Below, piece after piece: positions 1 through 64,000 of a stretch of DNA of 64,000 bases. Under the pieces are notes generated by a model that was given only the letters and a program-made list of their open reading frames with translations, did no database searches and had not been told where the DNA came from. Source of the stretch: Xanthomonas sacchari. GTDB lineage: Bacteria > Pseudomonadota > Gammaproteobacteria > Xanthomonadales > Xanthomonadaceae. The position numbers and the translations under genes were made by a program. Location: assembly GCF_024266585.1 (NCBI RefSeq), contig NZ_CP100647.1:4259001-4323000 (forward strand), written 5' to 3'. Position 1 is the stretch's first letter. The number at the start of each line of letters is the position of its first letter.

Positions 1-854
1 ACCCATTCCCAGGCCGCCTGCTCGGCGAGCAGCGCGCGGACCAGCTTGTTGTTGAGCGCGTGGCCGGACTTGTAGCCCTCGTAAGCACCCAGGATCGCGC
101 CGCCGGCCAGGTACAGGTCGCCGATCGCATCGAGGATCTTGTGGCGCACGAACTCGTCGGCGTAGCGCAGGCCGTCGTCGTTGAGCACGCGGAACTCGTC
201 GAGCACGATGGCGTTGTCCATCGACCCGCCCAGGCCCAGGTTGCGTTCGCGCATGTACTCCAGGTCGCGCATGAAGCCGAAGGTGCGCGCGCGGGAGATT
301 TCCTTGATGTAGGCCATCGTCGAGAACTCGATCTCCTGGCGCGACTGCTTGGCCGGGATCATCGGGTGGTCGAACTGGATGGTGAAACCGAGCTTGTAGC
401 CGCCGTCGTACGGCATGAAGCGGGCGACCTTGTCGCCGTCGCGCACTTCCACCTCGCGCTTGATGCGGATGAAGCGCTTGGCCTTGTCCTGCTCGACGAT
501 GCCCGCCGACTGCAGCAGGAACACGAACGGACCGGCCGAGCCGTCCATGATCGGCAGCTCGGCCGAGGACAGTTCGACGATCGCGTTGTCCACGCCGAGG
601 CCGGCCATCGCCGACATCAGGTGTTCCACGGTCTGGATCTTGGCCTGGCCGCGGCTCAGGCCGGTGCACAGCGTGGTCTCGGTGACCAGCTCGGCATCGG
701 CCGGCACGTCCACCGCCGGATCCAGGTCCACGCGCCGGAACACGATGCCGTGGTCGGCCGGTGCGGGGCGCAGGGTCATGTAGACCTTGTCGCCGCTGTG
801 CAGGCCCACGCCGGTGGCGCGGATCGTGTTCTTGAGAGTGCGTTGCTGGGTCAT
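1..854 (-). CDS. lpxC: UDP-3-O-acyl-N-acetylglucosamine deacetylase LpxC (3' end off the left edge)
   Basis: Catalyses the committed step of lipid A synthesis: zinc-dependent removal of the acetyl group from UDP-3-O-acyl-GlcNAc in the cytoplasm. About 284 residues are present and the C-terminus runs off the window; family members are about 300 aa, so roughly 20 residues are missing. Seen in the sequence: start [10 protein letters not shown], the TVEHLMSAM motif carrying zinc ligand H78, and the later HKILDAIGD segment and GHALNN, which carry the other metal and catalytic positions. The ATG at 854 is the only sensible start. The gene lies last in the dcw cluster, separated from ftsZ by a terminator hairpin and with its own promoter-like boxes, so it is probably transcribed independently. 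Confidence 0.97.
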
Positions 855-905
855 GGCAGACAGTCTGGAAACGTCTGTTCGCACGGGAACTGAACAGACA
901 ACGAG

Positions 906-935
906 AATATCACGCGTTTAGCCAAATTTTAACAA
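906..935 (-). promoter_or_regulatory. Putative sigma70-type promoter of lpxC
   Basis: On the minus strand a -35 box TTGTTA (930-935) and a -10 box GATATT (906-911) are separated by 18 bp, in an AT-rich island within a GC-rich region. This places the transcript start near 899, about 45 nt upstream of the lpxC ATG. The assignment is by pattern only. Confidence 0.5.
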
Positions 936-990
936 AGCGGTCACAGCATCCCATGGGTGCAACGCTGGCCCGTGCCGGCGTCGCCGTCGC

Positions 991-1021
991 AAAAACCTGC
1001 CGGGTCGCGGGGACCCGGCAG
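991..1021 (-). terminator. Rho-independent terminator downstream of ftsZ
   Basis: A perfect 10-bp stem (997-1006 with 1012-1021, arms CTGCCGGGTC/GACCCGGCAG, 5-nt loop) is followed on the minus strand by a T-run (the complement of the A-run at 991-995). It would end the long mraZ-ftsZ transcript before lpxC. Confidence 0.8.
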
Positions 1022-1115
1022 CAAGGGACACGGCACGCCGGCCAGGGAGGCGCTCCCGGACGGCGGTGTTGCGTGTTGCGGGCCGGCGCGCACGCCGGCC
1101 GATGACACGTCGACC

Positions 1116-1265
1116 TCAGTCGGCCTGGCGGCGCAGGGCGGGCCGCTTGCTTGCGAAGCACCGCTTCGCGAGCGGCCCCGCGCCCGGCCATGGATGGCCG
1201 GGCAGGCCCATCCGCAAGCCGGACGGCTGCGCCAGGGACGGCATCAGTCGGCCTGGCGGCGCAGG
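1116..1265. repeat. Exact 22-bp direct repeat of the ftsZ 3' end
   Basis: Positions 1244-1265, which encode the last FtsZ residues LRRQAD and the stop, are repeated exactly at 1116-1137, 128 bp further downstream. The sequence between the copies also holds an imperfect hairpin around 1141-1177 (arms GGCCGCT.../...AGCGGCC). This looks like a partial duplication of the gene end. Apart from these, the terminator and the lpxC promoter, I see nothing in the 855-1243 gap. Confidence 0.7.
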
Positions 1266-2470
1266 AACGCCGGAATATCCAGGTAGTCGCTCGGCAGGTC
1301 GGCCGCGGCCGGTGCCGGGGCGGACGCCGCCGCGCCCATGCCGTCGCCGCTCGGACGGCGCAGGCCCAGGCCCATCGCACCGCCGACCGCCTTGGACACG
1401 GCGTCGCCGCCGTGGTCGAAGTCGCCGAACTCCGGCTGGCCGGTGGTGGCGTTGCGCACCAGCTTGATCGGCGCGCGCTGCTCCGGACGCTGCGACTGGC
1501 GCGACACCGCGCGGTTCAGGCCGGTGGCGACCACGGTCACGCGCACTTCGTCCTGCATGTCCGGATCCAGCACGGTGCCGACCACCACGGTGGCGTCCTC
1601 GGAGGAGAAGCCCTCGATGGTGCGGCCGATCTCGTCGAACTCGGCCATGGTGAAGTCCGGGCCGGCGGTGATGTTGACCAGGATGCCGTTGGCGCCGGCC
1701 AGGTTGACGTCGTCCAGCAGCGGGTTCTGGATCGCCGCTTCGGCCGCGGCCTGCGCGCGGTCGTCGCCGCGGGCCGAGCCGGTGCCCATCATCGCCAGGC
1801 CCATTTCCGACATCACCGTGCGCACGTCGGCGAAGTCGACGTTGATCAGGCCCGGACGCACGATCAGGTCGGCGATGCCCTGCACCGCGCCCTGCAGCAC
1901 GTCGTTGGCGGCGCGGAACGCCTGGATCATGGTGGCGTTGCGGCCGAGCACGGTGATCAGCTTCTCGTTGGGAATGGTGATCAGCGAGTCGCAGTGCTGG
2001 CTCAGTTCCTCGATGCCCTTCAGCGCCACCTGCATGCGGCGGCGGCCTTCGAACGGGAACGGCTTGGTGACCACGGCTACGGTCAGGATGCCCATTTCCT
2101 TGGCCAGCTGCGCCACCACCGGCGCCGCGCCGGTACCGGTGCCGCCGCCCATGCCGGCGGTGATGAACACCATGTCCGCGCCCTGCAGCGCGTCCATGAT
2201 GCGCTCGCGGTCTTCCAGCGCGGCCTGGCGGCCGACTTCCGGGTTCGCGCCCGCGCCCAGGCCCTTGGTGACGTTGGTGCCGAGCTGCAGCTGCAGCTTG
2301 GCGCCGCAGTTCTTGATCGCCTGCGAGTCGGTGTTGGCGGTGATGAACTCCACGCCGTCCACGCTGCTGCTGACCATGTGCGCGACCGCGTTGCCGCCGC
2401 CGCCGCCCACGCCGACCACCTTGATCACTGCATTGGGTGCCATCTTTTCAATCAGTTCGAAATGCGCCAT
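1244..2470 (-). CDS. ftsZ: Cell division GTPase FtsZ
   Basis: Tubulin-like GTPase that polymerises into the Z ring at mid-cell. 408 aa, normal length. The tubulin signature GGGTGTG is at residues 108-114, a T7 synergy loop [11 protein letters not shown] follows near residue 207, and the protein ends in the conserved tail [11 protein letters not shown] that binds FtsA and ZipA. The start at 2470 ([10 protein letters not shown]) is preferred over an upstream in-frame Met because AGAGGA lies just before it and because upstream residues come from the heptad repeat. It is separated from ftsA by 290 bp filled with heptad repeats, unlike the overlapping genes upstream, so extra promoters in that gap are possible. 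Transcription is probably ended at 991-1021. Confidence 0.98.
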
Positions 2471-2760
2471 GTCCGTTTCCTCTTTGAGCCGGGAATGGGG
2501 AATCGGGAATGGGGAATCGGATCGCTCCGTTCGCTGTCCCGACACCCGCATTTCGGCGAGTGTTGTTGTTTGGAAGCTGGGAATGGGGAACCGGGAATGG
2601 GGAATCGCAACAGCGTCTCCAGCCCGGCACCTGTTCCTCAGCGGAACTACAAAAAAACCACACCTATCTACCCCTCACCGCTCTCCACCTATCTCACCGC
2701 AGCACCGCTTTTGCTTTTGCACTTACCCATTCCCAATTCCCGGTTCGCCATTCCCGGCCC
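2471..2760. repeat. Heptad-repeat element(s) in the ftsA-ftsZ gap
   Basis: G-rich heptads GGGAATG/GGGAATC occur at about 2491-2520 and 2579-2606, and inverted arms (ATTCCC...) at 2725-2758. The gap holds no gene. It separates ftsZ from the coupled ftsQA pair and contains two forward arms facing one inverted arm. Confidence 0.8.
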
Positions 2761-3996
2761 TCAAAACTCGCCGCGATACCAGTTCTTCAATTTCTTGAAC
2801 AAGCTGCCGGCGCGGCCGGTCGGCAGCGACGGGCGGCGCGGGTGTTCGATCTGGCTGCCCATCAGCAGCAGGCCCACGCCGGTGGCGTGGACCGGATTGC
2901 CGACCACCTCGCCCAGGCCGGTGACGTGCTGGGGAATGCCCACGCGCACCGGCATCTGCACCATTTCCTCGGCCAGTTCGACCACGCCTTCCATCTTCGA
3001 GGCGCCGCCGGTCAGCACCATGCCGGCGCGCACCAGTTCCTCGAAGCCGGAGCGGCGCAGTTCGGCCTGCACCATCTCGAAGATCTCCTCGTAGCGGCCC
3101 TGCACCGCCTGCGCCAGCGAATGCCGCGGCATGCGCCGCGGCGGGCGGTCGCCGACGCTGGGCACCTGGATGCTTTCCTCGGCGGTGGCCAGCTGCGCCA
3201 GCGCGCAGGCGTAGCGCACCTTGATCTGCTCGGCTTCCGGGGTCGGCGTGCGCAGCATGTGCGCGATGTCGTTGGTGACGTGGTCGCCGGCGATCGGCAG
3301 CGAGGCGGTGTGGCAGATCGCGCCCTGCACGAACACCGCCAGGTCGGTGGTGCCGGCGCCCATGTCCACCAGCACCACGCCCAGTTCGCGCTCGTCGGCG
3401 GTCAGCACCGCCACCGAGGACGCCAGCGAGGACAGGATCAGATCGTCCACCTGCAGGCCGCAGCGCTGCACGCACTTGCTGATGTTGGCCGCGGCCGACT
3501 GCGCGCACACCACCAGGTGCGCGTGCACCTCCAGGCGCACGCCGGTCATGCCGACCGGGTTGCGGATGCCTTCCTGCGAATCGTCCAGCACGTACTCGCG
3601 CGGGATCGCGTGGAGGATGCGCTGGTCGGCCGGGATCGCCACCGCCTTGGCCGCTTCCAGCACGCGGTCCAGGTCGTTCCAGGTCACCTCGCCGTCGCGG
3701 ATCGGGACGATGCCCGGCGAGTTCTTGCACTGCACGTGGTTGCCGGAGATCGACGCGTACACCGAGCGGATCTCGCAGCCGGCCATCAGCTCGGCTTCCT
3801 CGATCGCGCGCTGGATCGACTGCACGGTGGATTCGATGTCCACCACCACGCCGCGCTTGAGCCCGCGCGATTCGTGCGAACCGATGCCGATCACCTCGAT
3901 CGGATTGCCGGGCGAGTATTCGCCGACCAGCGCGACGACCTTGGAGGTGCCGATGTCCAGTCCAACGATGAGGGATTTGTCGCCTTTGCGGTTCAT
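2761..3996 (-). CDS. ftsA: Cell division protein FtsA
   Basis: Actin-like ATPase that tethers FtsZ to the membrane and recruits later divisome proteins. 411 aa, typical length. The phosphate-1 motif GLDIGTSK is at residues 12-19 and a phosphate-2-type GAGTTD segment lies in the middle. The C-terminus (KKLKNWYRGEF) is an amphipathic membrane-targeting helix. The start overlaps the ftsQ stop as ATGA (3993-3996), so translation is probably coupled to ftsQ. Confidence 0.98.
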   Translation of the reverse strand: MNRKGDKSLIVGLDIGTSKVVALVGEYSPGNPIEVIGIGSHESRGLKRGVVVDIESTVQSIQRAIEEAELMAGCEIRSVYASISGNHVQCKNSPGIVPIRDGEVTWNDLDRVLEAAKAVAIPADQRILHAIPREYVLDDSQEGIRNPVGMTGVRLEVHAHLVVCAQSAAANISKCVQRCGLQVDDLILSSLASSVAVLTADERELGVVLVDMGAGTTDLAVFVQGAICHTASLPIAGDHVTNDIAHMLRTPTPEAEQIKVRYACALAQLATAEESIQVPSVGDRPPRRMPRHSLAQAVQGRYEEIFEMVQAELRRSGFEELVRAGMVLTGGASKMEGVVELAEEMVQMPVRVGIPQHVTGLGEVVGNPVHATGVGLLLMGSQIEHPRRPSLPTGRAGSLFKKLKNWYRGEF

Positions 3997-4847
3997 GTCT
4001 TGGAGCCGGGAATAGAGAATCGGGAATAGGGAATAGAGAAGAGCGGGTGCGCGCGAGGGGATGGTGGATCGACCAGTGCCGCATGGCGCGTGGGCTGGGG
4101 CGGCGCCGCTGGTTTCTTCTCCTTGCCCGGCTCCTTACTCGGCTCTTTGCTCTCGGGTACCCATGCCACCGTGAATCCGTTGGTGTAACGAAGATCGGCG
4201 CGCGCCAGCGGCGGCTGGCCCGGCTGCAGCAGTTGCGGCAGCACCCGGGCGAAGCGCTCCAGGCGCGCGCGCGCGTCGTCGCGCCCGACCACCACCTGCA
4301 CGCCATTGCCCAGCGCCAGCGACCAGCTGCCGCGCGCGTCCAGCGCCACGCCCTGCACCGGCAAACCGACCGGCGCGAACAGCGCGCGCGAGGCGTTGTA
4401 CAGCGCGACCACGTCGGCGGCCTTGGCGTCGGGGCCGGCCAGGTGCGGCAGCGCCACGTCGCGCAGTTCGTTGGGCAGGGCGAAGATGCGGCCCTGCTCG
4501 GACAGCATGCGGTCCGCGCCCCAGCGCGCGAACGGGCGGTGCTCGGTGACGCGCACTTCCAGCACGTCCGGCCAGCGCTTGCGCACCCGCGCGCTCTCCA
4601 CCCAAGGCAGCCGCTCGATCGCGTTCTGCGCATCCTGCAGGCGCACCGCGAAGAAGCCGCGGCGCGCGTACGGCAGCACCACCTGGCGCAACTGCTCGGC
4701 GGACACGCGCTTGAAGTCGCCGCTGACCTGCAGCCGGCTCAACGGCCAGCGCTCGGCGCCGACCCAACCGTTGAGCACGGCCACGATCGGCAGCGCGACC
4801 AGCGCCAGCGCCAGCAGCCAGGCGAGGATGCGCAGGGAGGCGTTCAT
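3993..4847 (-). CDS. ftsQ: Cell division protein FtsQ with repeat-derived C-terminal tail
   Basis: Bitopic inner-membrane divisome protein that links FtsA/FtsZ to FtsBL. 284 aa. A short cytoplasmic N-terminus is followed by a transmembrane segment at about residues 7-27 (LAWLLALALVALPIVAVL), a POTRA domain beginning LSRLQVSGDF, and the FtsQ beta domain. The last residues (LFSIPYSRFSIPGSKT) are translated from the heptad repeat at 4008-4041, preceded by a Lys/Pro-rich linker, so the C-terminal tail is atypical. The start at 4847 (MNASLR) is chosen because upstream in-frame codons are also repeat-derived. The stop overlaps the ftsA start by 4 bp. Confidence 0.96.
   Translation of the reverse strand: MNASLRILAWLLALALVALPIVAVLNGWVGAERWPLSRLQVSGDFKRVSAEQLRQVVLPYARRGFFAVRLQDAQNAIERLPWVESARVRKRWPDVLEVRVTEHRPFARWGADRMLSEQGRIFALPNELRDVALPHLAGPDAKAADVVALYNASRALFAPVGLPVQGVALDARGSWSLALGNGVQVVVGRDDARARLERFARVLPQLLQPGQPPLARADLRYTNGFTVAWVPESKEPSKEPGKEKKPAAPPQPTRHAALVDPPSPRAHPLFSIPYSRFSIPGSKT
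4008..4041. repeat. Heptad repeat inside the ftsQ 3' end
   Basis: Degenerate heptads GGGAATAG/GGGAATC form a single arm with no inverted partner. They lie inside the coding sequence of ftsQ just before its stop, supplying the last ten or so residues. Confidence 0.75.
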
Positions 4848-4867
4848 GGGCGCACCGTCCGGTGCGC

Positions 4868-4966
4868 GAGAATGGGGAATCGGGAATGGGGAATGGGCAA
4901 AGCACAAGCGGCCGCGCACGCGGCACCGCTCTTGCCGATACCCCATTCCCGATTCCCGATTCCCGG
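4868..4966. repeat. Inverted heptad-repeat element between ddl and ftsQ
   Basis: A forward arm of GGGAATC/G heptads at 4868-4898 and an inverted arm at 4940-4966 flank a core of about 40 bp that can itself fold (GCGGCCGC...GCGGCACCGC). It fills most of the 121-bp gap between the ddl stop and the ftsQ start. It could form a cruciform, or an RNA hairpin inside the polycistronic message. Confidence 0.8.
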
Positions 4967-4968
4967 CT

Positions 4969-5910
4969 TCACAGCGTCTGCTCCAGGATGCGCCAGCACA
5001 GGCCGGCGAAATCCACGCCCAGCTGCGCCGCGGCCTTGGGCACCAGCGAGTGGCTGGTCATGCCCGGGGCGGTGTTGACCTCGATCAGCTGCAGGCCGCG
5101 CACGCGGTCGCGCATCACGTCCACGCGGCCCCAGCCGCTGCAGCCGGCCGCGGCGAAGGCCTGCAGGGCCAGCCGGCGGATCTGCGTCTCGTCCTCGCCC
5201 TCCATGCCCGGGCACAGGTACTGGGTGTCCTCGGCGATGTACTTGGCGTGGTAGTCGTACCAGTCGCCGGCCGGGACGATGCGGATCGACGGCAGCGCGA
5301 CGTCGCCGAGGATGCCGACGGTGTATTCCTCGCCCTGCACCATCTGCTCCATCAGCAGTTCGCCGCGGTAGTCGGCGGCGAAGGCGCGCACCGGCGCCAG
5401 GTCGGCCTCGGACAGGACGCGGAACACGCCGACGCTGGAGCCTTCGCAGGCCGGCTTGACGAACAGCGGATAGCCCAGCGCGGCGGCCGCCGCGGCCAGG
5501 TCGGCCTGCGCGTCGATGCGGGCGAAGCCCGGGGTCGGCAGGCCGGCGGCGATCCACACCTGCTTGGTGCGGATCTTGTCCAGGGTCAGCGCGCTGCCGA
5601 GCACGTCGGGGCCGGTGAACGGCACCTGCAGGGCGCGCAGCAGACCCTGCAGCACGCCGTTCTCGCCGTCGCCGCCGTGCAGGATGTTGAACACGCGGTC
5701 CACCGCGCCGGCGCGGATGCGCTCGAGCAGCGCAGGAATGCCGTCCACCGGCTGCGCGTCGACGCCGCGGCTGCGCAGCGCCTCCAGCACGTTGGCGCCG
5801 GAGTTCAGCGACACCTCGCGTTCGCTGGAGGTGCCGCCGAGCAGCACGGCGACGCGGCCGAACACGGCCGGGTCGGTGACGCGCGGCGGCGGCAGGGTCT
5901 GCGCGCTCAT
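4969..5910 (-). CDS. ddl: D-alanine--D-alanine ligase
   Basis: ATP-grasp enzyme that makes the D-Ala-D-Ala dipeptide for MurF. 313 aa, normal length. Seen: N-terminal [19 protein letters not shown] (substrate-binding loop with the conserved HGGDGENG further on), the [17 protein letters not shown]-grasp segment, and [12 protein letters not shown] near the end carrying metal-binding residues. It starts at 5910, overlapping the murC stop by 4 bp (ATGA). Being in the dcw cluster, it corresponds to the DdlB position. Confidence 0.97.
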
Positions 5911-7343
5911 GCGTCCGCTCCGCCGGCGAAGCCGTGCTGGGCGATGTGCTGGGCGACGTAGCCGATGTCGCCCGCCCCCATCATCAGCAGCAGGTCGCCG
6001 TCCTGCAGCACGTCCGGCAGCACGCGGTCGAGTTCGCCGACCTGGCCGACCACCACCGGTTCGCTGCGGCCGCGCGCGCGGATCGCGCGCGCCAGCGAGC
6101 GCGCGTCGGCACCGGGGATCGGCGCCTCGCCGGCCGGGTAGACCTCGCTGAGCACCAGCGCGTCCACTTCCGACAGCACCGCGGCGAAGGCGTCGAACTG
6201 GTCGCGGGTGCGGCTGTAGCGATGCGGCTGGAACGCGACCACCAGGCGCTTGTCCGGCCAGCCGCCGCGGGCGGCGGCGAACACCGCGGCCAGTTCGCGC
6301 GGATGGTGGCCGTAGTCGTCGACCACGCGCACGCGCGCGCCGCCGGCGGTGGTCACTTCGCCCAGGTCGTTGAAGCGGCGGCCGATGCCGGCGAAGCCCT
6401 GCAGGGCGCTGGCGATCGCCTCCGGCGCCACGCCCAGCTGCCAGCCGATGGCGGCGGCGGCCAGCGCGTTGAGCACGTTGTGGCGGCCCGGCAGCGCCAG
6501 GGTCACCGGGATGCTGCTGCCTTCCGGCAGGCGCAGGGTGAAGCGCATGCGCGGGCCGTCCTGGACCACGTCCTCGGCGCGCACGTCGGCGTTCTCGCTG
6601 AGGCCGTAGCTCATCACGTGGCGCGGCGTCTTCGCCGCCAGCGCGGCCACTTCCGGATCGTCGATGCACAGCACCGCCAGGCCGTAGAACGGCAGGCGCT
6701 GCAGGAACTCGGCGAACGCCGCCTGGACCCGCGCGAAGTCGTTGCCGTAGTTCTCCAGATGATCGGCATCGATGTTGGTGATGACCGAGATCAGCGGATT
6801 CAGGCGCAGGAAGCTGCCGTCGCTCTCGTCGGCCTCGGCCACCAGCCACTGGCCGCCGCCGAGCTTGGCGTTGGCGCCGGCGGCGAGCAGCTGCCCGCCG
6901 ATCACGAAGGTCGGGTCCAGCCCGCCTTCGCTGAGCACCGCCGCGGCCAGGCTGGTGGTGGTGGTCTTGCCGTGGGTGCCGGCCACCGCGATGCCGCGGC
7001 GGAAGCGCATCAGCTCGGCCAGCATCGCCGCGCGCGGCATGATCGGAATGCGCTGGCTGCGCGCCTCCATCAGTTCCGGGTTGTCCTCGCGGATCGCGCT
7101 GGACACCACCACGCAGTCGGTGCCGAGCACGTTGGCCGCCGAGTGCCCGCGCATCACCCGCGCGCCGAGCTTGACCAGGCGCCGGGTGGCGGCGTTGTCG
7201 GCGTTGTCCGAGCCGGAGACCTCATAGCCCAGGGTCAGCATGACCTCGGCGATGCCGCTCATGCCGGTACCGCCGATGCCGACGAAATGCACGCGCGGGA
7301 ACGCGCGGACCAGATCGCCGGTGTCGTGGAGGCGGCGGATCAC
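5907..7343 (-). CDS. murC: UDP-N-acetylmuramate--L-alanine ligase MurC
   Basis: First Mur ligase: ATP-dependent addition of L-Ala to UDP-MurNAc in the cytoplasm. 478 aa. The UDP-binding glycine loop GIGGTGMSG is at residues 22-30 and the ATP P-loop GTHGKTTTT at 122-130. The start is a GTG at 7343 whose codon overlaps the murG stop (GTGA, 7340-7343). The stop overlaps the ddl start (ATGA). Confidence 0.97.
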
Positions 7344-8605
7344 GGGCGGCCTCCTGCGGAGGCGGGATTGGGGAATCGGGAATCGGGAATGGGGAAAAGC
7401 GAAGCGCTGGCGGCGATCCGCGCCTGCCGCGTGTTCGTGTCTGCGTGTGTCACTGCGTGCGTCTGCCCTTGATTGTGCTTGTACCCATTCCCCATTCCCG
7501 ATTCACCACTCCCGGCCTCTTCCAAGACGATGTCCGCAATCCGCTCGGCCGCATCCGGCTTGGCCAGCTGGCGTGCGGCCTCGGCCATCGCCAGGCGCTG
7601 CGCGGGCTGCGCCAGCAGGTCGCGCAGCACGCGCTGCAGGTGGTCGGCGAGGGCGTCGTCCTGCTTCAGCAGCACGGCGGCGCCGCGCTCGACCAGGTAT
7701 TCGGCGTTGCGGGTCTGGTGGTCGTCGACGGCGGCGGCGAACGGCACCAGCACGCTGCCGATGCCGACCGCGCACAGTTCGGCCAGGGTCGAGGCGCCGG
7801 CGCGGCACACCACCAGGTCGGCCCAGGCGTAGGCACCGGCCATGTCGCCGATGAAGGCTTCGACGCTGGCGGCGACGCCGGCGTCGGCGTAGGCGCGCGC
7901 GGCTTCCTCGCGCAGCGCTTCGCCGCACTGGTGGCGCACCTCGACGGCCACGCCGAGCGCGGCCAGCGCCTGCGGCAACGCCTGGTTGAGCACGCGTGCG
8001 CCCTGGCTGCCGCCCAGCACCAGCAGCCGCGGCGCGCCGTGGCGCGCGGCCAGGCGCTGCGCCGGCGGCGCCAGCGCGGCGATCTCGGCGCGCACCGGGT
8101 TGCCCACCGCTTCCTCGCGCGTGGCGAAGCTGCCGGGGAAGCCGGTCAGCACGCGTCGTGCGACCCGCGCCAGCACCTTGTTGGTCAGGCCTGGCGCACG
8201 GTTCTGTTCGTGCACCAGCAGCGGCAGCTTGAGCAGCCGCGCGGCCAGGCCACCGGGACCGGCCGCGAAGCCGCCGAAGCTGATCACCGCGCGCGGCGCA
8301 CGCCGGCGCAGCACGAAGCCGGCGGCGCGCACCGCGCGCATCACCCGCATCGGCGCGCCGAACAGGGCCAGTGCGCCCTTGCCGCGCAGTCCACCGATCT
8401 CGATGGTGTCCAGCTCGATGCCGTGCTCCGGCACCAGCCGCGTTTCCATGCGCCCGGCCGCGCCCAGCCACACCACCGGCACGCCGCGCGCGCGCAGCAC
8501 CTTGGCCACGGCCAGCGCGGGGAAGATGTGTCCGCCGGTGCCGCCGGCGAGGATCATCACCGGTGCGGCGGAGGCGGGAGCGGAGGCAGACGCCGAGGCG
8601 CTCAT
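7340..8605 (-). CDS. murG: Lipid II synthase MurG with long repeat-derived C-terminal tail
   Basis: Peripheral membrane glycosyltransferase that adds GlcNAc to lipid I to give lipid II. 421 aa, longer than the usual 350-360. The donor/acceptor glycine motif GGTGGH is at residues 21-26 and GGSQGA is in the middle. The recognisable fold ends near ADIVLEEAG. The following roughly 55 residues read through a heptad element: a forward arm (GESGMGNG), a variable core ([18 protein letters not shown]) and an inverted arm ([12 protein letters not shown]). The start at 8605 overlaps the ftsW stop (ATGA). The Ser/Ala-rich N-terminus ([10 protein letters not shown]) is also unusual. The tail is probably disordered and tolerated. 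Confidence 0.95.
7363..7518. repeat. Inverted heptad-repeat element inside the murG 3' end
   Basis: A forward arm of GGGAATC/G heptads (7363-7394) and an inverted arm (about 7484-7518) lie within the murG reading frame. The core between them is about 90 bp and rich in TGCGTGTGT-like runs. The element ends about 20 bp before the murG/murC GTGA overlap. Confidence 0.8.
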
Positions 8606-9921
8606 CCGAGCCTCCCGAACGTGGGTTCGACCCGCGGCTGCATGCGGCTGGTGCCGCGCCCCGGGGCGCCCTGGATCGCCGCGGCGACCGCGCTGGCGCT
8701 GGCCTCGCGCGCGGCGTGCAGGTCCTCGGCGTTGTCCACGGTCTGCTTGACCGGCATCGCCGCGTCGCTGCGCACCAGCGCCACCTGGCGCTCGGCGCGG
8801 TTGAGTTCGTAGGACACGCGCAGCAGCAGGCCCATCGCCACGCAGGTCATCAGCACGCTGGAACCGCCGGCGGAGATCAGCGGCAGGGTCAGGCCCTTGG
8901 TCGGCAGGATGCCCAGGTTCACGCCGACCGAGACGAAGCTCTGCAGGCTGATCCACAGGCCGATGCCGAAGGCGATGTAGCCGGAGAAGTGGCGCTTCAT
9001 TTCCACGCAGCGCATGCCCAGCCAGAACGCACGGCCGACCAGCAGCGCGTACAGCGAGATGATCAGGCACACGCCGACGAAACCCAGCTCTTCGGCGATG
9101 ACCGAGAAGATGAAGTCGGTATGCGCTTCCGGCAGATAGTTGAGCTTCTGCACCGAGCCGCCCAGGCCGACCCCGAACAGTTCGCCGCGACCCACCGCCA
9201 TCAGCGCGTTGGACAACTGGTAGCCGGAACCGAGCTGGTCGGCCCACGGATCCAGGAAGGAGGTGATGCGGCGCAGGCGGTACGGCTCGAGGATCGCGAT
9301 GAAGGCGAACACCGGCAGACCGATCACGATCGGCATCGACATGCGCGGCAGGTTCACCCCGCCCAGCACCAGCATGCCGGCGGTGATCGCCAGCAGCAGC
9401 GTGGAGGAGCCGAAGTCCGGCTGCAGCAGCAGCAGGCCGACCAGCGCCACCGCCACGCCCAGCGGCTTGAGCATCGCCGGCCAGGTCGCGTTGACCTCGT
9501 CGCGGAAGCGCACCAGGTAGCTGGACAGCCACACGATGTACAGCACCTTCACCGCTTCCACGGTCTGGAAGCGCGAGATGCCCAGGTTGATCCAGCGCCG
9601 CGCGCCGTTGACGGTGCTGCCCAGGCCGGGCACGAACACCACCAGCAGCAGGCCGAAGCAGGCCAGCAGCAGCAACTGGTTGTACTGCTCGATGTTCTTC
9701 AGCTCGGTGCGCATCGCCCAGAACGCCAGGCCGATGCCGCCGGCCAGGAACAGCAAGTGGCGGCTCAGGTAGTAGAACGGGCTGGTGGTCAGCTCGATCG
9801 AACTGGAGCCGACCATCACCACGCCCAGCGACGCCAGCGCCACCGCGGCGCCGAGCAGCCACGGGTCGTAGCGGCCACCGATGGCCTCCAGGCGGGTCGC
9901 TTGGCGGGCAGCGTCGTTCAT
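8602..9921 (-). CDS. ftsW: Septal peptidoglycan glycosyltransferase FtsW
   Basis: SEDS-family polymerase that, with FtsI, builds septal peptidoglycan from lipid II. 439 aa. About ten hydrophobic segments can be followed, starting with [21 protein letters not shown], with the family segments [18 protein letters not shown] and [12 protein letters not shown] in order. It starts at 9921, its ATG sharing one base with the mraY stop (TGATG), and its stop overlaps the murG start (ATGA). Confidence 0.97.
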
Positions 9922-11006
9922 CAGCGCACCTTCAACGTGGCCAGGCCGACCAGCACCAGCACCACCGAAATGATCCAGAAGCGCACGATCACCCGTGGCT
10001 CCGGCCAGCCCTTCAGCTCGAAGTGGTGGTGGATCGGCGCCATGCGGAACACGCGCTTGCCGGTGAGCTTGAACGAGGCGACCTGGATCATCACCGACAG
10101 GGTCTCGATGACGAACACGCCGCCCATGATCACCAGCACCAGTTCCTGGCGCACGATCACCGCGATGGTGCCGAGCACCGCGCCCAGCGCCAGCGCGCCG
10201 ATGTCGCCCATGAACACCATCGCCGGGTAGGTGTTGAACCACAGAAAGCCCAGGCCCGCGCCGGCGATCGCCGCGCAGATGATGATCAGTTCGCCAGCGC
10301 CGGGAATGGTGGGGATCTTCAGGTAGGCGGAGAACACCGCGTTGCCCGAGGCATAGGCGAACACGCCCAGCGCGCAGGCCACCAGCACCGTCGGCATGAT
10401 CGCCAGGCCGTCCAGGCCGTCGGTCAGGTTGACCGCGTTGGAGAAGCCGACGATCCAGAAGTAGGCGATGGCGACGAAGCTGATCCCGGCCAGCGGTAGC
10501 GCGATCGACTTGAACATCGGGATGTAGAAGGTGATCGCCGCCGGCACGTCGGCGGTGTAGTACAGGAACAGGCCCGCGGCCAGGCCGAAGATCGACTGCA
10601 GCAGGTACTTCCAGCGCGACTTCAACCCGTTCGGGTCGCGGCGCACGATCTTGATCCAGTCGTCGTACCAGCCGATCACGCCGAACGCCAGCATCACCGC
10701 CAACACCAGCCACACGTAGCGGTTGCGCAGGTCGCCCCACAGCAGCACCGACAGCAGCACGGTGAGCAGGATCAGCGAACCGCCCATGGTCGGGGTGCCG
10801 GCCTTGGAGAAGTGGGTCTGCGGGCCGTCCTGGCGGATCGGCTGGCCGCCCTTGAACTGCGCCAGCTTGCGGATCACCGCCGGGCCCAGCCACAGCGACA
10901 GGAACAGCGAGGTCAGCGCCGCGAGGATGCCGCGGAAGGTCAGGTAGCCGAACAGCCCGAACATGCTTTCGAGCTGCTGCAGCCAGCGCGCCAGTTCAAG
11001 CAGCAT
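9921..11006 (-). CDS. mraY: Phospho-N-acetylmuramoyl-pentapeptide transferase MraY
   Basis: Integral membrane enzyme that transfers phospho-MurNAc-pentapeptide to undecaprenyl phosphate, giving lipid I. 361 aa, the standard length. Ten hydrophobic segments are visible, together with the Asp-rich motifs GWYDDWIK and [10 protein letters not shown] and the C-terminal [12 protein letters not shown] loop. It overlaps murF by 11 bp at its 5' end and touches ftsW at its 3' end. Confidence 0.98.
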
Positions 11007-12489
11007 GCGGCGCCTCCTGTGCCTGGTTCAGCAGCGCGCGCACCACGGTGTCCATGGCGCTGCCGCGCGAGCCCTTGATCAGCAGCGTGGTCGGGACCGG
11101 CGAAAGCGCGCCAACGGACGGCGCGCCGGTGTTCTCATGCATTTGCGTCACTTCCTGCTCTTGATCCTGCTGTTCCCGGGTCCCGGCTGCTGCGGCCAGA
11201 TCGCGCTGCAGCGCCTGGATCAGCGCCGCGTGGCTGTCGAACACCCGGCCGTTCTCGCCGAACGCCTGCGCGGCGTGGGCGCTGAGCGGGCCGAGCGCGT
11301 ACAGCCGGGTCAGCCCGGCATCGCGCGCGCGGCGCCCGCCGCTGGCGTGCAGCGCCTCGGCGCCGGCGCCGAGTTCGCGCATGTCGCCCAGCACCAGCCA
11401 GCGCTCGCCGCCGGCCGCGGCCAGGGCGTCGATCGCCGCCGCCAGCGAGCCGGGGTTGGCGTTGTAGCTGTCGTCGATCAGCACCGCGCCGTCGGGCAGC
11501 GTGTGGGTGATCTGCCGGCCCGGCACCGGCTGCACCTGCGCCAGGCCGGCGGCGATGCGCGCCGGCGCCACGCCCAGCGCCAGCGCCAGCGCGGCTGCGG
11601 CCAGGGCGTTCTGCAGGTTGTGCCGGCCCGGCAACGGCAGTGTCGCCTCGACGTCGCCGCGCGGGGTGGTCAGCACGAACTGGGTGCGGTCGGCGGCCAT
11701 GCGCACCTGCGCGGCACCGACCTCGGCGCCCGGCTGCAGGCCGAAGCGCAGCACCTGCGGCCGCGCCTCGCCCGTCGCCAGGCGCTGCTCGAACCACAGG
11801 CCGAAGGCGTCGTCGGCATTGATCACCGCGGTGCCGTCGGCCGGCAGCGCGGTGTAGATGGCGCCCTTGGTCTGCGCCACGCCGAGCAGGCTGCGCATGC
11901 GTTCCAGATGCGCGGCGGCGATGTTGTTGACCAGCGACACCTGCGGCGGCGCGATGTCGGTGAGATAGGCGATGTCGCCCGGCTTGCCGGCGCCCATTTC
12001 GTAGATGGCGTAGTCGGCATCGTCCGGCGCCTCGATCACCGCCAGCGGCAGGCCGATCTCGTTGTTGCGGTTGCCGGGGTTGGCGTAGACGCTGCCGCCG
12101 TCGATGCGGCAGGCATGCTGCAGGATCGCCAGCAGCAGCGCCTTGACGCTGGTCTTGCCGTTGCTGCCGGTGATCGCGGCCACGCGGGTGGCACGGCCGC
12201 GCTGCATGCCGGCGGCGATCCGCGCCAGCGCCAGCTGGGTGTCGGCGGCGACGATCTGCGGCAACTCGATCTGCGGCTGCACGCGCTCGACCAGCAAGGC
12301 GCTGGCGCCGCGCGCGGCGGCATCGGCGACGAAGGCGTGGCCATCGAAACGCTCGCCGCGCAGCGCCACATACAGGCTGCCGGCGGCCAAGCTGCGGGTG
12401 TCGTGGCTGATCGCATCGATCGCCACGTCGTCGCCGTGCAGTTCGGCGCCGGCCCAGTGCGCGATCATCGACAACGGCAGGCGCTTCAT
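10996..12489 (-). CDS. murF: UDP-MurNAc-tripeptide--D-Ala-D-Ala ligase MurF
   Basis: Adds the D-Ala-D-Ala dipeptide to the UDP-MurNAc tripeptide. 497 aa, slightly longer than typical. The ATP P-loop GSNGKTS is at residues 108-114, with [10 protein letters not shown] and DSYNANPGS further on. The start at 12489 ([10 protein letters not shown]) overlaps the murE stop (ATGA). The C-terminal 40 or so residues (around [19 protein letters not shown]) are low-complexity and look like an extension. The 3' end overlaps mraY by 11 bp. Confidence 0.96.
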
Positions 12490-13970
12490 CGGGCCGCCTC
12501 CGCCGCATGCGCGCGCAGGGCCTGCGCGGCGACCTCGGTGTCGTCGAACGGATGGCGCACGCCGGCGATCTCCTGGTAGGGCTCGTGGCCCTTGCCGGCG
12601 ATCAGCACGATGTCCTCGGCGCCGGCGTCGGCGACGGCCATGGCGATCGCCTGCGCGCGGTCGCGCTGCACCTGCACCGCCTGCAGGCCGTCGAAGCCGG
12701 CCAGGATGTCGGCGACGATACGGTCGCCGTCCTCGCCGCGCGGGTTGTCGTCGGTGACCACCACGCGCTCGGCCAGGCGCTGCGCGATCGCCGCCATCTG
12801 CGGGCGCTTGCCGGTATCGCGCTCGCCGCCACAACCGAACACGCAGGTGATGCGGCCCTGCGCGTGCGCGCGCAGGCTCTGCAGCGCCTGCTCCAGCGCG
12901 TCGGGCGTGTGTGCGTAGTCGACCACCACCAGCGGCTGCGCGCCGTTGCCGCCGAGCCGGTTCATGCGCCCGCGGATCGGCTGCAGCTGCGCCAGGGTAG
13001 CGGCGATGCGCACCGGCGCCACGTCCAGCGCATGCAGCGCGCCGGCCACCGCCAGCAGGTTGTCGACGTTGAAACGGCCCAGCAACGGCGACTGCAGCGG
13101 ATGCCGCTCCTCGCCGATCGCCAGGGTGAAACCGATGCCGCGCGCATCCAGGTGCAACGCCTCGGCGCGCACGTCGGCGCCGTCGTGGCCGCGCGAGCTG
13201 ACCGCGATGCGGCGCAGCGCCGGATCCAGCGTGCCCAGCAGTTGCCGGCCGAACGCATCGTCCAGGTTGATCACCGCCGACTTCAGCCCCGGCGTGGCGA
13301 ACAGGCGCGCCTTGGCCGCGCCGTAGCCGGCCATGTCGCCGTGGTAGTCGAGATGGTCGCGGGTGAGGTTGGTGAACACCGCCACGTCGAAGTGCACGGC
13401 GTCCACGCGGCCCTGGTCGAGCGCGTGTGAGCTGACTTCCATCGCCACCGCCTGCGCGCCGGCGTCGCGCAGCTGCGCCAGCAGCGCGTGCAGCGGCAGC
13501 ACCAGCGGCGTGGTGAAGCCGGTCGGCTGCACCTGCCCGTACAAGCCGGCGCCGAGCGTGCCGATGCTGCCGCTGCGCGTGCCCAGCAGGTGCCAGGCCT
13601 GCGCCAGCAGCTGCACGGTGGAGGTCTTGCCGTTGGTGCCGGTGACCCCGACCATGGTCATGGTCTGCGACGGATGGCCATGGAACTGGTCGGCCATCGC
13701 GCCCATGCGCGCGCGCAGGCCCGGCACCGCGATCGCGTCAGCCGGCGCCGGCAGCTCGGCCGGGGCCGGCGGTTCGTACAGCACGGCGACGGCGCCGTTG
13801 CCGCGCGCCTGCTCGACGAAGCCCAGGCCGTGCGCGCCGAACCCGGCGATCGCCACGAAGGCATCGCCCGGGCGCACCGCGCGGCTGTCCATGACCAGCC
13901 CGGACACCCGCACGTCGTGCGGCAGCGCCACGCCGGGCAACAGTTGCGACAGCGACATGGCGCGGGTCAC
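12486..13970 (-). CDS. murE: UDP-MurNAc-L-Ala-D-Glu--meso-diaminopimelate ligase MurE
   Basis: Adds the third stem-peptide residue. 494 aa from the chosen start. The P-loop GTNGKTST is at residues 111-118. The signature DNPRGED, typical of enzymes that use meso-diaminopimelate, is in the C-terminal domain. I take the GTG at 13970 (giving [10 protein letters not shown]), because it makes a GTGA overlap with the ftsI stop like its neighbours. An ATG four codons later (13958) is the alternative. Confidence 0.96.
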
Positions 13971-15832
13971 TGGCGGGTCTCCTGCAGCGGCGCCGGCAAC
14001 GCGGCCGGCGGCGGCGCCACGGCGCGCGCGCTGGGCAGCGCCGCATCGACCTCGGCGGCGGCGTCGGGCACGATGGCCGGATCCGGCTCCACCGGCGCCG
14101 GCGGCGGCGCATGGCCGCTCTTGCCGGCGGCCTGCGCAGCCAGCCACGACTGGATGTCGTCCGGCGGCACGTCCATCAGCCGCAGCGCTCCTTCCATCAC
14201 GTTGTGGAACACCGGCGCCGAGACCAGGCCGCCGTAGTACTTGGCGCCCTGCGGATCGTTGATGACGATGACCGTGGCAAAGCGCGGGTTGCTCGCCGGC
14301 ACCAGGCCGGCGAACAGCGCGTTGTAGTGGCCGCGCTCGTAGCCGCCGGGGCCGGCCTTGCGCGCGGTGCCGGTCTTGCCGGCGACGTGGTAGCCCAGGA
14401 TCGCCGCGCCCTTGGCGCCGCCCTGGGTGACCACGGTCTCCATCATCGCCACCACTTCCTTGGCGATCGCCGGGTCCAGCACCTGCTTGCTGTCCTCGTG
14501 CTGGCCCTTGACGAAGGTCGGGGTGACCAGGCGCCCACCGTTGCCCAGCGCGCAATAGGCGCGGGCGATCTGCAACGGCGTCACCGACAGGCCGTAGCCG
14601 TAGGACATGGTGGTCTTGGAGGCACCATTCCAGCGCGCCGGCGACGGGAACACGCCGGCCGATTCGCCGGGGAAGCCGCTGTGCGGGGAACTGCCGTAGC
14701 CGTAGCTGTGGACCTGGTCGTAGAAGGTCTGGTCCGGCAGCTTGGCCGCGATCTTCGCCGCGCCGATGTTGGAGCTGCGGGTGATCACCCCGGTCACGGT
14801 CAGCACGCCGTTGTTGCGCGGCACGTCCTTGATGGTGAAGCGGCCCACCGACATGTAGCCGGGGTTGGTGTCGATCAGGGTGTCCTTGGTCACCACCCCG
14901 GCCTTGAGCGCGGTGGAGATGGTCAGCGGCTTCATCGTCGAGCCCGGCTCGACCAGGTCGGTGACCGCGCGGTTGCGGCGCACGTCCGGGTTGACCCCGT
15001 TGACCGCGTTGGGGTTGTAGGTCGGCAGGTTGACCATGGCCAGGATCTCGCCGGTGGCCACGTCCATGATCACGATCGAGCCGCCGGCGGCCTTGTTCTC
15101 GACCAGCGCGTTGCGCAGCTCCTTGTAGGCCAGGAACTGGATGCGGCGGTCGATGCTCAGGGTCAGGTCCTTGCCCGGCTGCGCCGGCTTGACCAGGTCG
15201 ATGCTCTCGACGATCGCGCCCTTGCGGTCGCGGATCACCCGCTTGGCGCCCGGCTTGCCGCGCAGCCAGGAATCGAACGCCAGCTCCAGCCCTTCCTGGC
15301 CGCGGTCGTCGATGTTGGTGAAGCCCAGCACGTGCGCCATCGCTTCGCCCTGCGGGTAGAAGCGGCGGAACTCGCGCTGCGAGAACACGCCGGGGATGCC
15401 CAGCGCGACCACCGCATGCGCCTTGTCCGGATTGATCCGGCGCTTGAGGTACATGAACTCCTTGTCCGCCTTCTGCGACAACTTGGCGGTCAGTTCGTCG
15501 ACCGGCAATTCCAGCGCCTGCGCCAGCTGCGGGATGCGGTCCGGGCTGCGCAGCAGTTCCTGCGGATTGACCCAGATCGACTCCACCGGCGTGGACACCG
15601 CCAACGGCTCGCCGTTGCGGTCGGTGATCATGCCGCGCGAGGTAGCGATCGGCAGTTCGCGCAGGTAGCGCGCCTCGCCCTGGCGCTGGTAGAAGTCGCT
15701 GTTGATCAGTTGCACGTAGGCCGCACGGCCGATCAGCGTCACCGAGCACAGGCCCAGCGCCGCGCCGACCAGCGCCAGGCGGCCGCGCAGGTTGAAGTTG
15801 CTGCGGGGACGGTTGCGGCCGCTCTTGTTCAC
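13967..15832 (-). CDS. ftsI: Septal transpeptidase FtsI (PBP3)
   Basis: Class B penicillin-binding protein that cross-links septal peptidoglycan with FtsW. 621 aa. One N-terminal transmembrane segment (about 17-40), a PBP dimer domain (including [12 protein letters not shown] near 181-192), then the transpeptidase domain with catalytic STMK at 298-301, SSN at 352-354 and KTGT at 485-488. A Pro/Ala-rich C-terminal tail follows. The start is a GTG at 15832, giving a GTGA overlap with ftsL; the upstream open frame is only the shadow of ftsL and rsmH. Confidence 0.97.
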
Positions 15833-16092
15833 GGCCGTACCACCACGATGTCGCCGGTCTCGGGGAACTTCATCCCCAGCCGCTCGCGCGCGACCTGGTC
15901 GACGCGATTGCTCTCGGCCCAGGTCGCCTGCTCCAGCTGCAGCCGGCCGAATTCGATGTTCAGCTCGTCGCGGTCGTGCTCCAGCCGCGACAACTCCACG
16001 AACAACTGGCGATGGCGATGGCGCATGTACACCACCCCGATCGCCGAGGCGATGGTGCAGGCGAGTAGCACGAGCAGCAGCAGCCGGCTCAT
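15829..16092 (-). CDS. ftsL: Cell division protein FtsL
   Basis: Small bitopic divisome protein that joins FtsB and FtsQ and activates FtsWI. 87 aa. The N-terminal transmembrane segment ([20 protein letters not shown]) is followed by a coiled-coil-like stretch ([20 protein letters not shown]). It overlaps both neighbours by 4 bp (ATGA with rsmH, GTGA with ftsI). The position between rsmH and ftsI supports the identity as much as the weakly conserved sequence. Confidence 0.95.
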
Positions 16093-17219
16093 GGGGCGCT
16101 CCGGTGGAGCGCGCCATGGGCCGGCGGGAATGGGGAACCGGGAATGGGGAATGGGGAAAAGCTGGTGTCCTGCGCACGGGAATCGTCCGCGCCAGAAGGC
16201 CGGCTCTCGCTTTCGCTTCTACCGATTCCCGATTCCCGATTCCCGATTCCCAGCTTCTCGGCCACCCGCAACACCGCGCTGCGCGCGCGCGGGTTCGCCG
16301 CCAGTTCGTCGGCGTCGGCCTTGATCGCGCCGCCGTGCAGGCGCAGGGTCGGTACGAAGGGGGTGGCCTCCGGCAGGCGGCGGTTGCTCGGCGGGGCCTT
16401 GGCGTGGCGCTGCATGAACTGCTTGACGATGCGGTCTTCCAGCGAGTGGAAGCTGATCACCGCCAGGCGGCCGCCGGGCTTGAGCCGGGCCAGCGCCGCG
16501 TCCAGGCCGGTTTCCAGATCGGCCAGCTCGCGGTTGATGTGGATGCGGATGGCCTGGAAGCTGCGGGTGGCCGGATGGGTCTTGCTGTCGCCGCGCGGCA
16601 TCACCGAGGCGATCAGCTCGGCCAGTTCGGCGGTGCGGGTGAACGGCTGCTTGTCGCGGCGGGCGACGATGGCGCGGGCGATGCGCCGGCTCTGCCGCTC
16701 TTCGCCGTAGGTCCACAGCACGTCGGCGATCTCGCGCTCCTCGGCGCGCGCCAGCCACTGCGCCGCGCTCTCGCCGGCGTCCGGGTCCATGCGCATGTCC
16801 AGCGGGCCGTCCTTGCCGAAGGAGAAGCCGCGCGCGGCCACGTCCAGCTGCGGCGAGGACACGCCCAGGTCGAACAGCACCCCGTCCAGGGCAGCGGCCG
16901 CGTCCCACTGGCCCAGCTCGGCGAAGCTGCCACGATAAATGGACACGCGCGCGTCGCCGCCGAACGCATGTTCGGCTTCGGCGATCGCCTCGGGATCCTT
17001 GTCCATCACCAGCAGCCGGCCTCCTGGGCCGAGGTTGTGCAGCACCCCGCGCGCGTGTCCGCCACGCCCGAACGTGCCATCCAGATAGGTTCCGTTCTCG
17101 ATCACCTGCAGCCCGTCCATGACCTGCGCGAACAACACCGGCACATGCGCCGCCGATGGTTGCGACACCGGGAGGTGACCGGCCTGCGCCTGTCCGCGCA
17201 TCCGGACACCCCGACTCAC
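16089..17219 (-). CDS. rsmH: 16S rRNA m4C1402 methyltransferase RsmH with repeat-derived tail
   Basis: SAM-dependent N4-methyltransferase of 16S rRNA C1402. 376 aa, longer than the usual 310-320. The [15 protein letters not shown] start region, the SAM motif [12 protein letters not shown], and [11 protein letters not shown] with [14 protein letters not shown] are all seen. The normal fold ends around VLRVAEKL. The remaining 50 or so residues are translated from a heptad element ([10 protein letters not shown] ... [13 protein letters not shown]). The start overlaps the mraZ stop and the stop overlaps the ftsL start (both ATGA). Confidence 0.96.
16123..16253. repeat. Inverted heptad-repeat element inside the rsmH 3' end
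   Basis: A forward arm of GGGAATG/GGGAACC heptads (16123-16160) and an inverted arm (16221-16253) surround a core of about 60 bp. The whole element is inside the rsmH coding sequence and ends about 30 bp before the rsmH/ftsL ATGA overlap. Confidence 0.8.
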
Positions 17220-17662
17220 AACTTCAGATCGAGCAATCCATCGCCCAGATCCTCGTCAGACAACGTCTGCTGGATCAGTGCGCGATGAGCCTGCTCGCTC
17301 CACAGTTCGAACTTGTCGCCCATGCCCAACAGCACGGCGCGCTTTTCAATGCCCACCGCGGCGCGATGGCTCGGCGGGATGGTGATGCGGGCGTTGGCGT
17401 CCAGCTCCAGCGCCGCCGACGAACCCACCAGCTTCTGCTGCAGGACCCGCACCACGCGCTGGGTGTTGGGCTTGGCCATGACGTCGTCGCGGACCCGCTC
17501 CCATTCCTTCTCGGCATACAGCCACAGACAGCCGGCCTCGAACGGGTTGTAGGTCAGCACCAGCCGATTGCCGCTCACGCGCGCGACAAGGTCGCGGTAC
17601 GCGGTGGGAACCGCCATACGCCCCTTGTCGTCCACAGTGATTGCGGTCTCGCCCTGAAACAC
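17216..17662 (-). CDS. mraZ: Transcriptional regulator MraZ
   Basis: DNA-binding SpoVT/AbrB-type protein that represses its own dcw promoter, and first gene of the cluster. 148 aa with two AbrB-like modules: one starting [22 protein letters not shown], the second around [19 protein letters not shown]. Both contain the DxxGR/DxxAR-type DNA-contact turn. Its stop overlaps the rsmH start (ATGA). A strong promoter and phased operator boxes lie directly upstream. Confidence 0.98.
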
Positions 17663-17703
17663 GACGCCTACACCTTTCCGAATCCGCCTGGGCGGTCATT
17701 GAA

Positions 17704-17747
17704 CCACGAAAAACCACAAAAAACCCGGTTTCCCCTCAAGTGCCCAC
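17704..17747 (-). promoter_or_regulatory. MraZ operator: five 10-bp-phased boxes
   Basis: On the + strand CCAC, CCAC, CCCG, CCTC and CCAC begin at 17704, 17714, 17724, 17734 and 17744, exactly 10 bp apart. On the transcribed strand they read GTGG/CGGG/GAGG. MraZ is known to bind direct repeats with a G-rich core every 10 bp in front of mraZ in other bacteria. The distal box overlaps the -10 box and the rest cover the early transcribed region, which fits autorepression. Confidence 0.75.
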
Positions 17748-17773
17748 CTTAGCAGTGCGCAACGGGTTGTCAA
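17746..17773 (-). promoter_or_regulatory. mraZ (dcw) promoter
   Basis: Minus-strand -35 TTGACA (17768-17773, perfect consensus) and -10 TAAGGT (17746-17751) are spaced by 16 bp. The predicted start is near 17739, leaving a leader of about 75 nt. This is probably the main promoter of the 16-kb dcw transcript. Confidence 0.75.
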
Positions 17774-17843
17774 CAACTTTGCGAGCGGTAAATCGCTAGC
17801 GGGATCAATGGTTTGCAACGATCTTTAGAGACTTGTTCAAGGC

Positions 17844-17852
17844 TTATCCACA
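17844..17852 (+). promoter_or_regulatory. DnaA box upstream of the mraZ promoter
   Basis: TTATCCACA, a perfect consensus DnaA box, lies about 70 bp upstream of the mraZ -35 box in an AT-rich stretch. It is a single copy, so an origin is not suggested. A regulatory role is possible but unproven. Confidence 0.4.
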
Positions 17853-17988
17853 AGTTACTGTTTCGTCTCAAATTTTGAGATTGAACGGAAATTCAGGCCT
17901 GTGTACGGGGCGTTAAGGCGGCCGTCACCCCCCGTCGACATGGCGCCTGGGCTCGCGCCGGCTTGCGCAAGCGCGCACACTGCAACGC

Positions 17989-18795
17989 ATGTGTCTGGTC
18001 GTTCTCGCGCACGCTGCGCACCCGCGATGGCGCTTGCTGCTGGTCGGCAACCGCGACGAGTTCCACGCCCGCCCGACCGCGCCGCTGCAGCGCTGGCCGG
18101 CCCCGGCGCAGCGCCTGCTGGCTGGGCGCGACCTGCGTTCCGGCGGCACCTGGGTGGGGCTGGACGACGCCGGCCGCTGCGCCGTGGTCACCAACGTGCG
18201 CGACCCGCTGGCCTCGATGTCCGGCGCCTCGCGCGGCGCCCTGATCGCCGACTACCTGACCGGCGCGCAGCCGGCCGCGGCCTTCGCCGACGCGCTGGCG
18301 GCGCGCGCCGACGCCTACCCGCCGTTCAACCTGCTGCTGGCCGATGCCGCCGGCGCCGCCTACGTGGGCAACCATCCGCCAGGCCGCAGCGCCCTGGAAC
18401 CGGGCGTCCACGGCATGTCCAACGGCGCCCTGGACGCGCCCTGGCCGAAGACCCGGCGCCTGCAGGCGGCGGTGACCGCCTGGATCGCCGCCGGCGACGA
18501 CGCCCTGGCGCCGCTCTGGCGGGCGCTGGCCGACGCGACCCTGGCCGATCCGGCCGACCTGCCCGACACCGGGGTCGGTCCGGACCTGGAACGGCGGCTG
18601 TCGCCGGCCTTCATCCGCGGCCACGACTACGGCACCCGCGCCAGCACCATCGTCGCGGTGGACGCCGCCGGCCACGGCTGGATCCACGAGCGCCGGTTCG
18701 GCCCGGACGGGGTGTTCCTGGGGGAGACGCGCTTGGAAAACCATGGCCCGGGGCCCGGGACCGGGGACCCGGAAATGCCGCAGCCGCACCTGTGA
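17989..18795 (+). CDS. NRDE (TANGO2-like) family protein
   Basis: 268 aa. It begins MCLVVLAHAAHPRWRLLLVGNRDEF: an N-terminal Cys2, as in Ntn-type TANGO2-like proteins, and the family-naming NRDE motif at residues 21-24. TWVGLD and VTNVRDP segments typical of the family follow. The bacterial family has no firmly assigned reaction; links to haem or lipid handling come from eukaryotic TANGO2. There is no signal peptide. It is divergent from mraZ and just upstream of rnpB. The ATG at 17989 puts Cys2 where the family expects it; no strong ribosome-binding site is visible. Confidence 0.9.
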   Translation: MCLVVLAHAAHPRWRLLLVGNRDEFHARPTAPLQRWPAPAQRLLAGRDLRSGGTWVGLDDAGRCAVVTNVRDPLASMSGASRGALIADYLTGAQPAAAFADALAARADAYPPFNLLLADAAGAAYVGNHPPGRSALEPGVHGMSNGALDAPWPKTRRLQAAVTAWIAAGDDALAPLWRALADATLADPADLPDTGVGPDLERRLSPAFIRGHDYGTRASTIVAVDAAGHGWIHERRFGPDGVFLGETRLENHGPGPGTGDPEMPQPHL

Positions 18796-18867
18796 TGGGC
18801 TATGCAGCCGACGGCAACCATGGCTGTCCGCATCGCCATCGCTTTCCCGGGTCCCGGCTTAACATGC

Positions 18868-18873
18868 GACAAT
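18868..18873 (+). promoter_or_regulatory. Extended -10 of the rnpB promoter
   Basis: TGCGACAAT (extended -10, hexamer GACAAT) ends 6 bp before the first base-paired nucleotide of RNase P RNA at 18880. No convincing -35 box is seen. Confidence 0.45.
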
Positions 18874-18879
18874 GCGCGC

Positions 18880-19248
18880 GGCGGAGTCGGCCAGACAGTC
18901 GCGTCATCCCCGCGCATTTCGGTGCGAGGGGATGCCGAGGAAAGTCCGGGCTCCATAGGGCAAGGTGCCAGGTAACGCCTGGGCGGCGCGAGCCGACGGA
19001 CTAGTGCAACAGAAAGATACCGCCTACGTCTGCGCAAGCAGGCCGGTAAGGGTGAAATGGTGCGGTAAGAGCGCACCGCGAGTCCGGTAACGGACCGGCA
19101 CGGCAAACCCCACCTGGAGCAAGACCAAATAGGGACCTCATGGCGCGGCCCGCGTCGGGTCCGGGTAGGTTGCTTGAGCGTACCGGTGACGGTGCGCCTA
19201 GAAGAATGACTGTCCACGACAGAACCCGGCTTATCGGCCGGCTCCGCC
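18880..19248 (+). ncRNA. rnpB: RNase P RNA (bacterial type A)
   Basis: Catalytic RNA that matures tRNA 5' ends together with RnpA. The ends pair as helix P1 (GGCGGAGTCGGCC with GGCCGGCTCCGCC). Conserved elements appear in order: CCAGACAGTCGC after P1, the P4 5' strand GAGGAAAGTCCGGGCTCC, GTGAAATGGTGCGGTAAGAGC, CGGCAAACCCCACC, AGACCAAATAGGG, and the 3' P4 part ACGACAGAACCCGGCTTATCGG. The length of about 369 nt is normal for type A. Confidence 0.97.
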
Positions 19249-19360
19249 ACTTTCTCCCAAACGTCGAAAACTCCAAAGATCTCCCTGGGGGCGTGGAGCG
19301 CCGGGCGTTCGTAGGGAGTGACGTTCTTCTAGCCTCCGACGCGTTGCAAGCAGGCACGCC

Positions 19361-19389
19361 TTGCGAAAGTGCAATCATTGCACTATGTT
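19361..19389 (+). promoter_or_regulatory. Promoter with palindromic operator for the DUF4160/DUF2442 pair
   Basis: A -35 TTGCGA (19361-19366) and a -10 TATGTT (19384-19389) are exactly 17 bp apart. A perfect 17-bp palindrome, AGTGCAATCATTGCACT (19368-19384), fills the spacer. The predicted transcript start coincides with the ATG at 19396, so the mRNA would be leaderless. The arrangement predicts repression by a dimeric DNA-binding protein, most simply the HTH protein encoded by the second gene. Confidence 0.65.
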
Positions 19390-19395
19390 CGGCAC

Positions 19396-19626
19396 ATGCC
19401 GACGATCGTCCGTTTCGCCAACAGCGTTGTCACGATGTATGCGGCCGACCATCTGCCGCCTCACTTCCACGTCCGAACCCGGGATGGTCGGGAAGCCCTG
19501 ATCGTCATCGACACCCTGGTGGTGCTTTCCGGCCGCTTGAGCCGACGTGAATTGAGTGCCGCGCTTGAATGGGCCGCGGCGAACAAAGCCACCCTCATCG
19601 CCCGATGGCAGGAATTGAATCCATGA
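19396..19626 (+). CDS. DUF4160 domain protein
   Basis: 76 aa covering the whole small DUF4160 fold: MPTIVRFANSVVTMYAADH, then PPHFHVR (a conserved HFHV motif) and a C-terminal helix EWAAANKATLIARWQEL. Function is not established; DUF4160 and DUF2442 genes commonly occur as adjacent pairs and have been suggested as toxin-antitoxin-like. The ATG at 19396 is preferred over an upstream Met because it matches the family start and the predicted leaderless promoter. It overlaps the next gene as ATGA. GC content is visibly below the neighbours, suggesting later acquisition. Confidence 0.85.
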   Translation: MPTIVRFANSVVTMYAADHLPPHFHVRTRDGREALIVIDTLVVLSGRLSRRELSAALEWAAANKATLIARWQELNP

Positions 19627-20087
19627 ACCAACCTCAATTCGTCATTACCAAGGTGAAGGCAGTCGCGGCGCGCGAACTTGCGCTGACCTTTGCCGACGGC
19701 TTCACTTGCACCGTCGACCTCAGCGACGTTCTGGCCTCGCATCCCTCGCTGAAGAAGGCACGGCTGCCGCATGTCTTTCATAAGGTCTCGCTCGACGAAT
19801 GGCAGCGCGGCGTCATCTTCGGCGGCAACGACGAGTTGGCGCTCGCCAGCGATAACCTGCGCGCACTCGCGATCGAGCAAGCCGGTGACTATTCCCACCA
19901 GCAGATCATCGCCTGGATGCATCGCCACGATATGACGCTGGATTCGGCCGCCGAAGCATTGGGCCTGAGCCGGCGCATGCTCGCCTACTACCGCAGCGGC
20001 GAAAAGCCTGTCCCCAAGAGCATCGGCTTGGCAATGCTGGGATGGGAGGCCGAACAGGCAGGGTTTGATTATTCAAAAGTCGCCTAA
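19623..20087 (+). CDS. DUF2442 protein fused to a C-terminal helix-turn-helix
   Basis: 154 aa. Residues about 1-90 are a DUF2442 domain (VKAVAARELALTFADGFTCTVDLS). Residues about 105-150 look like an XRE/Cro-type HTH (TLDSAAEALGLSRRMLAYYRSG). The HTH makes this the likely autoregulator of the pair, acting on the palindrome at 19368-19384. Translationally coupled to the DUF4160 gene by a 4-bp overlap. The 3' end is AT-rich compared with the flanks. Role as antitoxin-like partner is inference. Confidence 0.85.
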   Translation: MNQPQFVITKVKAVAARELALTFADGFTCTVDLSDVLASHPSLKKARLPHVFHKVSLDEWQRGVIFGGNDELALASDNLRALAIEQAGDYSHQQIIAWMHRHDMTLDSAAEALGLSRRMLAYYRSGEKPVPKSIGLAMLGWEAEQAGFDYSKVA

Positions 20088-20148
20088 CAGCGCGGTCGCC
20101 TAGGACAACTGGCCGGCGATCGCTCCTCTCGGGGCGTTTCGTGTCGCC

Positions 20149-20973
20149 TCAGCCACCGTACAAGGCCTTGCGCGAAGCACCGGTCAGCTCGGCGGCCAGC
20201 TTGGCGGCGGTGGACGGCGGCAGGTGCTCGCTGAGCTTGGCGTAAACGCGGCGGCCTTCGGCCAGCTGCGCATCGGCGTCGTCGCCGGCGCCCTGCACCA
20301 TCAGCACGAACTCGCCCTTGCGCTGGTTGTCGTCGGCCTCGACCCGGGCGTGCAGGTCGGCCAGGGTGCCGTCGAGCACGGTCTCGAACAGCTTGGTCAG
20401 TTCGCGCGCCAGCACCGCCGGGCGGGCGTCGCCGAAGGCGGCGCAGCAGTCGGCCAGGGACTCGGCGATGCGGTGCGAAGCTTCGTAGAACACCAGGGTG
20501 CGCGGCTCGCCGGCCAGCCGCGCCAGGCGCTCGCGGCGCGCCGAGGCCTTGGCCGGCAGGAAGCCCTCGAAGGCGAAGCGGTCGCTGGGCAGGCCGGCCA
20601 CGCTGAGCGCGGCGATCGCCGCGCAGGCGCCGGGCACCGGGCTGACCCGCACCCCGGCCGCGCGCGCCGCGCGCACCAGGCGGTAGCCCGGATCGCTGAC
20701 CAGCGGGGTGCCGGCATCGCTGACCAGGGCCAGCGACTGGCCCTCCAGCAGCCGCGCGACGATGCGCTGGGCCAGCGCCTCCTCGTTGTGTTCGTGCAGC
20801 GCAAGCAGCGGCCGCTCGATGCCGAAGTGGGCCAGCAACTGGCCGCTGCGGCGAGTGTCCTCGGCGCAGATCGCCGCCACCGTGCGCAGCGTCTCCTGGG
20901 CGCGCGGCGTCAGGTCGGCGAGGTTGCCGATCGGCGTGGCGACGACATGCAGGGTTCCGGGCTGGGCGCTCAT
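20149..20973 (-). CDS. rsmI: 16S rRNA 2'-O-ribose C1402 methyltransferase RsmI
   Basis: Tetrapyrrole-methylase-fold enzyme that 2'-O-methylates 16S rRNA C1402, the same nucleotide that RsmH N4-methylates. 274 aa. N-terminal TLHVVATPIGNLADLTPRA, then EDTRRSG, LVSDAGTPLVSDPGY and the GFLPAK segment are all diagnostic. Divergent from lpoA, the classic rsmI/lpoA layout. Confidence 0.97.
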   Translation of the reverse strand: MSAQPGTLHVVATPIGNLADLTPRAQETLRTVAAICAEDTRRSGQLLAHFGIERPLLALHEHNEEALAQRIVARLLEGQSLALVSDAGTPLVSDPGYRLVRAARAAGVRVSPVPGACAAIAALSVAGLPSDRFAFEGFLPAKASARRERLARLAGEPRTLVFYEASHRIAESLADCCAAFGDARPAVLARELTKLFETVLDGTLADLHARVEADDNQRKGEFVLMVQGAGDDADAQLAEGRRVYAKLSEHLPPSTAAKLAAELTGASRKALYGG

Positions 20974-21054
20974 CTACGGGCTTTCCATGGTCAAGGGTAG
21001 AATCGTAGCGGTTTTCCCCGGCGCGCCTGGCGTGCCCAGCCGAATGGACCAGAA

Positions 21055-22779
21055 ATGAACAAGCGATTCGCAAGGATTTCCGCCCTGTCGCTGCTGGCGC
21101 TGCTCGTCGCCGGCTGCGCCACCACCAGCGTGACGCCGAGCGCCTCGCCGGCCCAGTCGGCGGCGCTGGCGCTGCTGGATCAGGGCAAGCCGCGGGAGGC
21201 GGCGCAGCAGCTCGAGGCGCAGGCCGCCGGCGCCGCCGGCAGCGCCCGCAACCAGTTGCTGGCCGATGCCGCCTTCGCCTGGTACGAGGCCGGCGACACC
21301 GCGCGCGCGCGCAGCCTGCTGGCGCAGGTGCAGTTGCGGCAACTGCCGACCCCGAGCAAGGTACGGGCGGCGCTGGTCGAGGCCGAGCTGGCCCTGGCCG
21401 ACCGCCAGCCGGCCAAGGCGCTGCAGGCGCTGGGCAACGATCCGCAGGCGGTGCCGCAGAACCTGCGTGCGCGCTGGCACCTGGCCCGCGCGCAGGCGCT
21501 GGAAGGCACCGGCGACGCCACCGCGGCGCTGGACGAACGCGCCCGCGCCGACAACGGCCTCAACGGCCAGGCGCGCAGCGACAACCAGCGCGCCATCGTG
21601 CGCCAGCTGGCCACGCTCAACGACGCCACCCTGCAGGCGCGCGCCGCCGCGCTGCCGGCCGGCGACCCGCTGTACAACTTCGTCGGCCGCGCGCTGCTGA
21701 GCCGCGGCCTGGCGCTGCCGCGCCCGTTCGACCGCGGCGAGCAATGGGGCTTCGACACCAGCAAGCGGCCGCCGGCCGAACGCGACGGCTACCGCCCGCC
21801 GGCCAAGCTGGCAGTGCTGCTGCCGCTGAGCGGCAGCCTGGCCACCGCGGCCGCGCCGGTGCGCGACGGCCTGCTCGCCGGCTACTACGGCGAGACCCGG
21901 CGGCGCCCGCCGATCGACTTCATCGACACCACCGGCACCCCGGCCGGGGCGCTGGCCGCCTACCAGAAGGCGGTCGACGGCGGCGCCGATTTCGTGGTCG
22001 GCCCGCTCGGCCGCGACGAGGTCACCGCGCTGTTCGCGCGCGATGCGCTGCCGGTGCCGGTGCTGGCGCTGAACCGCGGCACCCAGGCCCCGCCGGGCGG
22101 CAGCGCCGGCTTCTCGCTGGCCCCGGAAGACGACGGCATCGCCGCCGCCGAGTACCTGCTGGCGCACGAGCGCGGCAATACGCTGGTGATCGGCAGCAAC
22201 GACGACAACGGCCGCCGTGCGGTGGCCGCGTTCCGCGACCGCTTCAGCGAGCGCGGCGGCAAGGTCGCCGGCAGCATCAGCGTGGCCGAGACGCCCGGCG
22301 ACATCGCCGCGCAACTGCGCAATGCCGGCGCCGCCGACTCGGTGCTGCTGGCGGTCAAGGGCAATACCGCCCGCGCGCTGGCGCCGCAGCTGGCCTTGGC
22401 CGGTTTCGCCGGCAAGACCCGGGTGGCGACCTCGCAGCTGGTACTGGGCACCGGCAAGCCCGAGGACGACCTGGTGCTGGACGGCATCGTCTACCCGAGC
22501 GAACTGTGGAACGTGCGCGGCGTCGGCGGCCTGCCGGCGGCGGCCAGCGTGGCCGACATGCTGCCGACCGCGCGCGGCCCGGCCGGGCGCCTGTTCGCCT
22601 TCGGCTACGACGCCTGGCAGATCACCGCCTACCTGGAGAAGCTGGCGACCGCCAAGGACAGCGGCCTGCGCGGCGCCACCGGCGAGCTGCACCTGGACGG
22701 CTTCGGCAACATCGTGCGTACCCCCGCCTGGTCCACCTTCAGCGGCGGGCGTCCGACCCCGCTGCCCGATGGAAACTGA
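21055..22779 (+). CDS. lpoA: Penicillin-binding protein activator lipoprotein LpoA (LppC family)
   Basis: Outer-membrane lipoprotein expected to stimulate the bifunctional PBP1a-type synthase from outside. 574 aa. Lipoprotein signal with lipobox LVAGC, lipidated Cys21. An N-terminal TPR-like helical part (about 30-210) is followed by a periplasmic-binding-protein-like domain from about residue 250 ([21 protein letters not shown]). Shares an 11-bp overlap with yraN downstream, as in the conserved rsmI/lpoA-yraN arrangement. A TAGAAT box at 20998-21003 may be its -10. Confidence 0.93.
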
Positions 22780-23137
22780 GCGGCGCCGACGCGGCAACGC
22801 GGTGGAAGCGGCGGCGCGCGCCGAACTGGAGCGCGCCGGCCTGCGTCTGATCGCCGCCAACGTGGCCTTCCGCGGCGGCGAGCTGGACCTGGTGATGCAG
22901 CAGGCCCAGAGCCTGGTGTTCGTCGAAGTGCGCTACCGGCGCAACGCCGCGTTCGGCGGCGGCGCGGCCTCGGTGGACCTGCGCAAGCGCCGCCGCCTGC
23001 TGCTGGCCGCGCAACTGTTCCTGGCCGCGCATCCGCAATACGCCAGCTGGCCATGCCGCTTCGACGTGGTCGAGGCCGAAGGCGATCCGCCGCGGCTGAC
23101 CTGGCTGCGCGACGCGTTCCGCGCCGAGGATTGCTGA
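22769..23137 (+). CDS. yraN: YraN family endonuclease-like protein (UPF0102)
   Basis: 122 aa with a restriction-endonuclease-like fold. The catalytic-type motif is visible as GGELDLV followed by LVFVEVRYR (the E/D...ExK-like arrangement, here with R in the last place). Cellular role is unknown; the family is linked to DNA processing. The start at 22769 overlaps the lpoA 3' end by 11 bp. Confidence 0.93.
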
Positions 23138-23138
23138 G

Positions 23139-23690
23139 GTGCCCAGCATCTTCACCCACGCCGCGGTGCCGCTGGCGCTGTGGGCCGCCGCCGATCGTGG
23201 GCGCATCTCCACGCGCCTGCTCGGCGCCGGCATCGTCGCGACGATGCTGCCCGACGCCGACGTGCTCGGCTTCGCCCTGCACATTCCCTATGCCGACGCC
23301 TTCGGCCACCGCGGCGCCAGCCACTCGCTGCTGTTCGCCGCCGTGCTGGGCGCGCTCGGCGCGGCGCTGCACCGGCCCTTGCGCGCCGGCGCGCTGCAGG
23401 CGGCCGCATGGATGTTCGTCTGCACCGTCTCGCATCCGCTGCTCGACGCGCTGACCTCCGGCGGCCTGGGCGTGGCCCTGGCCTGGCCGTGGAGCGAGCA
23501 GCGCTGGTTCGCGCCGTGGCGGCCGATCCGCGTCTCGCCGTTCGCCAACGGCTTCTTCAGTGCGCGCGGCGTGGCCACGCTGCTGTCGGAACTGCGCTGG
23601 GTGTGGCTGCCGCTGGCGCTGGCGGTGCTCACCTGGAAACTGCTGCAGCCGCCCTCGCCCTCCACTTCGTCGCCGCCGCCTTCGCCATGA
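23139..23690 (+). CDS. DUF457/YdjM-type membrane protein (predicted metal-dependent hydrolase)
   Basis: 183 aa starting at a GTG one base after the yraN stop. Conserved His/Asp features of the family are present: FTHAAVPLAL near the start, MLPDADVLG, HRGASHSLLFAAVLG and a later VSHPLLDALTSGG. Three to four hydrophobic segments indicate an inner-membrane location. Physiological substrate unknown; relatives include LexA-controlled YdjM. The Ser/Pro-rich tail (SPSTSSPPPSP) is low complexity. The stop overlaps the next gene's ATG (ATGA). Confidence 0.85.
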   Translation: MPSIFTHAAVPLALWAAADRGRISTRLLGAGIVATMLPDADVLGFALHIPYADAFGHRGASHSLLFAAVLGALGAALHRPLRAGALQAAAWMFVCTVSHPLLDALTSGGLGVALAWPWSEQRWFAPWRPIRVSPFANGFFSARGVATLLSELRWVWLPLALAVLTWKLLQPPSPSTSSPPPSP

Positions 23691-25072
23691 CCACCGCCTT
23701 GCCCACCGCGCTTACCGACACACTGTCCGCCCTGCTCGGCGCCGAGGGCTGGCGCACCGACCCCGACAGCCGGCGCAGCTACGGCGAGGACGATTCGCGG
23801 CGCTGGGCGCTGGCCGACGCGGTGGCGCTGCCGCAGACCCGCGAGCAGGTGCAGGCGATCGTGCGCGCCTGCCGCGCGCACCGCGTGCCGCTGGTGGCGC
23901 GCGGCGCCGGCACCGGCACCGCCGGCGCCGCGGTGCCGTTCGCCGGCGGCGTGGTGCTGTCGTTCGCGCGCATGAACCGCATCGTGCAGTTGCGTCCGGC
24001 CGACCGCTGCGCGGTGGTCGAGCCCGGCGTGCTCAACGGCGACCTGCAACAGGCCTTGGCGCCGCACGGGCTGTTCTGGCCGCCGGATCCGTCCAGCGCG
24101 GAGATCTGCAGCGTCGGCGGCAACCTCTCCACCAATGCCGGCGGGCCGCGCGCGGTGAAGTACGGCGCCACCCGCGACAACGTGCTCGGCCTGGTCGCGG
24201 TGACCGGCAGCGGCGAGCTGATCCGCTGCGGCGGCGCCTACACCAAGGACGCCACCGGCTACGACCTGACCCACCTGCTGGTCGGCAGCGAAGGCACCCT
24301 GGCGCTGATCGTGGAAGCGACGCTGAAACTGTCGCCGCGGCCGCTGGCGCAGGCCGGGCTGCGCGCGCTGTACCGCGACGCCGCCAGTGCCGCGGCGGCG
24401 GTGTCGCGGCTGATGGCGCAGCCGAGCACGCCGACCATGCTGGAGTTCATGGACCGCAGCGCGATCGCGCTGCTGCGCCGCAACGGCAGCGACGTGCCCG
24501 AGGCCGGCGCGATGCTGCTGATCGAAGCCGACGGCGACCACGACACCCTGCCCTACGCGCTGCAGGCGCTGGGCGCGGCGGCCGAGGGCGAGGGCCTGCT
24601 GGCGCTGGACGTGGCCGCCGACGGCAGCGCGCGCGACCGCCTGTGGGCGGCGCGCCGCGCGCTGTCGCCGGCGCTGCGCACGATCCGCCCGGGCAAGATC
24701 AACGAAGACGTGGTGGTGCCGGTATCGCGCATCCCCGAGCTGGTCGCCGGCGTGGAAGCGCTGGCCGCCGAGTTCGCCCTGCCGATCGTCGCCTTCGGCC
24801 ATGCCGGCAACGGCAACCTGCACGTCAACATCATGTACGCGCCGGACGACGCCGCCGAGACCGCGCGCGCGCATGCGGCGTTGCCGCGGCTGTTCGCGCT
24901 GGTGCTGGCGCTGGAAGGCACGCTGTCGGGCGAACACGGCATCGGCGTGGCCAAGCGCGATTACATGGACCAGGCCTTCGACGCCGCCACCCTGGACGCG
25001 ATGCGCGCGATCAAGCGGGCGCTGGATCCGGATGGGATCCTCAATCCGGGGAAGGTGTTGCCGGAGCCTTGA
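23687..25072 (+). CDS. FAD-binding oxidoreductase, GlcD / D-lactate dehydrogenase type
   Basis: 461 aa. An N-terminal PCMH-type FAD domain (VPLVARGAGTGTAGAAVPFAGG, then PDPSSAEICSVGGNLSTNAGG) and a C-terminal FAD-oxidase domain with the metal/substrate segment GHAGNGNLHVN and the GEHGIGVAKRDYM end motif. It probably oxidises a 2-hydroxy acid (D-lactate, glycolate or D-2-hydroxyglutarate) with a quinone or flavoprotein acceptor. No GlcE/GlcF partner genes are adjacent, so a stand-alone D-lactate or D-2-hydroxyglutarate dehydrogenase is more likely. The ATG at 23687 overlaps the preceding stop by 4 bp. Confidence 0.92.
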   Translation: MTTALPTALTDTLSALLGAEGWRTDPDSRRSYGEDDSRRWALADAVALPQTREQVQAIVRACRAHRVPLVARGAGTGTAGAAVPFAGGVVLSFARMNRIVQLRPADRCAVVEPGVLNGDLQQALAPHGLFWPPDPSSAEICSVGGNLSTNAGGPRAVKYGATRDNVLGLVAVTGSGELIRCGGAYTKDATGYDLTHLLVGSEGTLALIVEATLKLSPRPLAQAGLRALYRDAASAAAAVSRLMAQPSTPTMLEFMDRSAIALLRRNGSDVPEAGAMLLIEADGDHDTLPYALQALGAAAEGEGLLALDVAADGSARDRLWAARRALSPALRTIRPGKINEDVVVPVSRIPELVAGVEALAAEFALPIVAFGHAGNGNLHVNIMYAPDDAAETARAHAALPRLFALVLALEGTLSGEHGIGVAKRDYMDQAFDAATLDAMRAIKRALDPDGILNPGKVLPEP

Positions 25073-25138
25073 GGGGGAATCGGGAATCGGGAATCGGGAA
25101 TCGGGAATCGGGAATCGGGAATCGGGAATCGGGAATCG
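25073..25138. repeat. Tandem GGGAATC heptads after the FAD oxidase
   Basis: About nine nearly perfect head-to-tail copies of GGGAATC directly follow the stop at 25072. There is no inverted arm here, so it is the cleanest single-arm example of the dispersed heptad element and a candidate length-variable tract. The rest of the 25139-25542 gap contains the REP pair and otherwise no gene I can support. Confidence 0.9.
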
Positions 25139-25194
25139 CAACAGCGTCTTTCGCGAGCGGATGCGGTGCAACGTCGCCATGCCGCCCTGCCGTC

Positions 25195-25262
25195 GTAGGA
25201 ACGGCTTCAGCCGCGACCGCAGCGTGTCCGATCACGCCCGTCGCGGCTGAAGCCGCTCCTAC
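25195..25262. repeat. Inverted pair of GTAG-type REP sequences
   Basis: GTAGGAACGGCTTCAGCCGC (start of a 23-nt unit, 25195-25217) faces its inverse at 25240-25262, ending CCGCTCCTAC. Each half is itself a hairpin (GCGGCTTCAGCCGC-like). This matches the GTAG-headed REP elements known from Stenotrophomonas and Xanthomonas, arranged as a BIME. Confidence 0.85.
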
Positions 25263-25542
25263 ATGCCTTGTGGAGACCGCCTGCACCACCCGGGCCATCG
25301 CCAGCGTCTCTGTCGCGGGACGATCCACCGCGATGGCGATTTCTCCAATCGGTCATCGCAAGGGCCGGGCTGCGCGCTGCGAACGCCGAAGCAAGCACTG
25401 GGCGCCCTGGCTGGCCGGGTGAACACGGCACGGCGCAAGTGCCGACCTCGGCCTCAGCCCTTGCCCGCGTCTCCAGCAGCGGCTCGCGCGGCGCGGCGAC
25501 GATGTCCGCCCTGCGGGGCGTTCCTGCCACGGAGGCAACGCT

Positions 25543-26043
25543 TCATGGCGCCCATTCGGCAGGGGTGACGACGCGGACGTGATCAACGCCTTCGGCGAGC
25601 GTCGGCGCTTCGAAGAGATCGGCCACCGATCGGATCGACTCCTCGGGAACGTGCTCATCCTCTGCCCGCTGCAGGTTGCGCGCGATCGCGACATCCAACG
25701 CCACCTTGAGCCAGACGATCTCGATCCGGGCGCCGGCCGCTTTCGCAATGGCGACGATCGGCGCCCGATGCCGGGCTCCGGGCAGCGCCGCGTCGAAGTA
25801 GACGGTGCATGGGCTGATCGGTTGCCGCGCAATCCATGTCGTCTTGCCCGCGCCCTGCAGGCCGCAGACGATCACGACCGTCCAGGTTGCGGCGGATTCG
25901 CGCGCACCGGCGAGGATGGCCTTGAGGGCATCGTAGCTTTGCCGCCACGCGGCTCGGTTGCGTTCCGGCGTCCAGACGCGACCATGTTCCGTTTGCAGGA
26001 AGCGGTCCGGGTTGATCACGATAGGCAGTGAGGACAAGGGCAT
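25543..26043 (-). CDS. Small AAA/P-loop ATPase or kinase-like protein
   Basis: 166 aa. The Walker A motif GLQGAGKTTW is near residues 60-69, followed by a DAALPGARHR loop and an ARNLQRAEDE segment with lid-type arginines, as in small zeta-toxin/AAA_33 type nucleotide or small-molecule kinases. It lacks a recognisable partner: flanked by REP elements on both sides, it is a single-gene island between the FAD oxidase and kdpE. GC content is somewhat lower than the neighbours. Substrate unknown. Confidence 0.8.
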   Translation of the reverse strand: MPLSSLPIVINPDRFLQTEHGRVWTPERNRAAWRQSYDALKAILAGARESAATWTVVIVCGLQGAGKTTWIARQPISPCTVYFDAALPGARHRAPIVAIAKAAGARIEIVWLKVALDVAIARNLQRAEDEHVPEESIRSVADLFEAPTLAEGVDHVRVVTPAEWAP

Positions 26044-26130
26044 CTGTTCTTCCGGCTATCTCGGCCCGCCGCCCTCGAACACACGCATTGCCGGTGCAGG
26101 CGCGGCTTGGTCGCCACGGCGGCGTTCCCG

Positions 26131-26153
26131 GTCGCGGCTGAAGCCGCTCCTAC
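26131..26153. repeat. Single GTAG-type REP
   Basis: A 23-nt unit ending GAAGCCGCTCCTAC, the same family and orientation as 25240-25262. It sits between the ATPase start and the kdpE stop. Confidence 0.85.
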
Positions 26154-26181
26154 GGGCAGCCGGGGAGGCAGCCACGGCGCA

Positions 26182-26910
26182 TCACGCGGACGGACACGGC
26201 ACGCCGATGAAGCGCAGCCCCACGCCCGGCTCGGTGGCGATGTAGCGCGGGGCCACGGCGCTGTCGCCGAGCTTCTGCCGCAGCTTGCCGACCAGGATGC
26301 GCAGGTAGTGGGTGTCGTCCTGGTGGGTGGGGCCCCACAGTTCGCGCAGCAGTTGCGGCTGCGTCACCACGCGGCCGCTGTGCCGCAGCAGCAGCGCGAG
26401 CAGCGCGTACTCCTTGCGGCTGAGCGGCAGCGCCTCGCCGTCCAGGCGCACCTCGCGCAGGCCCAGGTGGATATGCAGGTGGCCGTCGTCGAACACCGGC
26501 TCGGCCTCGCCGGCCACCGGCTGCATGCGCAGCAGCACGCGGATGCGTGCCATCAGTTCCTGCACGCCGAACGGCTTGGTCACGTAGTCGTTGGCGCCGG
26601 CATCCAGCGCCTGCACCTTCTCCGCCTCGCCAGCGCGCACGGTCAGCATGATCACCGGCACCGACGACCATTGCCGCAGTTCGCGCAGCACGCTGTGCCC
26701 GTCCTGGTCGGGCAGGCCGATATCCAGCACCACCAGTTCGGCGCCGTGCGCGGCCAGTTGCGCCAGGCCGGCGGCGCCGGTGTCCGCCTGCAGCACGCGG
26801 TAGCCCTGCGCGCGCAGGCTGATGTCGAGGAAGCGGCGGATCTGCGGCTCGTCGTCGATGACCAGCACGCGCGGCGGCGGAATCGGATCGGCGTGGGACT
26901 CAGTCGGCAT
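26182..26910 (-). CDS. kdpE: Potassium-response regulator KdpE
   Basis: OmpR-type response regulator that activates kdpFABC on phosphorylation by KdpD. 242 aa. The receiver domain has the acidic pair in VLVIDDEPQIRRFLD and phosphoacceptor D63 (VVLDIGLPD), with the conserved Lys in DYVTKPFG. A C-terminal winged helix (about 140-235) includes THYLRILVGKLRQKLG. The start at 26910 overlaps the kdpD end by 11 bp. Probable target sites are at 34386-34401 and 36442-36457. Confidence 0.97.
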   Translation of the reverse strand: MPTESHADPIPPPRVLVIDDEPQIRRFLDISLRAQGYRVLQADTGAAGLAQLAAHGAELVVLDIGLPDQDGHSVLRELRQWSSVPVIMLTVRAGEAEKVQALDAGANDYVTKPFGVQELMARIRVLLRMQPVAGEAEPVFDDGHLHIHLGLREVRLDGEALPLSRKEYALLALLLRHSGRVVTQPQLLRELWGPTHQDDTHYLRILVGKLRQKLGDSAVAPRYIATEPGVGLRFIGVPCPSA

Positions 26911-29578
26911 CGGGGCGGGACGGCGGCGCGGCGGGTTCGATGAGCGGCAGGGTAATGCGGATCGTGGTGCCGCGGCCATCGGGACCGGGCAGCGCCTCGA
27001 CGCTGCCGCCGTGCGCGCCGATCATGCCCTGGCAGATGGTCAGGCCCAGGCCGGTGCCGTGGCGGCCGCGGTCGCCGCGCTCGACGCTGTAGAACATGTC
27101 GAAGATGCGCGCGCGCTCGTCCTCGGGAATGCCCGGGCCGCGGTCGCTGATGTCGATGCGCAGGCGGCCCTCGACCATGCCGGCGGCGACGCGGATCGCC
27201 GCGTCCGCCGGCGAGAACTTGGCCGCGTTCTCCAGCACGTTGAAGATCGCCTGCTCGACCAGCGCCGGGTGCACCCACAGCGTCGGCAGCTCGGCGGCCA
27301 GGGCGATGTCCAGGCGCACCTGCGGCTGGTAGCGCTGCAGGCGCCGCGCGGCCGAGCCGATCAGTTCGTCCACGCCGATCCAGTCGCGGTTCAAGGTCAG
27401 CCCGGTGTGGCCGAGCCGGGTCATGTCCAGCAGGTTCTGGATATAGCGGTCCAGGCGCTCGCCTTCCATCTGGATGGTGTCGAGCAGGCTGCGGCGGTCC
27501 TCCGCGTCCATCGCCTTGCCGTAGCTGGACAGGCTGCTGGCCGCGCCGATCATCGCCGCCAGCGGCGAGCGCAGGTCGTGCGAGACCGAGGACAGCAGCG
27601 CCGAGCGCAGCCGCTCGGTCTCGCCGCTGACCCGCGCGCTCTCCAAATCGGCGACCAGGCGCGTGCGCAGCGCGGCCTGGCCGATGTCCTCGACCATCGC
27701 CTCGGCCAGGCGCTGCTGCTCCAGGCCCGGGCGCTGCACGCCGGCGCCGAAGCGCAGGCCGACCACGCCGATCGCGCCGCGCTCGTGGCGCACCGGCAGG
27801 AACCACCAGCTCGCCCCGGCCAGGGTGTCGGTGAAGCGGCCGGTGGCCTGGCCGTGACGCTGCGCCCAGTCGGCGGCGCTGCGGTCCACCGCGGCCATCG
27901 ACGGCGCGTAGTCGTCGGCGCCGGCGTGCGCGCGCTCCAGCGGCTGCAGGCGCAGCCAGGCCTCGGCCTCGAGCGTGCCGGCGAGCGCGCGGCGCCCGGC
28001 CTCCAGCACCTGGCCCAGGTCGGCGGCGCTGGCCAGCTCGCGGCCCAACCGCTGCAGCGCGGTGGTCTGCGCGTTGGCCGCACGCAGCGCCAGCACCTGC
28101 ATGCGCAGGCGCGAGGCCAGGCGCCCGGCGACCAGCGCCGCGACCAGGAACAGCAGCACCGTGACCAGGCCCTGGCGCGCGCCGATGTGCAGGGTGTAGC
28201 GCGGATCGATGAAGAAGAAATCGTAGGCAAGGAAGCTCAGGATGGCGGCCAGCACCGCCGCGGCCATCCGCGTCTTCGCCGCGACCATCACCACCGCGAC
28301 GATGAACACCATCGACAGGTCGTCGATGCCGACCCAGCGCTCGGCCAGCCAGCCCACCGCGACCGCCGCCAGCGTGGCGACCGTGGCGAACACCAGGTCG
28401 TCGCGCGACAGCCAATGCCCCGGGCTGCGCCAGCGCCGCCGCGCACGGGCGCGCGCTTCCGGCGAACTGATGATCACCAGCTCGTAGTGGGCGCCGCGTT
28501 GCAGCAGCTGTTGGGTCAGCGTGCGGTTGATCATCCGCGCCAGCGGGCGCTCGCGGGTGCGGCCCAGCACCAGGGTGGATACGCCGCTGCGCGCGGCGTG
28601 GTCGAGCAGGGTGTCGGCGACGTTGGCGCCGTGCAGCAGCGCGGCCTCGCCGCCGAGCCGCCGCGCCAGCGCGAAGGCGCGGTCGATCTCCAGCTGCCAG
28701 TCGGCATCGGGCTGCGCCTGGGTCTGCACGGTGACCACCGTCCACGGCGCGCCGCGGCGTTCGGCCAGGCGCCGCGCCACCCGCACCAGGTAGTCGGACT
28801 GGCCGCGCCCGTCGATCGCCACCATCACCGTGCGCCGCAGCGCGACGCTGGTGCGGCCCTGCGCGGCCTGCACGTCGCGCAGGTCGTTGTCGACGCGGTC
28901 GGCGGCGGTCTGCATCGCCAACTCGCGCAGCGCGGCCAGATTGGACGGCGAGAAGAACGCCTGCAGCGCCTGCCCGGCCTGCTCGGGCAGGTAGACCTTG
29001 CCCTGTTGCAGGCGCTCGATCAGTTCGCGCGGCGGCAGGTCGACCAGCACGATGTCGCGCAGGCGGTCGAAGATCGCATCGGGGACGGTCTCGCTGACGC
29101 GCACGCCGGTGATGCGATGGACCACGTCGTTGAGGCTTTCCAGGTGCTGGATGTTGACCGTGCTGTAGACGTCGATGCCGGCGTCGAGCAGTTCCTGCAC
29201 GTCCTGCCAGCGCCGCTCGTGGCGGCTGCCGGGCGCGTTGCGATGCGCCAGTTCGTCCACCAGCACCAGCGGCGGGCGCAGCGCCAGCAGCGCATCCAGG
29301 TCCATCTCGTCGAGGGTGCGGCCGCGATACTCCAGCCGCCGCCGCGGCTGCACGGTGAGGCCTTCCAGCAGCGCCGCGGTCTCGGCGCGGCCGTGGGTCT
29401 CGACCACGCCGACCACCAGCCGATGGCCCTGCTGCTGCAACTGCCGCGCGCGCGACAGCATCGCGTAGGTCTTGCCGACTCCCGGCGCCGCGCCGAGGAA
29501 CACGGTCAGGCGCCCGCCGCGCGCGCGCTGGAGTTCGCCGATCAGCGCATCGGCCTGCTGGGTGCGGGGGTCGGGCAT
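26900..29578 (-). CDS. kdpD: Potassium-sensing histidine kinase KdpD
   Basis: Inner-membrane sensor kinase for K+ limitation and osmotic stress. 892 aa, normal length. The N-terminal KdpD domain has Walker A GAAPGVGKT (29-37) and ELAHRNAPGSRH. A USP-like domain follows (about 250-370), then four closely spaced transmembrane segments (about 400-500), a GAF-like region, the HisKA box SSVSHDLRSPLAAM with phospho-His667, and the ATPase N/G boxes (NVLENAAKFS, DRGPGIPE, GTGLGLTICQG). The start at 29578 directly follows a heptad element that separates it from kdpC. Confidence 0.97.
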   Translation of the reverse strand: MPDPRTQQADALIGELQRARGGRLTVFLGAAPGVGKTYAMLSRARQLQQQGHRLVVGVVETHGRAETAALLEGLTVQPRRRLEYRGRTLDEMDLDALLALRPPLVLVDELAHRNAPGSRHERRWQDVQELLDAGIDVYSTVNIQHLESLNDVVHRITGVRVSETVPDAIFDRLRDIVLVDLPPRELIERLQQGKVYLPEQAGQALQAFFSPSNLAALRELAMQTAADRVDNDLRDVQAAQGRTSVALRRTVMVAIDGRGQSDYLVRVARRLAERRGAPWTVVTVQTQAQPDADWQLEIDRAFALARRLGGEAALLHGANVADTLLDHAARSGVSTLVLGRTRERPLARMINRTLTQQLLQRGAHYELVIISSPEARARARRRWRSPGHWLSRDDLVFATVATLAAVAVGWLAERWVGIDDLSMVFIVAVVMVAAKTRMAAAVLAAILSFLAYDFFFIDPRYTLHIGARQGLVTVLLFLVAALVAGRLASRLRMQVLALRAANAQTTALQRLGRELASAADLGQVLEAGRRALAGTLEAEAWLRLQPLERAHAGADDYAPSMAAVDRSAADWAQRHGQATGRFTDTLAGASWWFLPVRHERGAIGVVGLRFGAGVQRPGLEQQRLAEAMVEDIGQAALRTRLVADLESARVSGETERLRSALLSSVSHDLRSPLAAMIGAASSLSSYGKAMDAEDRRSLLDTIQMEGERLDRYIQNLLDMTRLGHTGLTLNRDWIGVDELIGSAARRLQRYQPQVRLDIALAAELPTLWVHPALVEQAIFNVLENAAKFSPADAAIRVAAGMVEGRLRIDISDRGPGIPEDERARIFDMFYSVERGDRGRHGTGLGLTICQGMIGAHGGSVEALPGPDGRGTTIRITLPLIEPAAPPSRPDAD

Positions 29579-29582
29579 TTGG

Positions 29583-29692
29583 AGCTGGGAATGGGGAATA
29601 GGGAATGGGGAATCGCAAAGCCTACAGCGCGGCGCGCCTTACCGCTTTTGCTCCCTCCCATTCCCGATTCCCGTTTCCCCATTCCCGGCCGC
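29583..29692. repeat. Inverted heptad-repeat element between kdpC and kdpD
   Basis: A forward arm of GGGAATG/GGGAATA heptads (29585-29615) and an inverted arm (29657-29690) flank a core of about 40 bp. The inverted arm lies inside kdpC and supplies its last residues. Confidence 0.8.
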
Positions 29693-30268
29693 GTCCAAGG
29701 CCAGATTCAGCGCCAGCACGTTCACCCGCGGCCTGCCGAGCACGCCGAACTGGCGCGGCTGGGTCTGCGCGGCGACCAGGGCGGCCACGGTCTGCGGCGG
29801 CAGGCCGCGCGCGGCGGCGACGCGCGCCACCTGAAGCTGCGCCGCGGCGACGCTGATGTCCGGATCCATGCCGCTGCCGGACTGGGTGATCAGGTCGTCC
29901 GGCACCTGCGCCGGGTCGACGCCCTCGCGCGCGGCCACCGCCTGGCGGGTGTCGTCCAGGCGCTTGCGCAGGTCGGGATTGCTGCGCGCCTGGTTGCTGC
30001 CGGCCGCCGCCATCGGGTCATACTTGGCGCCGGACGGACGCGGCTGGAAGTAGCCGGCAGCGGCGAACGGCTGCGCCACCAGCGCCGAGCCGACCACGCG
30101 GCCGTCGTGGGTGCGCAGGCTGCCGTTGGCCTGCTCGGGGAACAGCGCGCCGGCCAGCATGGTGGCCAGCAGCGAGTACAGCGCCGCGGACGCGAGCACC
30201 AGCAGCGGCAGCACCAGCACGGCGCGCCAGCGCATCGGTTCGCGGGGGGAAACGGAGGACACAGTCAT
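29639..30268 (-). CDS. kdpC: Potassium-transporting ATPase subunit KdpC
   Basis: Single-span accessory subunit of the KdpFABC P-type K+ pump. 209 aa. One N-terminal transmembrane segment (VLVLPLLVLASAALYSLLATML), then conserved GRVVGSALVAQPF, YFQPRPS and the DLITQSGSGMDPDIS motif. The final residues GNGETGIGNGREQKR are repeat-encoded and are not part of the conserved fold. Starts 39 bp after kdpB. Confidence 0.96.
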   Translation of the reverse strand: MTVSSVSPREPMRWRAVLVLPLLVLASAALYSLLATMLAGALFPEQANGSLRTHDGRVVGSALVAQPFAAAGYFQPRPSGAKYDPMAAAGSNQARSNPDLRKRLDDTRQAVAAREGVDPAQVPDDLITQSGSGMDPDISVAAAQLQVARVAAARGLPPQTVAALVAAQTQPRQFGVLGRPRVNVLALNLALDAAGNGETGIGNGREQKR

Positions 30269-30307
30269 GGAGGCAATTCCGAAAGAGCGTGAGAGTCGGC
30301 GCCGGGG

Positions 30308-32377
30308 TCAGCCCAGCGCCACCAGCAACAGATCGATGACCTTGATCCCGACGAACGGCAGCAGCACGCCGCCCACGCCGTAGATCAGCATGTTCCGGCG
30401 CAACAGCGAGGTCGCCGAGGACGGGGTGAAGCGCACGCCGCGCAGCGCCAGCGGGATCAGCGCCGGGATCACCAGCGCATTGAAGATCAGCGCCGCCAGC
30501 ACCGCGTTGGTCGGGTTGGACAGGTGCATCACGTTCAGCGCGGCCATCTGCGGGATCGAGGCGGCGAACAGCGCCGGCAGGATCGCGAAGTACTTGGACA
30601 CGTCGTTGGCCAGCGAGAAGGTGGTCAGCGCGCCGCGGGTGATCAGTTGCTGCTTGCCCACTTCGACCACCGCCAGCAGCTTGGCCGGATCCGAATCCAG
30701 ATCGACCATGTTGCCGGCCTCCTTGGCCGCCTGGGTGCCGGAGTTCATCGCCAGGCCGACGTCGGCCTGCGCCAGCGCAGGCGCGTCGTTGGTGCCGTCG
30801 CCGACCATCGCCACCAGGCGTCCGCCGGCCTGCTCCTGGCGGATGCGCGCCAGCTTGTCCTCGGGCGTGGCCTCGGCGATGTAGTCGTCGACGCCGGCCT
30901 CGGCGGCGATGGCCGCGGCGGTGAGCGGATTGTCGCCGGTGATCATCACCGTCTTGACGCCCATCGCGCGCAGCCGCGCGAACTTCTCGCGTACGCCGTG
31001 CTTGACCACGTCCGACAGCTCGACCACGCCCAGCACGTGCCGGCCCTCGGCCACCACCAGCGGCGTGGCGCCGCTGCGCGCGACCTGCTCGACCCGGCCC
31101 TTCAGTTCCGCCGGCACCTGCCCGCCCAGCGCGGTGACGTGGCGGATCAGCGCATCGGCGGCGCCCTTGCGGATCGACCGCGGCGGCTGCATGCCGACGG
31201 CCGGCAGGTCGACGCCGGACATGCGCGTCTGCGCGGTGAAGGCGACGAACTCGGCGCCCGCCGGATCGGCCGGCGGCAGCCCCTGCTCGCGCGCCAGGCG
31301 CACGATCGACTTGCCCTCCGGGGTCGGGTCGGCCAGCGACGACAGCATCGCCGCCTCGCGCAGCTGCGCCACGTCCACGCCGCTGAGCGCATGGAACACG
31401 GTGGCCTGGCGGTCGCCGTGCGTGATGGTGCCGGTCTTGTCCAGCAGCAGCACGTCGACGTCGCCGGCCACTTCCACCGCCTTGCCCGACTTGGCCAGCA
31501 CGTTGGCCGACAGCGCGCGGTTCATGCCGGCGATGCCGATCGCCGGCAGCAGCCCGCCGATGGTGGTCGGGATCAGGCACACCAGCAGCGCGATCAGCAG
31601 CAGTGGGTCCACGTGCACGCCGACGAAGCCGGCGATCGCCGGCAGCGTGGCGACCACGATCAGGAAGGTCAGGGTCATCGCCGCCAGCAGCATGGTCAGG
31701 GCGATCTCGTTCGGCGTCTTCTGCCGGTTGGCGCCTTCCACCAGCGCGATCATCCGGTCCAGGAAGCTGTGGCCCGGCTCGGCGGTGACCTTCACCAGGA
31801 TCTCGTCGGACAGCACCTTGGTGCCGCCGATGACGCCGGAGCGATCAGTGCCGGCCTCGCGCAGCACCGGCGCGGATTCGCCGGTGACCGCGGCCTCGTT
31901 GATCGTGGCCAGGCCGTGCACGATCTCGCCGTCGGCCGGGATCAGCTCGCCGGCCGACACCACCACCAGGTCGCCCGGGCGCAGTTCGGCGGCGGGCACG
32001 CTGGTCTCGCCATCCAGCCGCGCGCTGGCGACCCGGCGCGCCACCAGGTCCTTGCGCGCGCGCCGCAGCGAGGCGGCCTGGCCGCGGCCGCGGGCCTCGG
32101 CCACCGCTTCGGCGAAGTTGCCGAACAGCACGGTGACCAGCAGGATCGCGGTCACCGCCCAGCCGAAGCCGGCCGGGCCCTGGCCGGACACGGTGATCAG
32201 CGCCGACAGCAGCGTGCCGGCGAAGACCACGGCCATCACCGGGCTGCCGAGCAGGTGCCGCGGCGACAGCTTCAGCACGCTGTCGCGCAAGGCCGCGCGC
32301 AGCGCCGCGGCATCGAACAACCCAGGCCGGCGCGCCGGCGAAGAAGCCACGGAAGTAGAAGGAAGCGGGGTGCTCAT
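30308..32377 (-). CDS. kdpB: Potassium-transporting ATPase ATP-binding subunit KdpB
   Basis: Catalytic P-type ATPase subunit that hydrolyses ATP and couples it to K+ uptake through KdpA. 689 aa. Phosphatase-loop TGES is at 165-168, phosphorylated D313 is in DKTGTITH, and [18 protein letters not shown] marks the hinge. Seven or so membrane segments are visible. It starts 10 bp after the kdpA stop. Confidence 0.98.
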
Positions 32378-32387
32378 CGTCGTCGTC

Positions 32388-34073
32388 TCAGTGCGCGGCC
32401 AGGGTCAGGTGATCGGCGATCGGTCCCAACACCAAAGCCGGCGTGAATTGCAGAACGGTCAGGACCGCGATGACCGCGATCAGGGTCAATGCGAAGGTCG
32501 GGGTTTCCACCTGCAGGCTGCCGCCGGTTTCCGGCGCCACCCGCTTGCGCGCCAGTTGCGCGGCCACGATCAGCGGCACGATCAGCGCCGGATAGCGGCC
32601 CAGCAGCAGCACCACGGTGCAGCTCAGGTTCCACCACGGAATGCCGTCGCCCAGGCCCTCGAAGCCGGAGCCGTTGTTGGCGAACGCCGAGGTGTACTCG
32701 TAGAATACCTGGCTGATGCCGTGGAAGCCGGGATTGGAGGTCGCCGAGATCGCCGCCGGCAGCGCCAGGGTGACCGCGGTGAAGCCGAGCAGCACCAGCG
32801 GCTGCAGCAGGATCAGCAGCGCCAGCAGACGCACTTCCGGCGCCTCGATCTTGCGCCCGAACAACTCCGGGGTGCGCCCGGTCATCAGTCCGGCCAGAAA
32901 CACGCTCAGCAGCAGATACACCAGGAACTGCTGCAGGCCGCAACCGATGCCGCCCCAGATCGCATTGATCAGCATGTTGACCATGGCCACGCCGCCGGTC
33001 AGCGGCGCCAGCGAATCGTGCATGGCGTTGACCGAGCCGTTGGAGGTCTGCGTGGTCAGCGACGACCAGGCCGCCGACGCATCGACGCCGAAGCGCACCT
33101 CCTTGCCTTCCATCAGCGCGGCGCTGCCCGGCGCATGGCCTTCGGCCCACAACGACACCGCGGTGGACGCCAGCGACATCACCAGCATGCTGCCGAACAC
33201 CAGCGCGGTGAACTTGCGGCGCCCGGTGAACGGGCCGACCATGAACGCCACCGCCACCGGGATCAGCACGATGGCCAGCACCTCCAGCAGGTTGGAGAAC
33301 GGCGTGGGATTCTCCAGCGCCATCGCGCTGTTGGGGCCGTACCAGCCGCCGCCGTTGGTGCCGAGTTGCTTGATCGCCACCATCGCCGCGACCGGACCGA
33401 GCGGGATCTTCTGCGTCTGCTGCCCGGCGCTGGCGTCCAGCGGCGTGGCGACCGGACCGGCGGCCAGCGTCGAGGGCACACCCTGCTGGGTCAGCAGCAA
33501 CGTCCACAGCAGGCACAGCGGCAGCAGGAAACGCAGGGTCGGACGGATCACGTCGGCCCAGTAGTTGCCGAGATCCACATCCTGCGCCGCGTCGTGGCCG
33601 CGCCCGCCGAACAGGCCGCGCAGCGTCGCCGCGACCAGCGCCAGGCCCATCATCGGGGTGATGAACTGCAGGCCGACCACGCCCACCGCCTGCGACAGGT
33701 ACGACAGCTGCGCCTGACCCGAGTAGTGCTGCTGGTCGGTGTTGGTGAGGAACGAGACCATGGTGTGCAGGGCCACGTCCCAGCGCATGTTGGGCACCGC
33801 GTCGGGATTGAACGGCAGCCAGGCCTGGGTGACGAACAGCACGAACACCAGCACGCCCAGCACCAGGTTGCTGGCCAGGAACGCGCCGGCGTAGGCGCGC
33901 CAGTGCATGCCGCGCGCCGGGTCGGTGCCGAGCAGGCGGTACAGCGGGCGTTCGATCCAGCCGAACAACGCGTCGCCGCGCATCGGCGCCCCGCGCATCA
34001 CCTTGGCCAGGTACAGGCCCAGCGGCCATCCCAGCAGCAGCGCGAGCGCATAGACAAGCAATGTATCGATCAT
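32388..34073 (-). CDS. kdpA: Potassium-transporting ATPase potassium-binding subunit KdpA
   Basis: Channel-like subunit that selects and translocates K+. 561 aa with about ten hydrophobic segments. The selectivity-filter loops can be seen in order: [41 protein letters not shown] and [16 protein letters not shown]. It starts 16 bp after the kdpF stop. Confidence 0.98.
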
Positions 34074-34089
34074 GGAAGTGGCACTCGGC

Positions 34090-34182
34090 TCAGAAATCTT
34101 CGGGGCGCAGGATCACGTACAGCAGGTAACCGGCCGCGACGATCACCGCCACGCCGCAAACGAACGAAAGCCAACCGCTCAT
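34090..34182 (-). CDS. kdpF: KdpF, small membrane peptide of the Kdp pump
   Basis: 30 aa, a single transmembrane helix (LSFVCGVAVIVAAGYLLYVIL) ending RPEDF, the size and end typical of KdpF. It stabilises the KdpABC complex. First gene of the operon; the start at 34182 (MSGWLS) is chosen over an upstream Met, whose extra residues do not resemble the family. Confidence 0.92.
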   Translation of the reverse strand: MSGWLSFVCGVAVIVAAGYLLYVILRPEDF

Positions 34183-34334
34183 GGTCTCAACTCCGAAACA
34201 AAGGGACGGCCCGCCGCACGGCAGGCCGCAATCGCATGGGAACACCACCGCGCGCGACGCGCGCACGGTGGCAGAAGGGAAGCGCAACATGGCGACGCAC
34301 GCCGGGTCGGACAGGCCTTCTGGCCCAGGCCGGC

Positions 34335-34401
34335 ATTATCGAAGCCGGCGCCATAAACTCTCCGTGGCGAAGCCGCGCGGCGCGCATAAATTCTGCGTAA
34401 A
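34335..34401 (-). promoter_or_regulatory. kdp promoter with predicted KdpE site
   Basis: Minus-strand KdpE-like site TTTACGCAGAATTTAT (34386-34401): two TTTA half-sites whose starts are 11 bp apart, the same phasing as the E. coli KdpE site. A -10 box GATAAT (34335-34340) lies 45 bp downstream. No good -35 box exists at the expected place, as usual for an activator-dependent promoter. The rest of the 34183-34490 gap holds no gene. Confidence 0.7.
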
Positions 34402-34490
34402 ACCGCACGTTGCAGGCGCATCGCCATGGTCGGCGCCGGCAGCGCGCGTTGCCGCGCGACGCGGCCGGCACCGCGTGCGCCATCCTCAGT

Positions 34491-35999
34491 TCAGTAGTGC
34501 AGGATCGCGTCGATCAACGCCGTGGCCTGATGATTGCGGCGCCCGCCGTCGTAGGCCGGGAAATCGTAGGCGTGCTCGTAGCGCAGCTCCGGGCGGATCT
34601 CCAGGTCCTGCGATACCCAATGGGTGAGGCCGATGGTGTGGCTGGAGTAGCGCGTGGCGAAGCCGGTGCGTTGGCCGTCGTGGTCATTCACGAACTCGTT
34701 GCGGATCGCCAGCATGTCCGATGCGCCGAGCTGGATGTTGACGTAGTTGACGATGGCGTCGGCGCTGCTGCGTCCCAGCGGGAAGTCCGGCGCCTCGCCC
34801 AGCGCATAGCCCGGGCGCCCGGTCGGCGCGTGCGACTGCGACGGATCGGTGGCCAGCGCCTGGTCGCGCACGTAGAGGTGATAGGCCTCGGTGAGCATGT
34901 GCACCCTCGGCGAGAAGCGATGGCCCCAGGTCAGCACGAACTCCTGCAGGTTGTTGTAGGTCTGCGCGGCGTTGTTGTACGACTCCACGCACGGATACAG
35001 CATGTCGTCGTTGCTCTTGGAGACCCAGCGCAGGCAGGCCTGCGCGCTCAGGCGGCTGGTCGCGTCCCAGATCGCCGAATCGTCGCCGCCATGCACGCCG
35101 AGCTGCAGCGTCCACTGGTCGTTGAGCTTGGTGGTGGTGAGCACGCCCATGTTGGTATAGGCATCGACCGTGTACAGGATCGAATGGGTCAACAGGTAGT
35201 TGTTCGGCGAGAACTGCGCCTCGATGTCCGGCAGCGACAGATAGCGGCCGACCGTGACCAGCATGCCCTGCGCCACCGACGGCAGGTACACATCCACATG
35301 CGCGATCATCGGATCGTTGCCGTAGATCTTGCCGTTGAGCGCACTGTTGGGCTGTGGGTGGTGCAGCAACTGGTCGCTGGTGACGCCCTTCATCGTGGTG
35401 TAGTGGTAGTCGTAGCCGTACAGGTCGTCGAGGTGGAAGCCCCAGTCGACATGATCGGTCTGCACCGTGTCCGGCACGCGCTGCAGGCGGATCAGCGCCT
35501 GGTTGAACTCGCCGCGATTGGGCCGCGTGGAGTAGGACAACGGATAGTTGCTGCGCGAGGACGTGCTGGCGTTGAGCGAGGGATTGATCCAGCCGTACAG
35601 CTCGATGCGGTTGCGCTGCATCCACTGCCCCACGCGCGTGCAGGCCAGTGCCTTTTCCACCGGGTACTGCGCATTCTCGTTGGGCACGCCGACCGGGTAG
35701 TCCACCGCGCCCAGCTGCCATTCGGCCGACGGGAACGGCGGCGAGGAGAACGGCGCCGCCAGACCGCGGCGCGCCGGCGTCGGCGCCTCGGGATCGGCCG
35801 GTTGCGCATCCTCGCGGTAGGCGGAGGCCAGGCGCGAGAAGAAACCGTCGGAACAGTCGGCGCTGCGCGCCGGCGGCGGCGTGGCGGCCTGCGACGCCGG
35901 CATCGCCTCCGACATGGGCGCAGCCAGGCCCGCGGCGGCGGCGTGGCCGGCGCACAGCAGGGCCAGGGGCAGGAACAGGGGATGGAGCTTCATGGACAT
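34491..35999 (-). CDS. BBP2/OmpL-like outer-membrane beta-barrel porin
   Basis: 502 aa. A signal peptide (MSMKLHPLFLPLALLCAGHAAAA) is followed by a Pro/Ala-rich linker and a predicted barrel of alternating aromatic/polar strands (RIELYGWINPSLNAS, WGFHLDDLYGYDYHYTTM, RPELRYEHAYDFPAYDGG). The protein ends ALIDAILHY, an outer-membrane C-terminal signature with a terminal aromatic residue. It resembles the putative beta-barrel porin-2 family. It lies directly upstream of kdpF on the same strand and its promoter carries a KdpE-like site, suggesting a role in K+ entry across the outer membrane (inference). ATGs at 35999 and 35993 are both possible starts. Confidence 0.85.
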   Translation of the reverse strand: MSMKLHPLFLPLALLCAGHAAAAGLAAPMSEAMPASQAATPPPARSADCSDGFFSRLASAYREDAQPADPEAPTPARRGLAAPFSSPPFPSAEWQLGAVDYPVGVPNENAQYPVEKALACTRVGQWMQRNRIELYGWINPSLNASTSSRSNYPLSYSTRPNRGEFNQALIRLQRVPDTVQTDHVDWGFHLDDLYGYDYHYTTMKGVTSDQLLHHPQPNSALNGKIYGNDPMIAHVDVYLPSVAQGMLVTVGRYLSLPDIEAQFSPNNYLLTHSILYTVDAYTNMGVLTTTKLNDQWTLQLGVHGGDDSAIWDATSRLSAQACLRWVSKSNDDMLYPCVESYNNAAQTYNNLQEFVLTWGHRFSPRVHMLTEAYHLYVRDQALATDPSQSHAPTGRPGYALGEAPDFPLGRSSADAIVNYVNIQLGASDMLAIRNEFVNDHDGQRTGFATRYSSHTIGLTHWVSQDLEIRPELRYEHAYDFPAYDGGRRNHQATALIDAILHY

Positions 36000-36392
36000 C
36001 GCGACTTCGGCTCGCAACGAGCCGTCCTTCTGTGGGTGGAGGGAGGCAACGACAGCGCGCCGCCTCACGCGCACACGCCATCGCAGGCGACGCACTTGGT
36101 GGCGCGTCGCAGGGAGAGAGGTGGAATGCAGCGCCGCGGCGGCGGCGTCAGCGGGTCAATGCGCGTGCAGTGAACGCGCGCGGCAGCGTGGCGGCGGATG
36201 CTGCAATGCGCTGCGGCAGCCATGGCGGCGGCGCGACGCGGGTGGGCTCGCGGCGATCCAGATGCGGACACCAGGCCAGCCATCCGCCAGCGGATGCCGC
36301 GGATGGCGCCTGCAGTCGACCGTTGCGGGCGGCGCCATGCTCAAGATTGCAGCCATCGAGTCCACGCACCCATCCCCGTCGTCAGCGCGGAA

Positions 36393-36457
36393 AGTATAGG
36401 AATCGCCGGATATCTTCGTTGCAAAGCGCGCGCTGGTTCGAATAAAACCTGCGTAAA
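36393..36457 (-). promoter_or_regulatory. Porin promoter with predicted KdpE site
   Basis: Minus-strand TTTACGCAGGTTTTAT (36442-36457) differs from the kdp site at only two positions and keeps the 11-bp half-site phasing. A -10 box TATACT (36393-36398) lies 43 bp downstream, versus 45 bp in the kdp promoter. A start near 36386 would give a leader of about 390 nt before the porin gene. I see no gene in 36000-36392. Confidence 0.65.
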
Positions 36458-36507
36458 TTCCCGTGTAGAACGGGCGTGGCGCGTTGCGTTTGGGCCATGG
36501 GGTGCGC

Positions 36508-37138
36508 CGTACCCTCATCTGCCCCTGCGGGGCACCTTCTCCCGAGGGGAGAAAGGAGAAGCCAAAGCCCCTCTCCCGCCGGGAGAGGGGTTGGGGTGAG
36601 GGTCCGGCGCGCGCAGCGCCACGTGGATCTGTCCACGCGCCGCTGCGCCCGTACCCTCATCCGCTCCTTCGGGGCACCTTCTCCCGGTGGGAGAAGGGAG
36701 AAGTCAAAGCCCCTCTCCCGCCGGGAGAGGGGTTTGGGTGAGGGTCCGGCACGCGCAGCGCCACGTGGATCTGTCCACGCGCCGCTGCGCCCGTACCCTC
36801 ATCCGCCCCTGCGGGGCACCTTCTCCCGAGGGGAGAAGGGAAAAGCCAAAGCCCCTCTCCCACCGGGAGAGGGGTTGAGGTGAGGGTCCGGCGCGCGAAG
36901 CGCCACGTGGATCTGTCCACACGCCACTTCACCCGTACCCTCATCCGCCCCTGCGGGGCACCTTCTCCCGAGGGGAGAAGGGAGAAGCCAAAGTCCCTCT
37001 CCCGCCGGGAGAGGGGTTGGGGTGAGGGTCGGCGCGCGCAGCGCCACGTCGATCTGTCCACACGCCGCTTCACCCGTACCCTCATCCGCTCCTGCGGGGC
37101 ACCTTCCCCCTTCGGGGCCATGGTCCCGAAGGGAGAAG
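36508..37138. repeat. Tandem array of a 142-bp unit (about 4.4 copies)
   Basis: The junction sequence CGTACCCTCATC recurs at 36508, 36650, 36792, 36934 and 37075, so the unit is 142 bp (the last interval is 141). Each unit holds several hairpins: GGGGCACCTTCTCCC with its complement, CCCCTCTCCC/GGGAGAGGGG, GGCGC...GCGCC, and GTGGATCTGTCCAC. The array fills the space between the porin promoter and the hydrolase gene. Open frames across it are artefacts of the repeat. Confidence 0.92.
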
Positions 37139-37147
37139 CGAACTGCC

Positions 37148-38731
37148 TCAGTGCAGCGGCACGCTCAGGAACGACGGCGTCGCCGCCGGCGAGCTGAAAC
37201 TCACGGTGCCGCCGAAGCGGCTGGCCGAGGTGTAGCGCGGATCGGTGGTGTCCACCACCAGCACCAGGCGGCGGCCGGCCGGGATCTCGGCCGCGGTCGC
37301 CTGCAGCGCCAGGTCGAGGGTGACCGGCGTGCCCGGGGTCGCGTTGCGCAGGGTGTACGGCACATGGCTCAGCAATTGCGCCGAACCCGCCCCGTCCATG
37401 CTGTAGAGATAAGCGAACAGCGACACGTTCGGCTGGCTCGGGGTCACCGTCAACCGCAGCGACGGCGCACCGACCAGGCGCTTGGCGCTGGGCAGCACCG
37501 GGCCGCTCCACACCGCGGCGCCCACCCGGCTGACCAGCGGAATCGAGGTGGTCACCGGCTGGCCGAAGCCCTGCAACAGGCCACTGACCAGCACCACGCC
37601 GGAATCGGCCAGCGTCGGCACGCCGGTGGCGATGCGGTAGGTCCAGCCGCTGCTGTTGCCGCTGGTCAGCGCCCCGGTCGGCAGCAGCACGCCGCTGGGA
37701 CCGCTCAGGCCGTAGCGGGTGGCGCCGGCCTGCACGCTGTTCCAGTCGGCGTAGCTGAGCCAGTCGCCGCCGACGGTGGACAGTTGCACCGGCGCGTCGC
37801 GGTCCACGCCGTTGTCGCGGCCCTTCAGGTAATGGTCGAACCAGCGCGTGGCGACCGTGTAGACCTGGTTCGGCAGGCCCAGCGCGCCCGGCAACTCGGC
37901 GGTGGCATGGTCGCCCTGGCTGAACATCAGGTGCTTGGGCACGCTCAGCCGGTTGTACAGGTCGATGTACTGGTTCGGCGGGAACAGGCCGTCGTTGAAC
38001 GCATTGGCCATCAGCACCGCCGGGCCGTTGCGGTTGAGCGCCTGCAGCTCGTTGATCACCCCGCGCTCGGCGGCCTTGGGCAGGAAGCCCTGCACCGCGC
38101 CGTCGTAGTCGCCCACCGCCACGTGCGCGGTGATCCGCGCCAAGTCCGGACCGGGCCGGCCGGTGAGCGTGCCGGCGCCGACCAGCAGGGCGACGCCCTG
38201 CTGGCTGACCGTGCTGTTGGCGTACAGCGAAGCCTGCAGGTCGGCCCAGCCGCTGAGCGCGGCCACCGCCTTGATCCGCGGGTCGCGGGCGGCGGCGAGC
38301 AGGCTGGTGCCGGCGCCGTAGGAGATGCCGGACACGCCGATCGCCTTGGCGTCGGCCGGGGTATTGGCCAGCGCCCAGTCGATCACCGCGCTGACGTCCT
38401 CCACCGTCGGCGCCCCGGCGATGTCGATCAGCCCCTGGGAATCCCAGAAGCCGCGCGAGGTGTAGCTGACCACCACGTAGCCGTCGTTGGCCAGCTCGCT
38501 GGCGCGGCCCACGTACTCCAGGTTGGGCAGCGACCAACTGGCCGGCATCACCACCAGCGGGAACGGCCCCGGTCCCTGCCCCTGCGGTACCAGGACCAGC
38601 GCACCGAGCGTGGTGCCGTCGAAACTGGAAATGCGCTGGTACTGCTTGCTGAAGCCGGCCGCGGACGCGGCGGCGGAGAACACCAGCAGCATCGCGCACA
38701 GGGCGATGCGACGTGACACGGACATACGCAT
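37148..38731 (-). CDS. Secreted CocE/NonD (X-Pro dipeptidyl-peptidase S15 type) hydrolase
   Basis: 527 aa. A signal peptide (MSVSRRIALCAMLLVFSAAASAAG) is followed by an alpha/beta-hydrolase domain with oxyanion-side SYTSRGFWDSQG and nucleophile elbow GISYGAG (Ser in GxSYG). Catalytic Asp and His candidates lie in NAFNDGLFPP and SQGDHAT. A C-terminal jelly-roll (PepX_C-like) domain covers about residues 360-527. Substrate (ester, amide or dipeptide) cannot be told. ATGs at 38731 and 38725 are alternatives. It stands alone downstream of thiL on the same strand, with 226 bp between them. Confidence 0.85.
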   Translation of the reverse strand: MRMSVSRRIALCAMLLVFSAAASAAGFSKQYQRISSFDGTTLGALVLVPQGQGPGPFPLVVMPASWSLPNLEYVGRASELANDGYVVVSYTSRGFWDSQGLIDIAGAPTVEDVSAVIDWALANTPADAKAIGVSGISYGAGTSLLAAARDPRIKAVAALSGWADLQASLYANSTVSQQGVALLVGAGTLTGRPGPDLARITAHVAVGDYDGAVQGFLPKAAERGVINELQALNRNGPAVLMANAFNDGLFPPNQYIDLYNRLSVPKHLMFSQGDHATAELPGALGLPNQVYTVATRWFDHYLKGRDNGVDRDAPVQLSTVGGDWLSYADWNSVQAGATRYGLSGPSGVLLPTGALTSGNSSGWTYRIATGVPTLADSGVVLVSGLLQGFGQPVTTSIPLVSRVGAAVWSGPVLPSAKRLVGAPSLRLTVTPSQPNVSLFAYLYSMDGAGSAQLLSHVPYTLRNATPGTPVTLDLALQATAAEIPAGRRLVLVVDTTDPRYTSASRFGGTVSFSSPAATPSFLSVPLH

Positions 38732-38957
38732 GGACTGCCTCCCAAGCGGCGCCGGACCGGAATGGCCGGCTGCCGGAACGGTTACGCCAGAACGGTGACG
38801 AACGCTCGACACGGAGCCGGGCAGGCGGACCGTACCACCAGGTACGGACGTTTTCACGCCGCAGTGCGGCACGGTATGGAAAGGGAGGCTGCCGCTGCGG
38901 CATCCGCCCCACGGGCAGCGCCATTGACAGGGCCGCTGCGCGCAGGCGCAGGCCGGA

Positions 38958-39932
38958 TCAGCTCAGAAAGTGCTCGTAGCCGCGCCGCGGCGGCTGCCAG
39001 GGCCGGCCACCGGCATCGCGCACCACGATGCCGCGGCCGGCGACGATGCGCCCGATCGGCGTCGCCGTCACGCCGACCGCCTGCAGCGCCTGCACGATCG
39101 CCGCGCGCTGCGCCGGGTCGGCGGTGAAGCACAGTTCGTAGTCGTCGCCGCCGCCCAGTTGCCAGGCGTGCACCTGCGCCGCATCCGCATCGCTCGGCGC
39201 GGCGACCGCCGGCAGCGCGGCCAGGTCCAATTCGGCGCCGACGCCGCTGCGCGCGCAGATGTGCTCCAGGTCGGCCAGCAGGCCGTCGGAGACGTCCACG
39301 CAGGCCCGCGCCAGGCCGCGCAGGCGCAGGCCGGCCTGCACGCGCGGCGTCGGCCGCAGCAGGCGCTGGCGCAGGTGTTCGTGCACCGGATCGGCGGCCG
39401 GCGCGGCCACGCCCAACCGCCCGGCCTGCCACAGCGCCAACGCCGCGGCAGCCTCGCCCGGCTGCCCGGTCACCCAGACCTCGTCGCCCGCCTGCGCGGC
39501 ATCGCGGCGCAGCGCCGCCGTCGCCGGCACGCTGCCGATCGCGGTGACCGACAAGGCCAGCGGCCCGCGCGTGGTGTCGCCGCCGGCCAGGCCGATGGCG
39601 TGCGCGTCGGCAAGCGCGAAGAACCCCTCAGCGAACGCATCGACCCAGGCCATGTCGACCTGCGGCAGCGACAGCGACAAGGTGCACCAGCGCGGCTGCG
39701 CGCCCATCGCCGCCAGGTCGGACAGATTCACCGCCAGGGTCTTCCAGCCGATGTCGGCGGCCGCGGTCTCGGCCGGGAAATGCACCCCGGCATTGAGCGT
39801 ATCGGTGGTGATCGCCAGCAACTCCCCCGCCGGCGGCAGCAGCAGCGCCGCATCGTCGCCGATGCCCAGCGGCAGGTCCGCACGCGCCCGACTGCGTGCG
39901 CGCAGGCGCTCGATCAGATCGAATTCAGGCAT
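38958..39932 (-). CDS. thiL: Thiamine-monophosphate kinase ThiL
   Basis: Phosphorylates thiamine monophosphate to thiamine pyrophosphate using ATP. 324 aa. PurM-like fold: GIGDDAALL near the N-terminus, TDTLNAGVHF, GGDTTRG, DVSDGLLADLEH and GGGDDYELCF are all seen. The start at 39932 (MPEFDLIERL) is chosen because upstream in-frame residues come from a heptad repeat. It is the last gene of the rib-nusB-thiL block. Confidence 0.96.
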   Translation of the reverse strand: MPEFDLIERLRARSRARADLPLGIGDDAALLLPPAGELLAITTDTLNAGVHFPAETAAADIGWKTLAVNLSDLAAMGAQPRWCTLSLSLPQVDMAWVDAFAEGFFALADAHAIGLAGGDTTRGPLALSVTAIGSVPATAALRRDAAQAGDEVWVTGQPGEAAAALALWQAGRLGVAAPAADPVHEHLRQRLLRPTPRVQAGLRLRGLARACVDVSDGLLADLEHICARSGVGAELDLAALPAVAAPSDADAAQVHAWQLGGGDDYELCFTADPAQRAAIVQALQAVGVTATPIGRIVAGRGIVVRDAGGRPWQPPRRGYEHFLS

Positions 39933-39937
39933 TGGGG

Positions 39938-40064
39938 GCTGGGAATCGGGAATGGGGAGTCGGGAATGGTGAGAAGCAGGAGCGAAAGCCGGAACGTCGG
40001 CGATCTCGAAGGAGAACGGCATCTGCTTTTGCCATTCCCCATTCCCGTTTCCCCATTCCCGGCC
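39938..40064. repeat. Inverted heptad-repeat element between nusB and thiL
   Basis: A forward arm of GGGAATC/G heptads (39938-39970) and an inverted arm (40032-40064) lie on either side of a core of about 60 bp. It fills the whole nusB-thiL gap, ending 2 bp before the nusB stop. Confidence 0.8.
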
Positions 40065-40066
40065 CC

Positions 40067-40537
40067 TCAGCCCCCCGACTCCACCGCGCGCCACTGCAGC
40101 GCGGCGCGGTCCAGGACGCCGTTGACGTAGGTGTGGCCGTGTTCGGAGCCGAAGCGCTTGGCGGTCTCGATCGCTTCGTTGATCACCACGCGGTACGGCA
40201 CGTCCATGCGGTGCAGCAGTTCGTAGGCGGCCAGGCGCAGCACCGCGCGTTCGATCGCGTCCACTTCCTCGACCGTGCGGTCCAGGTAGCCGACCAGCGC
40301 TTCGTCCAGTTCGGCGCGGTGCTTGAGCACGCCTTCGACCAGGTTCTCGAAGTACACCAGGTCGGCGATCTCGTGCGCCTGCTCGTGCGCGAACTGCGCG
40401 ATCACGTGCTGGGCGTTGCCGCCGGAAATCTGCCAGGCGTAGATCGCCTGCAGCGCGCGCCGGCGCGCGCGCGAACGCAGGACCGGATCGACGCCGTCGC
40501 GGCGTGGGGGGTGCTTGTGGCCAGCGGGTTTGTTCAC
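40067..40537 (-). CDS. nusB: Transcription antitermination factor NusB
   Basis: All-helical RNA-binding protein that joins NusE (S10) in rRNA antitermination. 156 aa. [18 protein letters not shown] at the N-terminal helix, then [16 protein letters not shown] and [18 protein letters not shown]. Starts at a GTG (40537) overlapping the ribH stop as GTGA, the common ribH-nusB coupling. Confidence 0.97.
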
Positions 40538-41001
40538 GGCAGCAGCTCCAGCAGGTTGACCATCTCCAGCGCGCTCAGCGCCGCTTCCTCGCCCTTGTTG
40601 CCGTGGCTGCCGCCGGCGCGCGCCTCGGCATCCTCGACCTGCTCCACGGCGAGCACGCCGTTGAGCACCGGGATGCGGAAGTCCAGCGAGACGCGCAGCA
40701 GGCCCTCGGCGCAGCCGTCGGCGACGTGTTCGTAGTGGCGGGTATCGCCACGGATCACGCAGCCCAGGGCGATGATCGCGGCATGCTTGCCGGCCGCGGC
40801 CAGGCGCGCGGCGGCCAGCGGCAGTTCCCACGCGCCCGGCACGCGGATCACGTCCACCGCGTCCTCGGCGATGCCGTTGCCGGCCAGGCTCTGCCGCGCG
40901 CCGGCGACCAGCACGTCGGTGATGCGGGCGTTCCAGCGGCTGGCGATGATCGCGAAACGCGCCGACTCGGGAGTGCGGAGGTCGCCTTCGTAGTGGGACA
41001 T
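40534..41001 (-). CDS. ribH: 6,7-dimethyl-8-ribityllumazine synthase RibH
   Basis: Condenses 5-amino-6-ribitylaminouracil with dihydroxybutanone phosphate to lumazine, the penultimate riboflavin step. 155 aa. [26 protein letters not shown] and [16 protein letters not shown] (with the catalytic His) are present, ending in a helix [12 protein letters not shown]. Confidence 0.97.
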
Positions 41002-41092
41002 GGCGGTGGCAGCTTGAGGGGGTGGGAGAGTTTAGCAGGCGGTGGGGCCGCGCCCCGGGAAAGCGGTCTGGGGGCCGTGCAGACCGCCAATG

Positions 41093-41157
41093 GCGGGAAT
41101 CGCGCGGAATCAGCTTTTACCAATTCCCCCATCCCGATTCCCGATTCCCGGCTCCAC
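41093..41157. repeat. Degenerate heptad element at the ribBX 3' end
   Basis: A short forward part (GGGAATC, CGGAATC at 41093-41118) and a longer inverted arm to 41157 are seen. The inverted arm is inside ribBX and supplies its last residues. Confidence 0.7.
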
Positions 41158-42261
41158 ATGCTCCACCACCTCCAACCCGAACCCGGCCAACCCGATCTGC
41201 CGGCGCGGGGTGCCGAGCACGCGCAGCTTGCCCAGGCCCAGGTCGGCCAGGATCTGGCTGCCGGCGCCGTTGCGCCGCCACTGGCCCACGTCCTTGCCGT
41301 GCGCCGCCTCCGGCTGCGCGCGCAGCCGCGCCAGCAGCGCTTCGCTGTCGCGCGGGGCCGACAGCACCACCATCACCCCGCGGTCGGCGGCGGCGATCGC
41401 GCGCAGCGCATCGCTGGCGGCCACGCCGAAGTCCTCGCGGCGCCAGTGCAGCAGGTCGGCCAGCGGGTTCTCCACCTGCACCCGCACCAGGGTCGGCGTC
41501 TCGGCGTCCGGGGTGCCGCGGACCAGGGCGAAATGCAGGTCGTGGGCGATGCGGTCGCGATAGGTGACCAGGGTAAAGCCGCCGAACTCGGTGTCGATCG
41601 GCCGCTCGTCGATGCGCTCGACGGTGTGCTCGGTGGCCAGGCGGTAGGCGATCAGGTCGGCGATCGAGCCCATCTTCAGGCCGTGCGTGCGGGCGAATTC
41701 CTCCAACTGCGGACGCCGCGCCATGCTGCCGTCGGGATTGAGCACCTCCACCAGCACGCCGGCCGGCTCCAGCCCCGCCAGCATCGGCAGGTCGCTGGCG
41801 GCCTCGGTGTGGCCGGCGCGGGTCAGCACCCCGCCCGGCTGGGCGATCAGCGGGAAGATGTGGCCGGGCTGGCTCAGGTCGTGCGGCTTGGCGTCCGGCT
41901 TGACCGCGGTGCGCACGGTGTGGGCGCGGTCGTAGGCGGAGATGCCGGTGGTCACGCCCTCGGCGGCCTCGATGCTGACGGTGAAGTTGGTATGGAACTG
42001 CGCGGTGTTGCGCTGGACCATCGGCGCCAGGCCCAGCTGCGCGCAGCGCTCGCGGGTCAGCGACAGGCACACCAGGCCGCGCGCGTGGGTGACCATGAAG
42101 TTGATGTCCGAGGGCTTGACCAGCTCGGCGGCCATGATCAGGTCGCCCTCGTTCTCGCGGTCCTCGTCGTCGACGATGACCACCATGCGGCCGGCGCGGA
42201 GTTCTTCCAGCAGTTCGGGGACGGAGGCGAAATTCAGGCTCGGGGTGACGGAAGGCGACAT
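41110..42261 (-). CDS. ribB: 3,4-dihydroxy-2-butanone-4-phosphate synthase with degenerate RibA domain (RibBX type)
   Basis: 383 aa. Residues about 1-205 are a full RibB domain (VDDEDRENEGDLIMAAE, THARGLVCLSLT, GHTEAASDLPMLAG) making dihydroxybutanone phosphate from ribulose 5-phosphate. The C-terminal half has the GTP cyclohydrolase II fold but lacks the zinc-binding cysteines, so it should not have RibA activity. This is the RibBX variant described in Proteobacteria; a separate RibA must exist elsewhere. The last residues (EPGIGNRDGGIGKS) are repeat-encoded. The start at 42261 is chosen; 42276 is also in frame. Confidence 0.93.
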   Translation of the reverse strand: MSPSVTPSLNFASVPELLEELRAGRMVVIVDDEDRENEGDLIMAAELVKPSDINFMVTHARGLVCLSLTRERCAQLGLAPMVQRNTAQFHTNFTVSIEAAEGVTTGISAYDRAHTVRTAVKPDAKPHDLSQPGHIFPLIAQPGGVLTRAGHTEAASDLPMLAGLEPAGVLVEVLNPDGSMARRPQLEEFARTHGLKMGSIADLIAYRLATEHTVERIDERPIDTEFGGFTLVTYRDRIAHDLHFALVRGTPDAETPTLVRVQVENPLADLLHWRREDFGVAASDALRAIAAADRGVMVVLSAPRDSEALLARLRAQPEAAHGKDVGQWRRNGAGSQILADLGLGKLRVLGTPRRQIGLAGFGLEVVEHVEPGIGNRDGGIGKS

Positions 42262-42343
42262 GCGGACACTCGGCAAAGACGGAGGATGCCGCGCGCGCCG
42301 CAGGCAGCGGCGCCGCGTGGCGGAAGGATGGACGCGGCCAGGA

Positions 42344-42943
42344 TCAGTCCTGGCGGCCCTGCAGCAGGCGTTCGACGTAGCGCGCGACCAGGTCGATCTC
42401 CAGGTTCACCGCCGCGCCGACCGCGGTGTGCGCGAACGCGGTGTGCGCCACGGTGTGCGGGATCAGCGCGACCTCGAAGCCTTCCGCGTCGACCGCATTG
42501 ACGGTAAGGCTGACCCCGTCCACGCAGATCGAGCCTTTCTTGGCGATGTAGCGCAGCAGTGCCGCCGGCGCGGCGAAGCGCCAGCGCTGCGCGCGCGCGT
42601 CGTCGTGGATCGACAGCACCTCGCCGAGCCCGTCGACATGGCCGCTGACCAGATGCCCGCCGAGGCGGTCGCTGGGGCGCATCGCCCGCTCCAGGTTCAG
42701 CGCCGCGCCCTCGGCCAGGCGGCCGAGCGTGGTCAGCGCCAGGGTTTCGGTGGAGGCATCGGCCTGGAACGAGGCGGCGTCGAAGGCGATCACGGTCAGG
42801 CACACGCCGTTGACCGCGATGCTCTCGCCCAGGCGCACGTCGGCGAACGGCAGGCTGCCGGTGGCGAAGGTGAAGCGGAGATCGCCGCCCTGCGGCTGGC
42901 GTGCGGCGAGATGGCCGACGCCTTCGATGATTCCGGTGAACAT
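42344..42943 (-). CDS. ribE: Riboflavin synthase alpha subunit RibE
   Basis: Dismutates two lumazines to riboflavin. 199 aa with two lumazine-binding repeats: MFTGIIEGVGHLA with GESIAVNGVCLTV in the first, and HLVSGHVDGLGEV with GSICVDGVSLTVN in the second. First gene downstream of the FMN riboswitch; about 90 nt separate them. Confidence 0.97.
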   Translation of the reverse strand: MFTGIIEGVGHLAARQPQGGDLRFTFATGSLPFADVRLGESIAVNGVCLTVIAFDAASFQADASTETLALTTLGRLAEGAALNLERAMRPSDRLGGHLVSGHVDGLGEVLSIHDDARAQRWRFAAPAALLRYIAKKGSICVDGVSLTVNAVDAEGFEVALIPHTVAHTAFAHTAVGAAVNLEIDLVARYVERLLQGRQD

Positions 42944-43030
42944 AGCTACGTTTCTCGCAATGGGGTGAGCGAAAAACGCCACAAGGCAAACAGGCACGCG
43001 CACAGCCGCGAGGCTGCGCGAAGGCCGTCT

Positions 43031-43180
43031 TCTTTCATCCGGACTATACCGTCGGCTCCGGCATCGCACCGGATCTGCTGACCTTCCCGATTCGGCGGGT
43101 CGCGCCGGCACCGGGAAGCGCTCGCGGGCTCGTGCGCGAACGCACCTACCGCCGGTGGGGAATCGCACCCCGCCCTGAAG
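43031..43180 (-). promoter_or_regulatory. FMN riboswitch (RFN element)
   Basis: Read on the minus strand, the conserved segments appear in order: AGGGCGGGGTGCGATTCCCC, ACCGGCGGTAGG, GCCCGCGAGC, GGTCAGCAGATCCGGTG, then GCCGGAGCCGACGGTATAGT and CCGGATGAAAGA. It sits in the leader of ribE and should shut off ribE-ribBX-ribH when FMN is abundant. The remaining 43181-43361 part of the gap shows no gene. Confidence 0.95.
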
Positions 43181-43361
43181 ACGTTTGTGGTCGCCGGCGA
43201 ACCGGCCTGGGCATTCTAGCAGGCGTGGCCCGGCCGCCTGCCGCCGCCAGCGCGCCGCGCATGGGACAAAGCGTCGCGGCGACGACGGCAACCCCCGTGC
43301 ACGTGGCCGCGAAACGCTTGTGTGGCGGTCGCGCACGTTTCGGCAGGGACGCGCCGGCCGG

Positions 43362-43751
43362 CTAGATCCACACGTCGTTCGGCGCCGTGCGGCTGCCGCC
43401 CTGCTCGCCGGTATTGGCCACGCCGCGCGGCTCGATCAGCAACATGCTGACCTCTTCCAGCGCGGACGTGCGGTGCGCGACGCCCCGGGGCACCACGTAC
43501 AGTTCGCCGGCGTCGACGAACACGTGGCGATCGACGAAGTCGATCCGCAGCCGCCCCTGCAGCACGAGGAAGGCCTCGTCGGTGTGCGCATGCGTGTGCA
43601 GGATGAAATCGCCGAGGATCTTGACCAGCTTGAACTGGTAGTCGTTCAGCTCGGCGATCACCCGCGGCTGCCAGTGTTCGGCGATCAGGCCGAGCTTGTG
43701 GGCGAAGTTGATGGCGCGCGATGGCGCAGCGGCGGACGGGGACGCGGGCAT
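43362..43751 (-). CDS. Small cupin-domain protein
   Basis: 129 aa, a single cupin barrel. Metal-binding motif 1 is seen as HTHAHTDEAFLVLQGRLRI (His and Glu ligands) and motif 2 as GELYVVPRGVAHRT. Activity unknown; cupins of this kind bind or oxidise small ligands or sense them. It follows the AraC-type regulator gene on the same strand with 87 bp between, so co-regulation is plausible. Confidence 0.88.
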   Translation of the reverse strand: MPASPSAAAPSRAINFAHKLGLIAEHWQPRVIAELNDYQFKLVKILGDFILHTHAHTDEAFLVLQGRLRIDFVDRHVFVDAGELYVVPRGVAHRTSALEEVSMLLIEPRGVANTGEQGGSRTAPNDVWI

Positions 43752-43838
43752 GGGCTGGACCTGGTCTGGACGGCGGAGGCCCAGTCTGGCGTCGCGTCCC
43801 AGGATGGTCTTGTACGATCGTGCACGCCGCGCCGCAGC

Positions 43839-44678
43839 TCAGGCGCGCGCTGGCCGCAGCATCCGCGACCAGCGTCCCGGCGCCATTCCGTAGGCCTGGA
43901 CGAACTGCCGCGTCAGATGGCTCTGGTCGGTGAAACCGGCCAGCAGCGCCGCCTGCGCCAGCGTCCGGCCCGCCGCGACCAGATCGCGCGCCCGTTGCAG
44001 CCGCCGCATCGTCAGGTAGCGATAGGGACTGGTGCCGTAGAGCGCCCTGAAATCCCGCGACAGGCGCCAGCGATCGCGGCCGCTGACCCGCTCCAGATCC
44101 TGCAGCGCGATCGGCTGTTCCAGGCAGTCGAGCAGGTAGCCGCGGGCCAGTTCGGCCGCACGATAGTCCACGCCGGCACGGGCCCGGCGGACGCCGGCGG
44201 CAGCGGCCAGGGCGTGCGCCAGATCGAACAGGGCATCGGCTTCCTGCAAGGGATCCAGCGCGTCCAGCGACTGCAGCAGCGCACCCGCGGCCGCGCCGAG
44301 GCGCCGATCCTGCGAGGTCCCCATGGCGATGAACGGCAGTGCCACGCCGCCCAACACGCGCTGGATCAATGCCGGTTCGATATACGCCATCCGATAGCGG
44401 AACCCGGCCTGCGTGCCCGCATGGCCGTCGTGCGGCTCGTCCGGATGCAACACGATCGTCGCGCCGGGCGTGCCGTGGGCCATGGCGCGCCGATAGTGGA
44501 AGCTCTGCACACCGGCCAGGGTGCGGCCGATCGCGTAAGTGTCGTGCCGGTGCATGGCATAGCCATGGCCGCCGAAGAACGCCTCGATGCGCTCCAGCCT
44601 GCTGGTCGAGGCGACGCGATGCACCCAGTCGCGTTGGCCCGGCAGTCCGCCGTCGCGTCCCACGATGGTCTGCGCCAT
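43839..44678 (-). CDS. AraC-family transcriptional regulator
   Basis: 279 aa. An N-terminal AraC-type cupin ligand domain (GYAMHRHDTYAIGRTLAGVQSF, TIVLHPDEPHDGHAG) and two C-terminal HTHs (VSGRDRWRLSRDFRALYGTSPYR region and LAQAALLAGFTDQSHLTRQF). Ligand and targets unknown; the adjacent cupin gene is the obvious candidate. The pair interrupts the usual ribD-ribE adjacency. Confidence 0.93.
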   Translation of the reverse strand: MAQTIVGRDGGLPGQRDWVHRVASTSRLERIEAFFGGHGYAMHRHDTYAIGRTLAGVQSFHYRRAMAHGTPGATIVLHPDEPHDGHAGTQAGFRYRMAYIEPALIQRVLGGVALPFIAMGTSQDRRLGAAAGALLQSLDALDPLQEADALFDLAHALAAAAGVRRARAGVDYRAAELARGYLLDCLEQPIALQDLERVSGRDRWRLSRDFRALYGTSPYRYLTMRRLQRARDLVAAGRTLAQAALLAGFTDQSHLTRQFVQAYGMAPGRWSRMLRPARA

Positions 44679-44760
44679 GCTTCATTCCCTCCAGGATCGC
44701 GCCGCGTTCGGCGCGGTAGCCGGCACTGCGGCAACGGCGAACGCCGCCGCGCCGGAGCGC

Positions 44761-45861
44761 TCAGGGCCGCAGCAGCAGGCGCAGGTCATCGCCAAGCTGG
44801 CGCACGTCCTGCCATTGCAGCGGCACGCGCTGCGCCATCGTATCGATACCGAGCCCGGCCAGCAGCGGTCGGGCGCTGTCGCCCAGCAGCAGCGGCGCCA
44901 TGTACACCAGCAGCTCGTCGACCAGGCCGGCACGCAGCAGTGCGCCGCTCAGTGTCGCCCCCGCCTCGACCTGCACCTCGTTGATGCCGCGCTCGCCGAG
45001 CAGGCGCAACGCCGCGTGCAGGTCGCAGCGGCCGTCGTGCTGTGGCACCGCGGCGAACGCGGCGTGATCCAGCGTCGGCGGCACGCAGTGCGGCGCGTGC
45101 AGGTACAGCGTGGGCGCGCTGCCGTCGCGGACCTTGGCCTGCGCCAGGCTGCGCAGTTGCGCGTCCAGCACCACGCGCAGCGGCGGCTCCACTGCGGTCG
45201 CCGCATCCAGGCGCACGGTCAGCGCCGGATCGTCGGCCAGCACGGTGCCGGCGCCGGTGAGGATGGCGCCGGCGCGGGCGCGCCAATGCTGCACGTCCTG
45301 GCGCGCCGCCGCGCCGGTGATCCATTTCGATTCGCCGCTGGCCAGGGCGGTGCGTCCGTCCAGGCTGGCGCCGAGCTTGATCCGCAGCCACGGCCGACCG
45401 CGCTCCAACCGCGACAGGAAACCGCGGTTGAGCGCCCGCGCCTGCGTTTCCATCAGGCCCGCCTGCACCGCGATACCCGCCTCGCGCAGCAGCGCGAAAC
45501 CGCCGCCGTTGACCTGCGGGAACGGGTCGGCCATCGCCGCCACCACCCGCGCCACGCCGGCCTCGATCAGCGCCAGCGCGCATGGCGGGGTGCGGCCGTA
45601 GTGCGCGCACGGCTCCAGGGTCACGTAGGCGGTGGCGCCGCGGGCGCGTTCGCCGGCAGCGCGCAGCGCGAACACCTCCGCGTGCGGGCCGCCGGCACGC
45701 TGGTGGAAGCCCTCGCCGACCACCGCGCCGTCGCGCACGATCACGCAGCCGACCATCGGGTTCGGCCGCGTGGTGTAGGCACCGCGCTCGGCCAGGCGCA
45801 GGGCCTGCGCCATCCAGCGATGGTCCTCGGCCGAGAAGCCGGGAACGGCGTCGGCGCTCAT
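44761..45861 (-). CDS. ribD: Bifunctional diaminohydroxyphosphoribosylaminopyrimidine deaminase / uracil reductase RibD
   Basis: Carries out the second and third steps of riboflavin synthesis. 366 aa. The deaminase domain has zinc ligands H60 in GPHAEVF and C85/C94 in EPCAHYGRTPPC, with E62 catalytic. The reductase domain covers about 150-366 (RIKLGASLDGRTAL, DVQHWRA). It overlaps the GNAT gene by 4 bp (ATGA). It lies upstream of the FMN riboswitch, so it is not controlled by it. Confidence 0.97.
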   Translation of the reverse strand: MSADAVPGFSAEDHRWMAQALRLAERGAYTTRPNPMVGCVIVRDGAVVGEGFHQRAGGPHAEVFALRAAGERARGATAYVTLEPCAHYGRTPPCALALIEAGVARVVAAMADPFPQVNGGGFALLREAGIAVQAGLMETQARALNRGFLSRLERGRPWLRIKLGASLDGRTALASGESKWITGAAARQDVQHWRARAGAILTGAGTVLADDPALTVRLDAATAVEPPLRVVLDAQLRSLAQAKVRDGSAPTLYLHAPHCVPPTLDHAAFAAVPQHDGRCDLHAALRLLGERGINEVQVEAGATLSGALLRAGLVDELLVYMAPLLLGDSARPLLAGLGIDTMAQRVPLQWQDVRQLGDDLRLLLRP

Positions 45862-46340
45862 GTGGATGCGGCAGCAGCGCCGGCGTCGCGGCGCATCACC
45901 ACGATCTGCAGCGGCCCCAGCGGCAGGTCGGCGTGGCGTTGCCAGCCGAGCCGCTCGTAGAACGGGACCAGCACCGGCTCGCAGTACAGGTACAGCCACT
46001 GCACGCCGAAGCGCGCGGCAGCCTGCACGCAGTGCGCGACCAGGGCGGCGCCGACGCCGGCACCGCGCGCCTGCGGCCGAACGTACAACGTGGCCAGCCA
46101 CGGCGAGAACTGGCGGATGCGTTCGTCGTCGTTCTGCAGCAGGCTCACCGAACCCAGCCAGTCCTGCCCATCGAGCGCGATCCAGGTGGTGGGGATGCGC
46201 GTGTCGTCGCGATGGCTGCGCAGGTCGGCCTCGGCCTCCACCACGTTCCATTCCGGCAGCAGCGGGCCGAACGCCTGCAAATGCTCCTGCGCCAGCGCGG
46301 GGATGTGCTGCGCGGCCTCGGCCAGACAGACGATGCGCAT
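45858..46340 (-). CDS. GNAT-family N-acetyltransferase
   Basis: 160 aa. The acetyl-CoA-binding motif A is visible as ATLYVRPQARGAGVGAALVAHCV, with the C-terminal Y/F-rich LYLYCEPVLVPFYERLGW motif B. Substrate unknown. It is placed 2 bp after nrdR and overlaps ribD, so it is co-transcribed with them. Confidence 0.9.
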   Translation of the reverse strand: MRIVCLAEAAQHIPALAQEHLQAFGPLLPEWNVVEAEADLRSHRDDTRIPTTWIALDGQDWLGSVSLLQNDDERIRQFSPWLATLYVRPQARGAGVGAALVAHCVQAAARFGVQWLYLYCEPVLVPFYERLGWQRHADLPLGPLQIVVMRRDAGAAAAST

Positions 46341-46342
46341 GC

Positions 46343-46873
46343 TCAGCGCTTGCCGGCCTTGTCGCCCGGCTTGGCCGCGCGCACCAGGTCCAGCAGCGGC
46401 AACTGCTCGCTGCCCACCGGCAACTCGCGCTCGAGCTTCTCGATCTCCTCGCGGAAATCGGCCACGTCCTGGAAGCTGCGGTACACCGAGGCGAAGCGCA
46501 CGTAGCCGACGTGGTCGAGCTTGCGCAATTCGGCCATCACGTACTCGCCGACCCGGATCGAGGGCAGTTCGCGCTCGCCGGACATGCGCAGCTGGTGCAC
46601 CACCGCGCGCACCGCCGCCTCGATCTGCTCTTCGGACACCGGCCGCTTCTGCAGCGCGCGATCGAAGCTGGTGCGCAGCTTGCGCGCATCGAACGCCTCG
46701 CGGCCGCCGTCGCTCTTGATCACCGTCGGCAGCTTGAGTTCGATCGTCTCCAGCGTGCTGAAGCGCTCGCCGCAGGCCTCGCACTCGCGACGACGGCGGA
46801 TCGTCGCGCCGTCCTCGGACACGCGCGAATCGATCACCCGGGTATCGGTGTGCTGGCAGAAGGGGCAGTGCAT
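46343..46873 (-). CDS. nrdR: Transcriptional repressor NrdR
   Basis: ATP/dATP-sensing repressor of ribonucleotide reductase genes. 176 aa. An N-terminal zinc ribbon with C3, C6, C31 and C34 (MHCPFCQ ... CEACGERF) and an ATP-cone domain from about residue 49 ([16 protein letters not shown]). Classic neighbour of glyA and ribD. Confidence 0.97.
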
Positions 46874-46879
46874 TCAGGG

Positions 46880-46972
46880 GGCCGGGAATGGGGAAACGGG
46901 AATGGAGAATGGGAACGTCAACAGCGCCAGCTTAGCGCTTCTGACCATTCCCGATTCTCCATTCTCCATTCC
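46880..46972. repeat. Inverted heptad-repeat element between glyA and nrdR
   Basis: A forward arm of GGGAATG/GGGAAAC heptads (46880-46914), a core of about 30 bp containing AGCGCCAGCTTAGCGCTT, and an inverted arm (46946-46972). It fills the gap entirely and ends 4 bp before the glyA stop. Confidence 0.8.
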
Positions 46973-46976
46973 CGCA

Positions 46977-48245
<1,269 letters not shown>

Positions 48246-48320
48246 CGGGTCTCCAGGGGCATGGACAGAAGGCAGACGACTAGTTTAAGCCCCGCGCGCG
48301 CCCGAGGGCGAACCAAAACG

Positions 48321-48348
48321 CAGACGGCCTCCCGAAGGAGGCCGTCTG
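48321..48348 (-). terminator. Terminator hairpin after the RcnB-like gene
   Basis: A perfect 12-bp stem (CAGACGGCCTCC, 48321-48332, with 48337-48348) and a 4-nt loop. On the minus strand it is followed by CGTTTTGGTT. Lies 20 bp downstream of the 48369 stop. Confidence 0.75.
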
Positions 48349-48368
48349 GCGGTGTGCCGCGGCCGTGC

Positions 48369-48884
48369 TCAGCGGCCGCTGAGCACCAGGTCGGCGATGA
48401 TGCCGGTGGCGATGGCCACCATCAGCAGGTTGCCGCCGTCGTCGCGCACCCAGCGGTAGCCGTAGGGCGGGCGCCGGAGCTGGTAGCGGTCGTAGTCGTA
48501 GACCACGTAGTTCGGGCCGTAATAGCGCTGGCCGCGCGCCCAGCGCGGCGGGCCCGGGCGGTAGTAGACGACGTCCGGCCCGTTGCGGTAGCCGTCGCGG
48601 TAGCCGCGGTCGTAGGCGCGACGGGCATCGCGGCGGTCGCGCTCGCGGTCGCGCCAGTAGCGCTCGCGATCGGCGTCGCGGTAACCGCGGTCGTAGTCGC
48701 GGTCCGCACGCGGGCCGGGACCCGGCGGCGGCGGCGGGGGCGGCGGCCCCGGCGGGCCCCAGCCCGGCCCGGGACCAGGGCCCGGCCCCGGACCAGCGGG
48801 ACCCCAGGCGAAGGCGGGCGGCGCCATGAAACCCAGCGCCAGCGCGGACGAGAGGGCGATTGTGGCAAGGCGTTTCATGTTCAT
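48369..48884 (-). CDS. RcnB-like periplasmic protein with Gly/Pro-rich linker
   Basis: 171 aa. A signal peptide (MNMKRLATIALSSALALGFMAPPAFA) leads to a long Gly-Pro run (about residues 30-55), an Arg/Asp/Tyr-rich charged stretch (DRDYDRGYRDADRERYWRDR), and a C-terminal RcnB-type domain (RWARGQRYYGPNYVVYDYDR, PPYGYRWVRDDGGNLLM). RcnB proteins are linked to nickel/cobalt efflux control, but many relatives are uncharacterised. GGAG is placed well before the ATG at 48884, favouring that over 48878. Confidence 0.85.
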   Translation of the reverse strand: MNMKRLATIALSSALALGFMAPPAFAWGPAGPGPGPGPGPGWGPPGPPPPPPPPGPGPRADRDYDRGYRDADRERYWRDRERDRRDARRAYDRGYRDGYRNGPDVVYYRPGPPRWARGQRYYGPNYVVYDYDRYQLRRPPYGYRWVRDDGGNLLMVAIATGIIADLVLSGR

Positions 48885-48994
48885 GGCAACTCCGTCACGT
48901 GGTGTGGCGATCGCATTTAGACCGTTGCCGTCTGAACCGCCTCCTGCTGGAATCGGTTACCTATTCAGCTTTCCAGATCGGGCTAAGAAAGCGT

Positions 48995-49918
48995 TCATCC
49001 AGCGGCGTTTCCGGCCTGCGCGTGCAAGCGCAACAGCGCCGCCTGCGCGGTGTCGTCGGCTGGCAAATAGACCACCAGGCGGTTGCCGTTGCGCGGCGCC
49101 GACCACCAGTTGACCTGCTGCAGGCGCAGCTCGCCGGCCTGCGGGTGGCGGAAGCGCTTGAGCTGGTTCTCCACGGCGCGCACCTCGCGGCGCTGCCGCC
49201 ACAGCGCATCGAACTCGGGCGAGGCGGCGCGGTAGCGCGCCAGCAACGCCTCCCATTCCGGCTCGCCCAGATGCTCGGCCATCGCCGCGCGCAGCAACGC
49301 CACCATGTGCTGCTGCACCTCCTGCCGATCGAGCAGCGCGTCGCGCCAGCGCGGATTGGTGAAGGCCTGATAGACGCAGTTGCGGTCGGCGTCCGGCAGG
49401 TCGGCCAGGGTCACGCCCATCAGGCGCTCGAAGGCCGGATTGGTGCCGAGGATGTCGAAACGCGGGGTCTGCAGCATCGCCGGCCATGGCCCGAGCTGGT
49501 CCAGCAACATGCGCGCGGTGCCGGTCAGGCGCTGGCACCGCGGCGCCGCCGCGGCCGCCGCCCCACCCACGCCGGCCAGCGCCAGCACATGCGCGGTTTC
49601 GACCTCCGAACACTGCAAGGCCGCGGCAATGGCGGTCAGCACGCGCGCGGAGGCGCGGACCGGGCGCCCCTGTTCGAGCCAGGTGTACCAGGTCACGCCG
49701 ACATCGGCGAGCAGGGCCACCTCCTCGCGCCGCAGGCCGGGGGTACGGCGCCTGCCGCCGCGCGGCAGCGCCAGCCGCGCCGGGTCCAGGCTCTCGCGGC
49801 GCGCGCGCAGGAAGGCGCCGAGCGCACGGGCGCGCTCGGCGGCCAGGGCCGGCCCGGTGTCGCTGGGCGCCGCCGCGGGCGGCGGCGTGGGGAGGGAACG
49901 CTCGACCTGCACTTGCAT
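48995..49918 (-). CDS. XRE-family regulator with MmyB-like ligand-binding domain
   Basis: 307 aa. An N-terminal HTH of the MmyB type (RRRTPGLRREEVALLADVGV then TWYTWLEQGRPV) at about residues 35-95, followed by the MmyB/MLTR ligand-binding domain to the end. GGAGA before the ATG at 49918 supports this start. Divergent from an MFS exporter gene, which it probably represses. Confidence 0.92.
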   Translation of the reverse strand: MQVQVERSLPTPPPAAAPSDTGPALAAERARALGAFLRARRESLDPARLALPRGGRRRTPGLRREEVALLADVGVTWYTWLEQGRPVRASARVLTAIAAALQCSEVETAHVLALAGVGGAAAAAAPRCQRLTGTARMLLDQLGPWPAMLQTPRFDILGTNPAFERLMGVTLADLPDADRNCVYQAFTNPRWRDALLDRQEVQQHMVALLRAAMAEHLGEPEWEALLARYRAASPEFDALWRQRREVRAVENQLKRFRHPQAGELRLQQVNWWSAPRNGNRLVVYLPADDTAQAALLRLHAQAGNAAG

Positions 49919-50075
49919 GATGTTCTCCGTTGTTCGGCGGCCGCGCAGGCCGATCGCCCGCGCGCCGGATGATTCGGCGGCCGCGGCGCCCCGCCAGGCA
50001 TGGCCGGCGGCGGTCGCCGACGACGCGTCGGTTGCGCCGCCGAGCGCACATCCGGCCCCCAGGGAGGTAGCTTCA

Positions 50076-50123
50076 GTACCAGGATAAATCACTCCTTGTA
50101 CCAGTTTATCCGCGCTCCATACT
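50076..50123 (+). promoter_or_regulatory. Divergent operator/promoter between the XRE gene and the MFS gene
   Basis: GTACCAG is repeated at 50076 and 50098, 22 bp (two helical turns) apart. Partly overlapping these, GGATAAA (50082-50088) and TTTATCC (50105-50111) form an inverted repeat. A -35 TTGTAC (50096-50101) and -10 CATACT (50118-50123) for the MFS gene run through the second copy. The start would be at or next to the ATG (leaderless). Confidence 0.55.
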
Positions 50124-50130
50124 GCGCGCC

Positions 50131-51597
50131 ATGACCACGCCTTCCTCCCCCGCCCTCGTCCCTTCCCCCACCCTGAGCCACCGCGGCCTCGGCATCCTGC
50201 TGATCGGGCAGATGCTGCCGTTGATCGACTTCTCCATTCTCAACGTCGCGCTCGGCTCGATCGCGCGCACGCTGCATGCCTCGGCGATGCAACTGGAGCT
50301 GATCGTGGCCGTCTACGGCGTCGCCTTCGCGGTGGGCCTGGCGGCCGGTGGCCGGCTCGGCGACAACCTCGGCCGGCGCCGCGTGTTCGGCGCCGGCGTG
50401 CTGCTGTTCGGCCTGGCCTCGTTGCTGTGCGGGGTGGCCGGTTCGGTGACGGCGCTGCTGGCCGGCCGCGTCCTGCAGGGACTCGGCGCGGCGCTGGCGG
50501 TGCCGCAGATTCTCGCCACCATCCACGTCAGCCTGCACGGCAAGGCGCACGCGCGGGCGCTGGCGCTGTACGGCTCGCTGGGCGGCATCGCCTTCGTCAT
50601 CGGCCAGGTGCTGGGCGGATCGTTGGTCAGCGCAGACATCGGCGGCTCCGGCTGGCGCAGCGTGTTCCTGATCAACCTGCCGTTCTGCGTGCTGGCGCTG
50701 GCCAGCCTGCGCGCCGTGCCGGAGACCCGCGCGGCGCGGCGGATGCCGCCCGACCTGGCCGGCGCCGGGCTGCTGGGGCTGTTCCTGGCCTGCCTGCTGC
50801 TGCCATTGGCGCTGGGCCCGGCGCTGCACTGGCCGCCGGCGTGCCTGGCGGTGCTAGCCGCCTGCCTGCCGCTGCTGGCGGCGCTGACGCGGGTGGAACT
50901 GTGGCAGGAACGCCGCGGGCGCACGCCGCTGCTGCCGCCGGCCTTGCTGCGGCTGCCCAGCGTGCGCTTCGCGCTGCTGCTGGGCGGGGTGTTCTTCACC
51001 TGCTGGAGCGGCTTCATGTTCGTGCTGGCGCTGACCCTGCAGACCGGCGCCGGGCTCTCGCCGTTGCACTCGGGCAACGCCTTCATCGTGCTGGGGGCCG
51101 CCTACTTCGTCTCCGCGCTGGTCAGCGCCCGCGTGGCGGCGCGCTGCGGCCCGGTGCCCACGTTGCTGCTCGGCTGCATGCTGCAGATGCTGGGCCTGCT
51201 GGCGCTGGCGTGGACGCTGCACGCCGTGTGGCCGCATCCGGGCGCGCTCAACCTGGCCCCGGCGACGGCGCTGATCGGCGCCGGCCAGGCTTGGATCGTG
51301 GCCAGCTTCTACCGCATCGGCCTGTCGCAGGTCCCCACCGAACACGCTGGCGCGGGCAGCGCCATGCTCTCCACCATCCTGCAGGCGGCCATGGGCCTGG
51401 GTCCGGCGGCGCTCGGCGCGATCTATGCCCACGCCCGCGGCGGCGGCAGCCTGGCGGCGATGCAGGCGGCGCTGACCAGCGAGTGGCTGGCGATGCTGCT
51501 GCTGGTGCTCTGCGCGGTGTTCTACCTGCGCCGGCAGCGCCGTGCGGGCGCATCGGCGACGGCGACGACCGCGACGCTGCCGCCGATCGCCGAGTAG
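50131..51597 (+). CDS. MFS drug-efflux transporter, DHA2 (14-TM) type
   Basis: 488 aa. About fourteen hydrophobic segments are visible. Family motifs: GGRLGDNLGRRRVF (motif A) between helices 2 and 3, LAGRVLQGLGAALAVPQ, and GGSLVSADIGGSGWRSVFLIN as expected for EmrB/QacA relatives. Likely a proton-driven exporter of drugs or toxic compounds under the adjacent XRE regulator. Substrate unknown. Confidence 0.93.
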   Translation: MTTPSSPALVPSPTLSHRGLGILLIGQMLPLIDFSILNVALGSIARTLHASAMQLELIVAVYGVAFAVGLAAGGRLGDNLGRRRVFGAGVLLFGLASLLCGVAGSVTALLAGRVLQGLGAALAVPQILATIHVSLHGKAHARALALYGSLGGIAFVIGQVLGGSLVSADIGGSGWRSVFLINLPFCVLALASLRAVPETRAARRMPPDLAGAGLLGLFLACLLLPLALGPALHWPPACLAVLAACLPLLAALTRVELWQERRGRTPLLPPALLRLPSVRFALLLGGVFFTCWSGFMFVLALTLQTGAGLSPLHSGNAFIVLGAAYFVSALVSARVAARCGPVPTLLLGCMLQMLGLLALAWTLHAVWPHPGALNLAPATALIGAGQAWIVASFYRIGLSQVPTEHAGAGSAMLSTILQAAMGLGPAALGAIYAHARGGGSLAAMQAALTSEWLAMLLLVLCAVFYLRRQRRAGASATATTATLPPIAE

Positions 51598-51664
51598 CCG
51601 CGCGGCGCGGCCCGCGCGTGCTGGCGCGCACCCGTGCGGCCCAGCTTGGCGGCGGCCGTGCGGC

Positions 51665-51670
51665 TATAAT
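51665..51670 (+). promoter_or_regulatory. -10 box of the ettA promoter
   Basis: A perfect TATAAT lies 64 bp upstream of the ettA ATG. A possible -35, CAGCTT, lies 17 bp upstream but is weak. Confidence 0.5.
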
Positions 51671-51734
51671 CCGCCATCCCTTTCGACGCCCTCCGGCCGC
51701 CGGCCGGCGGGCGCCCTGCGCCTTTGGAGCCGCC

Positions 51735-53396
<1,662 letters not shown>

Positions 53397-53421
53397 GCCG
53401 CTCGCCCCACGTTGTCCCCGC

Positions 53422-53454
53422 CACGGCCCGCCTCGTGCGGGCCGTGTGCGTTTT
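53422..53454 (+). terminator. Terminator downstream of ettA
   Basis: A 10-bp stem CACGGCCCGC/GCGGGCCGTG (53422-53431, 53437-53446) with a 5-nt loop, then TGCGTTTT. Lies 26 bp after the ettA stop. Confidence 0.75.
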
Positions 53455-53506
53455 GGGCGACGGCTGGCTTGGGACGCGTTCGGGCTCCGGGAGCCCGGTG
53501 GAAGTC

Positions 53507-53596
53507 AACCGTCATGCGGCCGCGACGCGCGAAGTGGCGTGCTTTCCGATGGCGCCATGCGTCGGGACTGAAGTCCCTCCCACAGTGCACCCGGCG
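53507..53596. repeat. REP-like element copy 1 (about 90 bp, direct orientation)
   Basis: It starts GTCAACCGTCATGCGGCCGC and ends in the hairpin GTCGGGACTGAAGTCCCTCC followed by CACAGTGCACCC. Copies occur at 54417-54506 (same orientation) and 54623-54713 (inverted). Confidence 0.85.
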
Positions 53597-53614
53597 AACT
53601 CGCCGCAAGCCCCT

Positions 53615-53680
53615 GTGGGAGCGACTTCAGTCGCGACGGGCTCTACCGGTAAAGCCGGTCGCGGCTGAAGTCGCTCCTAC
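53615..53680. repeat. Inverted pair of GTAG/GTGG-type REPs downstream of def
   Basis: A 23-nt unit starting GTGGGAGCGACTTCAGTCGC (53615-53637) faces GTCGCGGCTGAAGTCGCTCC plus TAC (53658-53680). The core ACTTCAGT/AGTC differs from the 25-26 kb family (GCTTCAGC), so this is a sister subfamily. No gene is seen in the 53397-53752 gap. Confidence 0.85.
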
Positions 53681-53752
53681 AAGGAACGCTGCACCGCGTG
53701 CATGCGGCGCGGACGGCCAGGCTTGCGTCGGCCACGCCACGCATCCCGCGCG

Positions 53753-54268
53753 CTACAAGTCGTACGACAGCACGTCCTCGAAGCCGAACTTGTCGAAGTC
53801 GCGGATGCGCGAAGGATACAGCCGGCCGATCAGATGGTCGTGCTCGTGCTGCACCACGCGGGCATGGAAACCCTCGGCGTCGCGCTGCAGCGGGGTGCCG
53901 TCCGGCAGCACGCCGCGGTAGCGGATGTGCCGGTAGCGCGGAATCACCGCGCGCAGGCCAGGAATGGACAGGCAGCCTTCCCAGCCGTCCTCCAGTTCGT
54001 CGGACAGCGGTTCGATTTCCACGTTGGCCAGGGCCGTGCGCGGCACCGGCGGCGCGTCCGGATAGCGCGCGTTGCGCTCGAAGCCGAACACCATCAGTTG
54101 CAGGTCCACCGCGATCTGCGGCGCGGCCAGGCCGACGCCGCGCGCGGCGTCCATGGTCTCGAACATGTCGGCCACCAGCGCATGCAGTTGCGCGCTGTCG
54201 AAGTCGGTGACCGGCGGCGCCTGGCGCAGCAGGCGCGGGTCGCCCATGCGGATGATGTCGCGGATCAT
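53753..54268 (-). CDS. def: Peptide deformylase
   Basis: Metal-dependent removal of the formyl group from nascent proteins. 171 aa. All three motifs are intact: GVGLAAPQ (44-51), EGCLS (97-101, Cys ligand) and HEHDH (141-145, His ligands and catalytic Glu). Not next to fmt here, so it may be the second deformylase of the genome. It is flanked on both sides by REP-like elements. Confidence 0.95.
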
Positions 54269-54416
54269 GTGCGGGCTCCTGGCAATGGGGATGGCCGCGA
54301 TTATCCGCCGTGGCGGCGGCGCGTGCAGCGGGGCGGCGGCGTCCCCTGCCCCAACTGCGGCCTGCCGCGGTGCAATCCCCGCGTTGCGGCGAAGCGCTGG
54401 CGACATTCTGCAGGAG

Positions 54417-54506
54417 TGAACTGTCATGCAGCCGCGACGCGCGGCGTGGCGCGCTTCCCGATGACGCAATGCGTCGGGACTGAAGTCCCTCCCACAGTGC
54501 ACCCAG
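54417..54506. repeat. REP-like element copy 2 (direct orientation)
   Basis: Starts GTGAACTGTCATGCAGCCGC and ends GTCGGGACTGAAGTCCCTCC then CACAGTGCACCC; aligns along its full length with 53507-53596. No gene is seen in the 54269-54734 gap apart from these repeats. Confidence 0.85.
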
Positions 54507-54622
54507 CCAACGTATCGCGCGTTCCATCACAAGTGGTTCCACATCGCCGTGGGCCATCCGCCCAGACGGATGTCCACACGTGACGCCCGCCTGACGTCAC
54601 TCCCACAGGATGGGCTGGACAT

Positions 54623-54713
54623 CCTTGTGGGAGGGACTTCAGTCCCGACGACGGAGGGTGTCAGTCGACTTTCGGCCTCGCTTGTCGCCGCTGCATGACA
54701 GTTGACTCCTGCG
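54623..54713. repeat. REP-like element copy 3 (inverted)
   Basis: The reverse complement starts GTCAACTGTCATGCAGCGGC and ends in the same GTCGGGACTGAAGTCCCTCC hairpin. The middle differs from copies 1 and 2. It lies immediately downstream of the bcsC stop. Confidence 0.8.
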
Positions 54714-54734
54714 CCGGTATCCGCGCGGCGCGCC

Positions 54735-57700
54735 CTACTCCGGCACGTACGGCGAGGCCAGCACCTGCGGGCGGCGGCCGAGGCCGGCGCCGAGCCGGTC
54801 GAGCACGAAACGCACGTAGAGGTTGGTGCTGAACTGGGTGTAGTCGCGCGCGTTGTTGAACAGCAGGCGGCCGCCCAGGAACAGTTGGGGGGCGATCTGC
54901 CATTCGGCCGCGCCGGCGATGTTGTAGGACATGCCGGTCTTGCTCTGCCCGGCATAGACCGGCGCGACGTAGCGGTCGGTCAGGCCCAGCAGCGCGGCCA
55001 GCGAAGCGGCGTCGTAGGCGGCCTGCTGCATCTGCGCGCTGGTCGGGAAGTACGGGCTGTCGTCGCTGCGGAAATGCTGCACGCCGACGCTGGCGTCCAC
55101 GCTCCAGTTGACCGTGCGCCCGGCCGTGCGCCCGCTCCAGTGCACCGGGAAACCCAGATCCACGTAGTCCTGCGGACTGAAGTAGCCGCCCTGGCCATAG
55201 GTGTAGCCGCCCAGGTTCTTGTCGTACTGCATCGCGGTCAGGTTGAGGCCGGCGGTCAGCGACTGGTTCTCGGTGTCCAGCGCGTGCACGTACACGCCGA
55301 GGTCAACCTGGCGGTGGTCGTTGCTGGCGACGTTGCGGCCGACCAGGCGATCGGCGCCGACGCTGGCATAGCCGCCGAGCAGGCCGTTGTCGAGCGTCGC
55401 CGACAGGCGCAGGCCATTGCTGGTCACGCCGCCCCAGCCGAGTCCGGCGCGGCCGTCGTCGACGCCGCCGAAGGACAGCAGGCTGTCGCTGACCGCGCGC
55501 CGGAACACCTCGCCCGAGTAGGTCAGGCTGTCGCCGGCCTGGCCGCGATAGCCGACGCCGCCGATGATGCGCCGCTCGGGGAAGCCGACCGGCGTGCTGC
55601 CCAGGTCGGCGCTGAAGCCGCCGTTCTTGTAGGTCACCGCCACGCCGACGCCGCGTGCGTCCTGGTCCATGCGCCGCGCGCCGTTGCCGTTGGCGGCCAT
55701 GGTGTACAGCGCCTGGCTGAAGCCGGCCGGGGTCAGCGCCGCGGCGGTGGGGTTGGCGGCGAGGTTGCGGAAGCGGGCGATGTCGGCGGCACTGAGATCG
55801 GCGCTGCGCGACGCATCGCCGAGGATGGCGCTGGCCAGCGTGCCGATCGCGGTGTCGGCGGCGGTATTGCCGAGCAGGAACGCCGACAGCGGCTCGGCGT
55901 ACAGCGCCTGCAGCGCCGCCGCCTCGCGCTGCGCGTTGGTCAGCGCCGGGTCGGTGTCATTGAACAGCTTGTTGTACAGCCCGGTGTTGACCGCATAGGT
56001 GCGCAGCGCGTTGCGGGTGGCATTGTTGTTGCCCTCGGTGAGCAGCAGTTGGTACAGGTCGCTGCCGACCAGGCTGTCGATCGGGGTGCGATCGGCGGCC
56101 AGCGCATCGCCCATCGCCGCGACGGGGCCGGCGCCGAAACGGCTGGCGGTGGCATAGCCGGTGCCGAGCGCGCCGGCGTCGAGCAGGGTCGGGGTGACGT
56201 CGACCTGCAGCTTGCCCTCGCCCACCGCGAACTCGCCGTGCAGCGGCACTTCCAGGTCGCGCAGCCGGCCCAGGCCGGCCTCGCCATCGCGGGCGCGGTA
56301 GCTGGCGCCGGTGGCGAGGCTGTCGCTGTTCTCGGCCTGCACCTCGCGCAGCTCGTCGAGCACGCTGGAACCGCCGGCGGAGGCGGACGGTACGGCCGGC
56401 TGGCGCAACGACGCGCGCGGCGCGGCCGCCAGCAGCCCGTCGTCGGCCAGCGCGCGCGGCGCGCCGCGGGCGATGGGGCTGCGCTGGCCCGGCACCGGCA
56501 ACGCGGCCAGGGCCACGCCCGTGGCGCCGGCACTGGCCGGCGGCGGCAGGTCGTCGCCACCGGTCAGCGCCGTCGCGGGCGCCGGCAGCGCGGGCGCCGC
56601 GTAGGCCGGTGCCGGCACGCCGCCGCCGAGGCTATCGGACACCACCGCAGCGCTGCGCGGCATGCGCCCGGTCATGCCGGCGAACGGATTGAGCGGGCGC
56701 CCGGCGGCGGCGTACGCCGCCGGGCCGTTGGCGGCCGGCAGGCCGTTGTCGTACTGGCCGGCCTCGCGCGCCTGCGCCGCCAGCGCGGCGCGGAAGTAGC
56801 GCTCGGCCTTGCGGTTCTTGCCGGCGCTGCGGTACACACGGCCGGCGGCGGCGAGCACCTGCGGCGACTCCGGCGCCTGCGCCAGCGCACGCTGCAGGTA
56901 GTCCTCGGCACCGCGCAGGTCGCGCAGCGCAGCGGCGGTGTTGGCCGCGGCGATCAGCGTGTCCAGGTCGTTGGGCGACTGCTGCAGTTGCTGCTGGTAC
57001 AGCACCAGCGCCTGGCGCTGGTCGCCGGCGGCGGCATACAGCCGCGCCAGCGCGGCCACCGCCTGCGGGTCCTGGTTCTGCTGCGCCAGCAGCGGCGCCA
57101 GCGCGTCGTAGGCGGCTTCGAGATTGCCCAGTTCGCGCAGCGCATCGACCTGGCGCAGCACGTAGCCGCTGCGCAGCGCCTGGTAGCGGCGCTGCTGCTC
57201 GGCGCTCATGTCGCTGTCGCGCAACTGGCGCAGGGTCGCCGCCAGTTCCGCGTCCTGGTGCGCGCGCAGCAGCACGCCGGCGTACTGCAGGCGCGCCTCG
57301 GTGGTGGGGTCGTGCGCGACCAGGCGTTGCGCCAGGGTCAGCGCACGCTGGTTGCTGCCGATGTCGGCATAGGCGCCGGCCATCGCCGCCAGCAGCGCCG
57401 GCTGCTCCAGCGCATCGCCCAGCGCGGCCTCGGTGCGGCCCAGCAGCAACTGCGCTTCGCCGCCGCGGCCCTGCTGTTGCAGCAGGCGCGCCTGCGCCGC
57501 CTGCTGTTCCACCCAGGCGGTGTTGCGCAGCGCACGCATCTCGGCGGTGCGCGCATTAGCCGGGATGCGCTCCAGGCTGGCGTAGGCGCTGGCCCAGTCG
57601 CCGCGTTCCTGCGCCAGCAGCGCGTTGGCGTACAGCGCCTCGGGCATGTCGCCATGCACCGCGAGCAGGCCGTCCATGACGCTGCGCGCCTGGTCCGGAC

Positions 57701-59207
57701 GCCCGGCCTGCTGGTACAGGCGCGCCAGGTCCAGGCGCACCCACGGATCGCCGGGGTTGTCGACCATGGCCGCCTCCAGCTCGCTCTGCGCGGTCACGGT
57801 GTCGCCAGCCTCGAGCGCCTGCTGCGCGCGGGCGCGCTGCAGGTTGGCTTTCAGCGCGGCCTCACCGCCGGCCTGCTGGCGCTGCGCCGGGCTGAGCCGG
57901 GCGAACAACGCACTGGCCTCGGAGGCCCGGCCCTGGCGGCTGTACAGGGCGATCAGGCCCTGCAGCGCGCCGGGATCGTCGGCATGCAGGCGCAGCGCCT
58001 CGCGGTAGCTCTTCTCGGCCGCGGCGGCATCGCTGGCCGACTGCAGGTCGCCCAGCAGCGCGTAGCCGGCGGCCTCCTCGGGCTTGAGCTTGACCGCCTG
58101 CTGGACCAGGCGCAGCGCGGCATCGCTGTCGCCGCGCGTGCGCGCGGCCTGCGCCTGCTGCAACTGCAGCCAGTAGCGCGCGCTGTCCAGCGCGCCGCGC
58201 CACTTGCCGTTGGCGGCCGCGGCCGGACGCAGCAGTTCCTGCGCTTCGCCGAAGCGCTGCTGGCGCAGCCGCACCGAGCCCAGGCCACCGAGCGCCTCGG
58301 CATCGCGCGGACGCGCGCGCAGCACCTGCGCGAAGCGCTGTTCGGCCAGCGCCAGGTTGCCGGCATTGAGCGCCTTGAAGCCCTCGCCCAACTGTTCGCC
58401 GGCCGGGTCGCCGCCTTGCGCGCGCCGCGCCTGCAGCTGCGTCAGCTTGTTGGCGACCTCGGCATCGTTCGGATTGGCGGCCAGGAACGCCTGGTACAGC
58501 GGCGCATCGGCGAGGCCGGCATTGAGCCACAGCAGGGCCTGGCGCCAGGCGGCGCGGGCCGGGCCGGCGACATCGGCGCGCTTGCTCAGCGCGGCGAGCT
58601 GGGCGATGCCCTCGCGCCGCGACGGTTCGCGATAGGTCAGCACCTGCGCCAGCGCCAGCGCCGCGGCGGTGTTGTCCGGCTGCGCGGCGGCCAGGCGGCG
58701 CAGGCCGTCGCGTGCGCCCTCCCAGCCCTGCGGCGTGCCGGCCAGCACCTGGTAGTACTCCAGCGCCAGCGCGTCCGGCGGGCCCTTGCCGTCGAACAGC
58801 GCCTGGTAGGCGCGCACCGCGTCCACGTAGCGCCCGGCGGCCGCGGCGCGGCGCGCGTTGCGCAGATCGACGTTGTCGGCGGTCCCGCCGATCGCCATGG
58901 CCAGGCGCTGGGTCTGCGGCGCCTGCGGATGCGCCTTCTGCAATTGCGCCAGGCGCTTGCGCGCGTCGGTCTGGCGGCCCTGCGCCAGATCGATCTGGGC
59001 CAGGCCGAGCAAGGCGTCGGGCTGGTTCGGATCGACCTGCAGCAACTTGCGCCAGGCGTCGGCGGCGAGATCGTCGCGGCCCTGGTCGTGCCAGTAGTTG
59101 CCCTGGCTGACCAGCTGCTGGGTGGCGGCGGCGTTCTGCGCGTGCGCGCTGCCGGCCAGCAGGCACAGGTCGATCATGCCGGCCAGGTACAGGGGCTTGA
59201 GGTTCAT
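54735..59207 (-). CDS. bcsC: Cellulose export outer-membrane protein BcsC
   Basis: Periplasmic TPR scaffold plus outer-membrane channel for cellulose export. About 1490 aa. The signal peptide region MNLKPLYLAGMIDLCLLAGS is followed by long TPR arrays (roughly 30-900), an Ala/Pro-rich linker, and a C-terminal beta barrel of the BCSC_C type beginning around residue 1150. The barrel ends in YTQFSTNLYVRFVLDRLGAG and a final short tail. The start at 59207 makes an ATGA overlap with bcsZ; 59216 is a possible alternative. Confidence 0.95.
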   Translation of the reverse strand: MNLKPLYLAGMIDLCLLAGSAHAQNAAATQQLVSQGNYWHDQGRDDLAADAWRKLLQVDPNQPDALLGLAQIDLAQGRQTDARKRLAQLQKAHPQAPQTQRLAMAIGGTADNVDLRNARRAAAAGRYVDAVRAYQALFDGKGPPDALALEYYQVLAGTPQGWEGARDGLRRLAAAQPDNTAAALALAQVLTYREPSRREGIAQLAALSKRADVAGPARAAWRQALLWLNAGLADAPLYQAFLAANPNDAEVANKLTQLQARRAQGGDPAGEQLGEGFKALNAGNLALAEQRFAQVLRARPRDAEALGGLGSVRLRQQRFGEAQELLRPAAAANGKWRGALDSARYWLQLQQAQAARTRGDSDAALRLVQQAVKLKPEEAAGYALLGDLQSASDAAAAEKSYREALRLHADDPGALQGLIALYSRQGRASEASALFARLSPAQRQQAGGEAALKANLQRARAQQALEAGDTVTAQSELEAAMVDNPGDPWVRLDLARLYQQAGRPDQARSVMDGLLAVHGDMPEALYANALLAQERGDWASAYASLERIPANARTAEMRALRNTAWVEQQAAQARLLQQQGRGGEAQLLLGRTEAALGDALEQPALLAAMAGAYADIGSNQRALTLAQRLVAHDPTTEARLQYAGVLLRAHQDAELAATLRQLRDSDMSAEQQRRYQALRSGYVLRQVDALRELGNLEAAYDALAPLLAQQNQDPQAVAALARLYAAAGDQRQALVLYQQQLQQSPNDLDTLIAAANTAAALRDLRGAEDYLQRALAQAPESPQVLAAAGRVYRSAGKNRKAERYFRAALAAQAREAGQYDNGLPAANGPAAYAAAGRPLNPFAGMTGRMPRSAAVVSDSLGGGVPAPAYAAPALPAPATALTGGDDLPPPASAGATGVALAALPVPGQRSPIARGAPRALADDGLLAAAPRASLRQPAVPSASAGGSSVLDELREVQAENSDSLATGASYRARDGEAGLGRLRDLEVPLHGEFAVGEGKLQVDVTPTLLDAGALGTGYATASRFGAGPVAAMGDALAADRTPIDSLVGSDLYQLLLTEGNNNATRNALRTYAVNTGLYNKLFNDTDPALTNAQREAAALQALYAEPLSAFLLGNTAADTAIGTLASAILGDASRSADLSAADIARFRNLAANPTAAALTPAGFSQALYTMAANGNGARRMDQDARGVGVAVTYKNGGFSADLGSTPVGFPERRIIGGVGYRGQAGDSLTYSGEVFRRAVSDSLLSFGGVDDGRAGLGWGGVTSNGLRLSATLDNGLLGGYASVGADRLVGRNVASNDHRQVDLGVYVHALDTENQSLTAGLNLTAMQYDKNLGGYTYGQGGYFSPQDYVDLGFPVHWSGRTAGRTVNWSVDASVGVQHFRSDDSPYFPTSAQMQQAAYDAASLAALLGLTDRYVAPVYAGQSKTGMSYNIAGAAEWQIAPQLFLGGRLLFNNARDYTQFSTNLYVRFVLDRLGAGLGRRPQVLASPYVPE

Positions 59208-60370
59208 GCGGAGCATTGGGTTCTCCAGGCGGGCTGCAGCGCGCCGTCTGCGGAAAAACGATAGCGGTTGTCGAGCCAGGCGCGGCCGAACAGGATCAGC
59301 ACCCGGTCGTAGTAGGGAAGCCGGGCCGCGGCGGCAGCGCCGGGCGCGGGAATGCGTTGCGCCTGCGCCTTGAGCAGCGCCGGTTCGCGCAGCGCGCTCA
59401 GGTATGGCAGCAGGGCGGCGGAGAAGCCGGGCGGCGCCTGGCCGCTGCCGACGCCGTGGCGGGTGTCGATCTTCTCGTCGAGATGGCCCTGCGCGCGCAG
59501 TTGCTGCAGCGGCCCGGACAGGTCGTCGAGCAGCGCCTTGCGCAGCGGCTCGGCGGGGTCGAGCATGCCGGCCCACAGGTACACGCGGATCGCGTCGTAG
59601 CTGCCCAGCGCGCCCTTGTCCGGATCGACGCCGAATGCGCGGCCGTCCCAGGCGGTCCAGTCCGGCGCGAAACCGATCGGCGCGCTGTCGCGCAGCAGCC
59701 GCGCGCTGCGCGTGGCCAGGCCGGCCCACGGCCCCTTCGGATCGACTGCGGCGAAGCGCCGCAGCAGTTGGATCGGCAGGTAGCTGGGGTTGAGCGTCCA
59801 GCGCTGCGGCTTGACGAAGCCCTTGGCCGCCGGCAACACCATGCTGCCGAACCCGGGCAGCTCGGCCAGTTCGGTGCGACGCACCAGCGCCAGCGTCTGC
59901 AGGCCGGCCTGGGTATAACCCGGCCGTTGCCACAGGCGCCCGGCCTCGAGCAGCACGTAGGCGATCCACAGGTCGGCGTCGCTGGCGCTGTTGCCGTCGA
60001 GCACGCGCCAGCCGCCGTCGCTGGCGCGGCCCCACAGCCAGGCCGGCAGCACCTGTTGCGGGCGGCCGCCGCACAGGTTGTGCCGGGTCCAGCCGAGTAC
60101 CCGCTCGAACAGCACCTGGTCGTTGGCCACCAGCGCGAAGAACAGCGCGTAGGACTGGCCTTCGGAGGTGCTGCGCTGGTCGGCGTGCTGGAAATCGATC
60201 ACCCGCCCGCTGGCATCGAGATGCTTGTCGACGAACGCGGTCCACTCGCGCCACGGCGCGCAGGCCGGCGCCGCCGCAAGCGCGGCGCGCGCCGGCGGCA
60301 GCAGCGTCGCCGCACCGGCGGCGAGCAGGCCGCCAAGCAGGCGACGGCGTTGGCCGGTGTGTCCGTTCAC
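59204..60370 (-). CDS. bcsZ: Periplasmic endo-1,4-beta-glucanase BcsZ (GH8)
   Basis: Cellulase that trims nascent cellulose and is needed for proper export. 388 aa. An N-terminal signal with RRR before the hydrophobic core (QRRRLLGGLLAAGAATLL) may be Sec or Tat. GH8 features: catalytic acid E70 in STSEGQSYAL, and the second acidic residue in GALGSYDAIRVYLWAG. Starts at a GTG (60370) overlapping the bcsB stop as GTGA. Confidence 0.95.
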   Translation of the reverse strand: MNGHTGQRRRLLGGLLAAGAATLLPPARAALAAAPACAPWREWTAFVDKHLDASGRVIDFQHADQRSTSEGQSYALFFALVANDQVLFERVLGWTRHNLCGGRPQQVLPAWLWGRASDGGWRVLDGNSASDADLWIAYVLLEAGRLWQRPGYTQAGLQTLALVRRTELAELPGFGSMVLPAAKGFVKPQRWTLNPSYLPIQLLRRFAAVDPKGPWAGLATRSARLLRDSAPIGFAPDWTAWDGRAFGVDPDKGALGSYDAIRVYLWAGMLDPAEPLRKALLDDLSGPLQQLRAQGHLDEKIDTRHGVGSGQAPPGFSAALLPYLSALREPALLKAQAQRIPAPGAAAAARLPYYDRVLILFGRAWLDNRYRFSADGALQPAWRTQCSA

Positions 60371-62718
60371 CGCCCTTCCTGCAACCGCGCCGCCGAATGC
60401 CGGCGCAGCACCACGCGCGCGGCCAGCGCCAACAGCATGCTCAGCGCCAGCACGGCCAGCCCCAGCAGCAGCGGGTGCTGCGAGAAGTACCAGCGCGCCC
60501 AGGTCGGCAGCGGCAGGTGGCCGACGTAGTAGGTCTGGTTGCCGGCCAGGCTGCGCACCTTGCCCTTCTGCAACAGCACCACGCTGCCCTGGAAGTCCTT
60601 CAGCGTGGCCGGCTCGAACCAGGCGTCGAAGAAGTCCTCGACGCTGGCCGGGTCCTCGGCCAGCAGCGCCACCACGCTGCGCCCGGCCTTCAGCGGCGAC
60701 TGGAAGCCCATCAGCACCACGTCGCCGGGCGCGGGCTTCACCGCCACCTCGGCGGTGGTCGGCAGGTCGGTGCGGCGCGGATCGACCGACAGGAAGCCGG
60801 GCAGCTTGTCCAGCACCCAGTCGCTCATCGCGAAGCGCCGCCCGCTGGCGCCATCGCCGATCGGCAACGCCGCGCTCCAGCGCTGGAACAGCGGCTGCGA
60901 GCGCAGGCTGCCGAACACCAGCAGGTCGCTGTCGGCGTGCTTGTCGACGTCGGCGGCGTGGATCAGGGTCACCCGCAGCGCCGGGTAGCCGGTCGACGCG
61001 CCGAGCCGGCCGAGCAGGGTCAACAGATTGGCCATGTCCTGGTCGCCGATCTCGTCGGGCACCACCACGGTCGACTCGGACAGGTCGGCCAGGCGGGTGA
61101 ACGGGAAGCCGGCATTGCCGAACGCGGCCAGGTTCGGCATCGCCATGTAGTGATGGAACGAACTCAGGTCCACAGTGGAATCGGCGTCGATCGCGCCGGA
61201 CACGTCGGGGAAGGTGTTCTTGCACGCCTCCGCCTGCGGGCGGTCGAAGAAGAAGTGGAAGCGCAGCTGGCTGTTGGCCGAGAACGGTCCGGTCGGCAGC
61301 AGCAGCGTCTGCTCCACCGGCATCGCGCCCTTGGGCGAGAGCGCGTGCCACCAGCGCAGCGGCAACGACTCGGCGTAGGCGTGGCCGGTCAGCGGCAGCG
61401 TGGTCACGAAGGCGTCGTTGATGCTGACGTTGAGCGCGGATTTGTTCTGCGTCTCCGGCACCGTGTAGCGATAGCGCAGGTTGACCGGGATGCCGTCGCG
61501 CTGCCACACGAACAGGTCCGGCGGCAGTTGCAGGCCGACCCGGATCAGGTCGGGGTGGTAGCCGCTGACGTTCAATTGCGAAGTCTGCGCGACCAGGTCG
61601 CCGAAGCGCACCGGCCTGTCGCTGGAGATCCAGTTGGGCGCGTCGTAGGGCTTGCGCGGCTGCGCCTGCTTCAGTTCGCCGATGCGCGCCACCGGGCCAT
61701 TGAACGGCGTGCCCAGGCTCAGCGCGATGGCGGCCTGCTGCAGCTCGGCGTCGTCGCGGCCCAGCACCAGCAGCAGCTTGCCGGTGGCATCGCGCGGGTT
61801 GGTGATCATCGCCAGGGTCGGCCCGGCGATCTCGTTCAGGCCGGCCTGGGTCGCGGCCAGCTCCGCCGGCAGGGTCGCGGCGGTGGCGAACAGCACCGCG
61901 TTGCCGGTGAGCGGCACCTCGCCGATGGTCACGCCGAAGGACGCGCCGCGGTAGCCGGCCTGCGCGCCGAACCAGGAGGCGACGATGCCGGCGCTGCGCA
62001 GCATGGCCAGGTCCGGGCGCTGCGGGAACACGAACGGCAGGTCCAGGCGGCGCGTATCGCGCTTGTCGTAGAACGGCACCGGCAGCAGCGCCAGATCGTT
62101 GCGCAGCAGCAGCGGGGTGGCGGTCAGCGACAGCCGCGTGGACGGATCGATGTTGGCCCACAGGCTGGTGTGGTCCGGGTCCTCGCAGTCGCGGGTGTAG
62201 TGGCCGATCAGCTGCAGATTGAGCCGGTTGTAGTCGCTGATCAGGCGCGGATCGATCGGCACGTCGCTCTGCTGCAGCTTGCCGGCGTTCTCGCGGCTGA
62301 CCGGCAGGGTCGCCACGGTGACGCCGTTGACGCTGACCTTCAGGTGCGACAGGTCCGGCAGCAGCGCCGGCGAATAGCTGTAGACCAGGTGCAGGTTCGC
62401 CGCCTGCACCACCTCGTCGGTACGCGTGCTGAAGGCGATGCCTGCGCTGCCCTGGATGCCGCGCAGGGTCATCTCGTAGTCCACGCCGAGCTGCTTGAGC
62501 GTGGCCGAGCGCTCGCGTTCGACCGGGGCCGGCCGCGCCGTGGCGGTCGCTGCGGCGGCCGGCGCGCGCGTGGTGGCGGGAAGGGTCGGCTCCTTGGCCA
62601 GGGCCAGGCCGGACAGGACCGTGAGACAGCATGCAGCCAGGGCAGGGAGACGCATCGACGGCAACCGGAAGGAAGTGAAAGAGAAGAAGCAACGCAACAC
62701 AGCGGGGCGGCGACTCAT
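60367..62718 (-). CDS. bcsB: Cellulose synthase regulatory subunit BcsB
   Basis: Periplasmic, membrane-anchored partner of BcsA that guides the glucan chain. 783 aa from the start coupled to bcsA (ATGA, 62715-62718). The signal peptide is MRLPALAACCLTVLSGLALA. An internal start at 62655 would make that the exact N-terminus, so the true start is uncertain. Two jelly-roll/flavodoxin-like repeats follow and a C-terminal transmembrane anchor (HPLLLGLAVLALSMLLALAA) is seen. Confidence 0.94.
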   Translation of the reverse strand: MSRRPAVLRCFFSFTSFRLPSMRLPALAACCLTVLSGLALAKEPTLPATTRAPAAAATATARPAPVERERSATLKQLGVDYEMTLRGIQGSAGIAFSTRTDEVVQAANLHLVYSYSPALLPDLSHLKVSVNGVTVATLPVSRENAGKLQQSDVPIDPRLISDYNRLNLQLIGHYTRDCEDPDHTSLWANIDPSTRLSLTATPLLLRNDLALLPVPFYDKRDTRRLDLPFVFPQRPDLAMLRSAGIVASWFGAQAGYRGASFGVTIGEVPLTGNAVLFATAATLPAELAATQAGLNEIAGPTLAMITNPRDATGKLLLVLGRDDAELQQAAIALSLGTPFNGPVARIGELKQAQPRKPYDAPNWISSDRPVRFGDLVAQTSQLNVSGYHPDLIRVGLQLPPDLFVWQRDGIPVNLRYRYTVPETQNKSALNVSINDAFVTTLPLTGHAYAESLPLRWWHALSPKGAMPVEQTLLLPTGPFSANSQLRFHFFFDRPQAEACKNTFPDVSGAIDADSTVDLSSFHHYMAMPNLAAFGNAGFPFTRLADLSESTVVVPDEIGDQDMANLLTLLGRLGASTGYPALRVTLIHAADVDKHADSDLLVFGSLRSQPLFQRWSAALPIGDGASGRRFAMSDWVLDKLPGFLSVDPRRTDLPTTAEVAVKPAPGDVVLMGFQSPLKAGRSVVALLAEDPASVEDFFDAWFEPATLKDFQGSVVLLQKGKVRSLAGNQTYYVGHLPLPTWARWYFSQHPLLLGLAVLALSMLLALAARVVLRRHSAARLQEGR

Positions 62719-64000
62719 GGCGCGGCCTCCTCGCCGGCCGCGCGACCGCGCCAGCCGCTGCGCGCGCTGCTGCCGATGTGCTGGCCGAGGCGCCGGAAGC
62801 CGCGCATGCTGGCCGCGAACACGCGCCCCAGCGACACCCAGAAGCGGTCGCGGTCGTGGCGGCCCCACTGCGACACCCAGATGTCGGCGCGGGCGAAGGT
62901 GCAGGCCACCAGCCAGCGCTCCTGCTCGATCGACATCGGCCGGAACTGGATGCTGATTTCGCCGTCGCGGTCGTGGCGCACCATCGCCGGCAGGCGCTTG
63001 GCGCTGCCGCGCTGCGGCAGTTCGATCTCCACCGGCATGTCCGGCTCCACCGGCACCGGCGCGAGCAGGCGCAGGGCCATGCCGCCGGTGGAGAAGTTGA
63101 CCGTGCGGCAGGCCAGTTCGCGCCCGTCGGCCAGGTGCAGGCTGGCCGGGATGTCCAGCGGCACGCGGTGCGAACGGCGCACCTGGCGCATCTCGCTGGC
63201 GGTGGCGATGGTGGCGCCGAGCAGCAGCACGTTGTACGCGGTCCAGGCCAGGTTGAACCAGATGGTCTGCTCCTCGCCGCCGGCCTGCACGCTGAGCAGG
63301 CGCATCACCCCGGCGGCCAGGCCGGCCAGGTTGAGCACCAGCAGGAACAGGTACGGCTTGGCGATCTGCCCGTCGAAGTAGCTGCGCGGCACCAGGCCGC
63401 CCTTGGGGGTGACGTTGAACTTGCCGAGCTTGGGATTGAACAGCGCCACCAGCGTCGGGCGCAGGATGTACCAGGCCAGGGTGGTCTCGTAGACCTCGTT
63501 CCACAACAGATGGCGGAACTTGCCCTGGGTGCGCAGGTTGGTCAGGTTGGCCTGCAGGATGTGCGGCAGCGCGTAGGCCAGGATCATCAGCGCCGAGGCG
63601 TGGATCACGTGCGCGCCGAAGAACAGGAAGGCCAGCGGCGCGGTGAGGTAGACGATGCGCGGCAGCCCGTAGAAGAAGTGCAGCATCGCGTTGGCGTAGC
63701 ACAGCCGCTGCGACAGGCGCAGGCCCTTGCCCAGCAGCGGGTTGTCCAGCCGCGCGATCTGCGCCATGCCGCGCGCCCAGCGGATGCGCTGGGCGACGTG
63801 GCCGGACAGGCTCTCGGTGGCCAGGCCGGCGGCCTGCGGCACCGCGATGTAGGCGCTGCGATAGCCGCGGCGGTGCAGCTTCAGCGCGGTGTGCGCGTCC
63901 TCGGTGACGGTCTCCACCGCCACCCCGCCCACTTCCTCCAGCGGCTTGCGCTTGATCACCGCGCACGAGCCGCAGAAGAACGTGGCGTCCCACTGGTCGT
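62715..64000 (-). CDS. bcsA: Cellulose synthase catalytic subunit BcsA (5' end off the right edge)
   Basis: Processive family 2 glycosyltransferase that polymerises UDP-glucose and threads cellulose through the inner membrane. Only the C-terminal 428 or so residues are inside. Seen in order: ATFFCGSCAVI, VTEDAHTAL (catalytic TED), QRIRW (QxxRW), several transmembrane helices, and a C-terminal PilZ domain with RRSHR and NFSTGG that binds c-di-GMP. The N-terminus and first membrane segments lie beyond the window. Confidence 0.97.
   Translation of the reverse strand, partial: DQWDATFFCGSCAVIKRKPLEEVGGVAVETVTEDAHTALKLHRRGYRSAYIAVPQAAGLATESLSGHVAQRIRWARGMAQIARLDNPLLGKGLRLSQRLCYANAMLHFFYGLPRIVYLTAPLAFLFFGAHVIHASALMILAYALPHILQANLTNLRTQGKFRHLLWNEVYETTLAWYILRPTLVALFNPKLGKFNVTPKGGLVPRSYFDGQIAKPYLFLLVLNLAGLAAGVMRLLSVQAGGEEQTIWFNLAWTAYNVLLLGATIATASEMRQVRRSHRVPLDIPASLHLADGRELACRTVNFSTGGMALRLLAPVPVEPDMPVEIELPQRGSAKRLPAMVRHDRDGEISIQFRPMSIEQERWLVACTFARADIWVSQWGRHDRDRFWVSLGRVFAASMRGFRRLGQHIGSSARSGWRGRAAGEEAAP

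What the first reader, a model, noticed from the sequence alone, without database searches (positions are those of the whole stretch)
34335..36457. kdp operon and an adjacent outer-membrane porin share a KdpE-like operator with the same geometry: a candidate two-membrane potassium regulon
Minus-strand TTTACGCAGAATTTAT (34386-34401) before kdpF and TTTACGCAGGTTTTAT (36442-36457) before the porin match at 14 of 16 positions. In both, the two TTTA half-sites start 11 bp apart, the phasing of the known E. coli KdpE site (TTTATA-N5-TTTACA). Each is followed by a good -10 box (GATAAT, TATACT) at 45 and 43 bp and no usable -35 box, as expected for an activator-dependent promoter. The porin (34491-35999) is a BBP2-type barrel placed directly upstream of kdpF. 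I infer that low K+ induces a dedicated outer-membrane entry porin together with the inner-membrane pump.
Basis: partly seen in the sequence, partly recalled or inferred. Interest (0 to 1): 0.8.

Follow-up and report, generated by a model that had tools for sequence, protein, structure and literature searches.

The report
Outer-membrane porin wired to potassium pump
A Xanthomonas-type bacterium carries, next to its emergency potassium pump, a gene for an outer-membrane pore with the same kind of genetic switch, and related bacteria place this pore gene, or an unrelated one, inside the pump operon itself, which suggests that low-potassium uptake is organised across both membranes.

Summary
Both 16-bp sites are at the stated coordinates (14/16 identical), and TTTACGCAGNNTTTAT occurs nowhere else in the 4.89-Mb genome. 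A weight matrix trained on 66 kdp operators outside the genus ranks the kdp site first (30.8 bits) and the porin site second (16.5) in 64 kb; the next is 5.2 and the best of 15 shuffles 11.0. Of 20 genus genomes searched, site and BBP2 porin share the same 11; the other 9 instead have a TorF-type porin ORF just before kdpF. Of 70 related BBP2 loci, 51 have the porin between kdpB and kdpC, 2 before kdpC at a contig edge, 3 after kdpB in order A-C-B. The Xanthomonas porins group among Rhodanobacteraceae ones although the pumps differ (KdpA about 40% identical): apparently a transferred porin under the resident KdpE. Two Luteibacter loci with a detached BBP2 carry a kdp-like operator too, with a degraded second half-site. 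KdpE control is well supported by sequence; K+ passage is untested. No described kdp-linked porin appeared in the open-access listings I saw.

The parts
36442..36457 (-). KdpE-type operator of the porin promoter, two TTTA half-sites 11 bp apart (TTTACGCAGGTTTTAT)
36417..36425 (-). TTTGCAACG, 32 bp after the start of the first half-site; possible further contact (inference)
   Evidence: TTTGCA in all 12 aligned porin promoters
36393..36398 (-). -10 box TATACT of the porin promoter; no usable -35
34491..35999 (-). BBP2-type outer-membrane porin, 502 aa; N-terminus like a signal peptide and last residue Tyr (by eye)
   Evidence: PF07642, 92.6 bits; alignment of 11 orthologues
34386..34401 (-). 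KdpE-type operator of the kdp promoter (TTTACGCAGAATTTAT)
34351..34357 (-). third half-site TTTATGG, 33 bp after the second
34335..34340 (-). -10 box GATAAT of the kdp promoter
34090..34182 (-). kdpF, 30 aa (start at the ATG of MSGWLSFV)
32388..34073 (-). kdpA
   Evidence: PF03814
30308..32377 (-). kdpB (named from its translation and place)
   Evidence: finds kdpB-like genes
29639..30268 (-). kdpC (named from its translation and place)
   Evidence: finds kdpC-like genes
26900..29578 (-). kdpD, sensor kinase
   Evidence: PF02702
26182..26979 (-). kdpE, response regulator; the true start may be internal
   Evidence: the three DNA-contact residues named in PMC3264566 are conserved

Best explanation
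The BBP2 porin is an outer-membrane member of the KdpDE regulon. When K+ is scarce, KdpD phosphorylates KdpE, which binds the paired TTTA half-sites upstream of kdpF and upstream of the porin and activates both promoters, each of which has a -10 box but no usable -35. The porin then adds outer-membrane permeability for K+ so that diffusion into the periplasm does not limit the KdpFABC pump. In this Xanthomonas clade the porin was probably acquired laterally from a kdpB-porin-kdpC type operon and wired to the resident KdpE through its own operator, in place of the TorF-type porin that stands before kdpF in the other genus members searched. Shown by sequence: operator, its conservation, gene association, complementary distribution of the two porin types, grouping of the Xanthomonas porins with Rhodanobacteraceae ones. 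Inferred: KdpE binding, induction by low K+, K+ permeation, the route and direction of transfer.
For: Site and porin share the same 11 of 20 genus genomes. TTTA half-sites are kept at the porin in 11 of 11, including one genome where the middle changed (TTTATGAAAAATTTAC), and the promoter from the operator to past the -10 box is better conserved than the DNA upstream of it. Out-of-genus matrix ranks the porin site second in 64 kb. 66 of 66 out-of-genus kdp loci match TTTAYG-N5-TTTAYG within 1 mismatch near the first gene, against 0 of 1320 random pieces (the consensus was read from these loci, so this shows recurrence, not an independent test). BBP2 in kdp clusters: 51 of 70 between kdpB and kdpC, 2 at contig edges with kdpC following, 3 after kdpB in A-C-B order. 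Close TorF orthologue (84-100%) in the 9 BBP2-less genus members, not in the 11 others, which have only 29-40% matches. In 86 family kdp loci 49 have an outer-membrane-protein ORF just upstream of kdpF or kdpA; 47 match Gcw_chp/TorF. Xanthomonas BBP2 sits in a 10-row set with 7 Rhodanobacteraceae rows (98/96) while their KdpA is about 40% identical. Luteibacter L223 and L231: BBP2 without kdp in the fetched stretch but with a kdp-like operator, 15.6 and 13.3 bits. The E. coli kdp promoter has the same 11-bp spacing; KdpE DNA-contact residues R193, R200, T215 are conserved (residues from PMC3264566, abstract and passages).
Against: No binding, expression or permeation data. The porin site is a weaker match than the kdp site (16.5 against 30.8 bits; 13.5 to 25.7 across the genus) and lacks the third half-site at the usual place. 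The Luteibacter sites have a poor second half-site (GATACG). Porins near kdp are not universal: 20 kdpF-first family loci have none between kdpA and kdpD (G108 ends after kdpC; 5 more kdpF-first loci were not examined downstream), and of every sixth of the first 120 listed kdpA matches in the phylum sample only 1 of 20 had TorF or BBP2. BBP2 loci without kdp and without operator: L190, L194, L208, L211, L237, L238, L239 (best 4.8 bits). Net charge does not discriminate: the TorF beside sulfate-transporter-like genes is acidic too. KdpE is named by best hit and place, below the NCBIfam equivalog cut-off (228.9 against 325 bits). The tree is rooted at the midpoint only, so the direction of transfer is not fixed by it.
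Confidence: 0.68

Rival explanations
1. The porin is a true KdpE target but not a K+ pore: it is a general or ammonium/small-solute porin, or an envelope adjustment made under low K+ or osmotic stress, when KdpDE is active.
For: A distant BBP2 gene lies just after a gene that reads as a PII protein (by eye) in L237, and a BBP2-domain gene of Kuenenia is highly upregulated under ammonium limitation (PMC7438415, passages). A TorF paralogue of this genome lies by genes that read as a sulfate ABC transporter (by eye).
Against: Varied placements in kdp clusters (BBP2 between B and C or after B; TorF before kdpA/kdpF, between B and C, or after C) point to a K+-linked role.
Confidence: 0.22
2. The porin site is bound by another OmpR-family regulator with a TTTA-type direct repeat, not by KdpE.
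For: Other recurrent TTTAYG-N5-TTTAY sites exist away from kdp in the genus, one upstream of an ORF that reads as priA (7.4 bits).
Against: The matrix made from kdp operators scores the porin sites at 13.5 to 25.7 bits; presence of site and porin coincides in 11 of 20 genomes; the porin family is a kdp-operon gene elsewhere.
Confidence: 0.06
3. The matching sites are a relic of local duplication or linkage without function.
For: The two sites are 2 kb apart and 14 of 16 identical.
Against: They vary between species yet keep the TTTA half-sites; the surrounding DNA of the two promoters differs; a second, weaker case occurs in Luteibacter.
Confidence: 0.04

Closest known systems
E. coli KdpE operator of kdpFABC (TTTATA-N5-TTTACA; PMC3264566, abstract and passages)
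   Same: Two TTTA half-sites, 11 bp from start to start; DNA-contact residues conserved
   Different: In E. coli the kdpFABC operon is called KdpE's sole target (PMC7657598, passages; the same paper also reports 31 ChIP-exo peaks); here a porin has its own copy of the operator
BBP2 porins, PF07642
   Same: Window porin passes the gathering score
   Different: A kdp-linked subgroup; no solved relative found by sequence
TorF family putative porin, TIGR02001 / PF09694 Gcw_chp
   Same: Stands before kdpF in most of the 49 family loci with an upstream outer-membrane ORF, and within kdp clusters elsewhere
   Different: A different Pfam family from BBP2; occupies the complementary genomes of this genus
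Nutrient-regulated porins partnered with an inner-membrane transporter, such as PhoE/OprP with Pho or LamB with Mal (recalled, from no call)
   Same: Outer-membrane pore co-regulated with the high-affinity transporter
   Different: I recall none for K+; K+ is usually taken to enter through general porins (recalled)

Membership tests
KdpE-regulated promoter | two TTTA-type direct repeats 11 bp apart | tested here: met
KdpE-regulated promoter | site conserved between species at the same promoter | tested here: met
   porin 11 of 11 genus genomes plus X. maliensis; kdp 10 of 11 with both TTTA half-sites, G019 with one change
KdpE-regulated promoter | third half-site 32-33 bp downstream, as in many kdp promoters of the family | tested here: not met
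   kdp promoter has it; porin promoter reads ATATCCGG there
KdpE-regulated promoter | KdpE binds and activates at low K+ | not testable with these tools
   needs EMSA and reporter
BBP2 porin PF07642 | score above the gathering cut-off | tested here: met
   92.6 against 26.2 bits
BBP2 porin PF07642 | beta-barrel fold | not testable with these tools
Kdp-associated porin | gene inside or next to the kdp operon across genera | tested here: met
   60 of 70 BBP2 loci have kdp genes in the fetched stretch
Substrate-dedicated porin | selectivity for K+ | not testable with these tools
   net charge uninformative

The most novel reading that the evidence does not exclude
Kdp is in several Gram-negative lineages a two-membrane K+ uptake system: an outer-membrane pore is an exchangeable module of the operon or regulon, filled by members of separate families (BBP2, TorF/Gcw_chp, a PF13557-type protein), and kept under KdpE even when the gene leaves the operon.
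Probability: 0.5. Interest if true: 0.8.

Novelty: new variant of a known kind. Interest (0 to 1): 0.63.

Why it matters
How K+ at micromolar levels crosses the outer membrane is rarely asked, because general porins are assumed to suffice (recalled view). Replacement of one porin family by another at the same regulatory position, and apparent capture of a foreign kdp-operon porin by the resident KdpE, suggest that outer-membrane K+ entry can limit growth and is selected. It gives BBP2 and TorF, for which I found no solved relative, a concrete function to test, and would extend the KdpE regulon beyond the pump.

Tried and rejected
Chance match: rejected. Operator confined to this clade: rejected, it recurs in the 66 out-of-genus kdp loci examined. 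Acidic charge as a sign of cation selectivity: inconclusive, a TorF beside sulfate-transporter-like genes is also acidic. A terminator-like hairpin before kdpF looked covarying by eye; RNAalifold gave a covariation term of 0.03 and a different pairing, so it is left as a remark. Rfam: no match at gathering score in 25000-40000. BBP2-kdp association in an even phylum sample: by eye on the listed coordinates the only co-located pair was the window's own, so this link is mainly a Xanthomonadales feature; the TorF-kdp link is wider (16 of 20 loci, 14 of which were picked because TorF lay near) but sparse (1 of 20). The first random control overlapped the operator itself and was repeated with exclusion. 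Of the 77 kdpA genomes, G048 (kdpA split over two contigs) and G127 (fragment) were dropped. In 4 of the 49 loci with an upstream outer-membrane ORF my script called no kdpF (G132, G186, G190, G205). Literature: ten searches in an open-access library; two found nothing and four listings were capped (32: 20 of 22; 59: 15 of 42; 76: 15 of 21; 77: 15 of 40); no listed title or abstract start described a kdp-linked porin. Subscription papers are not held.

Full report
WHAT IS THERE. On the minus strand, in order: KdpE-type site (36442-36457), -10 box, a BBP2 porin ORF (34491-35999), a second KdpE-type site (34386-34401), -10 box, then kdpF, kdpA, kdpB, kdpC, kdpD, kdpE down to 26182. The two sites are 14/16 identical with half-sites 11 bp apart; gaps to the -10 boxes are 45 and 43 bp; no -35/-10 pair is found.

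CHANCE. TTTACGCAGNNTTTAT occurs 2 times in 4,889,028 bp, both here; TTTAYG-N5-TTTAY occurs 3 times, reversed control 0. The third lies upstream of an ORF that reads as priA (by eye) and scores only 7.4 bits.

THE OPERATOR IS FAMILY-WIDE. I assembled 86 kdp loci (20 of the genus, 66 of other genera in the family). In the 66 outside the genus a TTTAYG-N5-TTTAYG match lies near the first gene with 0 mismatches in 51 and 1 in 15, against 0 of 1320 random pieces with at most 1; the consensus was read from these loci, so this shows recurrence. Exact TTTAYG pairs at 11 bp occur in 61 of 86, at 32/33 bp in 72, both in 54, neither in 7. E. coli K-12 shows TTTATA-N5-TTTACA and, counted by hand on that sequence, TTTGCAG 32 bp after the second half-site. 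A 28-bp matrix from the 66 outside operators puts the window's kdp site first (30.8 bits) and porin site second (16.5); next 5.2; best of 15 shuffled windows 11.0. The porin promoter departs from the kdp pattern: it has no third TTTAYG at +44 but a conserved TTTGCA at +32.

CONSERVATION AT THE PORIN. BBP2 orthologues occur in 11 of 20 genus genomes, exactly the 11 with the exact motif at one or both promoters. Porin TTTA half-sites are intact in 11 of 11; kdp half-sites in 10 of 11 (G019 reads TTTACGCAGAATGTAT). Porin sites score 13.5 to 25.7 bits in the genus and 21.3 in X. maliensis. In the alignment of 12 porin promoters, conservation rises at the operator, runs past the -10 box and falls again.

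TWO PORINS, ONE PLACE. The 9 genus members without BBP2 have a 242-256 aa TorF-type ORF ending 17-18 nt before kdpF, a close orthologue (84-100%) absent from the 11 BBP2 genomes, which have only 29-40% matches elsewhere. In the 86 family loci: 49 have such an outer-membrane ORF just upstream (45 with kdpF called, gap 10-58 nt; 4 without a called kdpF; 47 match PF09694 and 2 PF13557), 11 have BBP2 with its own promoter, 1 (G085) has BBP2 between kdpB and kdpC, and 25 start with kdpF, of which 20 were checked downstream and show no such ORF between kdpA and kdpD (one ends after kdpC).

BBP2 IS A KDP GENE ELSEWHERE. Of 70 loci encoding BBP2 relatives, 51 have it between kdpB and kdpC, 2 at contig edges have kdpC following, 3 have it after kdpB in the order A-C-B, 4 Xanthomonas loci have it upstream of kdpA, and 10 show no kdp in the fetched stretch, some of them short contigs or contig ends. 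50 of the 52 loci with BBP2 after kdpB and enough sequence upstream of kdpA score at least 15 bits there; L233 has 10.1 and L243 -9.3 (one of the 50, L196, is the same contig as training locus G085). In the tree, Xanthomonas BBP2 sits in a 10-row set with 7 Rhodanobacteraceae rows (98/96; midpoint root) although KdpA is about 40% and KdpB about 59% identical: the porin appears to have moved between two Kdp lineages. In Luteibacter L223 and L231 a BBP2 without kdp in the fetched stretch carries a kdp-like operator (15.6 and 13.3 bits; second half-site GATACG); the other detached copies with long flanks do not (L208, L211; also L238, L237, L239, L190, L194; best 4.8 bits).

BEYOND THE FAMILY. 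In a phylum sample of 398 genomes kdpA is found in 136, TorF in 215, BBP2 in 63, 38 of them over the cut-off (the TorF match list was cut). Twenty loci, 14 picked because a listed TorF lay near kdpA and 6 others, show TorF within or at the head of the kdp cluster in 16. Every sixth of the first 120 listed kdpA matches shows TorF or BBP2 in 1 of 20 (one locus, G338, ends at kdpC). So the link is recurrent but not general.

MECHANISM. Most likely KdpE-P activates both promoters at low K+ and the porin supplies the periplasm with K+. KdpE keeps the DNA-contact residues R193, R200 and T215 (residues from PMC3264566, abstract and passages). Shown by sequence: operator, linkage, complementarity, grouping. 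Inferred: binding, induction, permeation, transfer route. A BBP2-domain gene upregulated under ammonium limitation in Kuenenia (PMC7438415, passages) and a BBP2 gene next to a gene that reads as PII in L237 fit a broader role in small-cation entry and are the main rival.

NOVELTY. Ten searches of the open-access library (listed, with their caps, in Tried and rejected) gave no listed title or abstract start on a kdp-linked porin; PMC7657598 (passages) names kdpFABC as KdpE's sole E. coli target while reporting further ChIP-exo peaks. I also saw passages of PMC12542777 and PMC9062700, which do not describe such a porin. I rate it a new variant of a known kind.

Noticed in passing
G000:C1:973477-973492 (outside the window; L173): A TTTACGACYKGTTTAT site occurs in 16 of 20 genus genomes, here upstream of an ORF that reads as priA; a second recurrent site TTTACG(T/A)TTTGTTTAC occurs in 15 of 20 but not in this genome. 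Role unknown.
   Followed up: partly
L274 (G000:C1:3995000-4005000): A TorF paralogue lies next to genes that read as a sulfate ABC transporter in the window's own genome.
   Followed up: partly
L237:4589-6417: A distant BBP2 gene (42% identity) lies directly after a gene that reads as PII, hinting at a BBP2 role in ammonium entry.
   Followed up: partly
genome G473, C33:49275-51037: A BBP2 match and a TorF match lie side by side on the same strand, away from any listed kdpA.
   Followed up: no
L192:8164-10395: A TorF-like stretch (29% identity) and BBP2 both lie between kdpB and kdpC in Dyella tabacisoli.
   Followed up: no
L201, L202, L205: kdp order A-C-B with BBP2 after kdpB in three Rhodanobacter loci.
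   Followed up: no
window 34206-34229 (-): Terminator-like hairpin in the kdpF leader; covariation not supported by RNAalifold.
   Followed up: partly
genome G019: The reversed control pattern hits 58 times in G019 against 0 to 4 in the other 19 genomes, so that genome probably holds a repeat family.
   Followed up: no
window 36530-36800: Repeated CTCTCCCGCCGGGAGAGGGG-type units upstream of the porin promoter.
   Followed up: no
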